NCBI GenBank assembly: GCA_017442315.1
Contig: JAFRZX010000030.1
Span: 62,001-126,000 of the forward strand
Source: Bacteroidales bacterium
GTDB taxonomy: Bacteria > Bacteroidota > Bacteroidia > Bacteroidales > UBA932
DNA length: 64,000 nucleotides
Direction: 5' to 3'
Within the stretch, counting starts at the first letter, position 1. Every line of letters begins with the position of its first letter. The position numbers and the translations under genes were made by a program. Positions 1 to 64,000 of the stretch are shown in pieces. Below the pieces are notes generated by a model that made no database searches, was not told the DNA's origin, and saw only the letters and a list, made by a program, of their open reading frames with translations.

Positions 1-2460
1 CCATTCTTCTTCCTTTACCCTGCCGGTCATTTTATTGGCACCTTCGAGAATATCCTCGCCCTTCTTGTTCACTCCAGTCCAGATCGGTGCATAGAATGTT
101 CCGAGGCTGTGACCTTCAATCAGTCTCTGTGAATAAGATCCGATAGGTGTAGACATATATCCTACCTTATATTCGCCTGCGGTAAACTCTTCATTGGTGA
201 AACTGATGAGCTTGTTGGTGTTTTTGGCGAGAGTAAGGTTGGTGTTCCATTCGAATACCTTTCTCTTTACAGGAGTTCCGTACAATGTGACTTCTATACC
301 TTGGTTGCAGATCGAACCCACATTAGTGAAGATTGTGCCGTAGTCATAAGGTGGCACAGGTACGGTGTAGTTATAAAGGAGGTTGGTGGTAAGACGGTAA
401 TAATAGTCAACAGTACCTCCGAAACGGTTGTCGAAGAATGCGAAATCCAGACCTACGTTGAACTCGTTCTTTCTTTCCCATGCAAGGTCAGGGTTTGCAT
501 TGCTTGCAGGTGCATACGAAGTCACCCATTTCCCATCAAAATAGTAGTAGCTGAAAGGCTCCATGAGCAGGAGTGACTTATAGCTTGAGAAATCCTGGTT
601 TCCTGTCACACCGAATCCGGCTCTGAGCTTGAGTTCGCTTAGCCATGATGCGTCTTTGAGCCATTTTTCCTGATTGATTCTCCATCCGAGGCTGACAGCA
701 GGGAACCATCCCCACTTGTTGTCCTTGCCGAATTTGCTGGAACCATCCCGTCTCAGCGACACAGATGCAAGATACCTCTCATCGTAGTTGTACATTATAC
801 GTCCGAAGAATGCGATGTATCTGCTCATGCCCCTGTATGAACCCATTGATGCGAGACCTTCCTGAAGTGCAGTTCCTGCACCCATGTTGTTTGTGTAGAA
901 TTCATCGAAATCGAACCCGTAGTTCTCCATGGACGATTCACGTGAATTGGTCTCCTGGAATGCATATCCGAGTATTGCCTGCACATTGTGTTTTCCGAAT
1001 ACGTTGGAGTATTGGAGTGTACTTTCATACTGGACGTCACTCGAATATGAATTGGATACGTATCCTACTCCGTTCTGGCCCAGCGCGCTAGGATAGTATT
1101 TCGTAAGATACTCCCTTGATTCGTAGCGCTCGTTGTTGTAGCTTATGAAGTTGTCCCATTTGAGACCCTTCACCGGAAGGATGTTCAACGTAGCCCTGAT
1201 GCTTCCTGAGAAAGTGTCTATATCGTTTTCAGCATCCTTTTCTTCGATCATCGCCACAGGATTGTAGTAGTCCATGGCATCGATTGTGAAATATCCTCCT
1301 GCATCAACATTTGATTCGTCATAGACAGGCTCAGTCGGGTTGCGGAGGAAGGCCTGGCGGAATGCGCTGTAGTTGGCCGGCGAGTATTTCCGCTTAGTAT
1401 AGGAGAGATTATAGTCAAATGTGAGCCACCCCTCTATTGCCTCCTGATGCAGATTTGTCTTTATCAGGTACTTCTGTGAGTCGTTCTTCTTCTGCAGACC
1501 CTGATTCTGCTCAATGTTGAGGACTGTTCTGTGTGAGAATTTTTCAGAGCCTCCTGCAATTGCAAGCGAATGCTTATGGCTGATCGGAGTGCGGGTGATT
1601 TCCTTGAACCAGTCGGTGTCGGCTCCATAAAGAGATTTTGCTGCTGTCGGATTGAATTCCTTGATAGCATAAGCGTACTGCTCGGCATTGAGTGGTAAGG
1701 CGCGTGCAGCTACAGTCTGTACAGATACCTGTCCATCGTATTCTACCGATGTGGTTCCTGCTTTAGCACGTTTTGTCGTGATGATGATGACACCGTTTGT
1801 ACCTCTTGTACCGTAGATTGCAGCCGCAGAACCGTCTTTCAATACGTCAATTGATTCTACTTCCTGGAAGTTTATGGTCCTCATGTCGCCTCCAGCCACA
1901 CCATCAATGATTACGAGTGGTCCCTGGCCTGCAACGAGGGTGTTGGTTCCTCTGAGAAGTATCTCGAATGATGCGTTAGGATCTCCGCCGTCAGGATTGG
2001 TTATGGTCAGTCCGGCTACTTTTCCCTGAAGCATGCCGATAGGAGATGTGTACGAACCTTTGTCGAAATCATCGGACTTGAGGCTCACTACAGATCCGGT
2101 CACCTCTTTCTTTGTCGTTTTACCATAACCTATGGCAACAGATTCTTCCAGTACTGTGTCTGCGGACAGAGGAAGGGTGATTTCCATGCCCTGTTGTCCT
2201 GCTGCTGTGAAGATGAAGTCATCATATCCTATATATGATACGGTTACGGTGCTGCCGTCTCTGGCTTCCAATGTGAATTTACCGTCGGCATCTGTAAGGG
2301 CGTAGCTGCCCCCCCCGTCAGTGATCAGCGTTGCTCCGGTAAGCACATATCCGTCGCTTCCTGTCACCGTGCCGCTTATTGTCGTGTTCTGTGCTTTCAT
2401 GCAAACGATTGCGCACATGAAGGCAATAAACACAAGTATGGGTTTCCTTAAGTTTAGCAT
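1..2460 (-). CDS. SusC-family TonB-dependent outer-membrane receptor (C-terminus cut by window edge)
   Basis: Outer-membrane TonB-dependent transporter of the SusC/RagA type, which imports oligosaccharides or related nutrients with a SusD partner. Translating the minus strand from the ATG at 2460 gives 820 codons without a stop. A signal peptide (MLNLRKPILVF..., ending MKAQ) is followed by a carboxypeptidase-regulatory-like domain (GTVTGSDGYVLTGA), a plug with the usual SusC signatures (SVAIGYGKTTKKEVTGSV, VLKDGSAAAIYGTRGTNGV) and beta-barrel strands. The frame was checked at several points (near 1, 1201 and 1801) and is intact. It lies 46 nt downstream of the sugar permease on the same strand, so it is probably the third gene of the ribokinase operon, with its SusD expected beyond the left edge. 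A run of eight G in the coding strand (2309-2316) falls in the N-terminal domain. Family is certain; the ligand (ribose or ribonucleoside) is inferred from neighbours. Confidence 0.95.
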   Translation of the reverse strand, partial: MLNLRKPILVFIAFMCAIVCMKAQNTTISGTVTGSDGYVLTGATLITDGGGSYALTDADGKFTLEARDGSTVTVSYIGYDDFIFTAAGQQGMEITLPLSADTVLEESVAIGYGKTTKKEVTGSVVSLKSDDFDKGSYTSPIGMLQGKVAGLTITNPDGGDPNASFEILLRGTNTLVAGQGPLVIIDGVAGGDMRTINFQEVESIDVLKDGSAAAIYGTRGTNGVIIITTKRAKAGTTSVEYDGQVSVQTVAARALPLNAEQYAYAIKEFNPTAAKSLYGADTDWFKEITRTPISHKHSLAIAGGSEKFSHRTVLNIEQNQGLQKKNDSQKYLIKTNLHQEAIEGWLTFDYNLSYTKRKYSPANYSAFRQAFLRNPTEPVYDESNVDAGGYFTIDAMDYYNPVAMIEEKDAENDIDTFSGSIRATLNILPVKGLKWDNFISYNNERYESREYLTKYYPSALGQNGVGYVSNSYSSDVQYESTLQYSNVFGKHNVQAILGYAFQETNSRESSMENYGFDFDEFYTNNMGAGTALQEGLASMGSYRGMSRYIAFFGRIMYNYDERYLASVSLRRDGSSKFGKDNKWGWFPAVSLGWRINQEKWLKDASWLSELKLRAGFGVTGNQDFSSYKSLLLMEPFSYYYFDGKWVTSYAPASNANPDLAWERKNEFNVGLDFAFFDNRFGGTVDYYYRLTTNLLYNYTVPVPPYDYGTIFTNVGSICNQGIEVTLYGTPVKRKVFEWNTNLTLAKNTNKLISFTNEEFTAGEYKVGYMSTPIGSYSQRLIEGHSLGTFYAPIWTGVNKKGEDILEGANKMTGRVKEEEW

Positions 2461-2506
2461 TTCTTGTAATGTGTTAGAAACTGTAGATGAATTTTGAAAC
2501 AGCTTC

Positions 2507-3517
2507 TTAGTTACCGGATATTATTATACATGCAAGTCCTGCTATGAAGAATATGAACATAAGACCGAGAAGTCCATATACGTTCTTCTTAGCACCCTTG
2601 AATTCCTTCCAGATGAATACACCCCAGATGGCTGCAATCATAGGAGCACCCTGGCCAAGCGCATAAGATATTGCGGCACCGGCCTTTCCTGATGCTATAT
2701 AGCTGAATGCTGTTCCAAGGCACCAGATAGCTCCTCCGAGCATGCCGACCAGATGTGTCTTTGCATTTCCTTTGAAATATTCCTTATATGAGACAGGTTC
2801 TCCTACGAAAGGATGTTTCATCACTATTGTGTTGAAGATAATGTTGCTGACCAGTACTCCGAGAGAGAAGATGAAGATTGCGGTATAAGGTGTTGCCTTG
2901 CCTGCTGCAGGAACTGCGAAATTGTCGAGGTCCATGGCTGCTGCCACGAATCTGTAGAAGAACGCCATGAGAGTTCCGGCTACTGCTGCGAGGATGATAC
3001 CTTTCTTTCCGTCCTTCTTGTCTTCTGTGTCAGTCTGCTGTGCCTTTCCTGATGCTATACCATTGCAGATGATGGCAATGACGATGAGTGCCACACCGAG
3101 GAAAAGGAAGATAGGGTCACCACTTGGAGCACCGATATAGTTGATGATTGTTCCTAATACGAGTGATATGCCTACTCCGAGAGGGAACGCTACTGCCATA
3201 CCAGCAATAGAGGTAGATGCTGAAAGAAGAATGTTGGATGCATTGAATATAACACCTCCAAGAATGATGCTGCCTACGTTCTTGAGGCTTACCTGAGCAA
3301 TGTCTTCAACGAAAGGACGTCCTTCTGTTCCGAAACTTCCCATAGTGAAGCATACAAGGAGTGCGAACAGAACCATTCCGATGACATAGTCCCAGTAGAA
3401 GAGTTCGTATCTCCAGTTCTTTGCTGCGAGCTTCTGGGTGTTGCCCCATGAACCCCAGCACATCATGGTAATGAAGCAGAATAATACTGCCAGTGGATAG
3501 CTGTTGATGATAAACAT
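2507..3517 (-). CDS. GRP/DMT-type sugar permease, probable ribose transporter
   Basis: Integral inner-membrane permease of 336 aa with about ten hydrophobic segments along its length and no signal peptide. The start MFIINSYPLAVLFCF and the CWGSWGNTQKLA segment resemble the glucose/ribose porter (GRP, RbsU-like) branch of the drug/metabolite transporter superfamily, which in Bacteroidetes is often paired with ribokinase. It begins 23 nt after the ribokinase stop and is followed by a SusC gene, so the three form one minus-strand operon: outer-membrane import, inner-membrane import, then phosphorylation. Ribose as substrate is inferred from the kinase partner. A different pentose or nucleoside is possible. 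Confidence 0.8.
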   Translation of the reverse strand: MFIINSYPLAVLFCFITMMCWGSWGNTQKLAAKNWRYELFYWDYVIGMVLFALLVCFTMGSFGTEGRPFVEDIAQVSLKNVGSIILGGVIFNASNILLSASTSIAGMAVAFPLGVGISLVLGTIINYIGAPSGDPIFLFLGVALIVIAIICNGIASGKAQQTDTEDKKDGKKGIILAAVAGTLMAFFYRFVAAAMDLDNFAVPAAGKATPYTAIFIFSLGVLVSNIIFNTIVMKHPFVGEPVSYKEYFKGNAKTHLVGMLGGAIWCLGTAFSYIASGKAGAAISYALGQGAPMIAAIWGVFIWKEFKGAKKNVYGLLGLMFIFFIAGLACIIISGN

Positions 3518-3540
3518 AGTTTTGTGCTTTTATTGTTGTC

Positions 3541-4443
3541 TTATAGAATTATATCCTTGCGGTATGGAATGGATTCCTGTGCACCCTGCTTCTGTACGGT
3601 GAGCGCGGATGCTGCGGTTGCGAATCTTGCGGCTTCGATGATGTCTTTACCTTCCGACAATGCTACGCATAGTCCTCCGCAGTATGTGTCGCCTGCTGCT
3701 GTAGTGTCGACTGCGTTGACTTTCTTTGAAGGAACGAATTCAGCCTTGCCTTCGTGATATACCATCGAGCCTTTCGATCCCATAGTCACTATCACGTCCT
3801 GCACGCCTTTCTTTCTGAGGACTTCCACGGCATTTGCTGCGCCCTCTTCATCTCTTGCTTCCACTCCTGTCATAAGGGCGATTTCAGTCTGGTTAGGAAT
3901 AATAAGCGAGATGTACTGGTAGATTTCCTCTGGAAGTTCGCACGCCGGTGCCGGATTGAGGATTACATAGTTTCCTGCCTCGTGTCCGATCTTTGCGGCT
4001 CTTACGACAGCTTCTACAGGAATTTCAAGCTGAAGGAGGAGGATCGAAGCTTCTTCTATTTCCTTTCTATGCGCCTCGATGTCGGCTTCTGTTATGTCTG
4101 CATTGGCACCTGAAGCTACGACAATGCAGTTTTCTGCTTTCTTGTCCACTGAAATCAAGGCTACTCCGGAAGGCTGGTTGGAACGCATTATGCCTGAAGT
4201 GTCCATTCCTTCATTCAAATAATGCTTTATGGCATTGTCTCCGAAGATGTCGTTGCCGACCTTGCAGATGAAGGAAACGTTTCCACCTAATCTTTGGGCG
4301 GCCACTGCCTGATTAGCTCCTTTTCCTCCAGGGCCCATTGCGAATCTGCCTCCGAGCACGGTTTCACCGGGAACCGGAAGTCTGTCTGTAATTACGGTCA
4401 TGTCGGTATTGCTGCTACCGATGACCATGATCTTGTTGCTCAT
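3541..4443 (-). CDS. rbsK: Ribokinase (PfkB family)
   Basis: Cytosolic ATP-dependent kinase converting D-ribose to ribose-5-phosphate; 300 aa, the normal length. PfkB-family signatures are present: the N-terminal sugar-binding segment GSSNTDM, the GPGGKGANQAVAAQRLGG glycine motif near residues 38-55, NPAPA near the middle, and the C-terminal signature DTTAAGDTYCGG, whose second Asp is the catalytic base (GAGD in most relatives, AAGD here). It is the first gene of the minus-strand operon, with palindromic regulator sites directly upstream. The motif set supports ribokinase over fructokinase, but a related pentose or nucleoside kinase activity cannot be excluded. Confidence 0.9.
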   Translation of the reverse strand: MSNKIMVIGSSNTDMTVITDRLPVPGETVLGGRFAMGPGGKGANQAVAAQRLGGNVSFICKVGNDIFGDNAIKHYLNEGMDTSGIMRSNQPSGVALISVDKKAENCIVVASGANADITEADIEAHRKEIEEASILLLQLEIPVEAVVRAAKIGHEAGNYVILNPAPACELPEEIYQYISLIIPNQTEIALMTGVEARDEEGAANAVEVLRKKGVQDVIVTMGSKGSMVYHEGKAEFVPSKKVNAVDTTAAGDTYCGGLCVALSEGKDIIEAARFATAASALTVQKQGAQESIPYRKDIIL

Positions 4444-4500
4444 ATTGGTTATGTAATTAGTTGATTATTAGTGGTTTGTCTAGTTGCGCAAATTTTTTGC

Positions 4501-4518
4501 ACAAGTGGCGCAACTTGT
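4501..4518. promoter_or_regulatory. Imperfect palindrome, possible secondary operator
   Basis: Eighteen bases reading ACAAGTGGCGCAACTTGT form a palindrome with one mismatched pair (the G at position 7 opposite the A at position 12). It lies between the ribokinase start and the stronger palindrome at 4520-4541 and shares the GCGCAA core seen there and at about 4484-4490. It may be an auxiliary site for the divergently encoded LacI-family protein. Not tested. Confidence 0.4.
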
Positions 4519-4519
4519 G

Positions 4520-4541
4520 TTTGCGCAAACGTTTGTGCAAA
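4520..4541. promoter_or_regulatory. Probable operator of the LacI-family regulator
   Basis: A 22-bp palindrome with half sites TTTGCGCAAAC and GTTTGTGCAAA, differing by one base, centred on CG. An even-length palindrome with a central CpG is the classic form of LacI-family operators. It lies between the divergent regulator (start 4859) and the ribokinase operon (start 4443). It is just downstream, on the minus strand, of a promoter-like TATTATTG (complement of 4550-4557) that matches TAnnTTTG at all but one of its fixed positions. Binding there would block transcription of the operon. Palindrome seen directly; function inferred. Confidence 0.65.
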
Positions 4542-4858
4542 ATTTTCTGCAATAATATGTGTTTCCTTTAAAATTTCCAAAAATATTTAGAAACTGTTTA
4601 AAATTTTCTCTAAAAAATTATTTATTGTTGAAACTGAATAAAATTTTATCAATTTAACTGGATAAGGTGTGTTCGAGTATAGCTTTTCTGACTTTTTGAA
4701 AAAAATTAAGTCAGATCCGTTATCATTTAGTAGTAAATCCTTATATTCGTATTCCGTTTCCGGTGGAAGGTAAGAATGTCTTATAATGTATGACGGAGTT
4801 TGACAATGGTCAGACATACCTTAGGAAATTAAAATTTTAAACAGATTCTTGATAGAAA

Positions 4859-5869
4859 ATGAAAAAAGAAACCCTGCTGTCCCTTTCTGAGAAGACCGGC
4901 TTCTCTGTTTCTACTGTATCGCGTGTGCTTTCCGGAAAGGGCAGACAGTACAGGATATGTGATAAGACTATAAATCATATCATTGAAGTAGCTCGTTCCT
5001 GCAATTATTCTCCGGATCTGATTGCCCAGAGCCTCAGGGTCCGGCGGACCAATACCATAGGACTTACCGTTCCTAATATCGCCAATCCTTTCTTTGCAAC
5101 TTTGGCGTCCGTGATCATCAATCAGTTCAAGGACAGGGGCTACAATACCATCATTGCCGATACGATGGAAAATGAAAAGAATGAAAGGCATACTATAAAG
5201 TCGTATGTAGCAAGAAAGGTAGATGGTATAATAGCTGTGCCAGTAGGGTCATCCCCCGATTTTCTTGAGGAAGTTTCCAGAACTGTTCCGGTTGTGCTGA
5301 TTGACAGATGTTTCGAGAACACTACTCTTCCTTATGTGTGTACGGATAATTATGCTGGAGGGTATATGGCTGCTGAGCATCTGATAAAGCGGGGATATAA
5401 AAATATCCTGGCATTACAGGGAGTGCCGACATCCATGCCGAACAAGGAGCGTCTTAGAGGAGTTGCCCAGGCGGTTGCGGACCATGCCGGTCATGGAGTG
5501 AGAAAAAACATCGCAGGAGATTCGTTTTCTGTCGAAAACGGATACCGGGAGGCTTTGGTGGCCTTGAACTCGGATGACAGACCAGATGCCATATTTGCAC
5601 TCAGCACCACTATTCTTTTGGGCGTGATAAGGGCAGTCCGTGAATTGGGACTGAATGTTCCTGATGATGTGGCGTTGATATCATTTGACAACAATCTTTT
5701 TCTTGATTACCTTGAACCGTCAGTTACGAGGATAGGGCAGCCGGTCAACATAATAGGCAAGCTTGCTGCCGACAATATGGTCAAGATGATGGAATGTGAG
5801 GAAGATAAGACAATGGATTCTTCACAGATTCTGATACGTCCTACTCTCATAGAGGGAGGTAGCTGCTGA
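4859..5869 (+). CDS. LacI-family transcriptional regulator
   Basis: Cytosolic DNA-binding repressor of 336 aa. The N-terminal helix-turn-helix covers about residues 7-27 (LSEKTGFSVSTVSRVLSGK), followed by the hinge-helix region (SPDLIAQSLR). The periplasmic-binding-protein-like effector domain starts at TNTIGLTVPNIANPFF and ends with the typical DDVALISFDNN and SVTRIGQP segments. It is transcribed divergently from the ribokinase-permease-SusC operon with palindromic sites between, so it most likely senses ribose or a derivative and represses that operon. The 415-nt AT-rich leader between 4444 and 4858 holds these sites; nothing else recognisable was found there. Confidence 0.92.
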   Translation: MKKETLLSLSEKTGFSVSTVSRVLSGKGRQYRICDKTINHIIEVARSCNYSPDLIAQSLRVRRTNTIGLTVPNIANPFFATLASVIINQFKDRGYNTIIADTMENEKNERHTIKSYVARKVDGIIAVPVGSSPDFLEEVSRTVPVVLIDRCFENTTLPYVCTDNYAGGYMAAEHLIKRGYKNILALQGVPTSMPNKERLRGVAQAVADHAGHGVRKNIAGDSFSVENGYREALVALNSDDRPDAIFALSTTILLGVIRAVRELGLNVPDDVALISFDNNLFLDYLEPSVTRIGQPVNIIGKLAADNMVKMMECEEDKTMDSSQILIRPTLIEGGSC

Positions 5870-5908
5870 TTATGGGTGATGCAGGGTGTTTTAATCCGGA
5901 TAAAATTG

Positions 5909-5916
5909 TATCTTCG
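5909..5916 (+). promoter_or_regulatory. Promoter -7 element for purD-folD
   Basis: TATCTTCG matches the Bacteroidetes -7 consensus TAnnTTTG at all but one fixed position and lies 36 nt before the purD start. The context (TTGTATCTTCGCGCC) looks like the usual form of such promoters. The upstream -33 element is not clear. Confidence 0.45.
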
Positions 5917-5951
5917 CGCCGGAAAATATATAATTTGAGGAACAGGAAGAA

Positions 5952-7205
5952 ATGAAAAAGGTACTCGTAATCGGAGGAGGTGGACGAGAGCATGCCATTG
6001 TGGACGCTCTTGACAGGTCACCGCAGGTAGGAAAGATATTTTGTGCTCCAGGAAATGCTGGTATAGGGCAGCAGGCCGAATGTGTTGCCATCAAGGATAC
6101 TGATGTGGACGGCCTGAAGGAGTTTGCTGTGGAAAATGGTATAGACCTTACGGTTGTAGGTCCGGAAGTAGCACTTGCTGCAGGCGTTGTGGATGCATTC
6201 AAGGAGGCTGGACTGCGTATATTCGGTCCTTCAAAAGCGGCTGCGACCATCGAGTCCAGCAAGGACTTCGCCAAGCAGCTCATGGCGAAATACGATATAC
6301 CGACAGCGGCATTTGAAACTTTTGAAGACTATGACGCTGCTTTGGAATATGTGAAGAATGGTTCGTTTCCTGTCGTGTTGAAATATGACGGACTTGCAGC
6401 GGGCAAAGGCGTTGTCATACCTGATACTTTTGAAGAAGCGGAGGAAACACTCAGGGATATGCTTCTTGATGACAAGTTCGGCAAGGGAAAGGTTGTGGTA
6501 GAGGAGTTCCTGACTGGACCGGAGTTCTCGTTTATGTGTTTTGTGGATGGAGAGGATGTGTATCCGATGACTCTTTCTCAGGATCACAAGCGGGCATACG
6601 AGGGGGACAAAGGACCGAATACAGGAGGCATGGGGGCTTATTCTCCGGTACCGCTGGTCACCGATGAAGATCTGGAATATTCTCTTGAAAAGATAATGAA
6701 GCCTGTTGCTTCTGCTATGGTTGCAGAAGGATGTCCGTTTACCGGAGTTTTATATGGAGGTCTGATGAAGACACCTCAAGGACCTAAGGTGATAGAGTTC
6801 AACTGCCGTTTCGGAGACCCGGAGACAGAAGTTGTGCTTCCTCGTCTTGAATCAGACATATATGATATATTCTCATCAGTTGCCGATCATACGGCAATGC
6901 CGCGCATAGAATGGAAAAAGGAGGCAACGATGGGTTTTGTCATGGCTTCAAAAGGATATCCCGGCTCATATGACAAAGGATTTGAAATTGACGGTCTGGA
7001 CAGACTGCCGGAAGATATCAGGGTTTTCCATATGGGCACATCTTCCAAGGACGGTAAATTCTATACATCAGGAGGACGCGTACTCATGGTAGTCGGATCC
7101 GGAGAAGATCTCCAAAGAGCTCATGACAAGGCTCTTGCTGCTGTGGAAGCGATAGGGTGTGAGAATCTTTTTTATAGACGTGATATCGGATGGAGGGTAT
7201 TGTAA
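5952..7205 (+). CDS. purD: Phosphoribosylamine-glycine ligase (GAR synthetase)
   Basis: Second step of de novo purine synthesis: ATP-dependent ligation of glycine to 5-phosphoribosylamine. At 417 aa it is standard length. It begins with the PurD N-domain signature VLVIGGGGREHAI and contains the ATP-grasp fold (LKYDGLAAGKGVVI, DHKRAYEGDKGPNTGGMGAY) and the metal-binding segment EFNCRFGDPETEVVLPRL. Its TAA stop overlaps the folD ATG (TAATG at 7203-7207), so the two are translationally coupled and join purine synthesis with one-carbon supply. Nothing is missing. Confidence 0.98.
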   Translation: MKKVLVIGGGGREHAIVDALDRSPQVGKIFCAPGNAGIGQQAECVAIKDTDVDGLKEFAVENGIDLTVVGPEVALAAGVVDAFKEAGLRIFGPSKAAATIESSKDFAKQLMAKYDIPTAAFETFEDYDAALEYVKNGSFPVVLKYDGLAAGKGVVIPDTFEEAEETLRDMLLDDKFGKGKVVVEEFLTGPEFSFMCFVDGEDVYPMTLSQDHKRAYEGDKGPNTGGMGAYSPVPLVTDEDLEYSLEKIMKPVASAMVAEGCPFTGVLYGGLMKTPQGPKVIEFNCRFGDPETEVVLPRLESDIYDIFSSVADHTAMPRIEWKKEATMGFVMASKGYPGSYDKGFEIDGLDRLPEDIRVFHMGTSSKDGKFYTSGGRVLMVVGSGEDLQRAHDKALAAVEAIGCENLFYRRDIGWRVL

Positions 7206-8071
7206 TGGCAAGGGTCATATCAGGAAAAGAACTTTCGGCAAGGCTGAAGGATGAAATGAAGATGCAGGTTGCATCCTTTCCGGAGAAATACGGACGTGTG
7301 CCGCACCTGGTTGTCATTCTGGTCGGAGAGGATCCGGGAAGTGTTTCATATGTGACTGGAAAGGCAAAGGCTTCGGAATATGTGGGTATAAGGAATACGA
7401 CTATCCGCAAGCCGGATACATTCACAGAGGCTGAACTTCTGGAACTTATCGGAGAATTGAATGCTGATGAGAGTGTGGATGGAATTCTTGTGCAGCTGCC
7501 TCTTCCGAAACATATAGATGAAGACAAGGTCATCGCAGCCATTTCAAAGGAAAAGGATGTTGATGGCTTCCATCCGCTTAATGTTGCAGCTCTGTGGCAG
7601 AAACAGGACTGTATCCTGCCTTGTACTCCGAAAGGCATCATCAAGATGCTTGACTCAGCAGGAGTTGATATAAAGGGAAAGCGTGCCGTGGTCATAGGCA
7701 GGAGCAATATTGTAGGCCTTCCTGTAGCAAAGATGCTTCTGGACAGGAATGCTACAGTTACGATAGCTCACAGCCGTACTGCAGATCTTCCTTCGGTCAC
7801 ACGTAATGCCGAGATTCTGGTAGTTGCAATCGGCAGACCGAAGTTCGTTACTGCTGACATGGTTTCAGATGGCACGGTAGTCATCGATGTCGGTGTCAAC
7901 CGCAATCCTGAGACAGGAAAGTTGTGCGGTGATGTGGATTATGAGGCAATAGAGCCTAAGGCATCTGTCATAACCCCGGTTCCTGGCGGCGTCGGTCCAA
8001 TGACCATCTGCTGTCTGATGGAAAATACCATTGAGTGTTTCCTGCGGAAGATGGAAAAAAATCCATTCTGA
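7205..8071 (+). CDS. folD: Bifunctional methylenetetrahydrofolate dehydrogenase/cyclohydrolase
   Basis: Cytosolic enzyme interconverting 5,10-methylene-THF and 10-formyl-THF, the formyl donor for purine synthesis. From the ATG at 7205 it is 288 aa. Family motifs are visible: the region around SYVTGKAKASEYVGI (catalytic Lys), VQLPLPKHID, DVDGFHPLN, PCTPKGI, the NADP-binding GRSNIVGLPVAKML and the C-terminal TPVPGGVGPMT. An in-frame ATG at 7190 lies inside purD; the start at 7205 is preferred because the protein then begins MARVISGKEL like its relatives. It ends 2 nt from the convergent efflux gene; no terminator hairpin is evident between them. Confidence 0.97.
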   Translation: MARVISGKELSARLKDEMKMQVASFPEKYGRVPHLVVILVGEDPGSVSYVTGKAKASEYVGIRNTTIRKPDTFTEAELLELIGELNADESVDGILVQLPLPKHIDEDKVIAAISKEKDVDGFHPLNVAALWQKQDCILPCTPKGIIKMLDSAGVDIKGKRAVVIGRSNIVGLPVAKMLLDRNATVTIAHSRTADLPSVTRNAEILVVAIGRPKFVTADMVSDGTVVIDVGVNRNPETGKLCGDVDYEAIEPKASVITPVPGGVGPMTICCLMENTIECFLRKMEKNPF

Positions 8072-8073
8072 AA

Positions 8074-9423
8074 TCATTCGTATCCTCCGCCTAAGGCGTG
8101 ATAGAGGTTGATGACGCTCTGGATTTCGTCAAAGCGGTCTGAGACTTCAGCAAGTTCTGCGGAAAGCAGGTTTTTCTGGGCTGTAAGGACTTCCAGATAG
8201 TTGGTGTTTCCATGCTTCATAAGAAGCTGTGTGTTCCATACTGCTGCTTGAAGTGTGACGATCTGCTTCCTGTTTATTTCAACCCTCCTCTTAGCTGTCT
8301 GCCACATGACAAGGGCATTGTTTACCTCCACTCCGGCGTCAAGTATTGATTGCCTGAAAATATATGCTGCCTGCTCCTGTTGTGATCGTGCTGCCATAAG
8401 GCGCGCCTTATTTGTTCCTCTGGAAAAGATAGGCTGGGTAAGCGAGCCTATGAAACTGGCAATCAGACTGCCGGGATCGAGTACTACGCTGCCTGAACCT
8501 GTTGTCCATCCCAAGGCCCCGTTGAGTGAGAGATTGGGGTAGAATGCGGCTCTTGCAGCATTTGTATTGTAGAAGCATTGAGCCAGTGCGAGTTCCGCCT
8601 GGCGTACATCAGGACGTCTGCTCAGCAGCTCTACAGGTAATCCTGCCGAAAGGTTTTCCGGCAGTTTCTGCTCGGTCAGTGTGCTTCGTTCAATAGGCAT
8701 GGGAACAATGCTGACCAAAGCGCAGAATGTATTCTCCATCGAAAGAATTTCCTTCTCTAGTGTAAGCACGTCAGCTTCAACACTCAGTTTATTGGCCTTT
8801 GCCTGAAGCACGGCGGCTTCATTTGTCTTTCCAGCTCTCTTAAGGGCTTCCAGAGTCCTTATGTTTTCCTCCCATGTGTTTAATGTGCGTTTGCTGATAG
8901 CAAGCTTCTCATCAAGCATCAGCAGGGTATAATAGCTGTTTGCAATGGTAGCTACAAGTTCCGTGTGTACTGCCTGCTCATATGCCTTGCTTTGTTCCAA
9001 AGCTGCAATAGCTTTGCGCTTTCCGTTGCGAAGACCTCCGAATATGTCAGCTTCCCAACCGGATTCAAAGGATGCTGTGAAGGAGCCAGGTAGCCCTCCT
9101 TTAGCCGAAAACCCGGCGCTTGGCAGCAATGCCCACTTGGCAGAAAGAAGTGCAGCTTCAGATTCTTTTATTTTCAGTCTGGCTACACTCAAGTCTGTAT
9201 TGAAGTCAATTCCCAGTCTGATCCATTCCTGCAGGAGTGAGTCTGTGAATATCCTGTCCCATGATACGGATGCAGTGGAAATTGAGTCATTGGGAACGGA
9301 CATTCTTCTGTAGAGGCTGTCTACGAACGGAATTTCTTCCCTTTCATATCTAGTATATAGACTGCAGCTGCTCAGGTAAAATAATGTGGCTGCCAGTAAT
9401 ATTGCTTTCAGGATTGTCTTCAT
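8074..9423 (-). CDS. NodT/OprM-type outer-membrane efflux lipoprotein
   Basis: Outer-membrane channel of a tripartite RND pump; 449 aa. A lipoprotein signal (lipobox LSSC, cysteine near residue 20) is followed by two repeats of the outer-membrane efflux (OEP) domain. Recognisable segments are GIDFNTDLSVARLKIKESEA, the AIANSYYTLL-type helices and LLSRRPDVRQAELALAQC between the repeats. It is the last gene of the minus-strand operon, 3 nt after the RND permease. The family is clear; the exported compound cannot be read from the sequence. Confidence 0.95.
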   Translation of the reverse strand: MKTILKAILLAATLFYLSSCSLYTRYEREEIPFVDSLYRRMSVPNDSISTASVSWDRIFTDSLLQEWIRLGIDFNTDLSVARLKIKESEAALLSAKWALLPSAGFSAKGGLPGSFTASFESGWEADIFGGLRNGKRKAIAALEQSKAYEQAVHTELVATIANSYYTLLMLDEKLAISKRTLNTWEENIRTLEALKRAGKTNEAAVLQAKANKLSVEADVLTLEKEILSMENTFCALVSIVPMPIERSTLTEQKLPENLSAGLPVELLSRRPDVRQAELALAQCFYNTNAARAAFYPNLSLNGALGWTTGSGSVVLDPGSLIASFIGSLTQPIFSRGTNKARLMAARSQQEQAAYIFRQSILDAGVEVNNALVMWQTAKRRVEINRKQIVTLQAAVWNTQLLMKHGNTNYLEVLTAQKNLLSAELAEVSDRFDEIQSVINLYHALGGGYE

Positions 9424-9426
9424 GTC

Positions 9427-12400
9427 TTATTCCCTTTTACGTTTAGGCATTACTTTTTCCTCTATGTATTGGAATACGATGAACAAGGCAGGTACAATGA
9501 TCAGGAGAGCTATAGTACCTATAAGCATGCCTCCTACCGTTCCGACTCCTATGGAGATATTTCCGTTTGCTCCGACTCCGCTTGCGAACATAAGCGGAAG
9601 CATACCGAATATCATGGTAAGCGATGTCATCAGAATCGGTCTGAGACGGGCTTTTGCTGCAGACATTGCCGCCATTGTAATGGACATGCCTTCAGCACGT
9701 TTCTGAGATGCGTATTCCGTAAGGAGGATGGCGGTTTTTGATAGCAGGCCGATCAGCATCAGCAGACCGATCTGCAGATAGATGTTGTTCTCCAGCCCGA
9801 ACATTCTGGCGAAAAGGAAACTTCCTGCAAGACCGAATGGTACTGATAGAATGATGACTATAGGAATGAACAGACTTTCATACAGAGCACATAGGATGAG
9901 GAAAATGAATACGATGCAGATCGCGAATATCATTGCTACCGAATTGCCTGTATCGGCCTCTTCCCTTGACATTCCTCCGAATTCATAACCATATCCTGCC
10001 GGGAGCACATATTCCGAAACTTCACGGACGGCTTGTATTGCCTGACCTGAACTGAAGCCTTCCGCAGCCTGTCCGTTGATTGATATTGCCGTAAACAGGT
10101 TGAAACGGGATATGGACTGAGGCCCGTATATACGTGTGAGCTTAAGGTACTGGTTTATAGGTGACATCTCTCCATGGGAGTTCCGTACAAACATGTTCTG
10201 AAGGGATTCCGTGTCAAGGCGGAATTCAGGAGCAGCCTGAAGCATTACCCTGTACAGTTTGGAGAATCGGTTCATGTTTGACGCATAGCTTCCTCCGACA
10301 TAGCCGGCCAGCACTTCAAGGACACTTCCTGGCGAGATACCGTTGCGCTTGCACTGGACGGCATCCACTTCTACCAGATACATAGGGTATTTGGTGTCGA
10401 ACGAGGTCTTGGCCCTTGAGATTTCGGGACGTTTGTTCAATTCGATGATGAATTCGTCGGTTATTTTCTGAAGATCTTCCAGCTTGCCGCCCTTCTGGTC
10501 CTGTACGTAGATCTCGAATCCGTTGCTGGCTCCATATCCGGGAATCATTCCTCTGGTGTATACCATGATGTCTGCAGAAGTTATGTCTGCTGTGCGTTTG
10601 TAGATTTCCTCGATTACAGATTCTATGTTATCTTCCTTGCCGGTGCGTTCGTTCCAGTCTTTCAGCCTTATGACGAAGTTTCCGGTAGATGAACCCTGAC
10701 CGAACATCATTCCCCATCCTGTCGTTCTGGAGTAGGCCTCTATCTGCGGAATATCGCTTATGCGTCGGTCAATTTCAGTCATGACCTTCTCCGTCTCAGC
10801 TATATTGGTTCCCGGAGGCGTACGTACATCCATATTGATGGAACCCATATCTTCTTTCGGAACAAGACCAGTCTTTGTGGTGTTCATCAGATATGCCAGA
10901 CCTCCGCATGCTACGATAAGGAGCAGTACAGTGAGCCATTTACGCTTGAACATGAACAGTACTATATATCTGTATCTGTTTACAAGAGCACTGAATCCAG
11001 CATCGAATGCTTTGTGGAAACGGGTTGAAAAGCTTGCCTTCTGTCCGGGAACGGCTTCTTCATGAGGTGTCATGATCAGTGAACAGAGGGCAGGGGAAAG
11101 TGTGAGTGAATTGACCAGCGATATGCCGACTGCTACAGCCATCGTAAGTCCGAACTGAGTATAGAATGTACCGGTGGTTCCTCCCATGAAGCTGACAGGG
11201 ATGAATACCGCCATGAATACGAACGTAGTTGCTACCAGTGCAGTAGATATGCCTCCCATAGCATCTACGGTGGCTTTGTAGGCAGACCGGTAGCCTTCGT
11301 CGAATTTAGCCTGTACCGCCTCGACTACCACTATGGAATCATCCACTACGGTTCCGATCACCAGCACCAGGGCAAAAAGAGTGATCATGTTCAGACTGAA
11401 TCCGGCTACATACAGGAATGCGAATGTTCCAACGAGCGAGACAATGATGGATATGGTAGGGATGATGGTGGAACGAAGACTCTGAAGGAAGACGAAAACC
11501 ACAAGAATAACAAGGAGAATTGCCTCGAAAAGAGTCTTTATGACGTTCTTGATGGAAGCATCCAGAAAGTCTTTAGTGCTCATCAGGTCTATGATCTCCA
11601 GACCCTTAGGCAGATCGTTCCGTATTTTTTCCACTTCCTCGTCGACGGCTTCTATGATTTCGTTTGCATTTGAACCGGAGGTCTGGGATATGCTTATGGT
11701 CGTTCCCGGATGCCCGTTTACCATGCCTACATAATCATAGCTTCTTTCTCCAAGCTCTATGTCTGCCACATCTTTCAGTCTCAGTACCGTACCGTCGCTT
11801 TCAGCACGGATGACCATGTTTTCATAGTCGATGACATTCTCATATCTTCCCCGATACTTGAGGACATATCTGAAAGTGTTTTCGGACTCGGAGCCAAGGG
11901 TTCCGGTAGGGGCTTCCAGATTCTGTTCAGCCAGTACTGCAGAAATGTCTGATGGCATCAGACCGTATTTGCTCATCTTACCTGGATCCAGCCAGATGCG
12001 TAGAGAGTAATCACCTCCTCTTACATCCACTTCTCCGACTCCTGCAATACGTGACAGACGTGGCTCAATGTTGATTTTCAGATAGTTGGTGATGAATTTG
12101 CGGTCAAATGAATTATCCGGACTATATACGGCCAATGTCTTGATGCGGCTTGTCTGGCGTTTGCGTACCGTCACACCGCTTCTTGTAACTTCAGCCGGAA
12201 GAAGGCTTTGTGCAGAAGCTATACGGTTCTGTACGTTGACCATAGCCATGTCTCCGTCAGTACCTTGTCTGAAGTATATCTGTATGCTGGCCGAACCGGA
12301 GTTGGTTGCAGATGACACCATATACATCATGTCCTCTACTCCGTTGATAGCCTCTTCAAGAGGTACAAGCACACTTTTCTGGACGGTTTCTGCATTTGCA

Positions 12401-12555
12401 CCGGCATAGGCTGCTGAAACGCTGACCGTAGGAGGTGCTATTTCCGGGAACTGTTCCACAGGAAGCTGGATCAGACCGATCAGACCAACCAGAAGGATCA
12501 TTACCGAAATCACGCCCGCAAAGATCGGGCGGTCAATGAATGTCTTTACGTTCAT
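9427..12555 (-). CDS. RND (HAE-1) efflux permease, AcrB/MexB type
   Basis: Inner-membrane proton-driven drug/solute exporter; 1042 aa, standard length. It begins with the characteristic FIDRPIFAGVISVMILLVGLI and has two large periplasmic loops and twelve expected membrane helices. The proton-relay Asp pair is in GTVVDDSIVVVEAV and the relay Lys in LLSKTAILLTEYA. The C-terminal half holds the repeated GTVGGMLIGT-type helices. Its ATG overlaps the stop of the upstream adaptor gene (TAATG on the minus strand), so the two are coupled. The system looks intact; the substrate is unknown. Confidence 0.97.
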   Translation of the reverse strand: MNVKTFIDRPIFAGVISVMILLVGLIGLIQLPVEQFPEIAPPTVSVSAAYAGANAETVQKSVLVPLEEAINGVEDMMYMVSSATNSGSASIQIYFRQGTDGDMAMVNVQNRIASAQSLLPAEVTRSGVTVRKRQTSRIKTLAVYSPDNSFDRKFITNYLKINIEPRLSRIAGVGEVDVRGGDYSLRIWLDPGKMSKYGLMPSDISAVLAEQNLEAPTGTLGSESENTFRYVLKYRGRYENVIDYENMVIRAESDGTVLRLKDVADIELGERSYDYVGMVNGHPGTTISISQTSGSNANEIIEAVDEEVEKIRNDLPKGLEIIDLMSTKDFLDASIKNVIKTLFEAILLVILVVFVFLQSLRSTIIPTISIIVSLVGTFAFLYVAGFSLNMITLFALVLVIGTVVDDSIVVVEAVQAKFDEGYRSAYKATVDAMGGISTALVATTFVFMAVFIPVSFMGGTTGTFYTQFGLTMAVAVGISLVNSLTLSPALCSLIMTPHEEAVPGQKASFSTRFHKAFDAGFSALVNRYRYIVLFMFKRKWLTVLLLIVACGGLAYLMNTTKTGLVPKEDMGSINMDVRTPPGTNIAETEKVMTEIDRRISDIPQIEAYSRTTGWGMMFGQGSSTGNFVIRLKDWNERTGKEDNIESVIEEIYKRTADITSADIMVYTRGMIPGYGASNGFEIYVQDQKGGKLEDLQKITDEFIIELNKRPEISRAKTSFDTKYPMYLVEVDAVQCKRNGISPGSVLEVLAGYVGGSYASNMNRFSKLYRVMLQAAPEFRLDTESLQNMFVRNSHGEMSPINQYLKLTRIYGPQSISRFNLFTAISINGQAAEGFSSGQAIQAVREVSEYVLPAGYGYEFGGMSREEADTGNSVAMIFAICIVFIFLILCALYESLFIPIVIILSVPFGLAGSFLFARMFGLENNIYLQIGLLMLIGLLSKTAILLTEYASQKRAEGMSITMAAMSAAKARLRPILMTSLTMIFGMLPLMFASGVGANGNISIGVGTVGGMLIGTIALLIIVPALFIVFQYIEEKVMPKRKRE

Positions 12556-13712
12556 TATTCCAATCCCTCCTCTGTCTTCAATGTGTCAGATGGTTCTGTA
12601 ACCTTTTGGTTTTTGCTGCGGATAACAGTACCTTCCTTTATGAGTCCTGCACCCTCTGCTACTATGATGTCGCCGACCTGAAGCCCGTCCTCGACTATAT
12701 ATTCGGTTCCGTTGTTCTGCGGAGATATCCTTATTTCAGTGGAGGAAGCTTTGCCGTTTACAACCTTATATACGAAAACCCTGTCCTGGAGTTCGTATGT
12801 GGCGGACTGTGGAATGACTATACGGTCCTTGACGGTAACAGGTATGATGATCGTACCGCTTCCTCCGTTACGAAGAAGGTGGTTCCGGTTGTTGAATACT
12901 GCTCTCAGACTGACAGAACCGGTACTTTCACTAATCGTTCCGCTTATGGCGTTTATCTTTCCTGTATGTTCGTATTTTTCTCCGTTGCTCATGATCAGTT
13001 CCACTTCCGGCATCTGTTTTATGGCATTATTCAGCGATCCGTACTGCTGCACCATGTCCAGCATCTGGTTTTCTGCCATTGAAAAGTAGGCATATACCCG
13101 GCTGTCATCGGATACGGTCACAAGAGGCTGTGTGATGCTGCTGTTTACGAGTGCTCCAACACGATATGGAATCATGGATGCGACACCGTTTACAGGCGAA
13201 CGGACTTCAGTGTAAGAGAGATTGTTGCTGGCATTTACCTCTTCAGCTTTGCATAAGGCCAACCTTGCCTCAGCCTCAGTGAGGTCGTTCTGAGCAGTCA
13301 TCAGGTCGAATTCCGAAACGACGTCCTGTTCAAAAAGATTCTTATTGCTTTCATAAATCAGTCTGGCTGTAGACAGAGCTGCTTCAGCACTTTTGACATT
13401 TGCTATGGCTATCTCATATGCAGCCTTGTATGGTGTCTGGTCTATGACAAACAGGACCTGTCCTTTTCTGACACTTTCACCCTCTTCGATGAGGATGTCT
13501 GTAATCATTCCGCTGACCTGTGGTCTGATCTCAACTGTCTGTACTCCGCTTATGGCAGCGGAATATCCTGTAGTAAGTGTTCTGTCACCCAGACATATTT
13601 CCAATGTTTCATAGAGTGAATCTTCTTTTGGAGCAGTCTTTGCTCCCTCTTTGCATGCGCATGCAAGCAAGCTGCAGATTGTCAGAATGGCAAGGAGTGT
13701 TCGTTTTGTCAT
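12555..13712 (-). CDS. RND periplasmic adaptor (membrane fusion protein) lipoprotein
   Basis: Periplasmic adaptor linking the RND permease to the outer-membrane channel; 385 aa. The lipoprotein signal MTKRTLLAILTICSLLACAC is followed by the biotinyl-lipoyl segment (VSGMITDILIEEGESVRKGQVLFVID), a coiled-coil hairpin rich in Ala/Glu (about residues 95-160), a second lipoyl half (TEVRSPVNGVA) and a beta-barrel with the membrane-proximal domain. It is the first gene of the efflux operon and is preceded by a perfect TAnnTTTG element. No dedicated regulator sits beside it. Confidence 0.95.
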   Translation of the reverse strand: MTKRTLLAILTICSLLACACKEGAKTAPKEDSLYETLEICLGDRTLTTGYSAAISGVQTVEIRPQVSGMITDILIEEGESVRKGQVLFVIDQTPYKAAYEIAIANVKSAEAALSTARLIYESNKNLFEQDVVSEFDLMTAQNDLTEAEARLALCKAEEVNASNNLSYTEVRSPVNGVASMIPYRVGALVNSSITQPLVTVSDDSRVYAYFSMAENQMLDMVQQYGSLNNAIKQMPEVELIMSNGEKYEHTGKINAISGTISESTGSVSLRAVFNNRNHLLRNGGSGTIIIPVTVKDRIVIPQSATYELQDRVFVYKVVNGKASSTEIRISPQNNGTEYIVEDGLQVGDIIVAEGAGLIKEGTVIRSKNQKVTEPSDTLKTEEGLE

Positions 13713-13741
13713 AGTTGTTTGTATAACATGATAAATAAATG

Positions 13742-13749
13742 CAAATATA
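13742..13749 (-). promoter_or_regulatory. Promoter -7 element of the efflux operon
   Basis: On the minus strand the bases read TATATTTG, a perfect match to TAnnTTTG, about 30 nt before the adaptor start. The 166-nt divergent spacer 13713-13878 holds this element and the rnr promoter; nothing else is recognisable. Confidence 0.55.
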
Positions 13750-13845
13750 CTTCAATCACAGGATTTTTTTGAGAAAAAACAGATAATATTGTGTGATAAA
13801 ATGCTAAAAAGTGCGGCGGAGCAGCTTTGATTAATTAATTGTTGT

Positions 13846-13853
13846 TATTTTTG
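13846..13853 (+). promoter_or_regulatory. Promoter -7 element of rnr
   Basis: TATTTTTG matches TAnnTTTG exactly, 25 nt before the rnr ATG. A TTTG lies at 13826-13829, closer than the usual -33 spacing, so the upstream element is uncertain. Confidence 0.5.
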
Positions 13854-13878
13854 TGTGTTATAAATATAGATTCTGAAT

Positions 13879-16242
13879 ATGGCGAGAAAGAAGAATTACG
13901 GCAGCAGAAGGAATAATCGTGGCAGAAAGGAAAAGAAGGTTTTCCCTCAGGTGACAGGTAAAGTACAGATGACGCGTGAAGGATATGTATTTGTCATTAC
14001 TGAAGAAAATGATGAAGATGTATTTGTGAAGGCATCCAGGACCAGAGGTGCGCTTAATGGAGATGTTGTAAGGGTAAGCGTAACCCGTGAGAAGACAGAC
14101 CGTCAGCGCAGAGAGGGCGAAATCATAGAGATCATAGAGCGCTCCCCAAGACCTTTCATAGGAATTCTTCATGTAGTAGGCAGCCAGGCATGGGTGCTGA
14201 TGCAGAGCCGTTTCATGCCATATGACATATCCATACCTTTTGCCGAAAGCGATGCGTCAAGATATAGACGTCATAAAGTCAGAGGACAGTCGCTTGCTGA
14301 GCCAAAGGACGATACGGGATGGCTGAAACCCTTGTCTGATGAACTTTATGCGGTACATCGCCTTTTCGTGACAGGGGAGGATGGATATGGGAAGCAGGAA
14401 ATCCAGGTGCGCTCCGGTATGAAGGTAGCTGCTGTAGTGGACGATTGGCCAAGAAGTTCAGCGACTCCTGTGGGACATATTGTGGATGTCCTTGGAGAGC
14501 CAGGTGAAAATGATACCGAGATGCATGCAATTCTGGCCGAATATGCCTTGCCGTATCGTTTCGAGCCGGAGGTCGCCAATGCTGCTGACCTTATTTCCGA
14601 AGATATTGTTCCTCAGGATCTGGTGGGCCGCAGAGATTTCAGGGACACACTTACCTTTACGATAGATCCGGCTGATGCGAAAGATTTTGATGATGCTTTG
14701 TCATTCAAGGTGCTGGAAAACGGGAACTATGAGGTTGGAGTCCATATAGCTGATGTTACTCATTATGTCCGTCCGGGTTCGCTGGTTGATGAGGAAGCCA
14801 GAAGTCGCGGAACATCTGTCTATCTGGTTGACAGGACTGTCCCTATGCTGCCGGAAAAGCTATGCAATAAATTGTGCTCCCTTCGTCCTCATGAGGAGAA
14901 ACTTACCTTTTCTGCAGTATTTGAGATTACTCCTTTGGGAAGAATAGCGGGACAGTGGTTCGGAAAGACCGTCATATATTCTGACTGGCGGTTTGCATAT
15001 GAAGAAGCGCAGGTTTTGATTGATGAGCCTGAAGCTGCCCATGAAAATGTTCCGGCTGAAATAAAGAATGCCGTATTGGTGCTCCATAATCTGGCATCGA
15101 AGCTCCGTAAGAAAAGATTTTCAAGTGGAGCAATCAGCTTTGAACGTCCTGAAATGAAGGTCGAAGTGGATGATAAAGGCCGACCTGTAAATGTATATCA
15201 GAAAGTAAGCAAAGAAGCCAATTGGCTGATAGAGGAATTCATGCTTCTGGCCAACAGAAGTGTGGCTGAATTTGTGGCTAAAGGATGTCGTTGCATGGGT
15301 GATGCTCCGGTCAGAGGCCGTAACAGGGCCAGGACTTTTGTCTATCGTGTACACGACGAACCGAATCCTGAAAAGATAGAGAATCTGAGGAATTTCATTG
15401 GAAATTTCGGATATCGGATGGGCTCGACTGATAATGGCAAGGAAATCTCCAGGGAATTGAATGCATTATTTGCTGCAGCTAAGGATACGCCTGAATACAA
15501 TGCGATTGAACTCCTTTCACTCAGGACGATGGCCAAGGCTCGCTACGATACTGAGAATCTTGGGCATTATGGTTTGGCATTCAAGTACTACACCCACTTC
15601 ACTTCTCCGATCAGACGTTATCCGGACATGATGGTTCACAGGCTTCTTGCACATTATCTTGCCGGAGGTGCATCTGAGCCGCAGGATGTTTATGACAGAC
15701 TTTGCAAGCATGCGTCCGAGAGGGAAATAGTGGCAGCTGAGGCTGAAAGGGCCAGCATAAAATACAAGCTGGTGGAATTCATGCAGGATAAGGTCGGATA
15801 CACTTTCGGAGGGCATATTTCCGGTCTTACGGAATGGGGCATGTATGTCGAGGTTGAGCCTACCATGATAGAGGGTATGGTGCCTTTGCGTGACATCCGT
15901 TCCGATTTCTTTGAGTTCGATCAGGACCATTACAGACTCGTAGGAAAGCGTACAGGTGTAGTCTACAATCTGGGAGATTCCGTGAGGATCCGTGTCAAGA
16001 AGACGAATCTTGAGCAGAAGCTTCTTGACTATGAATTGATTGAGACAGGTCTGGAGGAAAGGATGTATGATAGGATTGATTATGAACATGGAAGAGGCAC
16101 GTCGTTCATCAAGGGTGAGGACGGATCTTTTGACAATGTGACTGTCGGTATAAACAAGGCTGCACGTAAGGAGAAGGTCCGCAAGGCTATTCAGGAATCC
16201 AAGCGCAAGGCGCGAAAGTCTGCGGCAAAAAGCCGGAAGTAA
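13879..16242 (+). CDS. rnr: Ribonuclease R (3'-5' exoribonuclease, RNB family)
   Basis: Processive hydrolytic 3'-5' exoribonuclease for structured RNA and rRNA/mRNA turnover; cytosolic, 787 aa. A basic N-terminal tail (ARKKNYGSRRNNRGRKEKK) precedes two cold-shock-type OB folds. The catalytic RNB domain follows, with the metal-binding signature IDPADAKDFDDALS near residue 265 and HIADVTHYV. An S1 domain (GLTEWGMYVEVEPTMIEGMV) and a Lys/Arg-rich C-terminal tail finish it. The N-terminal winged helix of proteobacterial RNase R seems absent or short. It is transcribed alone, with a promoter upstream and terminators downstream. Confidence 0.97.
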   Translation: MARKKNYGSRRNNRGRKEKKVFPQVTGKVQMTREGYVFVITEENDEDVFVKASRTRGALNGDVVRVSVTREKTDRQRREGEIIEIIERSPRPFIGILHVVGSQAWVLMQSRFMPYDISIPFAESDASRYRRHKVRGQSLAEPKDDTGWLKPLSDELYAVHRLFVTGEDGYGKQEIQVRSGMKVAAVVDDWPRSSATPVGHIVDVLGEPGENDTEMHAILAEYALPYRFEPEVANAADLISEDIVPQDLVGRRDFRDTLTFTIDPADAKDFDDALSFKVLENGNYEVGVHIADVTHYVRPGSLVDEEARSRGTSVYLVDRTVPMLPEKLCNKLCSLRPHEEKLTFSAVFEITPLGRIAGQWFGKTVIYSDWRFAYEEAQVLIDEPEAAHENVPAEIKNAVLVLHNLASKLRKKRFSSGAISFERPEMKVEVDDKGRPVNVYQKVSKEANWLIEEFMLLANRSVAEFVAKGCRCMGDAPVRGRNRARTFVYRVHDEPNPEKIENLRNFIGNFGYRMGSTDNGKEISRELNALFAAAKDTPEYNAIELLSLRTMAKARYDTENLGHYGLAFKYYTHFTSPIRRYPDMMVHRLLAHYLAGGASEPQDVYDRLCKHASEREIVAAEAERASIKYKLVEFMQDKVGYTFGGHISGLTEWGMYVEVEPTMIEGMVPLRDIRSDFFEFDQDHYRLVGKRTGVVYNLGDSVRIRVKKTNLEQKLLDYELIETGLEERMYDRIDYEHGRGTSFIKGEDGSFDNVTVGINKAARKEKVRKAIQESKRKARKSAAKSRK

Positions 16243-16326
16243 GTTCTATATTCCTAAAACCTTCAGGAAGATATGAAATATGCCACTCAGACTATATAAT
16301 GAGTGTTTTTGAGTCTTATGAGTGCA

Positions 16327-16361
16327 TACGCAGGCTATATCTTTGGCCTGCGTACTTTTTT
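16327..16361 (+). terminator. Rho-independent terminator downstream of rnr
   Basis: A 9-bp GC-rich stem (TACGCAGGC at 16327-16335 with GCCTGCGTA at 16346-16354) is followed by a run of six T. A weaker stem (CACTCA/TGAGTG, 16284-16305, then TTTTT) precedes it, so termination may be doubled. Confidence 0.8.
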
Positions 16362-16378
16362 ATTAAGGTATAAGGTGG

Positions 16379-16386
16379 GACCTTTG
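16379..16386 (+). promoter_or_regulatory. Possible promoter -7 element of the giant phosphoesterase gene
   Basis: GACCTTTG differs from TAnnTTTG at its first base only and lies 26 nt before the preferred start at 16412. This favours that ATG over the one at 16400. No clear -33 element. Confidence 0.35.
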
Positions 16387-16411
16387 CCGAGCTCAAATCA
16401 TGTTGAAACTT

Positions 16412-19400
16412 ATGAAAATTATTCATTATTTTGTCTTTCTGGCAACATTGTTTGCCGCTGTTTCTTGCGGCAAGGAAGAACTGGAACCGCCGGTTGCTGA
16501 TGGAGTCATACCGGAGAAGATGGAGTATAATACCTATCTTACAGCAAGGATAAATACAGAGACCAAAGCTTCTGTAAGCGAGGATTATAAGAAGCTTTCG
16601 TGGACTGTAAATGATACCATTTCTGTATATACGTCAAAAGGACGTTTCGTGGATTTTATCTATGATGCAGAGGAATCTCCAGAAGAAGTACGTTTCAAAG
16701 CTAATCTGGACAATGGTGAGACCATAGGCAGATACGCAGTATATCCTGCGGGAAATCATAGGGTCTCCTCCGAGGGTGATGTATTTGTGAACCTGCCTCA
16801 GAAGTATGAGTGGGTTGAGGGCGAAGTTGAAGTGCCGATGCTGGCGGAAATATCTGATCCGTCTGAAACAGTGACATTCAGTCATGTAGGAGGTGTGTTC
16901 GCATTCGATGTCGCTGGTGTTCCAGCCGGTGCTACGTCTTTTGAGTTCAAGGCCTCACGTCTTGTTACCGGAGACTTTTCAGTTGCAGACGGAAAGATTG
17001 CGACTTTGGAGAACGAAGTGGCCAGCACAGTGACTTTCACCTTCGATGCTCTTGAACTGGTTGAGGATATGAAATTCTTTGTACCTGTTCCTACAGGATC
17101 GTATCCGGGCTTTACCATAACCATATATGGTGGAGAAAGCAGTCTCGCTACAAAGACTGCCAAAAGTACCAATGTGATAGAAAGGACAGCTCTGAAGAAA
17201 TTCTCCTTTGCAGCATCGGACATTATTTATGTGACTGTTGACGGTTCTGGTCAGAAAACTGGTGAATCATGGGAAAATGCGGCTACTCTCAATGGTGCAC
17301 TGGCCTCAGCCGGAAACGGCTCAGTAATAAGAATGGCTGGTGGAACTTATGTTCCGGATACCATCATCAGTGGCGCTGAGGAAGGTGCGTCCGATAATTT
17401 CAAGACCTTCCTTGTAAACAAGCATGTCACCATACAGGGAAGCTACAAGGCCGGTACTTCCCAGACGGACACATTGACTACACCTACAATCATTTCAGGA
17501 AAGATATCCGAGACTGTCAATGCATGGCATGCTATGACTGTGGCGGCCCCAGGTGACGGCAAGACAGTACTCAGAGGACTGACATTTACGGGAGGAAAGC
17601 CTAAAAAGGCTACGGCAGCAGCGGACTGTACGACTGTTACAACTGCTGACGGAGTGACTGTCCAGAATTATCGTGGCGGCGGACTCTATGTAGGATCTTC
17701 AGTTGATCTGAGATCATGTACGTTCACAGGTAACACGGCAGATAATCTGACCTATACAAGCGGTACTGTGGGTGTCGGCATGTATATCGCTGCCGGATCT
17801 GTGGCCAATGTAAGCAGGTCAATGTTCACCTCAAATACAGGAGGAGCTTGCGGAGGTGCCATCTATGTGCATGGTAATCTTAATATGACGGATTGTGTCT
17901 TCAGCCAGAACAAGGCAGCTCACAGCGGTGCCGTTCATAATGCAGGTAAGGTCTATGTAGACAGATGCCTGTTCCTGGAAAATGAAGCTACAAGCGGCTT
18001 TGCAGGAGCCATGAGGCAGCAGGGAAGCACATTTACTGTTGCAAACAGTACATTTAAAGGCAATAAGGCAAAGACACATGGAGGTGCTATACATAACAAC
18101 AGGAATACAATCACCTTGGACGGATGTATATTCAATGAGAATGCGGCAACCAAAGATGGAGGTGCAATAGCGAACTGGGGCGGAGGAACGGCAACGGTAA
18201 ATACATGTTCGTTCGTAGCTAATACGGCAGAATACGGAGGGGCTGTAACAAATATGGTGAATAGCGCTACTGACAAAAAGTCTTATCTGATCTTGAACAA
18301 ATGTTCTTTCATCGGAAATGCTGCAAGTGACGGTCAGGATGCTGTCAATGGAGGTGCTGTGATCAACAATGGCTGTATAACGGTCATTTCCGGTTGCTCG
18401 TTTGAAGGATTCTCTGCTGAAAGCGGTGGTGCAGTGGCAAACCTGTTGTCAATGACACTTGTTCCTGAACTGACCATAGACAAGGGATGCGTGTTCACGA
18501 AAAACGAAGCATCACTTGGAGGAGCTGTAGCCAATATTGCAGGAAATGCCGAAATCTCCGGCACAGATTTTCTGGAAAACAATGCCCTTCAGCATGGCGG
18601 CGCTGTTTATAATGCATACGGTGGCGGAACATCTGTGATGAGCATCAGGTCTTCCGAATTCATCTCCAATACTTCGGTAAAGAACGGAGGAGCCATCATG
18701 AACTGGTATGCTGAAGATGACCCTTCTGCATTGGCTCCGGAACTGACGATAAGCAATTGTGAATTCATTACGAATAAAGTAACAGAAAAGACAGACTATG
18801 AAAATCAGGGAGGAGCAATCGCTAACCAGTGTTCGATACTTACAGTTACGGGAACCACATTCCATAAGAACTATGCATTGCATTCCGGCGCCATATACAG
18901 CTATAACTGTTTGAAGAATACGTCAACTCTGTTAAGCGACAAGGTTGCCTATACTTATGTATATAACAGCTGTTTCGACTCAAATACAGTAGGAGGTACA
19001 GCTCAGGGGTCTCATTTCAGGTCTCACGGTAAGTCGAAGAATGTTATAGTCAACTCTACCTTTACAGGCGGTAACAGTACTACCGGGGGCTTGCGTTTGC
19101 GCACCGGAGCTACATGCTATCTGGTCAGCTGCACCTTTACTGATAATGGTTCCGGCCCTTACAACCAGTCATCTGTGATGAAGGTTTATAATACGGTCTC
19201 TTATGGCAATTCAGGCAATAAGTTGAATTATTATGCGAATCTGACTGACAGTGACGATTTGCTGTACTCATCTTTGATCGGTACGATGTCCATTAGTGGA
19301 GGCCGCGTTTCAACTGGCACGACATTGTATGATGCGGAAGGAAATGCTTCGGATATGACCATTTCAGGCAATCTTTTCGGAGCATACAGGGACGGAGTGT

Positions 19401-21160
19401 ATTCTGTTGAGGCTGAACCTGCCGTTTCCAAAGGAATGACCAATGCAGAGCTCGAAGCATTGGCTAACGTTATAAAGGCAGATATGCCTGATCTGGAAGT
19501 GAAGTACTTTACAAGGGACCAGAAGAACAGTCCTCGCTCGGAGTGCGAGAAAGTCATGGGAGCATATATCGGAGATGTCTACCTTGATCCGAACCGTGAC
19601 GGATACATCAACAATACAGAGATTGATGATGATCTGAATCTACGCGGACTCATAACTGATGGTTCGGGAAATCCTGTTGCAGGAGTCGCTGTTTCGGATG
19701 GTTATGATGTTGTGACAACAGACGTCAACGGAGTGTATCAGTTTGCTGCACATCCGGATGCCAGGTTGCTCAGCATATCTGTGCCGGCTGAGTATGAGAT
19801 CCCATACAAGGACAACAGACCGGCGTTCTGGGTATCCATCGATCCTACGGACTATGAGATAAGAACAGATTTCACCTTGAAGAGACGTACTTCACCAGCA
19901 GATGATTTCACAATCTTTTCACTCGCTGACACCCATGTCAAGACTGCCGAGCATTATTCCCGCTTTTCCGGTGAAACGATGGCGGATCTGGCCTCTACAG
20001 TGAATGCCGGCAACTACAGCAGCAATTCATTTGCAGTTATTCTGGGAGACATCATGTTTGACAACTATGAACAGGTGGAGAATGTAAAGGCCTCACTTGT
20101 GGATTCTCCAGTTCCAGTCTTCCCATGTTTCGGTAATCACGATTGTTCGTCCTCTGTCGGAACCACAGAACTGGATCTGATAAGCAAGTATCAGCAACAT
20201 TTCGGACCAGTGGACTATTCCTTCAATATAGGAAAGGCTCATGTAGTGTTTATGAAGAATATGATTTATGAGGGGAAAGAACCTTACGGTACTGAGGGTC
20301 ATGGTTATGCCCAAGGTATTCTTGACCATCAGCTTGAATGGTTGAGAAAGGATCTGGATGCGGTGCAGGACAAAGGAAACAAGCTTATCATAATGTGTGT
20401 CCATATACCTCTGCGTGGAACAGGAAATTCTTCAAAGAACTATAAGGCTGTAGTCAATGAAATGCTGAAGTTCAAGGAGGCTCATGTGCTTTCCGGTCAT
20501 CATCATGGAGTGTATAATCATATTCCTTCAGGAACTCTGACTGCAGGAGGCAAGAACTTTTATGACCATAATCAGGTGGCTGCAGCAGGAGCATGGTGGG
20601 GTAGTCATCTCAATCCGGACGGATCGCCGAATGGATATATGATCTATGATATCTCAGGAAATGCGGTTGAGGGCTATGCGTTCAAGGGTACCAATCAGGA
20701 TGCCGGGTATCAGATGCGTGTGTATAACGGCGGCAACAGTTACAGTGCACCTTTCCCTTGGTGGAATTATCATAACTGGACACAGACCTTCAAATGGTCC
20801 GACCTTGGCACAACCCTTTCTGGTAAATTTGTGGTCCATGTATTCAATGCAGATACCCGTGACTGGCAGGTCAATTTTGTACAGAACGGAGTTTCCACCC
20901 CTATGACAAGGACAACAGAAGACTGGTATGATGTCGCATCTTATGCGTTTGCCGCATACTATACCGATTGGTCTTCCGGAGGATCGGAACGATATAGTTC
21001 AAAGACTGCCAATACCAATTATTGGTACATAGATGCTCCTTCAGGTAATCCGGCATCTGAAAGGAACTGGTATGTTGAAGCTGTGCATACTGTGAACGGC
21101 AAGACCGTAAGGTATACATCAAGTACATTGCATTCCGGTTATACGGGTTTCGAGTATTAA
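16412..21160 (+). CDS. Giant surface lipoprotein: fimbrillin-like, Pmp-like beta-helix, calcineurin-type phosphoesterase
   Basis: Predicted surface-exposed phosphoesterase of 1582 aa. The start at 16412 gives a lipoprotein signal ending AAVSC, then GKEELE, an acidic stretch like Bacteroidetes surface-export signals. Residues about 55-270 resemble fimbrillin/Mfa-like domains. About 275-940 form a right-handed beta-helix with repeated GGA(I/V) and FxxN motifs, as in chlamydial Pmp proteins. A canonical EF-hand loop follows at 1059-1070 (D-P-N-R-D-G-Y-I-N-N-T-E). From about 1078 there is a MetallophosN-like domain and a calcineurin-type catalytic domain with ADTH, GDIMFD, GNHD (about 1241), CVHIP and GHHHG (about 1363), then a C-terminal MetallophosC-like domain. 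All metal ligands look present. Its two halves are homologous to separate genes at 49627-52362 and 36068-37747. The substrate is unknown; phosphomonoester or phosphodiester hydrolysis at the cell surface is inferred. Confidence 0.9.
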   Translation: MKIIHYFVFLATLFAAVSCGKEELEPPVADGVIPEKMEYNTYLTARINTETKASVSEDYKKLSWTVNDTISVYTSKGRFVDFIYDAEESPEEVRFKANLDNGETIGRYAVYPAGNHRVSSEGDVFVNLPQKYEWVEGEVEVPMLAEISDPSETVTFSHVGGVFAFDVAGVPAGATSFEFKASRLVTGDFSVADGKIATLENEVASTVTFTFDALELVEDMKFFVPVPTGSYPGFTITIYGGESSLATKTAKSTNVIERTALKKFSFAASDIIYVTVDGSGQKTGESWENAATLNGALASAGNGSVIRMAGGTYVPDTIISGAEEGASDNFKTFLVNKHVTIQGSYKAGTSQTDTLTTPTIISGKISETVNAWHAMTVAAPGDGKTVLRGLTFTGGKPKKATAAADCTTVTTADGVTVQNYRGGGLYVGSSVDLRSCTFTGNTADNLTYTSGTVGVGMYIAAGSVANVSRSMFTSNTGGACGGAIYVHGNLNMTDCVFSQNKAAHSGAVHNAGKVYVDRCLFLENEATSGFAGAMRQQGSTFTVANSTFKGNKAKTHGGAIHNNRNTITLDGCIFNENAATKDGGAIANWGGGTATVNTCSFVANTAEYGGAVTNMVNSATDKKSYLILNKCSFIGNAASDGQDAVNGGAVINNGCITVISGCSFEGFSAESGGAVANLLSMTLVPELTIDKGCVFTKNEASLGGAVANIAGNAEISGTDFLENNALQHGGAVYNAYGGGTSVMSIRSSEFISNTSVKNGGAIMNWYAEDDPSALAPELTISNCEFITNKVTEKTDYENQGGAIANQCSILTVTGTTFHKNYALHSGAIYSYNCLKNTSTLLSDKVAYTYVYNSCFDSNTVGGTAQGSHFRSHGKSKNVIVNSTFTGGNSTTGGLRLRTGATCYLVSCTFTDNGSGPYNQSSVMKVYNTVSYGNSGNKLNYYANLTDSDDLLYSSLIGTMSISGGRVSTGTTLYDAEGNASDMTISGNLFGAYRDGVYSVEAEPAVSKGMTNAELEALANVIKADMPDLEVKYFTRDQKNSPRSECEKVMGAYIGDVYLDPNRDGYINNTEIDDDLNLRGLITDGSGNPVAGVAVSDGYDVVTTDVNGVYQFAAHPDARLLSISVPAEYEIPYKDNRPAFWVSIDPTDYEIRTDFTLKRRTSPADDFTIFSLADTHVKTAEHYSRFSGETMADLASTVNAGNYSSNSFAVILGDIMFDNYEQVENVKASLVDSPVPVFPCFGNHDCSSSVGTTELDLISKYQQHFGPVDYSFNIGKAHVVFMKNMIYEGKEPYGTEGHGYAQGILDHQLEWLRKDLDAVQDKGNKLIIMCVHIPLRGTGNSSKNYKAVVNEMLKFKEAHVLSGHHHGVYNHIPSGTLTAGGKNFYDHNQVAAAGAWWGSHLNPDGSPNGYMIYDISGNAVEGYAFKGTNQDAGYQMRVYNGGNSYSAPFPWWNYHNWTQTFKWSDLGTTLSGKFVVHVFNADTRDWQVNFVQNGVSTPMTRTTEDWYDVASYAFAAYYTDWSSGGSERYSSKTANTNYWYIDAPSGNPASERNWYVEAVHTVNGKTVRYTSSTLHSGYTGFEY

Positions 21161-21166
21161 CCACTT

Positions 21167-21310
21167 ATGAAAATGACATTTATGATGATAAAGGATTATA
21201 TATCACCGGCAATTGAAGTCGTGGCACTTGACTTTGAAGGAACTGTTCTCAGTGGCAGTGTACCCTCTCCTGCAATGGAGGATTTTACTGTCAGTGATGG
21301 GGAGTGGTAG
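21167..21310 (+). CDS. Small 47-aa peptide, unrecognised
   Basis: An ORF of 47 codons starting 6 nt after the stop of the giant phosphoesterase: MKMTFMMIKDYISPAIEVVA, then LDFEGTVLSGSVPSPAMEDF and TVSDGEW. The pattern (short basic start, Y-x-x-P-x-I-E-V, then L-x-x-E-G and an acidic tail) resembles small peptides that I recall as common in Bacteroidetes genomes. Their function is unknown to me. It has no lipobox or membrane helix. The close spacing suggests co-transcription with the upstream gene. A clear stop (TAG) is followed by a hairpin at 21408. Coding status is supported by pattern and position only. Confidence 0.6.
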   Translation: MKMTFMMIKDYISPAIEVVALDFEGTVLSGSVPSPAMEDFTVSDGEW

Positions 21311-21407
21311 TCTCAGGATTCTTTAAAACCTCTACAATTACTCTCTCATACAAAAAAATAACCTGCGCTTTTCTATGAGCGTATGTGATTTATTTGTAAT
21401 GTGTTAT

Positions 21408-21442
21408 GGCAGCCGAAAAGGAATATCACCTTTTCGGCTGCC
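21408..21442. terminator. Strong hairpin, likely terminator between operons
   Basis: A perfect 13-bp inverted repeat (GGCAGCCGAAAAG / CTTTTCGGCTGCC) around a 9-nt loop lies between the small peptide gene and the DUF47 promoter. No T-run follows on the plus strand, so factor-independent termination is not certain. The rest of 21311-21508 shows nothing else besides the promoter at 21478. Confidence 0.6.
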
Positions 21443-21477
21443 TATGTGTCCGTACCTCTACAAGTCAAAAAAAATAT

Positions 21478-21485
21478 TATATTTG
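21478..21485 (+). promoter_or_regulatory. Promoter -7 element of the DUF47 operon
   Basis: TATATTTG matches TAnnTTTG exactly and lies 23 nt before the DUF47 start at 21509, downstream of a hairpin. The -33 element is unclear. Confidence 0.55.
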
Positions 21486-21508
21486 TTTCTGTAACAAAAT
21501 GGAAAATC

Positions 21509-22156
21509 ATGTTCGGACTGAAAAAGGCAAACAAGCTGATTGAAGATATTGACCGTTATTTCGATCTGATGTCTCAGGCAGTTCTTGCTTTCAAGGATGG
21601 TGTCAGAAATTATCTTTACAAAGATACCAGTGCATTCAACGGTGATCTTGTCCGCATGTCGGCTCTTGACAGCGAGGCAAGTGTACTGAGAAGAGAAATT
21701 GAGAACGCATTATATGCTTCGACAGCTCTTGTGCGTTCCAGAGGAGATGTCATGCGTCTTCTTGAAAAGACAAGAAATATAACGGATATACTTAACGAAA
21801 GCCTTTTCCAGTTTGAGATTGAGACCCCATACATTCCATCGGAACTGAACACAGAATTCATGAAGCTGACAGAATTCTCGACATTGGCTGTCGAATCTGT
21901 CATACCGGCTGCCAAGGCTTATTTTGATGCACCGGAAACGGTTCAGGATAAGGTGAGCCGAGCTTATTTTTATGAAAGAGAGGCTGTCAAGTATTCTCAG
22001 TCCATCAAGCGTACGGTCTTCCACAATATGTCGGAACTTAAGCTCAGCGAGAAATTCCACCTGCGCTATTTTGCGCTTCATATTGAGAATCTGGCCAAGG
22101 GAGCAGAGAATGTCGCGGACCAGCTGGCGGTAATGGCTATAAGGAGAATAATGTAG
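21509..22156 (+). CDS. DUF47-family (PhoU-like) phosphate transport regulator
   Basis: Cytosolic all-helical protein of 215 aa from the ATG at 21509 (MFGLKKANKLIEDIDRYFDL). An upstream in-frame ATG at 21401 lies before the promoter and hairpin and is not used. The helix-rich PhoU-like pattern is visible throughout: ALDSEASVLRREIENALYAS, LLEKTRNITDILNESLFQFEIE and a C-terminal HIENLAKGAENVADQLAV. DUF47 proteins usually accompany PiT-type phosphate transporters and modulate them. Here the next gene, 5 nt downstream, encodes a membrane protein with an HTH instead, and an OprP-like porin follows. Confidence 0.85.
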   Translation: MFGLKKANKLIEDIDRYFDLMSQAVLAFKDGVRNYLYKDTSAFNGDLVRMSALDSEASVLRREIENALYASTALVRSRGDVMRLLEKTRNITDILNESLFQFEIETPYIPSELNTEFMKLTEFSTLAVESVIPAAKAYFDAPETVQDKVSRAYFYEREAVKYSQSIKRTVFHNMSELKLSEKFHLRYFALHIENLAKGAENVADQLAVMAIRRIM

Positions 22157-22161
22157 ACTAT

Positions 22162-23799
22162 ATGGATCTGCTGGCCCTCATATCATTCCTTTCTGTTGCT
22201 TCTCTCTGGTTCTTTTCTACAGAGTATGGCAATCTTTCGGGAGTATTCGGGCCGACCTGTGTCGTGAATCGGACTCGGTTCAATCTTATTGTCGCTGCTG
22301 TCTTCCTGGCAGCATTGTGTGGAGAATATCTTCTTTTTAATGGTGAGGCAGGGTCGACGGCTGATGGTCAGTTGCGGATTGCCTTTGTGCCGTTGATACT
22401 GATGCTGCTTTCGTCTCTGCTGATTCTTGGCATCCTGAAGCTGTTCAGGGTCAGAGGTTCTTTCTGTTATGCATTCACCGGATCTTTGTATGCATTCCTG
22501 ATTGCAGCATCACCTGTAGGATGCGAGTGGAGATATGTAATTTCATTTGTTGCGGCGCCTTTCATTGTCTTTCTGTTTGCCCTGTGTATAAGAGCATTCC
22601 TGAAAGCGCTTGTCTCCGGCAGGAATATCCATATGGTCAAGCTGTCCTGGGCTATGCGTCATGTGGTCATTGTCGGCATTGTCCTTACTGCAGCGGCCCT
22701 CGGACTGAACTGGGGAGGTTTTCTGTTGGATGCCGGCAATATGCTTATTGCAGCAGACAATGTGAATGTTCTTCTGATTGTCGTAGCCTTGTCAGGCACT
22801 TCCATGATTTTCCATATGTGCAGGTGTTCCGGTAAGGATGATGAGCCTACCGGCATGTTCGCCGACTTTTCCATCTATGCTGTGGTGTCCGTCGGTCTGT
22901 CCGTAGCCTTGACATTGATATTCTTTTCTTTTGAGGAAGTTACTTCCATCGTAGGACTGTATCCTGTACCTCTGTCCGTTTCCGCTATGGTGATGGCAGC
23001 CGTTGCAGGTGTGGAGACTGTGCAGAGGACGCGAATCGTGGATGATGAGGATTATGTCAAGGAAGCTGTGGCGATGACAGGTACACCTGTGGGCGCTTTT
23101 CTGTTGACATCGGCATCTCTTTATATAGCATCTCTTGACGGAGGTGACAATGTGGCGGACTTTACAATTATGGCATTTGCCGTTGCCGGAGTGCTGTGTG
23201 TCTTCTTCATGGGATATGTCAGAAGACAGCATATATATAAGGAAGGGGTTGACCGTCTGCTGTATGTCCAGCAGCAGCAGATATATGAACATAGCAGGGC
23301 CTTGAATGATATGGAGATGAAGGTCATACTTTCGGAGAACCGGGCTTTGCATGATGCTGTGGAGCTGAAGAAGCAGGAGGTTACCAATGTGGCTCTCAGC
23401 ATCAAGGAGCAGAAGGAATACCTAGAGTCACTCAATGAGATTGTGAGAAAGATGGTCAAGACCGAGGATGCCGTGGAAAGAGCAGAACTGCTGGAAAAAC
23501 TGGACATGTCGTTGAAGCAGAGATTGTCTTATGACAGTGAGGTTGACTCGCAGTATTTCTATGCTCAGGCAGAATCTCTTCATGAGGATTTCCATGCAAA
23601 GCTTTCGGAAAGATTTCCGGACCTTACTCCTCAGGAGACAAGGCTGGCCACCATGCTCAGACTCGGATTTTCTTCTAAATATATTTCGACGCTGATGAAT
23701 GTAACACCTAAGAGCATAGAGATAAGCAGATATCGCCTCCGGCAGAAACTCCGTATGTCCAAAGGGGATAATCTTGTGAATTTCCTTAAATCAATATAA
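22162..23799 (+). CDS. Polytopic membrane protein with C-terminal LuxR-type HTH (PiT-slot sensor)
   Basis: 545 aa. Roughly residues 1-355 hold about ten hydrophobic segments. The first part (EYGNLSGVFGPTCVVNRTRF then VAAVFLAALCGE) is reminiscent of a PiT transporter helix-loop-helix, but the usual ND...N signature is not present. Residues about 365-455 form a coiled coil (DMEMKVILSENRALHDAVEL). Residues about 487-545 are a LuxR/GerE-type helix-turn-helix (TPQETRLATMLRLGFSSKYI, then MNVTPKSIEISRYRLRQKL), a form common in Bacteroidetes sensor regulators. It follows DUF47 by 5 nt and precedes an OprP/O-like porin, so a membrane-bound phosphate-responsive transcription factor is a plausible reading. 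The HTH is solid; a PiT origin is inference from position and weak similarity. Confidence 0.75.
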   Translation: MDLLALISFLSVASLWFFSTEYGNLSGVFGPTCVVNRTRFNLIVAAVFLAALCGEYLLFNGEAGSTADGQLRIAFVPLILMLLSSLLILGILKLFRVRGSFCYAFTGSLYAFLIAASPVGCEWRYVISFVAAPFIVFLFALCIRAFLKALVSGRNIHMVKLSWAMRHVVIVGIVLTAAALGLNWGGFLLDAGNMLIAADNVNVLLIVVALSGTSMIFHMCRCSGKDDEPTGMFADFSIYAVVSVGLSVALTLIFFSFEEVTSIVGLYPVPLSVSAMVMAAVAGVETVQRTRIVDDEDYVKEAVAMTGTPVGAFLLTSASLYIASLDGGDNVADFTIMAFAVAGVLCVFFMGYVRRQHIYKEGVDRLLYVQQQQIYEHSRALNDMEMKVILSENRALHDAVELKKQEVTNVALSIKEQKEYLESLNEIVRKMVKTEDAVERAELLEKLDMSLKQRLSYDSEVDSQYFYAQAESLHEDFHAKLSERFPDLTPQETRLATMLRLGFSSKYISTLMNVTPKSIEISRYRLRQKLRMSKGDNLVNFLKSI

Positions 23800-23830
23800 A
23801 CTAACCATTAATCATTAAACCTTACAGAAA

Positions 23831-25276
23831 ATGAAAAAGGTATTATTAGTTTCGCTTTTGGCGCTCGTGTCGTCAATCGCTGCAGTCGCCCAGCAGGAAG
23901 AAGCTGTGCAGACTGATGTGAACCAGTATGGCCAGACGGTGGAATCTGTACCGGTACAGGCTCAGGTCCAGGATGGAATCCTTGTGTTCCAGAACAAGAA
24001 GGAGAACTACAAGATGTGGTTCGATGTCCGCGTACAGGCTGATGCGGCAGTATTCTTCGGTGCACCGGATTTCTGTGCAAAACAGCTTGACGGAAAGGAT
24101 AACAGCAGTCATATCGGTAACGGTATGAATATCCGTCGTGCCCGTTTCGCTGTGAAGGCTCAGCTTGACAAAAACTGGTATGGTGAACTTGACACTGACT
24201 GGACCAGCGGTACACCTGAGATCAAGGATGCTTATGTGGCATTTACAGGCGTAAAGGGTCTGGAAATCAAAGTCGGTAACTTCAAGGAGAACTTCTCTAT
24301 CCAGAGAAACACCACTTCACGCTATCTTATGTTCATGGAGCGTGCGATGGCAACTTATCTTGCTCCGTCACGTCATCTTGGTGTGAATGCAAGATATTCA
24401 TACAACTGGCTATGGGCATCTGCCGGTGTATTCGGACCGGAACTTGAAGGTGAGGAAGCTCATACCGCTTTCCAGGACGGTAATAAGGACTATGGTTACA
24501 ATGAGGGACTTTCCTACACCGGAAAGCTCGTCTTCCGTCCTCTTTACAAGCAGGAAAATGCTTCTCTCCATATAGGTGGAGCCTTTTCTTACCGTGAACC
24601 TAAACTTTCCAGCACAGACGGTTATTTCGTAGGCCGCTACAGCAGCCGCAACTCTACCAGCATCAACCGCAAGAAGTATCTTGATACAGATGATGTAAAG
24701 GGTCTTGACCATGAGATCGCATGGACTGCTGAAATAGCAGGACATTGGAAGCAGCTCCGTTGGGAGGCAGCATACATAGCTCGTGGAATGTATCTCGATC
24801 CTACAAAGAACACAGCATCCTATGCATCACAGACTCAGTGGGCTGAAGGTTGGTATGTTCAGGCTAGCTGGCTGCTCTTCGGAGGTACTCAGAACTATGA
24901 CGCTTCCGGTGCGAAATATACACGTACCACTTCAGAGCACAAATGGGGTAACCTTGAGATCGCTTTCCGTTATGAGTATGCTGATTTCAACACCGGCAAG
25001 CTCTTCTCAAAGAATCTAAATGATGTAGGTATCTTCGGTGGTAGCGGTGAAGCTTATACCGTGGGTCTCAACTACTATCCTAACAAGAATGTGAAGATCG
25101 TACTCAACTGGCAGTATAACAACAATGACCGTTATGCAAATGCAAAGGGTAACTCTTATGTAGGTTATGACCTTAACGGAAAACCTACCAAGAACCCTAA
25201 GAAGGTTGTTGCTGTGAACGGTAAGGCTGGTGTGGACTACCAGATGCTTGCACTCCGTTTCCAGGTTGCATTCTAA
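23831..25276 (+). CDS. Phosphate-selective porin, OprP/OprO family
   Basis: Outer-membrane beta-barrel of 481 aa with a cleavable signal peptide (MKKVLLVSLLALVSSIAAVAQ) and a C-terminal aromatic strand ending LRFQVAF. The IRRARFAVKAQLDKNWYGEL segment, the GNFKENFSIQR segment and ERAMATYLAPSRHLGVNARY are typical of porin O/P family proteins. Codon use is rich in C-ending codons, suggesting high expression. It sits between a putative phosphate sensor and a lamin-tail lipoprotein. The substrate may be phosphate, pyrophosphate or polyphosphate; the selectivity-determining lysines cannot be assigned from sequence alone. Confidence 0.85.
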   Translation: MKKVLLVSLLALVSSIAAVAQQEEAVQTDVNQYGQTVESVPVQAQVQDGILVFQNKKENYKMWFDVRVQADAAVFFGAPDFCAKQLDGKDNSSHIGNGMNIRRARFAVKAQLDKNWYGELDTDWTSGTPEIKDAYVAFTGVKGLEIKVGNFKENFSIQRNTTSRYLMFMERAMATYLAPSRHLGVNARYSYNWLWASAGVFGPELEGEEAHTAFQDGNKDYGYNEGLSYTGKLVFRPLYKQENASLHIGGAFSYREPKLSSTDGYFVGRYSSRNSTSINRKKYLDTDDVKGLDHEIAWTAEIAGHWKQLRWEAAYIARGMYLDPTKNTASYASQTQWAEGWYVQASWLLFGGTQNYDASGAKYTRTTSEHKWGNLEIAFRYEYADFNTGKLFSKNLNDVGIFGGSGEAYTVGLNYYPNKNVKIVLNWQYNNNDRYANAKGNSYVGYDLNGKPTKNPKKVVAVNGKAGVDYQMLALRFQVAF

Positions 25277-25353
25277 TCTCGTATCATACATGGAATTCAG
25301 ATGTTGATCTCTGAGTGAGACTAATGGTCTAATACAAATTAACTAGAAACAAA

Positions 25354-26406
25354 ATGAAAAAGATATTTTTAGCATTGGCAGCACTTGCGACTATGGCTGC
25401 CGTATCATGCGTAAAGGATGAGCAGTATCCTGGTGCAACAGAACCGGAACCGGAACCAGAAATTGTCTATGACTATTCGGGACTGGTGCTTAACGAACTT
25501 TGCGGACTAGGTGAGGACAATGAAAAATTCATAGAACTTTTCAACAATGGTTCGGAGGATGTGGATCTCGCAGGTGTGACGATCAACAAGGATGAGGAAC
25601 TTGCATGGACTGGTAAGAAAGGACAGGTTATAAAGGCCGGAGAGGTTTTTGCCATTGTTGGTGCAAAAGGTACTACAGAGGATGGCTTCAGTACAGGATT
25701 CTCGGCAAAGAAGACTGTTATCGTTGAACTTTTCGATCCTGCAGGCAAGAAGCTCGACACCTTCCAGCGTGGAGAGAAAGGTGAAGGATGGGGCGGTGGT
25801 CTTGACCTTGTAGAAGGATCATGGAGCCGTATTCCTGACGGAACAGGTAAATTCCTCGTGGCAGAGGCAACTCCAGGTGCACTGAACAGCACTACTGGTA
25901 CAGAAGACCCTACCCTGGTCGGCAATGGAGAAATCGTTTTGCCTGAAGCGCCGCTCACTGTAGTTCTGAATGAACTTTATGGTGACGGTGAAGACGAGGA
26001 AAAGTTCTTTGAACTCTACAACCCTTCAGATAAGGAGGTGAGCCTTGCAGGTTACACCATTAATAAGGATGAGGAACTTTGCTGGACAGGTGCAGACGAC
26101 CTTAAGATTGCTGCAAAGGGATTCTATCTGATTCTTGGAGCAAAAGGTACTACTGAGGGCGGATTCAGCTCAGGATTCTCAGCAAAGAAGACTGTAATTG
26201 TTGAACTGTTTGATGCAAATGGAAACAAACTCGATACCTTCCAGCGTGGCGATAAAGGTGACGGTTGGGGTGCTGGTCTCGATCTTTGGGCCGGTTCTTG
26301 GAGCCGCATTCCTGACGGAACAGGTGATTTCATGATGACAGAGTCGGTTACCGGAGGCGCAGCCAATAATGGCGAAGGTGCTGTAGTTGATCCTAACGTA
26401 AAATAA
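25354..26406 (+). CDS. Surface lipoprotein with two tandem lamin-tail (LTD) domains
   Basis: 350 aa. A lipoprotein signal ends AAVSC and is followed by VKDEQ, an acidic surface-export-like start. Two LTD (intermediate-filament tail-like, immunoglobulin fold) copies cover about residues 45-170 and 205-335. Each carries VLNEL, EKFFELY or EKFIELF, AGxTINKDEEL, FSAKKTVIVELFD and KLDTFQRG, so the gene arose by internal duplication. LTD lipoproteins in Bacteroidetes often occur beside CotH or VTC/CYTH-type genes; here two CYTH-type genes follow. Likely an extracellular binding or scaffold protein; ligand unknown. Confidence 0.85.
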   Translation: MKKIFLALAALATMAAVSCVKDEQYPGATEPEPEPEIVYDYSGLVLNELCGLGEDNEKFIELFNNGSEDVDLAGVTINKDEELAWTGKKGQVIKAGEVFAIVGAKGTTEDGFSTGFSAKKTVIVELFDPAGKKLDTFQRGEKGEGWGGGLDLVEGSWSRIPDGTGKFLVAEATPGALNSTTGTEDPTLVGNGEIVLPEAPLTVVLNELYGDGEDEEKFFELYNPSDKEVSLAGYTINKDEELCWTGADDLKIAAKGFYLILGAKGTTEGGFSSGFSAKKTVIVELFDANGNKLDTFQRGDKGDGWGAGLDLWAGSWSRIPDGTGDFMMTESVTGGAANNGEGAVVDPNVK

Positions 26407-26419
26407 AAGGAGATATATC

Positions 26420-27058
26420 ATGGCAGAATTGAAAATCGGCGAGATTTCAAAGCCACGCTTTGAGTTCCGCTCTTTCGGGCAGTGTTTCTGCGAGGCACAT
26501 AAGAGAATGGCTCGTCTTTCCGTTCCTGTACCTGAAAAGGTATGGGAACGCGAAAGCGACGAGATCTACATCATCTCACGCAAGAACGACATCAACAACA
26601 CCAAGATCCGTAACGGAAAGATGGATATCAAGACTTATGTCCAGACAGTTGACGGACTTGAGCAGTGGAACCCTCTGATGAAGGGCGAGTTCCCTATCTC
26701 CCGCACTGTGCTTGAGAACGAGGTCTTCCCTGCATTCATGGTGGAGATGCCTGCTCTTGACAAGGATGAGTACACATATGACGAGTTCATCGCAATGGTG
26801 AAGGCTAATCCTGACCTGGCGGCTGTACGCGTCCACAAGCAGCGTTTCGGCTATATGGTGAACAACACTATCTGCGAGGTGGGCAATGTGCTCATCAATG
26901 GCGCAAAGGTCGTTACCATCAACTCTGAATCTACTGAAATCGAGGATATCAAGAAGACCATCGCTGACTGCTGTCTCGAAGGCGTTGAGAATATCAACTA
27001 TCTTCAGGCTATCAAGCGTGTGATCGGCATGTCTGACAAACCACTTGCAAACGAATAG
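26420..27058 (+). CDS. CYTH-superfamily-like protein, divergent
   Basis: 212 aa, cytosolic, no signal peptide. The N-terminal PRFEFRSFGQCF resembles the first strand of CYTH (triphosphate tunnel) proteins but lacks the ExExK signature. Further CYTH-like strands are DEIYIISRKND, TKIRNGKMDIKTYVQ and the GEFPISRTVLE region. A strong ribosome-binding sequence (AAAAGGAG, GGAG at 26409-26412) precedes the ATG by 7 nt, unusual for this phylum. The next gene, 4 nt downstream, is a canonical CYTH protein. Codons are strongly biased to C endings, as in highly expressed genes. It may bind or process nucleotide, thiamine or inorganic triphosphates; activity is unproven. Confidence 0.6.
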   Translation: MAELKIGEISKPRFEFRSFGQCFCEAHKRMARLSVPVPEKVWERESDEIYIISRKNDINNTKIRNGKMDIKTYVQTVDGLEQWNPLMKGEFPISRTVLENEVFPAFMVEMPALDKDEYTYDEFIAMVKANPDLAAVRVHKQRFGYMVNNTICEVGNVLINGAKVVTINSESTEIEDIKKTIADCCLEGVENINYLQAIKRVIGMSDKPLANE

Positions 27059-27062
27059 TATC

Positions 27063-27536
27063 ATGGCACAGGAAATCGAAAGAAAATTCTTGGTTGCAGG
27101 CGACTTCAAGCCGTTTGCAAAGAAGGCTACCCGTATCACTCAGGGTTACCTCAGCTCAGTTCCTGAACGCACCGTACGCGTACGCGTAAAGGGCGAGAAG
27201 GGATTCATCACCATCAAGGGTATCGGATCCGAGAGCGGTGCAAGCCGTTTCGAGTGGGAAAAGGAGATTCCTGTAGCAGAGGTTCAGGAACTTCTTAAGA
27301 TCTGCGAGCCAGGTGTAATCGACAAGACACGCTATCTTGTGGAGGCTGGTGAGCACACCTACGAAGTGGATGAGTTCTACGGAGATAATGAAGGTCTGAC
27401 AGTTGCTGAAGTTGAACTTTCTTCAGAGGATGAGGCTTTTGTGAAGCCGGAATGGCTCGGTGAGGAGGTTACAGGAGATGTGAAGTATTACAACTCCATG
27501 CTTATGAAGAACCCATATAAGAATTGGGTAAAATAA
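27063..27536 (+). CDS. CYTH-domain triphosphatase-like protein
   Basis: 157 aa with the defining ExExK motif at the N-terminus (EIERKFLV), then GYLSSVPERTVRVRVKGEKG, FEWEKEIP, DKTRYLVE and a C-terminal AEVELSSEDEAF, all positions that line the CYTH tunnel. The family includes inorganic triphosphatases, class IV adenylate cyclase and thiamine triphosphatase. Short bacterial members like this one generally hydrolyse inorganic triphosphate. Start chosen at 27063 (MAQEIERKF), 4 nt after the previous stop. Pairing with a divergent CYTH protein suggests a joint function in phosphate-chain metabolism. Confidence 0.88.
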   Translation: MAQEIERKFLVAGDFKPFAKKATRITQGYLSSVPERTVRVRVKGEKGFITIKGIGSESGASRFEWEKEIPVAEVQELLKICEPGVIDKTRYLVEAGEHTYEVDEFYGDNEGLTVAEVELSSEDEAFVKPEWLGEEVTGDVKYYNSMLMKNPYKNWVK

Positions 27537-27540
27537 TTTG

Positions 27541-27694
27541 AGATTACCGGTCAAGCCGGTAATGACGCACGTCATCCCCAGTTTGACTGGCAATGATTTA
27601 ACCGTCATCCCTGGCTTGACTGGCAATGATTTAACCGTCATCCCCGGCTTGACAGGCAGTGATTTAACCGTCATCCCCGGCTTGACCGGGGATC
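27541..27694. repeat. Array of 33-bp palindromic repeats upstream of the DASS gene (array 1)
   Basis: Three full 33-bp units beginning CGTCATCCC (27570-27602, 27603-27635, 27636-27668) and a shortened last unit (27669-27693). The last unit ends in a perfect hairpin, ATCCCCGG-CTTGA-CCGGGGAT (27673-27693). An inverted element ATTACCGG-TCAAG-CCGGTAAT (27543-27563) opens the array. It ends 18 nt before the DASS start. Units differ by a few substitutions. Confidence 0.9.
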
Positions 27695-27711
27695 TTTAAA
27701 CAAACAGAACT

Positions 27712-29322
27712 ATGACCGACAAGAATACTGAACTGGAACAGGAGCAGGTCTTTGACCCTCTGGACATGAACAACTATAAGGTGGAAAAACTTCCGAAGAT
27801 GGAAAAGTCCGGCTTCGAGAAATGGATGGCACGTCTGGGAGGACCTATTGCCGCTTTGGTGTTCATACTTATTTATTGGGTGATAGATATTCCGCTGTTT
27901 GATGATCTGGATTTTTCCGGGCTTTCAAGCAAGGCACAGGCTAGACTGGGAGTCATCGGTGAGGCTGCCTTCATCCGTGCATGCTATGCGATGCTGGCCA
28001 TTTTCTGCGCTTCCATAGTACTGTGGATAACTGAGGCAGTCCAGAGCTATCTGACTTCTCTCATGGTCATTCTGGCCATTGTCCTTTGTGGTGTGACAAC
28101 TCAGAAAGAGGCATTTGCCCAGCTTGGCCATCCTGTAATGTGGCTGAATATCCTTTCTTTTGTCCTTGCCAGCATGCTTGTCAAGACAAAGGCAGCGAAG
28201 AGGTTTGCGCTCTGGTTCGTACTTAAGTTCGGCAAAAGTTCCGCAGGTATTTTCTTCAGTTTTCTTGTCATAAATGTTGTTCTGTCGATGTTCATTTCCG
28301 CCACAACTGTAAAAGCCACCATCCTTTTGCCGATATTCATGGTGGTCGCTGCCATCTTCGGTGCCAGTCAGGGTGAACGGAACAACTTCGGACGCAATCT
28401 TGTGCTGCAGAACCTGTTTCAGGTCAATATCGGTGCCAGTGCGTTCATGACGGGATCAGGTGCTAATCTTCTTGCCGTATCTCTTATGATGGGAGCATAC
28501 GGGTCATTGTCATTCGGCTATACAGATTGGCTTGCAGCAGGATTCCCTCTTGCCATGATTCTTCTGCTTCTGGGATGGTTCATTGGCGTGAAAGTCATCT
28601 TCCCGATGAAGCCTGAGGAAAGAAAACCTCAGATTGAAGGAGGCATGGACCGTCTGCGTCAGGAGCTTGATGCAATGGGAAAGATGACTGTGGATGAATA
28701 CAAGTCGATAGCCATTTTCGTAGGGGTGCTCCTTATGTGGGTAACAGGCGAATGGCATGGAATAGATGAAACAACGGTGGCATTCATCGGAGCCATCATT
28801 GCGCTTATGCCAGGTATCGGTGTCGTGAAGTGGAACGATGTGGATATACCTTGGCACCTGATGCTCTTCTCAGCTGGAGCATATACTCTCGGTTCCGGTC
28901 TCAATGCTACGGACCTGCCGTCGATCATAGTGAATGCCGGAATGGATTCACTCGGCATTACAGGTGATACACCTTTCATTGTGCTGTATCTCCTTTTTAC
29001 CGGTCTGATGCTTTTCAGCGGCCTTCTCTTCCAGTCAAAGACGATGAGGGCCCTGATATTTATTCCTATAGCCATTGGAGTGGAACAGCAGTTCGGCCTT
29101 CCGGCGCTCAGTCTTTCCTTCCCGGTGGCCCTTCTTATCGAACACGTATATGTGCTTCCGTTCAACAGCAAGCCGGCAGCGCTCTTGTATACGACAAATC
29201 ACTACAGCTGGAGCGATACCTTCAGATTCGGTATCACAATGATGTTTATAGCATGGGTTATGATAGTGATATGGGGTGAAACCGTGTTGCACTGGCTAGG
29301 ATATACTCCCGGACTATTCTAG
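27712..29322 (+). CDS. DASS (SLC13)-family sodium/anion symporter, divergent
   Basis: Inner-membrane anion transporter of 536 aa with a cytosolic N-terminal extension of about 40 residues and around twelve hydrophobic segments. Family features include WITEAVQSYLTSLMVILAIV, the IGTGxN-like region (here MTGSGANLLAVSLM) and a C-terminal NHYSWSDTFRFG segment. The two hairpin SNT signatures that bind sodium and substrate in characterised members are altered: the first reads FISATTVKATILLP (about residue 195), the second FQSKTMRALIFIP (about residue 440). The usual dicarboxylate specificity should therefore not be assumed. Arrays of 33-bp repeats lie on both sides. In this context phosphate or another inorganic anion is conceivable. 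Confidence 0.85.
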   Translation: MTDKNTELEQEQVFDPLDMNNYKVEKLPKMEKSGFEKWMARLGGPIAALVFILIYWVIDIPLFDDLDFSGLSSKAQARLGVIGEAAFIRACYAMLAIFCASIVLWITEAVQSYLTSLMVILAIVLCGVTTQKEAFAQLGHPVMWLNILSFVLASMLVKTKAAKRFALWFVLKFGKSSAGIFFSFLVINVVLSMFISATTVKATILLPIFMVVAAIFGASQGERNNFGRNLVLQNLFQVNIGASAFMTGSGANLLAVSLMMGAYGSLSFGYTDWLAAGFPLAMILLLLGWFIGVKVIFPMKPEERKPQIEGGMDRLRQELDAMGKMTVDEYKSIAIFVGVLLMWVTGEWHGIDETTVAFIGAIIALMPGIGVVKWNDVDIPWHLMLFSAGAYTLGSGLNATDLPSIIVNAGMDSLGITGDTPFIVLYLLFTGLMLFSGLLFQSKTMRALIFIPIAIGVEQQFGLPALSLSFPVALLIEHVYVLPFNSKPAALLYTTNHYSWSDTFRFGITMMFIAWVMIVIWGETVLHWLGYTPGLF

Positions 29323-29330
29323 CCTGATAA

Positions 29331-29490
29331 TGTCATCCCCGGCTTGACAGGCAATGGTTTAATCGTCATCCCCGGCATGACAGGCAATGATTTAATCGTC
29401 ATCCCTGGCTTGACAGGCAATGGTTTAATCGTCATCCCCGGCTTGACCGGCAATGGTTTAATCGTCATCCCCGGCATGACCGGGGATCTA
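29331..29490. repeat. Array of 33-bp palindromic repeats downstream of the DASS gene (array 2)
   Basis: Four full 33-bp units (29331-29363, 29364-29396, 29397-29429, 29430-29462) plus a shortened fifth (29463-29487) ending in the hairpin ATCCCCGG-CATGA-CCGGGGAT (29467-29487). Same family and orientation as array 1. The next gene starts 13 nt after the hairpin, so the array fills the whole intergenic leader. Confidence 0.9.
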
Positions 29491-29500
29491 TACAATAGAA

Positions 29501-30961
29501 ATGATATCGATACAGGCAAAGAAACATGATAATTTTTCGGTTGAATTCAAATTCGGATTCAACTGCAGGGAAGATGGTGTTACTGATGATTTCTCAGTCA
29601 ATGCCTGGATGTTCGTACCCAACAGTCTGGATATAAATCCGGAAAACTACGGAAAAAAGCAGTTCTATAGAGATATAAAGTCTAATGTACGTCTGATAAC
29701 TCCGGTTTATCTTCTGAAAGATATTTCTAAAGACTCATCTCTTCCGATGCAGTCCCTCCGGCAGGCTTTGGAAAATGTGGCCTCCAATCCTTCTCCAGAA
29801 GATATAGATGCGTATGAGTATCATCTGAAGATGTTTGCCGCAATATTCAAGAGCGCACTACGGGACCAGGCGTCTCATCTGAGGTCGGCGCGCTCATTGG
29901 AGACAGCAGGATATCTTGTTGATGATTTTGTGTCCGGAGCGAGGCTTGTCCTTCTTAAATTCAGGTCTCTTTACAGGATAATCGACATCCCTACTGTATC
30001 AGAAAAGACAAGAAGTCTGTTCCGTCTGTGTGATGAATTCATGAGTCATGTAGTTGAGGTCAGAACAATAAGGATAATCCGCAAGATTGATGCATCATTC
30101 AATTCGGAGGTCTATTCAGGGATACGCGAAGAATTCATGAGTCTTATACGGGATGAACGTCAGTATAAGCATGCAATGGGATATGGGGTCGTGAACAATG
30201 ACTCCCGTCATGACCGTCAGCTTGTGTATCATCATGGAATGCTCAAGAAATTCATAGAGAGCGAGTTATATATCCGGCTGGATAAAAAGAAGGATGGGGT
30301 TGCGGTGGAGCAGATATATTACAGTATAGCTGCCGGAATCGCCATGATCTTTGCAACCGCTGTGGCCTGGCACACGCAGGTAAGGTATGGCAACATCACA
30401 TGGCCTCTTTTCATTGTTCTTGTGGTAAGCTATATGCTTAAGGACAGGATAAAGGACCTGCTCAGATATTATTTCGCGCATAAGCTTGGAAATAAATATT
30501 ATGACAAGAAAGCTACGGTCACTATAGGCAAGAGCCGGGTAGGAGTGATAAAGGAAGGGTTCGACTTTATTTCGGATTCAAAAATCCCGTCACAGGTAAA
30601 AGCCTTGCGCGAAAAGGCATCTTCAGTTGAGGACGAGTCCCGTATTTTTGAAGAAAAGATCATGCTTTACAGAAAGCATGTGACTATTGATGATGCTGCA
30701 TTGGCGGCTAATGATGACTATCCGATGCGTGGCATAAATGAGATCATGCGTCTTCATCTGACAAGGTTCACCCACAAGATGGATAATCCTGAGGTGCCGA
30801 TAGATTCATTTGACGACAGCGGGAAACTGTTCTCCATCAAGGTCCAGAAACTGTATTATGTCAATATCGTATTCCAGCTTCAGCATGATTCTGAAGTGGA
30901 GTACCATCATTTCCGTATAACCATGACCCGTAATGGTGTGCAGGAAGTGGAGCATATCTGA
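29501..30961 (+). CDS. Unrecognised protein with two central membrane helices
   Basis: 486 aa; I do not recognise the family. There is no signal peptide. Residues 1-265 are polar and charged, with a helical Asp/Arg-rich middle. Two adjacent hydrophobic segments lie at about 273-292 (IYYSIAAGIAMIFATAVAWH) and 299-313 (ITWPLFIVLVVSYML), followed by a basic stretch and a second soluble domain. Both soluble domains would face the cytosol. The start at 29501 lies 13 nt after the repeat hairpin. Same strand as the DASS gene and followed 79 nt later by another membrane protein, so it may belong to the same operon. Confidence 0.75.
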   Translation: MISIQAKKHDNFSVEFKFGFNCREDGVTDDFSVNAWMFVPNSLDINPENYGKKQFYRDIKSNVRLITPVYLLKDISKDSSLPMQSLRQALENVASNPSPEDIDAYEYHLKMFAAIFKSALRDQASHLRSARSLETAGYLVDDFVSGARLVLLKFRSLYRIIDIPTVSEKTRSLFRLCDEFMSHVVEVRTIRIIRKIDASFNSEVYSGIREEFMSLIRDERQYKHAMGYGVVNNDSRHDRQLVYHHGMLKKFIESELYIRLDKKKDGVAVEQIYYSIAAGIAMIFATAVAWHTQVRYGNITWPLFIVLVVSYMLKDRIKDLLRYYFAHKLGNKYYDKKATVTIGKSRVGVIKEGFDFISDSKIPSQVKALREKASSVEDESRIFEEKIMLYRKHVTIDDAALAANDDYPMRGINEIMRLHLTRFTHKMDNPEVPIDSFDDSGKLFSIKVQKLYYVNIVFQLQHDSEVEYHHFRITMTRNGVQEVEHI

Positions 30962-30994
30962 AAAATCTCCGCACATAATGATAAATGAATCTGA

Positions 30995-31033
30995 AAATGA
31001 TTAAATTCGCAAGATTTTAGAATCTAATCATTT
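30995..31033. promoter_or_regulatory. Imperfect hairpin before the EF-hand membrane protein gene
   Basis: AAATGATTAaATTC (30995-31008) pairs with GAATcTAATCATTT (31020-31033), 13 of 14 positions, with an 11-nt loop. It ends 7 nt before the ATG at 31041, so it would cover the ribosome-binding region. It could be an attenuator, a protein-binding palindrome or a terminator-like element. Confidence 0.45.
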
Positions 31034-31040
31034 ATTCAAT

Positions 31041-33272
31041 ATGGGAATTATAAATAAAGACCGCAGGTACAAGTGGGAGTACGAGAGCATAGGAGGCTCT
31101 TCACGTGTACGAATCACATCGGGTGAGGATATTGCGCATCTGGCGGAATTGGACCCTAAGATGTGGACAGTTCTCTCATGTCCTGTCAATGGACTTGAGA
31201 TTGATGAAAAAAGTCTGGCCTACATGGATTGTGACGGCGATGGTAAACTTCGTGTGAACGATGTCGTTTGTACGTCGAAATGGCTGACGGCTGCTCTGAA
31301 GAATCCGGATGTCATACTGGAAGGTAAAGGGTCGATAAATCTAAGTGAATTGAATCAGGATACGGAGGTAGGAAAGAAACTTTACTGTTCAGCAAGGCAG
31401 ATCATCGAAAATCTTGGTAAGAAAGACTCGGTTGTTTCTCTTGAGGAGACCAAGGACATCGCAGCAATCTTTGCAAAGACACGTTTCAACGGTGACGGAA
31501 TCATCACAGAATCATCAACTGATGATGCTGATCTCAAGGCTGTGATAGCAGCTGCAGTGTCATCAATGGGCGGAGTCATGGATAGAAGCGGTGTTGTAGG
31601 TATCAATGCCGGAATGATAGAGGATTTCTATAAAGCTCTTGCAGATTATGCAGCATGGCAGGAGGCTGCAGTAGCGGCTCCTTTCGGAGACAAGACCGAT
31701 GCTGCAATAGATGCATATAATGCGCTTGATGCCAAGGTGAAGGACTTTTTCATGCGCTCGAAACTTGCAGTGTTCTCTCCGGACAGTGCAGCGGCTCTGG
31801 ACGTCCAGACAGCCAGCATAGCATCCATCAGTGCTGATAACCTTACAGGAAAGACAGAGGAAATCGCGGCATATCCTATAGCACGTATTACAGGCAGACC
31901 AGAAATCGACCTTACATCTCCGGTAAATCCGGCATGGGCTTCTCGATTTGATCTCATCAGAACTGTAGCTTTTGAAGGCAAGACTGTGCTTACGGAGGCA
32001 GAATGGGCTGCAATAGGTGCGCAGTTCGCTTCTTATGTGGCATGGAAAAACGCCAAGGCAGGTGCGTCAGTTGAGGGTCTTGGACTTGAAGCAGTAAAGA
32101 AATTCATTGACCAGGACAGAAAGACCGCCCTTTTGGATCTTGTGGCTCAGGATGCTGCTCTTGCGGAAGAGGCTGCCAATATCGAGATGGTGGACAAGTT
32201 CCTTCATATCCTCCGCGATTTTTACAGACTCGTCAGAAACTTTGTGACTCTGCATGACTTCTATGACAAGGACAAGAAGGTGAATGCCATCTTCCAGTCA
32301 GGAAGACTCATCATCGACCAGAGGGAGTGCCGTTTCTGTATGAAGGTTTCCGATATGGTTAAGCACAGTGCATCTGCTGCAACAAGCGGAATGTTCCTTG
32401 TATACTGCGACTGCACTAACAAGACAAAACCAGGCAAGCTCACCATCGTTGCGGCTATTACGGTAGGAGAGGTCGGTGACCTTATCGTCGGAAAGAACGC
32501 AGTTTACTATGATAATGCAGGTGTTGAGTGGGATGCCGTGATCACGAAGGTAGTGGATAACCCTATCAGCGTGTCCCAGGCTTTCTGGTCTCCATACAGG
32601 AGAATGGCCAAGGCTGTTGAGGATCTTATCAGCAAGAATGCTGCTGACAAGGATGCCAAGATAATGAAGGATGCGACAGCTAAGATAAATACAGCTCCTG
32701 CTGCTTTACCTGCGGCAGATGCTTCCAAGCCGGCGCAGGCTTCTTCATTCGACATAGCTAAGTTTGCCGGTATCTTTGCTGCAATCGGTATGGCTTTCGG
32801 AATGATAGGTACGGCTCTGACTGCTCTGGCAAAAGGAATCTTTGCACTTAAGTGGTGGCAGCTGATTCTTGCTTTCGTCGGGGTGATGCTCGTGATTTCC
32901 GGTCCTGCGATGGTAATGGCATGGCTCAAGCTCCGTCGCCGCAATATAGCTCCGCTTCTGAATGCCAACGGTTGGGCTGTCAATGCAGCATCCAAGATCA
33001 GCATACCTTTCGGTGAGACACTTACAGATGCAGCAAAATACCCTAAGCTTAAACTTAAGGATCCTTATGCACGCAAGGGAATTGCTCCGTGGAAGAAGTT
33101 TGTTATATCCATGTCTGCCCTTGTTGCTGTTCTGGTCGTACTTTGGATCTTCAATCTCCTTTCATGGGCAAAACTCCCGTCTCCGCTTCCTCGTTATAAC
33201 GATGTGGAAGTCGTGGAGGATGTAGTTGAAGTTGCCGATACTACGATGGTTGAGGTGCTGCCGGTAGAATAA
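31041..33272 (+). CDS. Unrecognised membrane protein with N-terminal EF-hand-like loop
   Basis: 743 aa, family not recognised. There is no signal peptide. A canonical EF-hand loop D-C-D-G-D-G-K-L-R-V-N-D occupies residues 63-74. A second, weaker one (RFNGDGIITESS) lies about 90 residues later. The middle (about 200-560) is Ala-rich and helical with a compact beta segment around FMKVSDMVKHSASAATSGMF. Three hydrophobic segments follow, near 572-594, 606-630 and 686-707, and the protein ends in an acidic Val-rich tail (VEDVVEVADTTMVEVLPVE). A terminator follows. Calcium-dependent behaviour is inferred from the loops only. Confidence 0.75.
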   Translation: MGIINKDRRYKWEYESIGGSSRVRITSGEDIAHLAELDPKMWTVLSCPVNGLEIDEKSLAYMDCDGDGKLRVNDVVCTSKWLTAALKNPDVILEGKGSINLSELNQDTEVGKKLYCSARQIIENLGKKDSVVSLEETKDIAAIFAKTRFNGDGIITESSTDDADLKAVIAAAVSSMGGVMDRSGVVGINAGMIEDFYKALADYAAWQEAAVAAPFGDKTDAAIDAYNALDAKVKDFFMRSKLAVFSPDSAAALDVQTASIASISADNLTGKTEEIAAYPIARITGRPEIDLTSPVNPAWASRFDLIRTVAFEGKTVLTEAEWAAIGAQFASYVAWKNAKAGASVEGLGLEAVKKFIDQDRKTALLDLVAQDAALAEEAANIEMVDKFLHILRDFYRLVRNFVTLHDFYDKDKKVNAIFQSGRLIIDQRECRFCMKVSDMVKHSASAATSGMFLVYCDCTNKTKPGKLTIVAAITVGEVGDLIVGKNAVYYDNAGVEWDAVITKVVDNPISVSQAFWSPYRRMAKAVEDLISKNAADKDAKIMKDATAKINTAPAALPAADASKPAQASSFDIAKFAGIFAAIGMAFGMIGTALTALAKGIFALKWWQLILAFVGVMLVISGPAMVMAWLKLRRRNIAPLLNANGWAVNAASKISIPFGETLTDAAKYPKLKLKDPYARKGIAPWKKFVISMSALVAVLVVLWIFNLLSWAKLPSPLPRYNDVEVVEDVVEVADTTMVEVLPVE

Positions 33273-33293
33273 TCTATAATTTTATAAATATGA

Positions 33294-33331
33294 ATACCCG
33301 TCTGCAACATACAGCAGGCGGGTATTTCTGT
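33294..33331 (+). terminator. Terminator of the phosphate-related transcription unit
   Basis: ATACCCGTCTGC (33294-33305) pairs with GCAGGCGGGTAT (33314-33325) with a single T-G wobble, followed by TTCTGTTT. It marks the end of the unit before the GH3 promoter. Confidence 0.75.
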
Positions 33332-33382
33332 TTATCTTCTATATAATTCAGTAAGAGTATATGCTTGGGCTCAGGAATTTTA

Positions 33383-33390
33383 TAACTTTG
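33383..33390 (+). promoter_or_regulatory. Promoter -7 element of the GH3 gene
   Basis: TAACTTTG matches TAnnTTTG exactly, 50 nt before the GH3 ATG. Between the terminator at 33294 and the gene nothing else is recognisable. Confidence 0.5.
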
Positions 33391-33440
33391 GCTGCATATA
33401 AAACATTCGCACATGCGGAACTTGAAATGATGATGTTATC

Positions 33441-35912
33441 ATGAGAAATCATTTTTTAATCATTGCAATATTTCTGTCCCTGCAGATTTCGGCGCAGCCG
33501 AAAATTACTCAGGAACATAAGGACAGAGCTGCTGAGATTGTGGCGCAGATGACCTTGGAAGAGAAGATTGCCTATGTGGGTGGATATGAGGATTGGTATA
33601 TCCGTCCTGTGGAACGTCTTGGGCTTCCGGCCATCAAGATGGTAGATGGTCCTCAAGGTGTAAGAAACAATACCCGGAGTACGCTTTATCCGAGTGGTAT
33701 TGCAGCTGCATCCACCTGGGACAGGGAACTCATCGGGCAGATGGGAGTTGCGCTTGGAAAAGACGCACGTGCCAGAGGTGTGCATGTTCTGTTGGGACCG
33801 GGAGCCAATATATACCGTTCTCCGATGTGCGGCAGGAATTTCGAGTATCTGGGAGAGGACCCATATCTGTCCGGTGAGATGGCGGCAAGCTATATCAAAG
33901 GACTCCAGAGTCAAGGGGTAATTGCTACGATAAAACATTTTGCCGGCAACAATCAGGAGTATGACCGTCATAATGTATCCTCGGATATAGATGAGAGAAC
34001 ACTGCATGAAATATATTTCCCGGCATTCGAGAAGGCTGTCAAAGAGGCTGGTGTAGCCAGTGTCATGACTTCATACAATCTTCTCAACGGTGTTCATTCT
34101 TCCGAAAGCAAGTATCTGAATTATGATGTGCTCAGGGAACTCTGGGGGTTTGACGGATTTGTGATGTCTGATTGGGTTTCCTGTTATTCGCCTTTGAATG
34201 TCGCTACATGGGGCGTGGACATCGAGATGCCTTCCCCTCAGTGCATGGATCCTGAACTTATAAGGCAGCATGTGCTGAACGGAACTTTGGATGAAAGATA
34301 TATTGACAGGAAATGCCGGCATATCATTCAGACTCTCCTTGCCTTTGAGTTTGACAGACGGCCTCAGTTGGATGAAAGCATCCCTATGGACAATCCTTTT
34401 TCAGATTCTGTCGCTTGTGAGATTTCCCGTGCTGCTGTAGTTATGCTGAAGAATGAAGATGGATTCCTTCCATTTATAAAGGGAAATGTCCTTGTGTGCG
34501 GCCAGAACGCAGAGAAGGTTGTTACAGGAGGTGGCAGCGGATTCGTGACCCCTCTTGTCTCTACTTCAATATCCCAGGGTATGGGAATGATGGGAAGGAA
34601 GATCAGGACTGTAACCGTGAGTCATAACGTGAAGGACCGGCTTGACGGTATGTTTGCTGACAGAGAGATGACTGAACCGGGAGTCAAGGTGGAAATGTTT
34701 GGAAATGTCAATCTGGAAGGAGTACCTGTTCAGACATATGTTGCGGAAAAGGTATATTTCAGCGGCCTGGCTGAGGAAGCTCATGTGGACCTTGATGCCC
34801 GTAACATGTCCTCGCGCCATACTTTCTATCATAAGGCTGCAAAGGATGAGGAAATTCTGCTCAAGCTCAACGGGAATGACGGCCACAGGATGTATATAAA
34901 TGGTGAACTTATCTGCGAGGAATGGAAGGGAAAGGTGAGCTGGCAGAATTCCCAGGTGCATTATCGTTTTGAATCAGGAAAGGTTTATGAATTTGTCATA
35001 GAGCACTTCAATTACAGGGGGAATGTCGGTCTTGACCTTACTTTTGAAATGGAACCTTTCGCTGCCCCGGATGAACTCAAGGCGTTGAAGGAAGCAGATT
35101 GTGTTGTGGTATGTCTTGGTTTTGACAGCACAACGGAAAGGGAAAACTCAGACAGGACCTTCGACCTTCCAAGGGGTCAGGAAGAGTATCTCCGTGCGGT
35201 CTTAAGACATAATGAGAATGTAGTTGTCGTACTCAATGGTGGAGGAGGCATCAAGTTGGGTTCATGGATTGATGATGTAAGGGCTGTGCTCATGGCATGG
35301 TATCCGGGGCAGCAGGGAGGACTTGCAATTTCGGAAATCATCACCGGAAAGGTGAATCCTTCAGGGAAATTACCTATGACGCTTGAAAAGGCATTCGAGG
35401 ATAATCCTGTGTATGGGAACTATTATGAGAATGTACCACGTATGCGCGGTGTGAACAATCCGTATTCACGTGTAGAGTACCGTGAGGGCCTCTTTCTCGG
35501 TTACAGGGGTTATGAGAAGGATGGAGTGGAACCTATGTTCCCATTCGGATTCGGTCTCAGCTACACCTCCTTCGGATACTCTGACCTGGCAGTGGAAAAG
35601 GATGGTGATGATTGCATAGTCAGTTTCACTGTCACCAATACAGGTAAGGTCGCAGGGGCAGAGGTGGCTCAGATTTATGTTACGGATGAGGAATGTTATC
35701 TCCAGCGTCCTATCAAGGAACTGAAAGGATTTGAAAAGATATTCCTTAAGCCGGGAGAGTCCGGGAAGGTGAGCCTGAGACTTTCTGATGAGGCGTTCCG
35801 GTTCTATGATCCATACAGGCATGAATTTGTCATTGAGCCGGGAATGTTTACCGTACACGTTGGTACATCATCCGGAGATATCAGAATGAAAGCTTCTTTT
35901 CTACGGGAATAA
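33441..35912 (+). CDS. GH3 beta-glycosidase with PA14 insert
   Basis: Periplasmic or secreted exo-beta-glycosidase of 823 aa with a cleavable signal (ending LQISAQ). The GH3 N-domain includes KMVDGPQGVR, KHFAGNNQE and the nucleophile Asp in GFVMSDWVS (about residue 243). The C-domain is interrupted by a PA14 module (about residues 425-540). The likely acid/base segment TTERENSDRTFDLP is near 565, and a fibronectin III-like domain (about 720-815) closes the protein. This is the usual architecture of beta-glucosidases with PA14. It is flanked by its own promoter and terminator, so it is transcribed apart from the following operon. Exact sugar specificity is not readable. Confidence 0.93.
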   Translation: MRNHFLIIAIFLSLQISAQPKITQEHKDRAAEIVAQMTLEEKIAYVGGYEDWYIRPVERLGLPAIKMVDGPQGVRNNTRSTLYPSGIAAASTWDRELIGQMGVALGKDARARGVHVLLGPGANIYRSPMCGRNFEYLGEDPYLSGEMAASYIKGLQSQGVIATIKHFAGNNQEYDRHNVSSDIDERTLHEIYFPAFEKAVKEAGVASVMTSYNLLNGVHSSESKYLNYDVLRELWGFDGFVMSDWVSCYSPLNVATWGVDIEMPSPQCMDPELIRQHVLNGTLDERYIDRKCRHIIQTLLAFEFDRRPQLDESIPMDNPFSDSVACEISRAAVVMLKNEDGFLPFIKGNVLVCGQNAEKVVTGGGSGFVTPLVSTSISQGMGMMGRKIRTVTVSHNVKDRLDGMFADREMTEPGVKVEMFGNVNLEGVPVQTYVAEKVYFSGLAEEAHVDLDARNMSSRHTFYHKAAKDEEILLKLNGNDGHRMYINGELICEEWKGKVSWQNSQVHYRFESGKVYEFVIEHFNYRGNVGLDLTFEMEPFAAPDELKALKEADCVVVCLGFDSTTERENSDRTFDLPRGQEEYLRAVLRHNENVVVVLNGGGGIKLGSWIDDVRAVLMAWYPGQQGGLAISEIITGKVNPSGKLPMTLEKAFEDNPVYGNYYENVPRMRGVNNPYSRVEYREGLFLGYRGYEKDGVEPMFPFGFGLSYTSFGYSDLAVEKDGDDCIVSFTVTNTGKVAGAEVAQIYVTDEECYLQRPIKELKGFEKIFLKPGESGKVSLRLSDEAFRFYDPYRHEFVIEPGMFTVHVGTSSGDIRMKASFLRE

Positions 35913-35940
35913 TCTATATTCTATAATGTTTGTTAATGGG

Positions 35941-35976
35941 AAAAATGGCCTTCTGTTCTACCAGAAGGCCATTTTT
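35941..35976 (+). terminator. Bidirectional-type terminator after the GH3 gene
   Basis: A perfect 15-bp stem (AAAAATGGCCTTCTG at 35941-35955 with CAGAAGGCCATTTTT at 35962-35976), ending in a T-run, with a 6-nt loop. Confidence 0.88.
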
Positions 35977-36033
35977 GCTGATTTTATGTTCTATATATAA
36001 AATCATGGTCAGAATTCGGTCCATACTATTAAT

Positions 36034-36041
36034 TAAATTTG
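36034..36041 (+). promoter_or_regulatory. Promoter -7 element of the large operon
   Basis: TAAATTTG matches TAnnTTTG exactly, 26 nt before the phosphoesterase ATG at 36068. Genes from here to the window end are on one strand with very short gaps, so this is the likely main promoter. Confidence 0.5.
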
Positions 36042-36067
36042 TACTGATAACACACTGATGACCACAT

Positions 36068-37747
36068 ATGAAAACACGTGTTTTATGCACTTTAATGCTT
36101 TGCATTATCTTTTCTTCATGCGAAAGGCCGGAGGCAGACCATGTCGATACGGGAGCAACTGATGAAGGGATGCATTATGAGTTCGTTCTGGAGGAGGGCA
36201 ACAATCTATATGGCAGGGTAACCGAGACGGCTACAGGAGTACCTCTGTCAGGTATTCCGGTTACTGACGGCTATAATTATGTGTTGACCGACAAAGGAGG
36301 ATATTATCAGATGAGGGCCTGGTCCTCTGATACTGAATATGCCAGGACAGTAGCCTTGTCCGTGCCTGCAGAGTTTGATATCCCTTTCAGTGAAGACGGA
36401 TATCACTCTTTCTACAGCCATATCGTCAAGGATGCGGAAGGGCTTTGTCGTCGTGATTTCTCATTGACCAGACGTACGCAGGTATATCAGGATTTTACCC
36501 TGGTTTCCCTTGCCGATATACACATCCAGACTGACGCTCATCTTTCCAGATTCAGCAACGAGACCATTCCGGACATGCTGGAGACAGTCTCTGCAGGTGA
36601 GGACAGAGGAATCTACAAGAACACTCTGGTGGTGACTTTAGGAGATAACGTCTGGGATAATCCCGACCAGTTCGGTCCGTTCAAGAAGGCGATGAGCGAT
36701 ATGAGGCTATCCGGAGGCCGGCAGCTCAACATGATACCATGCATAGGCAACCACGATACCATCAGCAAGGATGGCGACACTGATTTCACCATAACCCGAA
36801 GATATGTGGAGAATTTCGGACCTTATGACTTTTCATTCGACCTGGGTAAGGTCCATTTCGTGTTCATGAAGAATTTTGTCCGTGTGGGAGTGGCCGGGAA
36901 TACGGTAGAAACCAAATGCGGATTCCAGGATACTCAGTTGGAGTGGCTCAGGCAGGATATCGAACTTGTTGAAGATAGGGAAGAAAAGCTTCTTGTATTC
37001 TGCTGCCATTATCCGGTCCATGAACTCGGCGGAGCGCAGAAGAAGCTTTTCTTTGAACTTGCGTGCAGCTTCAATGAAGTTCATTTCCTGACAGGACATC
37101 ATCATGGCGTCTACAACAGGATATTCACTTCGGACATAGCGAAAGGAGGCAAACCTGCATATGACCACAACCAGGTGGCGGCCTGCGGAACATGGTGGAG
37201 GAGCAATATCAATCCGGACGGAGTCCCTAACGGATATATGATTTACAACATCAAGGGAAATACCGTTTCCAGCTGGTATCTCAAGCCTACGGGCAGCGCC
37301 ATAGCGCAGGACCAGCTTAGACTTTACGACGGAGCTGCGGCATATCCGGCTCTATCAGGCAATGAATACGGTTGGAATGACATGCTCTCCGATGTGTCTT
37401 CGACATTCGTTGCCGAGGATAAGTATCTGGCGCGTGTCTATTGTGCCGATACCCGGAACTGGAGTGTAGATTTTGTCCAGAACGGGGTTTCTGTTCCCAT
37501 GACGAGGATCAGCAGCAGCATATTCGATGCTTGTACGTATGCATTCACATGGACATATCCGAATTCGGGTTTTTATAGACCAGGTGCAGACCGTTATAAG
37601 GTAAAGAACACTAATTACTGGTACATAGAAAAGGATAAGGTGGATCTTTCCGGCGAATGGGTCGTGAAGGCCTGGCATACTCTGCCGGACGGGAGCAGAT
37701 TGGAGTACCGGACATCGCATGTTCAGGAAGGATTTGAAGGATTTTAA
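36068..37747 (+). CDS. Calcineurin-type metallophosphoesterase lipoprotein
   Basis: 559 aa lipoprotein (signal ending IIFSSC, then ERPEAD). An N-terminal MetallophosN-like beta-sandwich (RVTETATGVPLSGIPVTDGY) is followed by the catalytic domain with ADIH (about residue 149), LGDNVWDN (about 192), IGNHD (about 226), CCHYP (about 312) and TGHHHG (about 343). A C-terminal MetallophosC-like domain follows (YCADTRNWSVDFVQNGVSVP). All metal ligands are present. It is clearly homologous to the last 500 residues of the giant protein at 16412. Its stop overlaps the SusC start (TAATG), so it is the first gene of the large operon. Probably a surface or periplasmic phosphoesterase acting on the imported substrate. 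Confidence 0.92.
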   Translation: MKTRVLCTLMLCIIFSSCERPEADHVDTGATDEGMHYEFVLEEGNNLYGRVTETATGVPLSGIPVTDGYNYVLTDKGGYYQMRAWSSDTEYARTVALSVPAEFDIPFSEDGYHSFYSHIVKDAEGLCRRDFSLTRRTQVYQDFTLVSLADIHIQTDAHLSRFSNETIPDMLETVSAGEDRGIYKNTLVVTLGDNVWDNPDQFGPFKKAMSDMRLSGGRQLNMIPCIGNHDTISKDGDTDFTITRRYVENFGPYDFSFDLGKVHFVFMKNFVRVGVAGNTVETKCGFQDTQLEWLRQDIELVEDREEKLLVFCCHYPVHELGGAQKKLFFELACSFNEVHFLTGHHHGVYNRIFTSDIAKGGKPAYDHNQVAACGTWWRSNINPDGVPNGYMIYNIKGNTVSSWYLKPTGSAIAQDQLRLYDGAAAYPALSGNEYGWNDMLSDVSSTFVAEDKYLARVYCADTRNWSVDFVQNGVSVPMTRISSSIFDACTYAFTWTYPNSGFYRPGADRYKVKNTNYWYIEKDKVDLSGEWVVKAWHTLPDGSRLEYRTSHVQEGFEGF

Positions 37748-40700
37748 TGATAACTATTATAAGACCAATGTTAAACTATCGTAGAATTACTCTGGCTCTT
37801 GTCGCTCTGATGATATCGGTTGCGGCAGCATTTGCACAGAATACCCGTACCGTCACCGGTACGGTTCTGGACGAGAATGGAGAGCCGCTGACCGGTGCTG
37901 TCATAACAGACGAGGCCGGCAAGACAGGTGTAATGGCGGACGGATTGGGTGTCTTCTCTATCCGGATTCCGTCATCGGACAAATTCATTGTCGTATCTTT
38001 CATGGGATATGACAAACAGAATGTAAGCGTGTCCGGCAAGACAGATGTCAAGGTGATCATGGTTCCTGACCAGTCGACGACATTGAACGAAGTCGTTGTC
38101 ATCGGATATGGAGAGGTCAAGAGAAGGGACCTGACCGGCTCTGTCGCTTCAGTCAGTTCCAAGGATCTGGAGAATGGTTCCACTCTTTCTGTGGATGAGG
38201 CTCTTCAAGGACGTATCGCAGGAGTGGACGTGATGTCGACTACCGGTGAGCCCGGTGCAGCCACTTCCATACGTGTCAGGGGAACAAGATCAATCGAGGC
38301 ATCCAACGAACCTCTTATCGTGGTAGATGGAGTTATTGATGCCGTGAGCGACATGAGTGACATCAACTCTGATGATATTGAGTCCATTTCAGTCCTGAAG
38401 GATGCATCTTCGACAGCAATCTATGGTGCCCGCGGATCCAATGGAGTTGTGATCATCACGACCAAGAAAGGTACGACATCCAAGCCTAATGTGACTTTTG
38501 CCGCTGAATACGGAGTCTCACAGATCGCCAGGAAGCTTGACCTTATGAACAAGGATGAATTCATCCGTTACAGGAATGATTATTCATATCACAGATATGG
38601 CTATACGAATCCTCTGAGGCTTGACCCTGCCGATTATTCAAATGATACCGACTGGCAGGATGAAGTGACCAGACTGGCGCATTATCAGAATTATCGTGTA
38701 TCTGTCAGCGGAAAGGTGAATTCCATCAATTACTATGGTTCGCTCGGTTATACCGACAAGCAAGGAATCATAGACGATAGCGGGGTAAAAAGGGCCACAG
38801 CCCGTGTAACCTTGTCCTATCAGATGTACAAATGGCTGAGGATCAGGTATCAGGGAGCTTATACATTTACTCATAACAATCCGAACAAGGTTGCTATCGG
38901 AGGAAAGGCACCATGGAATGCCGTGATCTATCTCTCTCCTGTGATCGGCCCGTATGACCATACCAACCCGCTGTATGAGAACGGAAGCCGTATCGATACT
39001 CCGCGTGCTCTTCTGGATTATGTGACGATGATCAATGAGTACCATTCGGACAACAACTCAATCGAATTCCAGCTCACGCCGGTAAAAGGCCTTACCATCA
39101 AGAGTCAGAATGCCTACAATAGATGGCAGACCCACAGGTACCAGTTCTGGCCTAGTGACATGCCGAAGAAGGTGGCTGGTGAAGGTGCTGATGCATACAG
39201 ATATGAGTTCGACAAGAAGATAATAAGTTCTGAGAATACGGTCACATATGCCAACAAGACGAGAAAAGGACATAATTATGATGTGCTGGTGGGATATACC
39301 TCGTATCTGATGCGTGACAATAATTTCTCACTCAAGGCTGAAGGTCTGCTGGTGGATGAGATGACATGGAACAATATGAACGGTATCGGAAGCAAGGAGA
39401 ATTATACCGCATCTTCCGGTGCACATAAGATAGTGAAGCACTCTTTCATTGCACGTGCCAACTATAACTACAAGAACAAATACTATCTTACAGTTACCGG
39501 ACGATATGACGGCTCGTCCAACTTTGCAGCCAACAACAAGTGGGGATTCTTCCCTTCTGCTGCGCTGAAATGGAATGTGACCCGTGAGAAATTCATGAGG
39601 AAAGCCGAGTGGGTAGACGAACTTTCTCTTCGTCTGAGCTATGGTGTGACAGGTAATGACGCTATTTCCGCTTATCGTTCTCTCAAGGCTTATGCATCCT
39701 CGTCCAAGGGATATATTTTTGACGGATCACAGTCTGCGATGTATTATTACAGCAGAATCCCTAATCCGGATCTGACTTGGGAAAAGACTGCTCTTGCCAA
39801 TATTGGAGTTGACTTTGCTGTTCTGGACAACAGGATAAAGCTGACGGCAGAGGCTTATTATTCAAAGACCAATGACCTGCTTCTTACCGTGCAGACTCCT
39901 ACCACCACAGGATTTTCCAACAGATATTCCAACCTTGGAGAAACAACTAACAAGGGCCTGGAGTTCACTCTGGAGACACGTAATATAGTGACAAAGAAGT
40001 TTGAGTGGAATACGACCTTGACGGTATCCCATAACAGGCAGATGGTCAATGATATAGGTAATGAGGATTATGTGGCGGCTCTGTCTTCCAGCGGAAACAC
40101 TTCCTATATGATGTATGGCTACAGGGCGGGATATCCTCTTAACTCACTTTGGGGATTCCAGAATCTTGGAGTCATAAAGTCCAAGGATGAAATAGAGAGA
40201 AACAAGCAGACCAATACCTGGGTGACGCCTACCAATCCGTCTGTGGGAGAACTCAAATATGCCGACCAGAACAATGACGGTGTCCTGGATGACAACGACC
40301 TCATCTATCTGGGCAATTCCGATCCTATCCTTCATGGAGGATTCCAGAACAACTTCCATATAGGCAACTGGAAGATTTCATTCTATCTTAATTATTCTCT
40401 GGGAGGAAAGATCTACAACTATGCACAGCTTTATATGGGAGGTTCGTATTCGACCAACCAGTACCGCTTCATGCTCGATGCATGGCATCCTGTGAGGAAT
40501 CCTGATTCCGATATACCAAGGGCCGGAGTGGACGATATGCTTCCTCCATCGGATTTCCAGGTATATGATGCATCATACCTCAGACTGAAGAATGCGTCTA
40601 TTGCCTACACATTCGATTTCAAGAAGAACAAGAAATCCATTGTGAAGGGTCTGACCCTTACACTTACAGGAGATAATCTGTGGCTGTGGACCAAATATAT

Positions 40701-40815
40701 AGGATATGACCCTGACGTATCGACGGAAAGCGATGGCTCTGTCATGCGTCGTGTCGACCTGGGAGCTTATCCGAGGGCAAGAATGGTCATTCTGAAGGCT
40801 AACATAAAATTCTAG
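37747..40815 (+). CDS. SusC-family TonB-dependent receptor
   Basis: Outer-membrane importer of 1022 aa if started at 37747. The ATG there overlaps the previous stop, but a start at 37768 gives MLNYRRITLAL, matching the N-terminus of the other SusC (MLNLRKPILVF), and is equally likely. Signal peptide, carboxypeptidase-like domain (TGTVLDENGEPLTGAVITDE), plug with VVVIGYGEVKRRDLTGSVAS and VLKDASSTAIYGARGSNGVV, then a 22-stranded-type barrel ending ARMVILKANIKF. SusD follows 13 nt downstream. No anti-sigma-type N-terminal signalling extension was seen. The imported molecule is unknown. Confidence 0.96.
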   Translation: MITIIRPMLNYRRITLALVALMISVAAAFAQNTRTVTGTVLDENGEPLTGAVITDEAGKTGVMADGLGVFSIRIPSSDKFIVVSFMGYDKQNVSVSGKTDVKVIMVPDQSTTLNEVVVIGYGEVKRRDLTGSVASVSSKDLENGSTLSVDEALQGRIAGVDVMSTTGEPGAATSIRVRGTRSIEASNEPLIVVDGVIDAVSDMSDINSDDIESISVLKDASSTAIYGARGSNGVVIITTKKGTTSKPNVTFAAEYGVSQIARKLDLMNKDEFIRYRNDYSYHRYGYTNPLRLDPADYSNDTDWQDEVTRLAHYQNYRVSVSGKVNSINYYGSLGYTDKQGIIDDSGVKRATARVTLSYQMYKWLRIRYQGAYTFTHNNPNKVAIGGKAPWNAVIYLSPVIGPYDHTNPLYENGSRIDTPRALLDYVTMINEYHSDNNSIEFQLTPVKGLTIKSQNAYNRWQTHRYQFWPSDMPKKVAGEGADAYRYEFDKKIISSENTVTYANKTRKGHNYDVLVGYTSYLMRDNNFSLKAEGLLVDEMTWNNMNGIGSKENYTASSGAHKIVKHSFIARANYNYKNKYYLTVTGRYDGSSNFAANNKWGFFPSAALKWNVTREKFMRKAEWVDELSLRLSYGVTGNDAISAYRSLKAYASSSKGYIFDGSQSAMYYYSRIPNPDLTWEKTALANIGVDFAVLDNRIKLTAEAYYSKTNDLLLTVQTPTTTGFSNRYSNLGETTNKGLEFTLETRNIVTKKFEWNTTLTVSHNRQMVNDIGNEDYVAALSSSGNTSYMMYGYRAGYPLNSLWGFQNLGVIKSKDEIERNKQTNTWVTPTNPSVGELKYADQNNDGVLDDNDLIYLGNSDPILHGGFQNNFHIGNWKISFYLNYSLGGKIYNYAQLYMGGSYSTNQYRFMLDAWHPVRNPDSDIPRAGVDDMLPPSDFQVYDASYLRLKNASIAYTFDFKKNKKSIVKGLTLTLTGDNLWLWTKYIGYDPDVSTESDGSVMRRVDLGAYPRARMVILKANIKF

Positions 40816-40828
40816 GGAGGACTTACGT

Positions 40829-42520
40829 ATGAAAAAGACAATATTTTCCATAACAGCCTTATTGCTGCTCGCTGTCTCGTGTTCTTTGGAGGAGAGGCCT
40901 TACGGAACTATCGACCATGAGGATTTCTATCAGAATGAACAGCAGTGTGAAGCTGCATTGAGTGGTGTTTACAGGATATTCGAGATATTCAATTCCAGCT
41001 TTGTCTTCATGTCGGAATGCTGTTCGGATACATGGAGGGCGGATGCCACAACTGACGATGCATTCCTTAACATATCCCCTTCCAATCCGGGTCACGGCAA
41101 TACGATGTGGACAAAACTGTATGCCGGAGTCATGAATGCCAATGAAGCTATCTATTATATCGAGCGTTCTTCACTGGAACCGGATGTCAAGGCGCGTCTG
41201 GCGGCGGAAGGAAGAGTGCTCAGGGGAGTGGCGTACTATTATCTGACTTCCGTTTTTGACGGTGTACCGTATTATACATGCCCTGTCACATCCTTTGAGG
41301 TGCAGGACAGCATACGCTTCCTTCCACGCACCGATGCTTCGGAAATCCGCAGGATGGTATATGAGGATATAGAAGAGAATGCCCTTCCGTATTTCAAGGA
41401 CGGATATCGGAAGAGGACTTCGGAGGTGAAGGGCAACAGGGCAGGATATGCTCTGGGACTCATGATAATGGCCAAATGTGCCATGTGGAATCAGGACTGG
41501 GACGCGGCTCTTGCTCCGCTTGATTCTCTTGAGAAACTCTATGGCGACTTTAAGGATGCGCCAGAGACTTTTGAGACGGTTTATCCTCTTGAAAAGACGC
41601 AGTGGCGCTATAAGAATGAAGATGAGAGTATCTTTGAGATACAGCATGCATGGTCTTATACAGGAGTCCAGGCAAACGGAAACCTTGCTCAGGTTCTGAC
41701 TCCGAAATTCAATGACGGCCTTTTTGACGGTGTTGCGATGGATGGATACGGAACATCTCTTCCTAGTTGGAACGGAGCATACTCCAATAAGCATTTTGCC
41801 AGAATGTATTATGACCACAACAACAAGAACACCCCTACGCTTACTTCCGATTCCAAGTCTTCGATTTTCTATCCGCTTCCTGTCAGAGCAAAGGATTTCG
41901 ATCCTAATGCGAACAGGTGGAATGTGGAAATAGATCTTGAGGCAGTCAGGACCTTGAAGTTCGCTGTTTCGGAGAAGGATATCAGACCGATTGACCGCCG
42001 CGCACTTCTTTGCCTGGGAATCGGCAATCTTCAGACAGGAGAGGTCTTCGGCAAGGTGAAGAGCAACGGACTCGTGTGGGGCGGTCCGAAGTTCTGGTGT
42101 CCTGACCTTGTGCAGGGATATGACAGCAATAACTACAATCTGTTCAGATATGCAGATGCCATCCTGATGATGGCAGAGTGTCATGCAATGCTTGACCATG
42201 GAAATGAAGCTGTGAAATACTATAATATAATCCGTACAAGAGCCGGTGTTCCTGTCCAGAAGAATTTCTCTGGTTCAGATGATATGATGACCCTGATCAG
42301 GGCTGAGCGTGCAAGAGAGCTTTGCGGTGAGTTTACAAGAAAATTCGATCTTGTGCGCTGGGGCATGTGGTATGACCAGACAAGGCTGTACAATGACAGA
42401 CTTACTACTGCTGCATATAAGGACAACTGGTTTGAATATCACCAGTATTATCCGATTCCGGACAAGCAGTGTGCCCTCTCAGGATATGCCATTTCCAACC
42501 CTGCATATGGCGGAAAGTAA
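40829..42520 (+). CDS. SusD-family surface lipoprotein
   Basis: Nutrient-binding lid of the SusC transporter; 563 aa, lipoprotein signal ending LLAVSC followed by SLEERP. It has the helical TPR-like organisation of SusD: FYQNEQQCEAALSGVYRIF near the N-terminus, AAEGRVLRGVAYYYLTSVF, the RYADAILMMAECHAML helix and a C-terminal RARELCGEFTRKFDLVRWG segment. It is directly paired with the SusC gene. Confidence 0.96.
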   Translation: MKKTIFSITALLLLAVSCSLEERPYGTIDHEDFYQNEQQCEAALSGVYRIFEIFNSSFVFMSECCSDTWRADATTDDAFLNISPSNPGHGNTMWTKLYAGVMNANEAIYYIERSSLEPDVKARLAAEGRVLRGVAYYYLTSVFDGVPYYTCPVTSFEVQDSIRFLPRTDASEIRRMVYEDIEENALPYFKDGYRKRTSEVKGNRAGYALGLMIMAKCAMWNQDWDAALAPLDSLEKLYGDFKDAPETFETVYPLEKTQWRYKNEDESIFEIQHAWSYTGVQANGNLAQVLTPKFNDGLFDGVAMDGYGTSLPSWNGAYSNKHFARMYYDHNNKNTPTLTSDSKSSIFYPLPVRAKDFDPNANRWNVEIDLEAVRTLKFAVSEKDIRPIDRRALLCLGIGNLQTGEVFGKVKSNGLVWGGPKFWCPDLVQGYDSNNYNLFRYADAILMMAECHAMLDHGNEAVKYYNIIRTRAGVPVQKNFSGSDDMMTLIRAERARELCGEFTRKFDLVRWGMWYDQTRLYNDRLTTAAYKDNWFEYHQYYPIPDKQCALSGYAISNPAYGGK

Positions 42521-42546
42521 GAACTGTTGCTAAAAGAAGATAACGT

Positions 42547-43230
42547 ATGAAGAAGATTATATTTATTTTTTCCGTATTGGCTTTTATGCTTTCATGTGAG
42601 AACAGATATGAAGAGCATTTTGACGAACTTCAGCTGGATAATCCGGAACTGAAGATCGGCAAGTCTGCTGGAGTCATGGCCTTCTATGTATATTATGATG
42701 GAGATTGGACAGTGGAGATTGAAGGCGAGTGCAACTGGGCCAGAATAAGAAACACGTCAGGAAAAGGTGTCGATGTCGTGAGGATGGATTATGATGCCAA
42801 CCCTCTGGTGTCGCGTTCTTTGAGGATATCGGTGCATGGTGGCGGAGTGACAAAGAGCATTCTTGTCACTCAGGCCATAGGACTGGTGCCGGAGATGCGG
42901 TTTGAGCCTGAATCTGTTGATCTACCTCAAGGAGGTGACCTTACACGTGTGAAGCTCCTTACCAATGTAAACAGAAGGAACATCGGATACCTGCTGGATA
43001 AGGTTGAATATGGTGAAGGAGATTACGGCTGGCTCAAAGGAAAGGAGCTTGTGGCTGGGGAGGAAGAGCCGGTGGTTGAAGCTTTCGACACGACCTTTAC
43101 ATATTATGTCAATCTGCAGGCTGCTCCAAACAATATGGGAATGACAAGGACTGCACGACTGACATATTATCTGACTGATGCTGCCGAGAAAACTTATTCG
43201 GCAACCTTGAATATCTCGCAGTCATATTAA
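42547..43230 (+). CDS. Lipoprotein with two BACON-type domains
   Basis: 227 aa lipoprotein (signal ending AFMLSC, then ENRYEE). Two BACON-like beta-sandwich domains are visible: one from about residue 33 (KSAGVMAFYVYYDGDWTVEI, CNWARIRNTSGKG, KSILVTQA) and one from about 118 (EPESVDLPQGGDLTRVKLLT, then LNISQSY at the C-terminus). BACON domains bind glycans or act as spacers on surface lipoproteins. Its stop overlaps an ATG of the next gene (TAATG). Together the two gene products repeat the architecture of the single protein at 44886. Likely a surface-binding partner of SusCD. Confidence 0.8.
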   Translation: MKKIIFIFSVLAFMLSCENRYEEHFDELQLDNPELKIGKSAGVMAFYVYYDGDWTVEIEGECNWARIRNTSGKGVDVVRMDYDANPLVSRSLRISVHGGGVTKSILVTQAIGLVPEMRFEPESVDLPQGGDLTRVKLLTNVNRRNIGYLLDKVEYGEGDYGWLKGKELVAGEEEPVVEAFDTTFTYYVNLQAAPNNMGMTRTARLTYYLTDAAEKTYSATLNISQSY

Positions 43231-44876
43231 TGTGCTGGTGTATGAAGTTCAGATATACATATTTGCTGATCAGCCTTCTGATGTCCGTCTGTGGCGTCCA
43301 GTTCCTTTATGCGGATTCTTTCGATGAAATATATTCTGTCTGCAAAAAAGGGAAGACAGTCAATGTAACCGAAGATCTGTTTGTAGAAGGTATTGTGATA
43401 AGCGATTGGAAAAATGCGAACATGGAGGTGAATCCGAACAAGAGCCATACTGCTGTGGACCTGACGCAGAATGCTGTGACGGCATATATCCAGCTTCCGG
43501 ACGGTTCCAGAGGTATCAGGCTTAAGTTTGAAGACGAATCTTACAACAGGTTCAGCCGCTTTGATGTGGTGAAGCTCAATCTCAAGGGGGCGGTGCTTCA
43601 TGTCTCTTCCAGAACAGGTGCCGCTACGGTATCTGCTCTGACACCTGCAAACGTGGTGGCTTATCGTCACGGTTCAGATGAAGAACTGGTCGTGAAGGAA
43701 AAACATATTTCCGAACTGACGGATGCCGACATTTATACATGGGTCACGCTTAAGGATGTGGAATTCATATTCAAGGACGGAACCTACGCCGATATACAGG
43801 AAACTTACGGACAGCGTGTGGAGAAGTATCATTCCGGATACAAGTCTGTGAATGCCCGTATGGATGGTTGGGTAACTTCGCTCAGGGATATCAACGGCGA
43901 TGCCATATATATGATGGTCAATTCATCATGTGACTGGAGACGTGACGGAGATGGTGTTCCGGGCGGTACTGGTGACTTTTCCGGCATCGTGGTTTCATCC
44001 CGTCTGAGGAGATTCGGCGAGTCCATAGGCAGATACAGCATCAGGCCGTTGGATAAGAATGCTTTCAGTATGACATCCAAGAAACCTATGTGGAAACTTC
44101 TTACAGGTTTCATTCTTGACGGCTCTCTTGGTCAGACGCTTTTCTTTGAAAAGGCAGGTGAAGTACAGAATCTCAACAAGAAGAAGCTGTCTGATGACCG
44201 TATACTGAGTGACTCAGGTTCCGAATCATACCTTTGGACCGATACCGGTGCAGAGATAAGGCTGGTGAGTGATTTCAACTATCTCAGTGCAGACGCTTCT
44301 GCAAACGGGCAGGTGAAGAATGGAGCCGTAGACTTCAAGACTCCGTGCAACACATGGTATCAGTTTGATGATATGGGTAATGTCTGTGGGACAAATGGTG
44401 TTTACCTCGAATTCTCCACCAGAAAGGTCAAGGGAACCTGTCTTCATCTGTCGTTTGATATTGCGGCAGGCAACGGCAATCTGGAGAACAGTCAGCTCTA
44501 TCCTTACGAATGGAAGGTGGAGTATTCGCTTGACGGAAAGGACTGGACGATTGTGAAGGATAATATCACAGGACGTAAAAGTTTTGCTGTAAGGACTATT
44601 CCTGCATGGACAAAGCAGATAGGAAAGACCAAGTATCCGACACAGTATGATTGCGGAATCGGTCTGCAGCAGCATAATTTTGAACTGCCTGCAGAGGTTA
44701 TAGGGAAGGATAAGGTCATTGTGAAGATATCGCCTGCGTCAGAAGTCCTGAGTGTGCTTCACCCTTCTTCTGACAAATCCTCGAAACTCAAAAGCGATAA
44801 ATCAAACGTAGCGAAAAGCACGAACAGAACAAATACGAACCTTCGTTTCGGAACAATAAGGATTGATTATAAATAA
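43230..44876 (+). CDS. DUF5689 protein, secreted (paralog 1 of 4)
   Basis: 548 aa counted from the overlapping ATG at 43230; the ATG at 43242 gives a cleaner signal peptide (MKFRYTYLLISLLMSVCG). An N-terminal DUF5689 OB-fold-like domain (EDLFVEGIVISDWKNANMEV) is followed by a conserved CDWRRDGDGVPGGTG...GIVVSS block near residue 235 and a C-terminal galactose-binding-like beta-sandwich (KVEYSLDGKDW, LPAEVIGKDKVIVKISP). No catalytic motif is evident. Three relatives lie in the same operon. Probably a substrate-binding surface or periplasmic protein. Confidence 0.8.
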   Translation: MCWCMKFRYTYLLISLLMSVCGVQFLYADSFDEIYSVCKKGKTVNVTEDLFVEGIVISDWKNANMEVNPNKSHTAVDLTQNAVTAYIQLPDGSRGIRLKFEDESYNRFSRFDVVKLNLKGAVLHVSSRTGAATVSALTPANVVAYRHGSDEELVVKEKHISELTDADIYTWVTLKDVEFIFKDGTYADIQETYGQRVEKYHSGYKSVNARMDGWVTSLRDINGDAIYMMVNSSCDWRRDGDGVPGGTGDFSGIVVSSRLRRFGESIGRYSIRPLDKNAFSMTSKKPMWKLLTGFILDGSLGQTLFFEKAGEVQNLNKKKLSDDRILSDSGSESYLWTDTGAEIRLVSDFNYLSADASANGQVKNGAVDFKTPCNTWYQFDDMGNVCGTNGVYLEFSTRKVKGTCLHLSFDIAAGNGNLENSQLYPYEWKVEYSLDGKDWTIVKDNITGRKSFAVRTIPAWTKQIGKTKYPTQYDCGIGLQQHNFELPAEVIGKDKVIVKISPASEVLSVLHPSSDKSSKLKSDKSNVAKSTNRTNTNLRFGTIRIDYK

Positions 44877-44885
44877 TTGGAATAT

Positions 44886-47168
44886 ATGATAACGGGCATA
44901 AGATCATTAAGGACATTTGCAGTGGCAGTCCTGCTTATGGCAGCTGCCGGATGCAGCGAGTTTTATGAGGCTCATTACAAAGATACGCGGGAACTTCTTG
45001 TTCCTGAAAAGGAATTCATCCTTCCTGCTGAAGGAGCAGTGGATACGACAGTAGTTGTATATGCTATCGGTGAGGTGGCTATGGAATATCTTGACGGGGA
45101 AGTTTCTTGGGCAACCGTTTCAAGGACGGCGGAATCAGGAGATTTCAAGCTGGTAGTGACATGTGCTCCTAATGAGGCATACAGAAGGATGTTCCGCCTG
45201 AAGTTCTCTCTGGAAGATACAGGCATTACTGACACTCTCTATATCAAGCAGGAAGGAATAATATCTCCGTATATCGAGTCAGCTGCTCCTTTCAAGACAG
45301 TGGGCGGCAAGCTTCCTGAGACAGCTGATTTCAAGATAAGTACGAATATCCCTGAAAAAGATCTGAAGAAGGATATCACATATCTTTCAGGTGGTGAGGA
45401 CTGGCTGGAGGTGACTCAGGTCACGGAGACTTCGGCAAAGGTTCTGGCATACAGGAACGAGACCCCTCAGGGAAGAAAGGCTGTCATCAGTCTTTCACAT
45501 ATGGATGGCTGGAATCAGCTTCATCAGCTCAAGCTCTATCTGACGCAGGCTAGCCGTGACGGAAACATCGGAACTGTCATCTCATTTGCCGAAGCAAGGG
45601 CCAAGGCTTCGCCAGAAGGAACCGTGATTGAGGATGACCTCATTCTGGAAGGTGTCGTGATAAGTGACAGCAGGAGCCGGAACATGGCTCTGAATCCAGC
45701 CGTCAACTATAATGCGGTGGATTCAACATATGCACTTCGTACAGCCTATTTCCAGAGCAAGGAGGGAGATCTGGGCTTCCGTATGCTTTTCGACAGGCCG
45801 GAAGACAACATCTTTGCTTTCGGAACCGCCTTGAGGTTCAATCTGTGCGGTGCTGTCATCATCAGAGAGGCTGCTCCGGAAAGATATACCATTACAGGCA
45901 TAACCAGCAGTAACATGGTGTCGGCAGAAGAAGGCGGCATTGTCGTGGACAAGTCCAGAACCATAGCATCCCTGACTCCGGAAGATGTCTATACTTATGT
46001 AAGTCTTGCTCAGACTGAGTTTGCGTTCAAGGACGGAGCATATACCAATATACACGAGAAGTTTGCCCTGAACTCCATGACGAACAAGTCTCTGTCACCT
46101 TACAACCGTCTTGACGGATGGGCCAGCCTGATCGTGGATAATGAGGGAAGTGCGATTCTGGCACCGGTGAATACCCACTGCAACTGGCGCAGGACAGGTT
46201 CAGGTGTACAGAAAGGGACAGGTACTACCAGAGGAATCATCGTGCATGAGCAGATGCCTCGATGGGGAAATACAGGAGACTATCAGATAAGGGTGGTGGA
46301 TAATACCGGCTTTGCAATGTCCTGGAATGAAGATTCTTCTTTCTCATCATTTGCCAGGATAAAGAGAAAATCTCCTTCTGTGGATTTCAAGAACTACGGG
46401 TCATGGAATGAAATGTATACATATGCCGGACTTGCTACTCCGGTCCCTTCCGATGATATCTCAGAAGAAAAGCCTGTGGCTGAGGCCGATATGTATGTGG
46501 AAAATCAGCTGGAACCGTTTGTCACCAGTACCGACAAGCCATTGGACTGGAAGGAGAATCTCAATTCGCTTACAGCATCGAAAAGCAGCTCCGGTGATAA
46601 GATCGAGGGTGAGACAAATGACAATTATGCAACTTGGATTGCAGCTTCGCTTGAGGGCTGGTATGATTATGACGAGGCGGATAATATCACAGGATATAAC
46701 GGTTTCCGCATCGAGATGTCGACTGAGAATCTGTCAGGAACTTCAGGAATGCTTATGACCTTCGATATGGCTGCCGGCAATTATTCCATAGCCACAGCGA
46801 AGATGTTCCCGGCCCATTGGTGTGTGGAGTACAGCATCGCAGACGGTGAAAGAGTTATGGTTAAGGAACTATATACCGGTATGGACCATTTCTATCTGCG
46901 TCCTCTTCCTTATACGGATTCCATGAGCAGCGGATACCAGTACAGACAGACTCTGTACTCGGCAATGGGATACACCCAGCATGCTTTCCTTCTTCCTGCT
47001 GAGGTTCTTGGAAAAGAAGATGTCAAGGTATGGATCCGTCCGTATGATGACGTTCTGACTACCACTCCGATGGTATGGGATGAAGAGACAGATACCGAGC
47101 ATATGAAGAAAGGTATGCAGGTCGACACCTACATACGTTTCGGTGAAATAAATTTCAGATACAGATAG
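44886..47168 (+). CDS. BACON-DUF5689 lipoprotein (paralog 2 of 4)
   Basis: 760 aa from the ATG at 44886 (the preceding TTG at 44877 is less likely). A lipoprotein signal ends LMAAAGC, then SEFYEAH. Two BACON-like domains (from about residues 40 and 130; DTLYIKQEG and LKLYLTQAS are their last strands) precede DUF5689 (LILEGVVISDSRSRNMALNP). The shared CNWRRTGSGVQKGTG block lies near residue 437, and the C-terminal beta-sandwich contains GYTQHAFLLPAEVLGKEDV. It is equivalent to the two preceding genes joined together. Predicted surface glycan- or substrate-binding protein. Confidence 0.8.
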   Translation: MITGIRSLRTFAVAVLLMAAAGCSEFYEAHYKDTRELLVPEKEFILPAEGAVDTTVVVYAIGEVAMEYLDGEVSWATVSRTAESGDFKLVVTCAPNEAYRRMFRLKFSLEDTGITDTLYIKQEGIISPYIESAAPFKTVGGKLPETADFKISTNIPEKDLKKDITYLSGGEDWLEVTQVTETSAKVLAYRNETPQGRKAVISLSHMDGWNQLHQLKLYLTQASRDGNIGTVISFAEARAKASPEGTVIEDDLILEGVVISDSRSRNMALNPAVNYNAVDSTYALRTAYFQSKEGDLGFRMLFDRPEDNIFAFGTALRFNLCGAVIIREAAPERYTITGITSSNMVSAEEGGIVVDKSRTIASLTPEDVYTYVSLAQTEFAFKDGAYTNIHEKFALNSMTNKSLSPYNRLDGWASLIVDNEGSAILAPVNTHCNWRRTGSGVQKGTGTTRGIIVHEQMPRWGNTGDYQIRVVDNTGFAMSWNEDSSFSSFARIKRKSPSVDFKNYGSWNEMYTYAGLATPVPSDDISEEKPVAEADMYVENQLEPFVTSTDKPLDWKENLNSLTASKSSSGDKIEGETNDNYATWIAASLEGWYDYDEADNITGYNGFRIEMSTENLSGTSGMLMTFDMAAGNYSIATAKMFPAHWCVEYSIADGERVMVKELYTGMDHFYLRPLPYTDSMSSGYQYRQTLYSAMGYTQHAFLLPAEVLGKEDVKVWIRPYDDVLTTTPMVWDEETDTEHMKKGMQVDTYIRFGEINFRYR

Positions 47169-47170
47169 AC

Positions 47171-48010
47171 ATGAAAAGAAATCTGATATTGTCATTGATA
47201 ACACTGCTTTGTGTCTGTCAGAACAGCTGGGGATGGTGCTTTGCTCATAAGGTCATAGCCCATATAGCCATGCAGCACCTGACTCCGAAGACAGAACAGA
47301 TGCTTGATTATTATTTTGATTCTTCCATTGTGGAGTATTCCTTATGGATGGACAGATTCCGTCAGGAACCTTCTGTTCTTGCGTTGAACAAGAACCATAT
47401 GGGAGTATGCAATGAAGATTTCAGCTGCGATACTACGATAGATTCTCCCAACGGCAATCTTGAGGCTTATGTCGTGCATGAGTTCAATATGCTGAAGAAT
47501 TACAGGGAACTTCCTGATTCGACTGTACGCACTGAACTCAAGTTTCTTGTACACCAGCTTGGCGATATGCATTGTCCGGCGCATTTCTACTCATATGATA
47601 TGCCTGAATGGAAGAGTGCAGGAAAAATGGTCAAAGGATACAAGTCCAAATACGGATGGTTCAAGATCACATATAAGGGTAAGGAGGTTACCTACCATGC
47701 ACTTTGGGATCTTGCACTTGACTACTGTTATCCGGAACTAGGCGAGAAGGTCGGGCTGTATACAAAAGCCATAGACAAGGATGTGACTCCGGAACAGGCG
47801 GCTGCCATGATTGCCGGAGGCCCTTATGACTGGGGAAAGGACAGGAACATCCGATGCAAGCAGATATATGATTGGGTCAAACCTGGGGATGAACTTGATG
47901 AGACCTTCTTTCAGGAAAATGGATGGATTGTAGATGAGATGGTCCTGAAGGCTGGGTATCGCCTGGCCCATATTCTGAACCAGATATTTGATGAAAATTA
48001 CGGAGTATGA
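47171..48010 (+). CDS. S1/P1-type zinc nuclease
   Basis: 279 aa, secreted. The mature N-terminal Trp follows the signal (NS-WGWCFAH), as in P1 nuclease, where it is a zinc ligand. Other ligands are visible: WMDRF, KNHMGV, the HxxxD...H block LVHQLGDMHCPAHF (about residues 127-139) and the HxxxD in YHALWDLAL (about 177). All positions expected for the trinuclear zinc site are present, so it is probably active against single-stranded nucleic acid or 3'-nucleotides. Its last codons overlap the next start (ATGA). Its place amid glycosidases and other phosphoesterases is unusual. Confidence 0.9.
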   Translation: MKRNLILSLITLLCVCQNSWGWCFAHKVIAHIAMQHLTPKTEQMLDYYFDSSIVEYSLWMDRFRQEPSVLALNKNHMGVCNEDFSCDTTIDSPNGNLEAYVVHEFNMLKNYRELPDSTVRTELKFLVHQLGDMHCPAHFYSYDMPEWKSAGKMVKGYKSKYGWFKITYKGKEVTYHALWDLALDYCYPELGEKVGLYTKAIDKDVTPEQAAAMIAGGPYDWGKDRNIRCKQIYDWVKPGDELDETFFQENGWIVDEMVLKAGYRLAHILNQIFDENYGV

Positions 48011-49614
48011 TGAAGAGACTTTCTGTTTTGATCATGATGCTTTGCGGCTTTTCGGCCCTGGCTCATGCCGAGGATTTCGAATCGGTAAGGAAACTTGCGG
48101 GGAAGTCCTCGACTGTAAAGCTTGAAGACGGACTCTTCATAGAAGGAGTCCTGGTGAGTGACCGCACATCCCTGAATATGGCGGATAACCCTAATGTGAA
48201 ATGGAATCAGGTGGATCTTGGAGAGAATTTCAGGACAATGTATATCCAGAGTGAAGACGGCAGGTACGGATTCCGCCTGATATCTACGTCTCTTTACAAT
48301 CCGTTCCCGCGTTTTGCCAAAGTCAGGGTGGATCTTTCAGGAACTGAACTTCTCAAGGAAGATAATCCTGACAGATATACGATCAGAGGTATAGGTCCTG
48401 AAGACATGACTGTGATCGACGGTTATGTCGAGACGCTTCCGAAGAAACTGCATATATCCGAACTTAAGGATGAGGATATCTATACATATGTGAGCATTCT
48501 GGATCTGGAGTTCGCAGGCAAGCATGGATCCTTTGCCAATGTCTATGAGCCGGGAGTCCAGCAGACATGGCTGAATGCATTCAAGAAGGCATCCGGTAAT
48601 GCAGACAGCTGGCCTACGATGCTGAAGGACGGCAAGGGTGATGTCATTTACATGCTCGTCAATACCAAGTGTACCTGGAGGCGCAAAGGTGACTGGCTTC
48701 CGCAGGGAAAAGGTGAGGTAGCAGGAGTACTGGTGCATTCTCCTATGCGTCGGCATGGAGGTGTAGGTCCGTATTCGATCCGTCCTGCAGGATTGAACGA
48801 GATACGGATAGCAAAAGAACCTGATACGTCGTATGAAACTGTTGTGGAGTGGAACTGGAACAGGAATTATGAATGTGCACTTGATCTGGAAGGTGGTCTT
48901 GTGGAGTGGATCGTGAATGATGTGCTCAAGTCAGACAGGATACATGCCGATATAGGAAAAGGATATCTTTCCACCACATGTGGTGCGGATATGACAGTGG
49001 CGCCTGAGTACGATTCGCGCAGTGCGCTGGACGGATGTGAAGGAAGATACGGATATGGCTATGGCGAAGGCAGCAGGGAATATGGTGCAGTCTGCTTCAT
49101 TTCCGATGCGGCGCAGTGGTATGAGTTTGATGCACGAGGAAATGCAGTGCCTTCTCAGGCGGTTCTGGTGGAGACATCGACAGCAGGATGTGAAGGCAGC
49201 ATCGTGACGCTTGATTTTACATGGATGGCAGGAATGAACAGGAAGATTGCATATGCATGGGGATTTCCTGCAGAATGGCAGGTAGCGTGGTCGGAGGACG
49301 GGAGTCAGTGGCATGATGCCGGACAGCCTGTGATTCTGCGCCCGATGTATTGGAACGACAAGGAAATAAAAGAGGTAGGGAAACGCAATCTGTCATATGA
49401 TGCTGCACTTGGCTTTACAGAACATAGTGTCAGGCTGCCGGCAGAAGTTCTCGGCAAGGAAAAACTCTTCATACGCATTGCACCTTGTTCGGATGTGATC
49501 ACAATGATTCCTGCCGATCCGGCAGAGCCGATAAACAGGGGACGGATGCGTGAGGATTTCAGTCAGCCGTTCCATCTCAATATAGGAAAGATATCATTAC
49601 AGACAATAAAATAA
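48007..49614 (+). CDS. DUF5689 protein, secreted (paralog 3 of 4)
   Basis: 535 aa with signal peptide (MMKRLSVLIMMLCGFSALAHA). DUF5689 N-domain (DGLFIEGVLVSDRTSLNMAD), the shared CTWRRKGDWLPQGKG...GVLVHS block near residue 220, and the C-terminal beta-sandwich with GFTEHSVRLPAEVLGKEKL. The start overlaps the nuclease stop (ATGATGA), implying coupled translation. No catalytic residues evident; a binding role is inferred. Confidence 0.8.
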   Translation: MMKRLSVLIMMLCGFSALAHAEDFESVRKLAGKSSTVKLEDGLFIEGVLVSDRTSLNMADNPNVKWNQVDLGENFRTMYIQSEDGRYGFRLISTSLYNPFPRFAKVRVDLSGTELLKEDNPDRYTIRGIGPEDMTVIDGYVETLPKKLHISELKDEDIYTYVSILDLEFAGKHGSFANVYEPGVQQTWLNAFKKASGNADSWPTMLKDGKGDVIYMLVNTKCTWRRKGDWLPQGKGEVAGVLVHSPMRRHGGVGPYSIRPAGLNEIRIAKEPDTSYETVVEWNWNRNYECALDLEGGLVEWIVNDVLKSDRIHADIGKGYLSTTCGADMTVAPEYDSRSALDGCEGRYGYGYGEGSREYGAVCFISDAAQWYEFDARGNAVPSQAVLVETSTAGCEGSIVTLDFTWMAGMNRKIAYAWGFPAEWQVAWSEDGSQWHDAGQPVILRPMYWNDKEIKEVGKRNLSYDAALGFTEHSVRLPAEVLGKEKLFIRIAPCSDVITMIPADPAEPINRGRMREDFSQPFHLNIGKISLQTIK

Positions 49615-49626
49615 AACTTGATACAT

Positions 49627-52362
49627 ATGAACAAAGTATTTCAAATTCTGATGGCTTTTGCAGCAGCTGCTGTTCTCTGGAGCTGTGAAAAGGAACCTGA
49701 AGAACAGAAGGTTCCTGACGGTGGGACCGAAGGACAGGAGGTAGAAAAACCGGTTGTTTATGCAGACAACGAAGTCATTGCAAAACTGGGTGGTGGCCTT
49801 ACCAAGACTGTCAACGATGAGTCCGGTATATATAAATGGGCAGAGAAAGACTCCATTTCAGTATATACTACCCGTGGACATTTTGTTACGTACCACCTTG
49901 TGGAGGGTGCAGGGACAACAGAAGGCAAGTTCAAGGCAGAACTCAGAGAAGGAGAGAAACCTCTTGCATTTGCATCCTATCCTGTGGGTACGGCTCATTA
50001 TGAGATGGACCGTCTGTCGGTGGTGATGCCTTCATCATATAAGGTCAATGACGGAATCAACCAGGTCCCTATGATGGCTCAGTTTGAGGAAGGTGCCAAT
50101 GAGTTTGTCTTTTCTCCTCTTACAGGAGTCCTTATCGTTACCATGGACGGTATACCGGCTGAAGCCGCAACCTTCCAGTTCAAGACTGAGGACAAGATGA
50201 AGATGACCGGAATCTTTGATTATGAGGAAGGAGGAATCGTGACATCTGAAGGCAGGGAAAAGGATGTGGTGACCGTGGATTTCACACCAGGTCAGACCAG
50301 CAGGATGTCTTACGCCATCCCTCTTCCATCCGGTACCTACAGCCGTTTTACCGTCGGCTTCAAGGACAGTGAAGGAGTGCTTCTTTCCAGCACAGTGCGT
50401 ACTTCTGGAAATGTGGAGATCACTAATGCGACAGTAAAGACTCTGGCCGAGTTCAATTCGTCGCTCAATATAATTTATGTGAAGCCGGGTGCGGATGGTT
50501 TCGGTTCCTCATGGGAGGATGCCTCATCTTTGTCTGCAGCATTGGAGACAGCACCTGACGGAGCGATAATAAAGGTTGCAGCAGGTACTTACAAGCCGGA
50601 AAACATCCTTCCTGGCCAACTTTCAAATTCAGACAGCTACAAGACTTTCCATGTAGGAGCAAATGTGACGATCCAGGGTGGATATCCGGCTGAGGGTGGA
50701 GCCGACGAGCAGATTGATTCCGCGAATGTCACCATTCTTTCTGGTCAGGTAAGTGAAGCATCCAACTCCTTCCATGTGATGACAGTAGCAGCCCCTGCCA
50801 GCGATGTAGCCGTCAAGCTCCGTGGTCTGACCTTTACCGGAGGCAGTGCATCTTCAGCCGAGACATCGACTACGACTCCGGATAACATCAAGGTGGTGGA
50901 TAATTATGGGGGTGGACTGATAGTGGCTTCAACTGCGGAAATTGAGGGATGCACATTCCTTTCCAATAATGCAGATGCATCTGAAGGCGGAGGACTTTTT
51001 GTTGTTGGCGGAGTGAAGGCGAACCTGAAGAATTGCGGCTTTTTCATGAATCATGCTGACAACGGTGGTGCCATATCCACCGGAGGTGATGCAGATGTCA
51101 ATATAGACAGATGTATGTTCAGTCAGAATACCGCAAAGTATGGAGGTGCAATCAAGACCAATACCGGTTCAGAGACAATGATCACTAATTCCTCATTTGT
51201 TGAGAATGCCGTGACAGGCGGCTGGGGTGGCGCTATCCGTAACTTCGCGGTCATGACGATTGAGAATTCTGAATTTATCGGGAATGACGCTACTTTTACC
51301 GGTAAGGACAGTGGTGGCGGTGCAATCCAGAACAACAGAAGCATCCTGAAAGTGAAGGACTGCGTGTTCGAGAATAACCATGCTGTCAATGGTGCGGCAA
51401 TTACGAATTTTGGAGAAGGTGAAACCGAGGCGACAGGGTGCTCGTTCATCTCAAATGTGGCAACTCCACATTCGGCTTCGGCAACTTCTGCCGGTTATGG
51501 TGGAGCTGTATATAACTTCTTCAACAAGAATCAGGGAACATTCAGGTTGACGGACTGCCGCTTTACGGGCAACGAAGCCTTGTATGGAGGAGCTGCAGGA
51601 AACCAGGTGGGAATAATGGTCATAGACGGATGCGTTTTCGAATCCAATACGGCCACCAATAATGGCGGAGCTGTTCTTGCTTTCGGTGCAGATATCTCCA
51701 GTCATAAGGAATTGGCAGCTGACAAACTTGCGTATACATATATTTACAACACTCTGTTCCTGAACAATGTGAATACTTCTACAAGCGGCCAGGGTGGTGC
51801 GATAAAGGTACACGGCAATGCCAACCTTGTAGCAGTCAATTCGACATTTACCGGAAACGAAGCGGCCAACGGTATCATAAGATTGAGAATAGGATCTGTT
51901 CCTGTCAACGCATGGGTCGTCAGCTGTACATTCTCAGGAAATACAAAATACAGTCTTTACAACCAGTCAAGCGACGCATTCATCTATAATTCTGTCATGG
52001 ATGACCCTTCGTCATACAATGCGAATCAGGCGACAGGATCTGCAACAATCGGTGACAGCTTCCTGTATAACACTTCCTATTATCTCATAGGCGAAGGATA
52101 TCTTGCTGGCAAGGCGGCAGTATCTACTATTGAAGACAAGACGGAAGTTGCCGGAACCGTAGTCGGTGAATTCGACAATGCGGACGGTGTGTTTGCTGTC
52201 AGTGGCGATGCTCTTGAGAAAGGTATGTCGTCAGAAGAACTTTCTGATTTGGCCACAGGCATTACTGCCGGTATGCCGCTGTTCGATGCAGCTAAGCTCA
52301 CAGTGGACCAGAATGGAAATTCACGTGTCGGAAAGACCGTAATGGGAGCATCAGTAAAATAA
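49627..52362 (+). CDS. Fimbrillin-like/Pmp-type beta-helix surface lipoprotein
   Basis: 911 aa from the ATG at 49627. A lipoprotein signal ends AVLWSC, then EKEPEE, a surface-export-like start. A fimbrillin-like domain (about residues 45-275) is followed by a right-handed beta-helix with GGAI/FxxN repeats (about 280-760). The sequence parallels the first 1040 residues of the giant protein at 16412: both have WE(D/N)A, AGTYKP or GGTYVP, TIQG, LRGLTFTGG, and VMGA at the end of the beta-helix part. Here translation stops where the giant protein continues into its EF-hand loop and phosphoesterase. Likely an adhesin or large-polymer-binding protein of the operon; no lyase residues could be assigned. 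Confidence 0.85.
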   Translation: MNKVFQILMAFAAAAVLWSCEKEPEEQKVPDGGTEGQEVEKPVVYADNEVIAKLGGGLTKTVNDESGIYKWAEKDSISVYTTRGHFVTYHLVEGAGTTEGKFKAELREGEKPLAFASYPVGTAHYEMDRLSVVMPSSYKVNDGINQVPMMAQFEEGANEFVFSPLTGVLIVTMDGIPAEAATFQFKTEDKMKMTGIFDYEEGGIVTSEGREKDVVTVDFTPGQTSRMSYAIPLPSGTYSRFTVGFKDSEGVLLSSTVRTSGNVEITNATVKTLAEFNSSLNIIYVKPGADGFGSSWEDASSLSAALETAPDGAIIKVAAGTYKPENILPGQLSNSDSYKTFHVGANVTIQGGYPAEGGADEQIDSANVTILSGQVSEASNSFHVMTVAAPASDVAVKLRGLTFTGGSASSAETSTTTPDNIKVVDNYGGGLIVASTAEIEGCTFLSNNADASEGGGLFVVGGVKANLKNCGFFMNHADNGGAISTGGDADVNIDRCMFSQNTAKYGGAIKTNTGSETMITNSSFVENAVTGGWGGAIRNFAVMTIENSEFIGNDATFTGKDSGGGAIQNNRSILKVKDCVFENNHAVNGAAITNFGEGETEATGCSFISNVATPHSASATSAGYGGAVYNFFNKNQGTFRLTDCRFTGNEALYGGAAGNQVGIMVIDGCVFESNTATNNGGAVLAFGADISSHKELAADKLAYTYIYNTLFLNNVNTSTSGQGGAIKVHGNANLVAVNSTFTGNEAANGIIRLRIGSVPVNAWVVSCTFSGNTKYSLYNQSSDAFIYNSVMDDPSSYNANQATGSATIGDSFLYNTSYYLIGEGYLAGKAAVSTIEDKTEVAGTVVGEFDNADGVFAVSGDALEKGMSSEELSDLATGITAGMPLFDAAKLTVDQNGNSRVGKTVMGASVK

Positions 52363-52394
52363 GCATGATCACGAACAGAACCTTAGAATAAAAG

Positions 52395-54704
52395 ATGAGA
52401 AGAGCTATCATATTTTCAGCACTTGTCCTTCTGGCAGCGGTAAGCTGCCGGAAGGTGAGCGAAACACAAGTGGAAAACCATATCGTCATCAGTCAGCGTG
52501 GAGGAAAGACCATAGCATATTCACCTGATTCAGGAGTGAAGATCCTGTATGACGAAGGATATGCATTCAAGGACCTCAACCGCAACGGGATGATAGATCC
52601 TTATGAAGACTGGCGTCGTTCCTCGCAGGAGCGTGCTGCGGATCTTGCCTCGAAGATGTCGGTGGAAGAAATAGCCGGTCTGATGCTGTACAGCAAGCAT
52701 ATGGCTGTGCCTCATATCAGTTCCACCGATCCTATGAAATATACTTTCGGAGGAAAGTCCTTTGCTGAAAGCGGTGCAGATACATCTGCGCTGTCGGATA
52801 ATCAGATAGTTGCCCTGAAGGAAGACAATCTCCGTCATATCCTTGTCACGAAGGTGTCTTCACCTTCCGCAGCTGCCCGTTGGAACAACAATCTTCAGGC
52901 TTTTGCCGAGAGCCTTCCTTTGGGTATACCAGCCAACAACAGTTCTGATCCCCGCAATGAGACCAGGGCTACGGATGAGTTCAATGAAGGTTCCGGAGGT
53001 CAGGCTTCCCGCTGGCCGACTCCTCTCGGACTTGGAGCATCATTCGATCCGGAAGTGGTAAGGGATTTCGGTGATGTCGTTTCTGCCGAGTACAGGGCAC
53101 TTGGCATCGCCACAGCTCTTTCGCCTCAGGCAGATATATACACAGAACCTCGCTGGAGACGTGGAGTGGGTACTTTTACTGAAGATCCTGATCTGGCTGC
53201 CGATATGACCCGTGCTTATATTGATGCTTTCCAGACTTCATATGGGGATGCTGTGATTGAAGACGGATGGGGAACACAGAGTGTCAACTGTATGGTGAAG
53301 CACTGGCCAGGCGGAGCTGCAGGTGAGGCCGGAAGGGATGCGCATCTGTGCTTTGGAAAGTATGCAGTATTTCCAGGAGGTGAATTCGATACTGCTCTTC
53401 AGGTCTTTGTAAAGGGAGCATTCAATCTTGACGGACCTACAAGGCAGGCTTCAGCCGTCATGCCGTACTATACGATTTCATATGGCATCGACCCTTCGGG
53501 GAAGAATGTTGCGAACAGTTTCAGCAGATATATAATACAGGATCTTCTCATAGATACATATGGCTATGATGGCGTGATCTGTACGGACTGGACGATTACA
53601 GGTGATTACAAGGATGTCCATATTCATGGTGGCAAGCCTTGGGGAGTAGAGACTCTCAGTGTTGCAGAGCGCCATTATGAAATACTCAAGGCAGGTGTGG
53701 ACCAGTTCGGCGGAAATAATGAGAAAGGTCCTGTGCTTGAGGCATACAGGATGTGGTGTGAAGAATTCGGCGAAGATTCGGCTCGTGAGCGTTTTGAACA
53801 TTCTGCACGGAAACTCCTTATGAACTTTTTCCGTACAGGCCTTTTCGAGAATCCGTATCTTGATCCGGAGGAGACATCTGCAGTCTTGAGTTCAAAGGAT
53901 TTTCGTGACCGTGGATATCAGGCTCAGCTGAAATCTGTGGTAATGCTCAAGAACAGCGGAAATGTGCTGCCTGTGCAGGAAAGGGCTAAGGTCTATATGC
54001 CGAAGAGACAGATGCCTAATACCTATAATCTTGCAGGAAAGGTTACGATTCCAGGCAGGTATGACTGGCCGATAGACCCGGCGTTCTTCAATGATTACTA
54101 TGAATTTGTGGAGGATCCTGCTGATGCAGATTTTGCCGTGGTAGTGATCGGAGATCCTGTCAACGGACGCGGTTATGATGTCGAAGACCTGCGCAATGGT
54201 GGAAACGGTTATGTGCCGATGAGTCTTCAGTGGAGTGAATATACTGCTGATCAGGCGCGTGCTGTGAGTCTTGCCGGAGGTGACCCGAAAGAGAAGACGA
54301 CAAACAGAAGCTACCGTGGCAAGACTGTAAGGACTGAGAACAGCGCAGATATGGCTCTGATAGCCGGAACCCGTGAGGCAATGGGGAAAAAACCGGTGAT
54401 AGTGGTGCTGCCATGCCAGAAGCCTGTAGTCATGGGTGAATTCGAGTCATATGCGGATGCTATTCTTGTATCGTTCGGAGTGGAGCCTCAGGCCTATCTG
54501 GATATCATAAGCGGCAGATATGAACCTAGCGGTCTTCTTCCTGTGCAGTTCCCGGCGGATATGACGACTGTGGAATTGCAGTGTGAAGACAGTCCTCGCG
54601 ATATGAAGTGCTACACTGACTCAGAAGGTAACAGCTATGACTTTGCTTTCGGAATGAACTGGAACGGAGTCATAGATGATGAACGTGTGAAGAAATACAG
54701 ATAA
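52395..54704 (+). CDS. GH3 beta-glycosidase lipoprotein
   Basis: 769 aa lipoprotein (signal ending LLAAVSC). GH3 N-domain with KMSVEEIAGLML, SPQADIYTEPRWRRGVGTF, KHWPGGAAGEAGRDAHLC and the nucleophile Asp in GVICTDWTI (about residue 395). The C-domain has VVMLKNSGNVLP and ends PSGLLPVQFPADM. There is no PA14 or fibronectin-like tail, unlike the GH3 at 33441, and it belongs to a different GH3 subgroup. The acid/base residue could not be placed with confidence. Surface or periplasmic exo-glycosidase of the operon. Confidence 0.92.
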   Translation: MRRAIIFSALVLLAAVSCRKVSETQVENHIVISQRGGKTIAYSPDSGVKILYDEGYAFKDLNRNGMIDPYEDWRRSSQERAADLASKMSVEEIAGLMLYSKHMAVPHISSTDPMKYTFGGKSFAESGADTSALSDNQIVALKEDNLRHILVTKVSSPSAAARWNNNLQAFAESLPLGIPANNSSDPRNETRATDEFNEGSGGQASRWPTPLGLGASFDPEVVRDFGDVVSAEYRALGIATALSPQADIYTEPRWRRGVGTFTEDPDLAADMTRAYIDAFQTSYGDAVIEDGWGTQSVNCMVKHWPGGAAGEAGRDAHLCFGKYAVFPGGEFDTALQVFVKGAFNLDGPTRQASAVMPYYTISYGIDPSGKNVANSFSRYIIQDLLIDTYGYDGVICTDWTITGDYKDVHIHGGKPWGVETLSVAERHYEILKAGVDQFGGNNEKGPVLEAYRMWCEEFGEDSARERFEHSARKLLMNFFRTGLFENPYLDPEETSAVLSSKDFRDRGYQAQLKSVVMLKNSGNVLPVQERAKVYMPKRQMPNTYNLAGKVTIPGRYDWPIDPAFFNDYYEFVEDPADADFAVVVIGDPVNGRGYDVEDLRNGGNGYVPMSLQWSEYTADQARAVSLAGGDPKEKTTNRSYRGKTVRTENSADMALIAGTREAMGKKPVIVVLPCQKPVVMGEFESYADAILVSFGVEPQAYLDIISGRYEPSGLLPVQFPADMTTVELQCEDSPRDMKCYTDSEGNSYDFAFGMNWNGVIDDERVKKYR

Positions 54705-54707
54705 TCG

Positions 54708-56261
54708 ATGAAAAGGATCTTCATGTTGCTTTGTCTGCTTGACTGCCTGCTGGTTTCCGCTCAGGAAAAGGATTTCAGCCAGGTCATCAGGTGGATTGAC
54801 GAAGGCAGGACATATGTAGAACAGGATCATGTCATTGAGGCAGTTCTTGTGTCTATGGCGGAAAATCCCAATACAATGGAGAACGAACAGGTGTCGTTTG
54901 ACTATGTGAGCAATTCTGCAGGCCGCAGGACCGGTTATTTCCATTCTATGGACGGCAGTCAGGGAATGAGGATACATTTTGAAAGAGTGGCGGCCCTGAA
55001 GAAGATTCCGAGGTATTCGAGGGTCCGCCTTAATCTGAAGGGAGCAAGACTGGAGAAGGTCAATGGGGCAGGCTATGCCGTGAATGACCTACCTGAGAGT
55101 GCGGTGCTGTCTTTTGAAAAAGGTACCAGGGCCGATCTTGTCATTGAAGAAAAGACAGTTCCTGAACTGACTGACAGCGATGTTTTCAAGCTTGTAAGAG
55201 TAAAGGATCTGGAATTTGTGTTCAAGGACGGTTCACTCCTTAATGTATATGAACTGGCTGTTCAGAAGACCAAGATAAACGGAGGATGCGCTCCTACGGG
55301 CAGGATGGACGGTTGGGCCGGCCTGCTTTGTGACGGGAACGGAAATCCGTTCTATTATCTGCTCAATTCCGGTGCTACATGGAGAAGAAGCGGTGAAGGT
55401 GTGCCTCAGGGACACGGATGGATTGAAGGAATCATCGTGCCAGAGACGGATATGTCCCGTTATGGCGGCAAGGTATTGGGCCGTTATCAGATACGTCCTT
55501 TGAGCAAGTCGGCATTCTGTTTTGAAGAACAGGCTCTATGGAGGACGGTTGCCGAATGGAACTGGAACGACAATGTTCCCGAAATACACACTTCCGACGG
55601 TGACCTTAAATCCATAGGATATCATAAAGTGCTGTCTGACAAAGGTGACGGACTGCTGTATTTCAATACGGGAGGCGAGATCGTGCGTTTCCGCGATATG
55701 AACAATCCGCTTCTTATCAATGACAAGAACGACAGGAACTGGAGAGGTTATATCCAGTATGGGGCCTTGTCTGTCCATTGTCCTTCGTCAAACTGGTGGA
55801 ACTGGAGTTCAGACCAAGGCAAGGGACTTCACCTTTCCGTTTCTACAGAAGGTATGAAAGGTTCAGAGCTGGTGCTGGGATTTACGTTTGCCGCAGGTCA
55901 TTGCAATCCTTTTGATGTGGCAGGATGTCCGGCGAACTGGAAGGTGGAGTTCTCGCTGGACGGGAAGAATTACGTCAGAGCAGGAGAAACCTTTGCACTC
56001 AGGTCTTTGCCATGGAACCCTGCGGAAGTCAAAGGGGTAAGCTATCTTACGTCCAAGGATGCAGGTGCGGGATTTACCGAGCATGCAGTCAAGCTTCCTG
56101 CTTTCCTTCTCGATAAGAAAATCATATATGTCAGGATTGTGCCAGAAGACAAGGCTGCATTGACACTTGCATATGAGGGTGGGGCAAACGGTTCACTGCA
56201 TCCTCAGAATAAGGCAAGTACGGTAGTCAGCTTCGGTACGGTGAAGCTGATGTACAAATAA
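54708..56261 (+). CDS. DUF5689 protein, secreted (paralog 4 of 4)
   Basis: 517 aa with signal peptide (MKRIFMLLCLLDCLLVSAQ). It is the most divergent of the four paralogs. DUF5689 (IEAVLVSMAENPNTMENEQV) lacks the usual EGVVISD wording, but the shared ATWRRSGEGVPQGHG...GIIVPE block (about residue 225) and the C-terminal GFTEHAVKLPAFLLDKK are present. It starts 3 nt after the GH3 stop. Binding role inferred. Confidence 0.78.
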   Translation: MKRIFMLLCLLDCLLVSAQEKDFSQVIRWIDEGRTYVEQDHVIEAVLVSMAENPNTMENEQVSFDYVSNSAGRRTGYFHSMDGSQGMRIHFERVAALKKIPRYSRVRLNLKGARLEKVNGAGYAVNDLPESAVLSFEKGTRADLVIEEKTVPELTDSDVFKLVRVKDLEFVFKDGSLLNVYELAVQKTKINGGCAPTGRMDGWAGLLCDGNGNPFYYLLNSGATWRRSGEGVPQGHGWIEGIIVPETDMSRYGGKVLGRYQIRPLSKSAFCFEEQALWRTVAEWNWNDNVPEIHTSDGDLKSIGYHKVLSDKGDGLLYFNTGGEIVRFRDMNNPLLINDKNDRNWRGYIQYGALSVHCPSSNWWNWSSDQGKGLHLSVSTEGMKGSELVLGFTFAAGHCNPFDVAGCPANWKVEFSLDGKNYVRAGETFALRSLPWNPAEVKGVSYLTSKDAGAGFTEHAVKLPAFLLDKKIIYVRIVPEDKAALTLAYEGGANGSLHPQNKASTVVSFGTVKLMYK

Positions 56262-56267
56262 AACCGG

Positions 56268-58214
56268 ATGATGACAATGAAACGGATATTCACATATATT
56301 GCTCTCTTCCTGACATGCGTTGTCTCAGGAGCTCAGGTCAAGGTCTCTTCTGTGGAGGATGTCTCCGGGAGGACATGGCTGTGTCTTTCGTCAGGTGACG
56401 GTCTGGAATTGTCCTATTCCGACAAGGGGAAATATGTCCCGTCATTTAATGTCAGGCCCGAGTCGCTTTCGAGAGTTGACTTCGGGCAGTTGTGGTATGC
56501 CCCGGATGGGGTCTTGTATCTCTATTACACTGAGACTGACGGATATTTTGACGGCAAGGGAGTGCTCAAATCAATTTCCTGTACGAATCCCTCTGACAAG
56601 GCACCGCAATGGAGCAATCCTTCTGAAATCGGGGCAGGTGTCTGCACAGGAACGCCTGCTGTTGCGGCTGACGGAAGTTGGATCATGCCAGGAGCTTTAT
56701 GGGGACGCACCCTTATAGGCATGACTGCAGACATTTACGGAAATGACCGCAAACGTGATGACAATGGCGAGTATTCCGAACTTGACGGAAGTCGCGGTCC
56801 TTTGCTTCATATCTCTCATGACATGGGAAGGACCTGGAATGGGATGTCCGGGTTTGTGACCGTTCCTGAGATGGTTCAGGGACGTTATAATGACCCTCAG
56901 ATAATAAATGCTCCCGACGGATCCTTGATGCTGATAATGCGTTCCTGTGGTACGGGATGGAGTTGGGTTTCCGCATCTTATGACAATGGAAGTTCATGGT
57001 CTTCACCGGAAAAGTTCGTTCAGAATCCGGACCGGAAGGCTGCATTTGCCGGTCTACCGGACGGACGCCTGCTTATGGTTAAGGTCGGCAAGCTTGATGA
57101 GTTTGCATATTTTCTGGGATCAGGACTTTATGCATATCTGTCTGATGACTGCGGAAAGACGTGGTATGGCGGGCTATGTATTGTCAGAGATATGGATGCT
57201 GATGCTCCTTCAGTTTCATGTGATGATGAAGGAAACATTACTGTAGCTTATGACTGTGGCAATGAAGTCTTTGCCGTTGTCACATCCCAGGATGAGATTG
57301 TCAGAGGAATGTCTGATCATGAATATGTTGCAGAAAACATAAGAACCTTAAGCCGGTCAGGACAGGAAAAACAGAAGGCATCTAAAGCCAAGGTGGAGTG
57401 GAGTGATGATCTTCTCAGGATATGTACATACAATATCCAGTACAGGAATGATAAGCTGTGCAAATGGGAAAACCGTCTGAATGCAATAAAAAGCTTTGTG
57501 GATGAATACAGGCCTGATGTCATTGGCTCTCAGGAACCGTATGGCCAGCAGATAGAGGATATAATAATTACTCTGGACGGCAGGTACGGCTGGATCGGCA
57601 TCAACAACAGGAATGAGAAGAATCCTCCATATCACAGAAACGGTGCATTCAATCCTATATTCTATAGAAAGGATAGAGTGGAAGTACTTGATTGGGATAT
57701 CATATGGTATACTCCGAAGGCCACTGAAAGAGGCTATGGAGCAGAATATACCCGTTTCATGATATGGGCGAAGATGCGTGACAGGAAGAACGGACAGGAA
57801 TTCTATGTGTTCAACTCCCATTTCGACCATAAGAATGAAGAAGCAAAGCGTGTGTCAGCCAGAATCCTGGTCAATACGGTAAAGGAAGTCGCGGGCAATC
57901 TTCCTGCAGTCCTTACCGGTGACTTCAACTCTACGGAGACAGGTGTTCCATATGCCACAATCATGGATTCCGGCTTTCTCGGCAATTCAAAACTTGCCGT
58001 AGATGATGCTGTCAACCATATGTATTATTCACAGGCACGCTACAAGTCCATCAATACGGTATCTCAGAAAGATATACACATTGACCACATATTCTATACT
58101 CCGTCCAATTCCAGGATTGAGTCGTGGGAACTTGTGATAAAGACGTTTGGAGGGTATTACGGGTCAGACCACCTTCCGATTGTAACAGATTGGAGATTAG
58201 TAAGGAATCAGTAA
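56268..58214 (+). CDS. Fusion of BNR/Asp-box propeller and EEP-family phosphodiesterase/nuclease
   Basis: 648 aa (starts possible at 56268, 56271 or 56277; signal peptide from MKRIFTYIALFL). Residues about 25-360 form a sialidase-like beta-propeller with Asp boxes SHDMGRTW (about 182), SYDNGSSW (about 237) and SDDCGKTW (about 291). No clear sialidase RIP motif, so a binding or non-sialidase role is possible. Residues about 380-648 are an endonuclease/exonuclease/phosphatase domain with complete motifs: TYNIQY (metal Asn), GSQEPY (Glu), NSHFDH, GDFNS, DHIFY and GSDHLPI. Likely a secreted phosphodiesterase or nuclease guided to its substrate by the propeller. Confidence 0.88.
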   Translation: MMTMKRIFTYIALFLTCVVSGAQVKVSSVEDVSGRTWLCLSSGDGLELSYSDKGKYVPSFNVRPESLSRVDFGQLWYAPDGVLYLYYTETDGYFDGKGVLKSISCTNPSDKAPQWSNPSEIGAGVCTGTPAVAADGSWIMPGALWGRTLIGMTADIYGNDRKRDDNGEYSELDGSRGPLLHISHDMGRTWNGMSGFVTVPEMVQGRYNDPQIINAPDGSLMLIMRSCGTGWSWVSASYDNGSSWSSPEKFVQNPDRKAAFAGLPDGRLLMVKVGKLDEFAYFLGSGLYAYLSDDCGKTWYGGLCIVRDMDADAPSVSCDDEGNITVAYDCGNEVFAVVTSQDEIVRGMSDHEYVAENIRTLSRSGQEKQKASKAKVEWSDDLLRICTYNIQYRNDKLCKWENRLNAIKSFVDEYRPDVIGSQEPYGQQIEDIIITLDGRYGWIGINNRNEKNPPYHRNGAFNPIFYRKDRVEVLDWDIIWYTPKATERGYGAEYTRFMIWAKMRDRKNGQEFYVFNSHFDHKNEEAKRVSARILVNTVKEVAGNLPAVLTGDFNSTETGVPYATIMDSGFLGNSKLAVDDAVNHMYYSQARYKSINTVSQKDIHIDHIFYTPSNSRIESWELVIKTFGGYYGSDHLPIVTDWRLVRNQ

Positions 58215-58226
58215 AAGCATAATTAT

Positions 58227-59294
58227 ATGAGGAGAATAATATTTGCACTATTGGTTTTTTCGCTGGCTTTCACAACTTATGCCCAGCAGGAGATCGATGT
58301 CCTTGAGCTGGGGCTTCAGGGAAAACTTGTGGAGACGGAAAATCCTTTTGACCGTTTCAATGTCGATGAATACCCGGCAGTTTATGATGATGCGAAGAAT
58401 CTGCCCACTCAAATACGCAGCAGCGCCGGTTTTTTCGTTGCATTCAGAAGCGACACAAAGACAATACAGGCGAGGATAGAATATCGCAATCCCAACCATC
58501 ATGAAGGTTGCGACCTGTATATAAGAAAGGATGGCAAATGGCTATATGCCGGTTCCCAGACCGTGTGCAGGCATGGACAGGTCTTCGATCTCGTGAAATA
58601 TATGGACGGGACGGAACATGAGTGCCTGATATATCTTCCGCTTCAGAAACCTGTGTCGTCAATGAAGATAATCATAGACAGCAATGCTTCAATCGAAGCG
58701 CTTGAATGTCCTTTCAGGCACAGGATAGCTGCTCTTGGCTCGTCCTTCACTCAAGGAGCCGGCGTCACCCGTCCTGCCCTTACATGGAATGCACAGTTGT
58801 CGAGGATGACAGGACTGATGTTCATGAACATGGGGTTCTGTGGCAACTGCAAGCTGCAGCCTTTCTATGCACAGGTGCTTGGGCGTTCAGATGCGGAGGC
58901 TTATGTAATAGATGCATTCTCCAATCCTACACATCAGGAAATACGCGACAGGCTGTTCATCTTCCTGGATACTCTTCGTGAAGCAGAGAAGGAAGCGGGC
59001 AAGGAACCGAAGCCGGTAATCTTCCTTCAGACCATCTGGCGTGAAGGAAACAACTTCAATGTAAAGAAAAGGGAGAGAGAGGAAAACAAGAGGAATGCAG
59101 CGGAGGAAATGATGGCTCAGGCAGTGAAGACATATGCGGATGTGTATTTTGTAAATACAACTGATGCTACAGATTACAAGTACCATGAGACATGCACTGA
59201 CGGAACTCATCCCAATGATTACGGCTACACTCTTTGGGCTGAATCCATATGTAAACCTGTTACGAAGATATTGGCAAAATATAATATGAAGTAA
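58227..59294 (+). CDS. SGNH-family hydrolase (esterase/lipase type)
   Basis: 355 aa with signal peptide (MRRIIFALLVFSLAFTTYAQ). An N-terminal beta-sandwich like that of SGNH carbohydrate esterases (FRSDTKTIQARIEYRN) precedes the catalytic domain. The catalytic blocks are LGSSFTQG (Ser, about residue 172), NMGFCGN (Asn block) and DGTHPND (Asp and His, about 324-327). Members remove acetyl or other acyl groups from glycans. Co-located with glycosidases and phosphoesterases, so deacylation of the same substrate is inferred. Confidence 0.9.
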   Translation: MRRIIFALLVFSLAFTTYAQQEIDVLELGLQGKLVETENPFDRFNVDEYPAVYDDAKNLPTQIRSSAGFFVAFRSDTKTIQARIEYRNPNHHEGCDLYIRKDGKWLYAGSQTVCRHGQVFDLVKYMDGTEHECLIYLPLQKPVSSMKIIIDSNASIEALECPFRHRIAALGSSFTQGAGVTRPALTWNAQLSRMTGLMFMNMGFCGNCKLQPFYAQVLGRSDAEAYVIDAFSNPTHQEIRDRLFIFLDTLREAEKEAGKEPKPVIFLQTIWREGNNFNVKKREREENKRNAAEEMMAQAVKTYADVYFVNTTDATDYKYHETCTDGTHPNDYGYTLWAESICKPVTKILAKYNMK

Positions 59295-59298
59295 AGTT

Positions 59299-60765
59299 AT
59301 GCGTACAATATTGACAATTATATCTTTTCTGCTGGCTGCTATAATGTCTGCCCAACCTTTCGAGTCTGTGACTTATAAGGTGTTCAATCAGAATTATCCG
59401 CCATTGGAATGTGTGGGAAGCATAAGGACTTTGCCTTCAGGAGAGGTTGCCGCACAGCGCTGGTCAGTTGGGTATGAGTGTGTCGACAGGGGATATGCCA
59501 GGTATTCGGAAAGCGGCTCCTATATAAGTCAGCTCGGAGTCGGTCATGCCCGAATCCAAAGTGGTTGGGCTCGGACAGAAACAAAGAAGGGGAAATATGA
59601 CTATGCATGGCTGGATGAGATTGTAGACGGTATCATCAGTCAGAATGTGACCCCGTGGATATCTCTGGGCTATGGAAACCCTCTCTATTCTTCGGAAATC
59701 ACGCTTGGTGCGAAGATCTTTACCGATGAAGCTACGATGAAGGCATGGGAAAAATATGTCGAAACTACGGTGGCACGTTATAAGGACAGGGTGAATAAGT
59801 GGGAAGTGTGGAATGAACCTAATCAGAAAGTCAACAAGGATAATCCGTCCACATATACCAATCTTCTGGTAAGGACGTGTGAAGCAATAAAGAGGGTGGA
59901 TCCTGATGCTCAGATTGCTGCTTTTGCCCTTGCGAGTGTAGATGCTTCATACTTGAGCCATGTCCTGAATGATTTGAAGGAAATGGGAAGGCCCGATCTC
60001 TTCACTCATGTGAGCCTTCATAAATATTACGAGAATCCGGATGACTGCGATTATGATTTTACGCTGCTGCGCGAGATAATACATGACTTCAATCCTGAGA
60101 TTGTAGTGTTCCAAGGAGAAAGCGGATGTCCTTCCAGACTGGAGTGGACCCATGCCTTGAAGCATATCCAGTTTGATGAGTATATCCAGGCGAAGACTGT
60201 ACTGCGCAGGATGTGCTGCGATTTTGCTCTTGGTCAGGCATGTTCGGTATTTACCCTTACAGATCTGATATATCCTGATATGCAGCAGTCTTTCGGTCTG
60301 CTCCGTACAGGATTGGACTTCAAGGTTAAATACAAGAAACCATCATTTCATGCGGTGCGTAATCTGGTGAATCTGCTTCCTGACAATATAAATCCTTTTG
60401 AAGTGGAGTTTACAGCCAATACTGCCCGTCACATGAAGGTCACAGGTCTGAAGGACGGTGACAGGACAGTCGGATTCATCTATTATTTCTGTGATAACGC
60501 ACCTGTTTCTTCTCTAGAATGGTCGGATGTGACTCTCACTGTGAAGAACCTCAAGATAAAGAATCCTGTTCTGGTGGAACCTATAACAGGAAAAGTGTTC
60601 AATCTGAACCTATACCACTATTCTCCGAATTCTCCGGATACCAAATACACCAGGATACCGGTATGGGACAGCCCTGTAATGATTATGGACAGGGAAACTC
60701 TCGACCTGGCCGGGAACGACAAGGATATGGAGGGGATCCTCAAGGATTTCAATACCGAAATGTAG
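59299..60765 (+). CDS. Clan GH-A glycoside hydrolase, GH39-like
   Basis: 488 aa with signal peptide (MRTILTIISFLLAAIMSAQ). A (beta/alpha)8 barrel with the acid/base Glu in WEVWNEPNQ (about residue 173) and the likely nucleophile Glu in VVFQGESGCPS (about residue 273). It resembles GH39 and neighbouring clan-A families; the exact family needs a profile search. A C-terminal beta domain (about 390-480) follows. Immediately followed by GH30 (TAG directly before ATG). Confidence 0.82.
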   Translation: MRTILTIISFLLAAIMSAQPFESVTYKVFNQNYPPLECVGSIRTLPSGEVAAQRWSVGYECVDRGYARYSESGSYISQLGVGHARIQSGWARTETKKGKYDYAWLDEIVDGIISQNVTPWISLGYGNPLYSSEITLGAKIFTDEATMKAWEKYVETTVARYKDRVNKWEVWNEPNQKVNKDNPSTYTNLLVRTCEAIKRVDPDAQIAAFALASVDASYLSHVLNDLKEMGRPDLFTHVSLHKYYENPDDCDYDFTLLREIIHDFNPEIVVFQGESGCPSRLEWTHALKHIQFDEYIQAKTVLRRMCCDFALGQACSVFTLTDLIYPDMQQSFGLLRTGLDFKVKYKKPSFHAVRNLVNLLPDNINPFEVEFTANTARHMKVTGLKDGDRTVGFIYYFCDNAPVSSLEWSDVTLTVKNLKIKNPVLVEPITGKVFNLNLYHYSPNSPDTKYTRIPVWDSPVMIMDRETLDLAGNDKDMEGILKDFNTEM

Positions 60766-62346
60766 ATGAAAATGAAACAGTTCAACCTTACCTTTCTTGC
60801 AGCAATGCTGACAGTATCATCCGTAGCACAACAGAAAATTACTGTCGATCCTGACATACACTACCAGACAATGGAGTTCTTTGGAGCAGCCGATGCATGG
60901 AGCTGCGATTTCGTGGGTAAATATTGGAGCGATGATGCAAAGGAGCTGATAGCGGACTATCTTTTCTCCCAGGAGTATGATGCTTCCGGTAATCCTGAAG
61001 GAATCGGACTCTCCATATGGAGGGTAAATCTTGGTGCAGGAACCCTGGAGCAACCCGGTGCTGATATCTACCCGTACCAACGTCGTGCAGAGTCATATAT
61101 GACGGTGGACGGCAAGTTATATGATTGGGGGAAATGCGCAGGACATGAATATTTCATGCAGGCAGCAAAGGACCGAGGCTGCAATCAGTTCATCCTGTTC
61201 TCGAATTCTCCTCTGGTCCAGTACACCCTCAACGGAAAGGGATATGCCCCGACTGACAATGCCGCCAATCTTCGTGAGGACTGCTACGATGACTATGCGG
61301 ACTATCTTGTGGATGTTACGGAGCATTTGATGGACAAGGGCTTCAATATCCCCTATATCAGTCCTATAAACGAGCCTCAAGGCGACTGGAACACTCCAAG
61401 ACAGGAAGGCTCACCATGGCGCAACGGTGAAATATTCCGTATGACAAAAGCACTTGACGAGGCTCTTGGCAGGTCTTCCAGATTTGATGATGTGCGCATC
61501 TTCATAGGTGAAGCCAACAGGCTGAAGATGCTCTATACCCAGCGTCCCAAGATGTTCGCCCGTTTTGACAGCGATTCGCTTGAATGTCCGGGGAAGCAGC
61601 TGTACTTTTTCTTCGATAAGAATTCTCCATACTATGTGGCAGACCTGAAGCATATGGACATGGAGTTCACTGCGCATCCGTATCATGACCATTTTACAAG
61701 TGCCGACCTGCGCGAGGTACATAGGCTTGCGGCACAGGAAATCAGAAAATATGGAATTGACTATCACTCGTCCGAATGGTGCCTTCTCCCTACATCCAAA
61801 CAATATGAAGGAATCACTGCAGACTGGTGCAAAGGTAACCATGCCGACATTCAGGCTGCTCTGATGATGGCCCGAATAATCCATAGCGATTTTGTGGATG
61901 CCGATGCTGTGTCATGGTGCTATTGGAAAGGCATGGAACTTCGCGGTGACCATGCTCTCGTCTCTCTTCATGCAACTGACGGGGACATACATAAGGGAGG
62001 ATATCCTTCAGCCAACAAGATGTTGTGGACACTTGGCAACTACAGCCGTTTCATAAGGCCGGGATATGTGCGCATTGCCCTTGACGGAGCTGATGACCTG
62101 GATACTCTGGCAGCAACGGCCTTTGTCTCCCCCGAAGGAGACCGTGTAGTTGTGGTTTTCGTGAATTCTTCGTTTGAGGAAAAACCTGTGGAACTCTCTA
62201 TGCCGAAGGGTTGGAAAAAGAAAGTGACCGCAGTCACAAGTTATCGTACTGATGCAAGACATGACCTTGCCAGGACTGTTACAGGTGAGGGAACAAGTCA
62301 TGTCATAGGTGCACGTGGCGTGACGACAATAGTGTTTGATCTGTAA
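60766..62346 (+). CDS. Glycoside hydrolase family 30
   Basis: 526 aa with signal peptide (MKMKQFNLTFLAAMLTVSSVAQ). GH30-type barrel plus beta-sandwich: FFGAADAWSCD, GLSIWRVNLGAGT, FSNSPLVQYTLNG, acid/base Glu in SPINEPQGDW (about residue 203) and nucleophile Glu in YHSSEWCLLP (about 336). The C-terminal GH30 beta-domain includes VVVVFVNSSFEEKPVELSMP. Family members include beta-1,6-galactanases, beta-1,6-glucanases and xylanases; subfamily not determined. Confidence 0.9.
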   Translation: MKMKQFNLTFLAAMLTVSSVAQQKITVDPDIHYQTMEFFGAADAWSCDFVGKYWSDDAKELIADYLFSQEYDASGNPEGIGLSIWRVNLGAGTLEQPGADIYPYQRRAESYMTVDGKLYDWGKCAGHEYFMQAAKDRGCNQFILFSNSPLVQYTLNGKGYAPTDNAANLREDCYDDYADYLVDVTEHLMDKGFNIPYISPINEPQGDWNTPRQEGSPWRNGEIFRMTKALDEALGRSSRFDDVRIFIGEANRLKMLYTQRPKMFARFDSDSLECPGKQLYFFFDKNSPYYVADLKHMDMEFTAHPYHDHFTSADLREVHRLAAQEIRKYGIDYHSSEWCLLPTSKQYEGITADWCKGNHADIQAALMMARIIHSDFVDADAVSWCYWKGMELRGDHALVSLHATDGDIHKGGYPSANKMLWTLGNYSRFIRPGYVRIALDGADDLDTLAATAFVSPEGDRVVVVFVNSSFEEKPVELSMPKGWKKKVTAVTSYRTDARHDLARTVTGEGTSHVIGARGVTTIVFDL

Positions 62347-62367
62347 ATGATAAATTAAATATATACG

Positions 62368-64000
62368 ATGAGAAAATTGATTTCTTTTGTGCTGCTTTTT
62401 ACAACGGCTATTGCCTTGAATGCAGCAGAGTATGAGGTGACTTCGCCTGATGGCAAGGTGCATGCAAAGGTGTCATGTGACAAAGGTACAAGGTATTCTT
62501 TGTCATATGAAGGTCATAGTCTTATAGTGGATTCGCCGCTTTCAATGACTTTGGATGACGGTACAGTATTGGGTGCGTCGAAGGTGCGCAAGGTCTCCCG
62601 CCAAAGTGTGGATGAGACTATCAAAGCAATGTTTTACCGCAAGGCTGTCATTGACAATGTCTACAATGAACTGAATCTCGACTATGGCACATACAACCTT
62701 GTGCTGCGTGTCTATGACGACGGATTCGCTTTCCGTTGGGAGTCAGACAAGAGAAAGCCTTATAAGGTTGTAGCAGAGCAGGCTACATTCAACTTCGTAG
62801 AGGATTGGAACATGTATGCTACATATACCCACAAGTATGCGGAAGAGGGACTTGAGGCTCAGTATATGGATGATTTCGAGAATCTTTACAAGTACACACC
62901 GCTTTCAAAGTGGGATACGGATCATCTTGGAGTCCTGCCTCTGATGGTAGACTGTCCTGCCAACATCAAGCTCGTCATTGCAGAGTCTGACCTGGTTTCA
63001 TATCCTGGAATGTTCCTTTACAATGGGGATTCAGACAAATGCCTTGAAGGTAAATATGCCCCATATCCGAAAACTGAGGTTCTGGGCGGGCATAATATGC
63101 TCCAGATGATGGTGAAGGAACGTGAGGATTATCTTGCATCATGCGACGGTGAAGCCCGTACTTTCCCATGGAGAAGCATCAGCATAAGTACTCAGGATGT
63201 CCGGATGGCCGACAATGACATGGTTTACCGTCTTGCCCGCCCATGTCCTGCAGATGAAGATTACAGCTGGGTGAAGCCAGGCAAGGTTGCATGGGAATGG
63301 TGGAACAACTGGAACGTCAGAGGTGTTGACTTCGTGGCTGGAATCAATACGGAGACATATAAGTATTACATAGATTTTGCATCACGCCACGGACTTGAGT
63401 ATGTGATTCTTGATGAGGGTTGGGCTGTGAAATATGCTGACGATCTTTTTGCTGTAGTACCTGAGATCGATATGCCTGCTCTGGTGAAGTATGCGGAAGG
63501 AAAGAATGTCGGCATCATCCTTTGGGCAGGTTACAGCGCATTTATGAAGGATATTGAGAATGTATGCCGTCACTATGCCGGAATGGGTGTGAAAGGCTTC
63601 AAGGTAGACTTCCTTGACAGAAATGACCAGAAGATGGAAGACTTTATCTACAAGGCTTCCGAAATCGCTGCAAAGTACCGCCTTGTAATGGATTTCCATG
63701 GATGCCATCAGCCTACGGGTCTGCAGAGACGCTTCCCTAACATTCTTAATTATGAGGGAATCTTCGGTCTTGAGCAGATGAGAAAGCGTCAGCTTCCTGA
63801 GTATGACATGGTGGAGTTCGACGTGACTATCCCATATATCCGTTATGTGGCAGGATTCGCAGACTATACTCCTGGAGCGATGAAGAACGGTTCCTATACC
63901 AATTTCCGTGATGTGCGTTCAGAACCGATGAGTCAGGGAACCAGATGCCGCCAGCTTGCTCAGTTTGTCGTCTTCGATGCTCCTTTGAACATGATCTGCG
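62368..64000 (+). CDS. Glycoside hydrolase family 97 (3' end cut by window edge)
   Basis: 544 codons from the ATG at 62368 with no stop before the window ends. Signal peptide (MRKLISFVLLFTTAIALNA), N-terminal beta-sandwich (AKVSCDKGTRYSLSYEGHSL), then the catalytic barrel: PGKVAWEWWNNWNV, YVILDEGWAVKY, GVKGFKVDFLDRNDQ, MDFHGCHQPTG and NYEGIFGLEQMRK. GH97 enzymes are alpha-glucosidases or alpha-galactosidases. An Asp in the VDFLD segment resembles the retaining (alpha-galactosidase-type) branch, but this is tentative. 21 nt after the GH30 stop. Confidence 0.93.
   Translation, partial: MRKLISFVLLFTTAIALNAAEYEVTSPDGKVHAKVSCDKGTRYSLSYEGHSLIVDSPLSMTLDDGTVLGASKVRKVSRQSVDETIKAMFYRKAVIDNVYNELNLDYGTYNLVLRVYDDGFAFRWESDKRKPYKVVAEQATFNFVEDWNMYATYTHKYAEEGLEAQYMDDFENLYKYTPLSKWDTDHLGVLPLMVDCPANIKLVIAESDLVSYPGMFLYNGDSDKCLEGKYAPYPKTEVLGGHNMLQMMVKEREDYLASCDGEARTFPWRSISISTQDVRMADNDMVYRLARPCPADEDYSWVKPGKVAWEWWNNWNVRGVDFVAGINTETYKYYIDFASRHGLEYVILDEGWAVKYADDLFAVVPEIDMPALVKYAEGKNVGIILWAGYSAFMKDIENVCRHYAGMGVKGFKVDFLDRNDQKMEDFIYKASEIAAKYRLVMDFHGCHQPTGLQRRFPNILNYEGIFGLEQMRKRQLPEYDMVEFDVTIPYIRYVAGFADYTPGAMKNGSYTNFRDVRSEPMSQGTRCRQLAQFVVFDAPLNMIC

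Follow-up and report, generated by a model that had tools for sequence, protein, structure and literature searches.

A PiT-derived membrane protein with a LuxR-type helix-turn-helix in a Bacteroidales operon, a probable regulator of its own oxyanion uptake

In the PhoU-Pst-PhoR system a transporter and a PhoU-like protein together control transcription. Permeases of the PiT/SLC20 family (PF01384; TmPiT, 6l85) have a DUF47 partner, whose role beside these carriers is, to our knowledge, poorly understood. A two-hybrid assay in Staphylococcus aureus did not find contact between PitA and PitR, an analogous pair, and its authors caution on negatives (PMC11705898). Two types of described proteins carry their output on the membrane protein. 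The CbrA-type transceptors consist of an SLC5 transporter joined to a histidine kinase (PMC13022988). The membrane LuxR regulators DadR, HcdR and CadR of the actinobacterial Coriobacteriia are described, in the sections devoted to them, as proteins with 10-12 transmembrane segments that regulate adjacent genes locally (PMC9734109).

We analysed a 64,000-nt stretch of a Bacteroidales genome (the window), in which a DUF47 gene is followed by P0001, a gene for a polytopic membrane protein ending in a LuxR-type helix-turn-helix (HTH). P0001 resembles the PiT/SLC20 permeases in a homologous core recognised by profile, in the DUF47 gene directly upstream and in its operon slot, and differs from them in having lost most signatures and gained an extra helix, a coiled coil and a LuxR HTH. 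With CbrA it shares a transporter domain and a signalling output in one chain, but the output of CbrA, as outlined there, is a kinase rather than a DNA-binding domain and its transporter belongs to another family (PMC13022988). DadR, HcdR and CadR likewise combine a polytopic membrane domain with a C-terminal LuxR HTH; the sections describing them mention no PiT origin or DUF47 partner, and by that description they are set apart from P0001 (PMC9734109). Unlike in PhoU-Pst-PhoR, the HTH of the P0001 family sits on the transporter-derived protein itself. No phosphate-transporter/LuxR protein was found among the papers listed from the open-licence literature. Our analyses favour the interpretation that P0001 arose from a PiT-family transporter and now serves as a membrane-bound one-component regulator of the oxyanion-uptake operon to which it belongs, probably with DUF47 as co-sensor.

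The window protein and its operon

The features of the locus are given in Table 1. P0001 starts 5 nt after the end of the DUF47 frame (22156), and ORF coordinates and Pfam matches confirmed the predicted arrangement of a DUF47 gene upstream, a Porin_O_P gene downstream and a LuxR-type HTH at the C-terminus. The GTG at 21401 is merely the first start in the DUF47 frame, and relatives of this protein are mostly 215-222 aa long.

Table 1. Features of the P0001 locus (positions are those of the window)
Feature	Position	Strand	Basis or remark
DUF47 (PhoU-like) gene	21401..22156	+	PF01865 9.3e-7, 28.9 bits vs cut-off 24.4; likely start ATG 21509
CTCTACA box, candidate operator	21456..21462	+	53 nt before likely DUF47 start; box in 69/75 loci
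TATATTTG, Bacteroidota-type -7 promoter element (TAnnTTTG)	21478..21485	+	
P0001	22162..23799	+	545-aa ORF, ATG start
PiT-derived membrane domain, P0001 residues 1-357	22162..23232	+	PiT core up to about residue 325, followed by a single additional membrane helix
Coiled coil and LuxR-type HTH, P0001 residues 358-545	23233..23799	+	Pfam, AlphaFold2
Porin_O_P outer-membrane porin	23831..25276	+	PF07396 8e-35
Lamin-tail-domain (LTD) protein, probably a lipoprotein by its N-terminus	25354..26406	+	PF00932 2.2e-27
UNK212, conserved	26420..27058	+	No Pfam or NCBIfam match
CYTH-domain protein	27045..27536	+	PF01928 2.9e-15; likely start 27063
DASS sodium:anion symporter	27712..29322	+	PF00939 1.4e-52; TIGR00785 212.7 bits vs cut-off 198.6
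UNK486, accessory gene in one operon version	29501..30961	+	19/80 flank-limited loci

The only Pfam matches of P0001 at E up to 1 were GerE (LuxR), located at the C-terminus with E 7e-5 and 22.8 bits against a cut-off of 23.5 (0.7 bit short), and DUF7902. GerE was matched by all 20 family members scanned at E up to 1 (best 4.3e-9). In the AlphaFold2 model of P0001 (pLDDT 88.2, pTM 0.69) the membrane part has 11 long helices, and helix 11 begins at residue 329 and continues into a long coil followed by the HTH. The expected C-terminal coiled coil and LuxR-type HTH are seen in the model and in the GerE matches of the family. Hydropathy analysis of 72 aligned relatives (alignment A3, P0001 and 71 of the 80 loci, L091, L103, L110, L137, L141, L142, L145, L151 and L159 being omitted) also gave 11 hydrophobic segments, the last at residues 336-349 and followed by a K/R-rich stretch, so that the membrane part is polytopic as proposed, with 11 rather than roughly ten helices. 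The MntP model matched P0001 at 1.9e-4 with 21.2 bits against a cut-off of 214. NF053779 (BT3442_fam region) matched the coil and HTH at E 0.0016 with 17.2 bits against a cut-off of 940; the coiled-coil LuxR regulators of Bacteroidota are therefore weakly similar in this part, while the input domain of P0001 is PiT-derived. In one MAG (L103:6001-7620) an in-frame stop lies between the membrane part and the coil of the regulator gene.

Conservation of the neighbourhood was assessed in 80 loci, the best 80 of 99 matches, from named MAGs labelled Bacteroidales or Bacteroidia (many ruminant), Bacteroides sp., Tidjanibacter, Alistipes, Rikenellaceae and, once, Burkholderiaceae. The Burkholderiaceae-labelled contig (L110) carries a piece of this Bacteroidales gene and is probably mis-binned. 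DUF47 lies directly before and the porin directly after the regulator at 75 of these best 80 of 99, and the other five are cut off by a contig end or, in one case or more, by an assembly gap of N. Where the contig leaves room, LTD follows in 65/68, UNK212 in 60/60, CYTH in 58/58 and DASS in 58/58 of the same set. Same-genus regions showed the porin after the regulator in 20/20 and DUF47 before it in 19/20, the remaining gene starting 75 nt from the contig end. All 14 long same-genus regions with a homologue continue in one of two ways, to MgtC, which H+-PPase follows in some, or to UNK486, which UNK743 follows in some, and the fifteenth carries an unrelated LuxR protein; MgtC occurs in 30 of the 80 flank-limited loci (best 80 of 99). 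The architecture therefore recurs with DUF47 in Bacteroidota, as the original prediction had asked to be surveyed, and homologues adjoin both neighbours wherever the contig allows. The DUF47-regulator-porin arrangement is not due to chance.

Several further observations were made around the operon. The nucleotides just upstream (16400-21160) encode a protein of 1586 aa that combines Chlamydia-PMP-type repeats with a C-terminal metallophosphatase (MetallophosN/C, Metallophos) and is not among the neighbour families common to many relatives. UNK212 is 88-99% identical in same-genus matches and is also present in operons outside the class; its identification as a second CYTH fold found no support (hhalign 0.2%). 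A membrane H+-pyrophosphatase lies in or beside the operon at L165, L166, L174, L191, L247 and L248, which suggests the use of pyrophosphate or polyphosphate. Genome G026 has two copies of the operon start on different contigs (L034 and L035).

Ancestry of the membrane part and the permease slot

Searched alone, P0001 matched neither a Pfam model of PiT nor a PiT chain of the PDB. PF01384 was matched by 8 of the 20 family members at E up to 1 (best 1.8e-11), and a six-frame search detected it in five homologues at E up to 1e-3, one of them with 44 summed bits against a cut-off of 33.7. Profile comparison of the family membrane part with 25 PiTs of relatives gave 98.1% (E 8e-14, 292 columns), and hhalign against 11 syntenic PiTs gave 99.0-99.3% with E values of 2.5e-18 and 1.2e-20, the latter at 99.3% over 311 columns; control profiles from the same loci (DASS, MgtC and H+-PPase) reached 0.1-0.3%. 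When the family profile was compared with 177,635 PDB sequences, the sole match at E up to 1 was TmPiT, 6l85 (6.1e-7), and the first-repeat region of the profile matched both TmPiT repeats. Descent from PiT (PF01384) is seen at the level of the family, collinear with the PiT profiles and TmPiT; structural kinship is taken here from sequence profiles, and the link is made by the family, P0001 itself matching none. The N-terminal segment read earlier as a degenerate PiT loop was borne out by the alignment of EYGNLSGVFG with the first ND loop, ANELTNVFGTA. These comparisons support a PiT-derived membrane part in the P0001 family.

The 7TMR-DISM fold, raised in the original prediction as an unrelated fold that the membrane part might match, was absent from the Pfam matches of P0001 and among the families listed (25 of 44) for the 20 members, and an ordinary 7TMR-DISM LuxR protein was rejected on this basis. 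That a usual TPR- or 7TMR-type LuxR regulator landed beside DUF47 by chance is almost certainly not the explanation: coil and HTH are indeed common to many regulators of the order, in frames of about 300-1000 aa, but the PiT homology of the membrane part and the fixed synteny contradict a chance landing.

Genuine PiT permeases occupy the same slot elsewhere. UNK212, used as an operon marker, was present in 29 of 101 relatives, and G075, from another family, carries DUF47, a real PiT, porin and LTD in this order. A search of the phylum with the G075 PiT (296 genomes, 46 matches) retrieved ten close relatives, 47-55% identical and all outside the class, with DUF47 directly before in 10/10 and the porin after in 9/10; UNK212, CYTH and DASS lie just upstream in 8/10, and a ninth has a DASS frame running to the contig end. 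The PiT slot is therefore real and spread over the phylum, and the lineage of the window holds a different protein there. Together with PF01384 on relatives, the collinear profiles and 6l85, this agrees with the proposal of a PiT-derived or PiT-replacing regulator in the PiT slot.

At L238 a divergent NtrC-type response regulator and an sCache histidine kinase adjoin the PiT operon (Pfam). A similar divergent two-component-like pair was seen by eye beside several other outside-class PiT operons (L238-L246), as if the LuxR tail had taken over its job. The window genome also has another PiT-family protein of 762 aa with a long C-terminal extension (L001:1378-3666), beside an apparent OmpR-type response regulator gene.

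The permeases in the slot bear on the ligand. The CysP sulfate permease model was matched by all 11 syntenic PiTs (best 1.7e-25; L188 with 75 bits, far under the cut-off of 400) and the PitA model by just 6 of the 11 (best 1.9e-5), and the operon contains a DASS symporter, a family that includes sulfate carriers; the same architecture could accordingly read sulfate or another oxyanion instead of phosphate. We consider this unlikely. A canonical DUF47-paired PiT also matches CysP (7e-18), so the model is not selective, and in seven regions with other short PiTs of the order, of which L205 was tested and gave 203.8 bits to CysP, neither DUF47 nor porin is a neighbour. DUF47, Porin_O_P, CYTH, whose fold includes tripolyphosphatases, and the H+-PPase of some loci point to phosphate or condensed phosphate, and phosphate is the likely ligand of the regulator.

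Intact PiT-LuxR proteins, loss of transport signatures and the DUF47 link

An order-wide profile search (295 genomes, 33 matches, 20 regions examined) revealed that the LuxR tail is also carried by intact permeases. Thirteen loci (INTERMEDIATES; L293-L304 and L312) in other families of the order each encode a single protein of 577-624 aa, in which a PiT with kept signatures is followed by a linker, an additional helix, a coil and a LuxR HTH; L296 departs most from the PiT signatures. Two of these proteins were scanned with Pfam and matched PHO4 at 3.3e-64 and 1e-56 and GerE, just under the cut-off, at 1e-4 and 6e-4. DUF47 precedes them in 13/13 and the porin follows in 11/13, L298 and L312 having less than 650 bases of contig left. 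Six further regions (L305-L310) have PiT and DUF47 without LuxR, and the porin is next in none of the six. L311, which comes from another genus of the window's family, has a degenerate protein like that of the window. The PiT-only proteins of L309 and L310 (411 and 455 aa) have a terminal linker and hydrophobic stretch resembling those of the PiT-LuxR proteins but no HTH, which by eye looks like loss of a LuxR tail.

Transport-site residues were compared in 17 PiT, 13 intact PiT-LuxR and 73 degenerate proteins, in G075 PiT numbering unless stated otherwise; counts of replacements are lower bounds from the five commonest letters per site. The signatures ND..N and (S/T)(S/T)(H/Q) of both repeats are kept in the 17 PiTs and nearly throughout in the 13 intact proteins, while they are largely lost in the 73 degenerate ones. 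N19, S96, T97, Q99, N183, N186, S286 and H/Q289 are fixed or nearly so in PiT and intact PiT-LuxR, and position 98 is S or T in all but one of them. At least 69 of the 73 degenerate proteins have a different residue at each of T97, Q99 and N186, at least 63 at H/Q289 and at least 53 at S98, and about half or fewer keep N19 (15/73), N183 (29/73), S96 (36/73) and S286 (38/73). Retained residues are G26 (63/73), P132 (66), H156 (68), N182 (73), P284 (69), G297 (71) and P323 (71); the first ND motif has an acidic residue, D or E, at its second place in 71/73. The carrier site of the degenerate clade is thus largely dismantled, with the fold and a few site residues held, and on these alignments a working transporter in the window's clade is unlikely.

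The first tree showed the PiT-LuxR proteins as one clade whose sister group was not resolved. In the second tree (14 of the 73 degenerate, 16 of the 17 PiT, 13 intact and 8 outgroup rows, long branches flagged) the degenerate rows formed one clade (100/100), and intact PiT-LuxR and PiT-only proteins were mixed, with mostly unresolved branching, so that this tree does not fix how often the LuxR tail was gained or lost.

DUF47 was also found joined to the HTH. The same operon starts in G043 with a 322-aa frame that runs from DUF47 (27.9 bits, cut-off 24.4) straight into GerE (28.4 bits, cut-off 23.5) without a membrane part, and this stretch is free of N. The G569 case is a 278-aa frame, truncated by the start of the contig, which comprises the DUF47 end, two hydrophobic segments, coil and HTH, and is followed by porin, LTD, UNK212, CYTH and DASS. 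These are the two DUF47-HTH cases among the matches listed (250 genus genomes, 79 with any match), and as two independent records they make an assembly artefact unlikely. L141 (711 aa) was rejected as a physical DUF47-PiT-LuxR fusion because its frame crosses an assembly gap of N. The operon is kept from the porin onward in G057, G039 and G014 (completeness 94, 94 and 70%), where DUF47 and regulator are both missing; the pair is therefore not essential to the operon.

Such fusions speak for a reading in which DUF47 is the only sensor and the degenerate PiT domain a mere anchor or docking platform that no longer binds an ion. G043 dispenses with the membrane part, G569 has two hydrophobic segments between DUF47 and the coil, the regulators of G411 and G030 are shortened to 414 and 439 aa, and branch lengths indicate that the membrane domain evolves much faster than in PiTs. 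We nevertheless judge this rather unlikely, since N183 (N182 of the G075 PiT) is present in 73/73 degenerate proteins, an acidic residue at 21 in 71/73, H157 in 68, P270 in 69, G283 in 71 and P309 in 71 (P0001 numbering), and near-fixed residues suggest a kept site or fold as against free decay.

The transceptor architecture, in which a single chain combines an intact transporter with a signalling output, is present in the 13 loci and absent in the window's degenerate clade. The relatives whose transporter part is intact suggest that transporters became membrane gene switches step by step. Tentatively, the intact PiT-LuxR proteins may be true single-chain transceptors, combining oxyanion transport with DNA binding from the membrane; the window's clade may then have given up transport and become a dedicated sensor, the last step being G569 and G043, with DUF47-HTH and PiT reduced or gone.

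The CTCTACA box and the proposed mechanism

Of 75 window-type loci, the window included, 69 have the sequence CTCTACA in the 200 bp before DUF47, 58 of them with at least two same-direction copies. No other 7-mer is as frequent there, the top count in 50 shuffles being 17/75, and the density of CTCTACA is 11.5 per kb upstream against 0.40 over whole loci. It is also the commonest 7-mer upstream of the intact PiT-LuxR operons, which were found separately, in 7/13 (shuffle mean 0.22; 0/1000 as high), the other 6/13 lacking an exact copy. Of the six window-type loci that lack it within 200 bp, L095 and L096 have an extra first gene and carry the boxes at its start instead, one L096 copy lying inside the longest frame called. 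Two copies are found near -250 in L111 and none in L107; the close kin L113 and L150 have one each near -224, which could be chance. L039, L311 and L051, the last with only 105 bp upstream, have the regulator without CTCTACA.

No forward copy was detected upstream in 17 comparison regions, which include three pair-less operons, seven syntenic-PiT operons, G043, G030, G414, G411 and G075; G079 has one reverse copy. The PiT-only operons, a small sample, also lacked it (0/6). A box together with TAnnTTTG, which we take to be the Bacteroidota -7 promoter motif, occurs at two sites in the window genome, one of them here, and the reversed control gave none, which points to a local regulator. The second site (C67:5303-5345), at the start of a gene that is ftsX-like by eye, may be chance. 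A tandem-box scan of 61 relatives gave 59 matches against 80 for the reversed-pattern control (39 in one genome) and was rejected as noise, and only operon-centred counts were therefore used.

CTCTACA might instead belong to a different regulator, for example PhoB, with the PiT-LuxR protein acting elsewhere. LuxR/FixJ dimers usually use inverted repeats, and an 11-bp direct repeat resembling a Pho box is seen in some loci. We regard this as quite improbable, because the box tracks the LuxR domain (0/6 PiT-only, 0/3 pair-less and 0/7 syntenic-PiT operons examined), is absent with EERHR-type recognition helices in 4/4 testable cases (G043, G030, G414 and G411), lies at the start of the extra first gene in L095 and L096, and with a promoter is found only twice in the window genome.

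Under the one-component regulator model that we favour, the PiT fold is retained with most Asn, Ser, Thr and Gln residues of the transport signatures gone, and the one added helix would give the coiled coil and LuxR HTH a cytoplasmic position. The PhoU-like DUF47 and the PiT-derived domain, presumably in contact, would jointly read oxyanion status, probably that of phosphate or condensed phosphate, and an HTH dimer would act, as activator or repressor, at the CTCTACA boxes before its own operon of DUF47, regulator, porin, LTD, UNK212, CYTH and DASS.

The living forms offer a series from transporter to sensor, which leads from the plain PiT through PiTs with a LuxR tail, first intact and then degenerate, to DUF47-HTH fusions and finally to the loss of both. 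The series places DUF47 in direct line with transcription, and it provides a small testable system of one protein, one partner, one candidate box and one operon. If the intact forms indeed transport, a solute carrier covalently tied to a DNA-binding domain would link uptake to gene control by a very short route.
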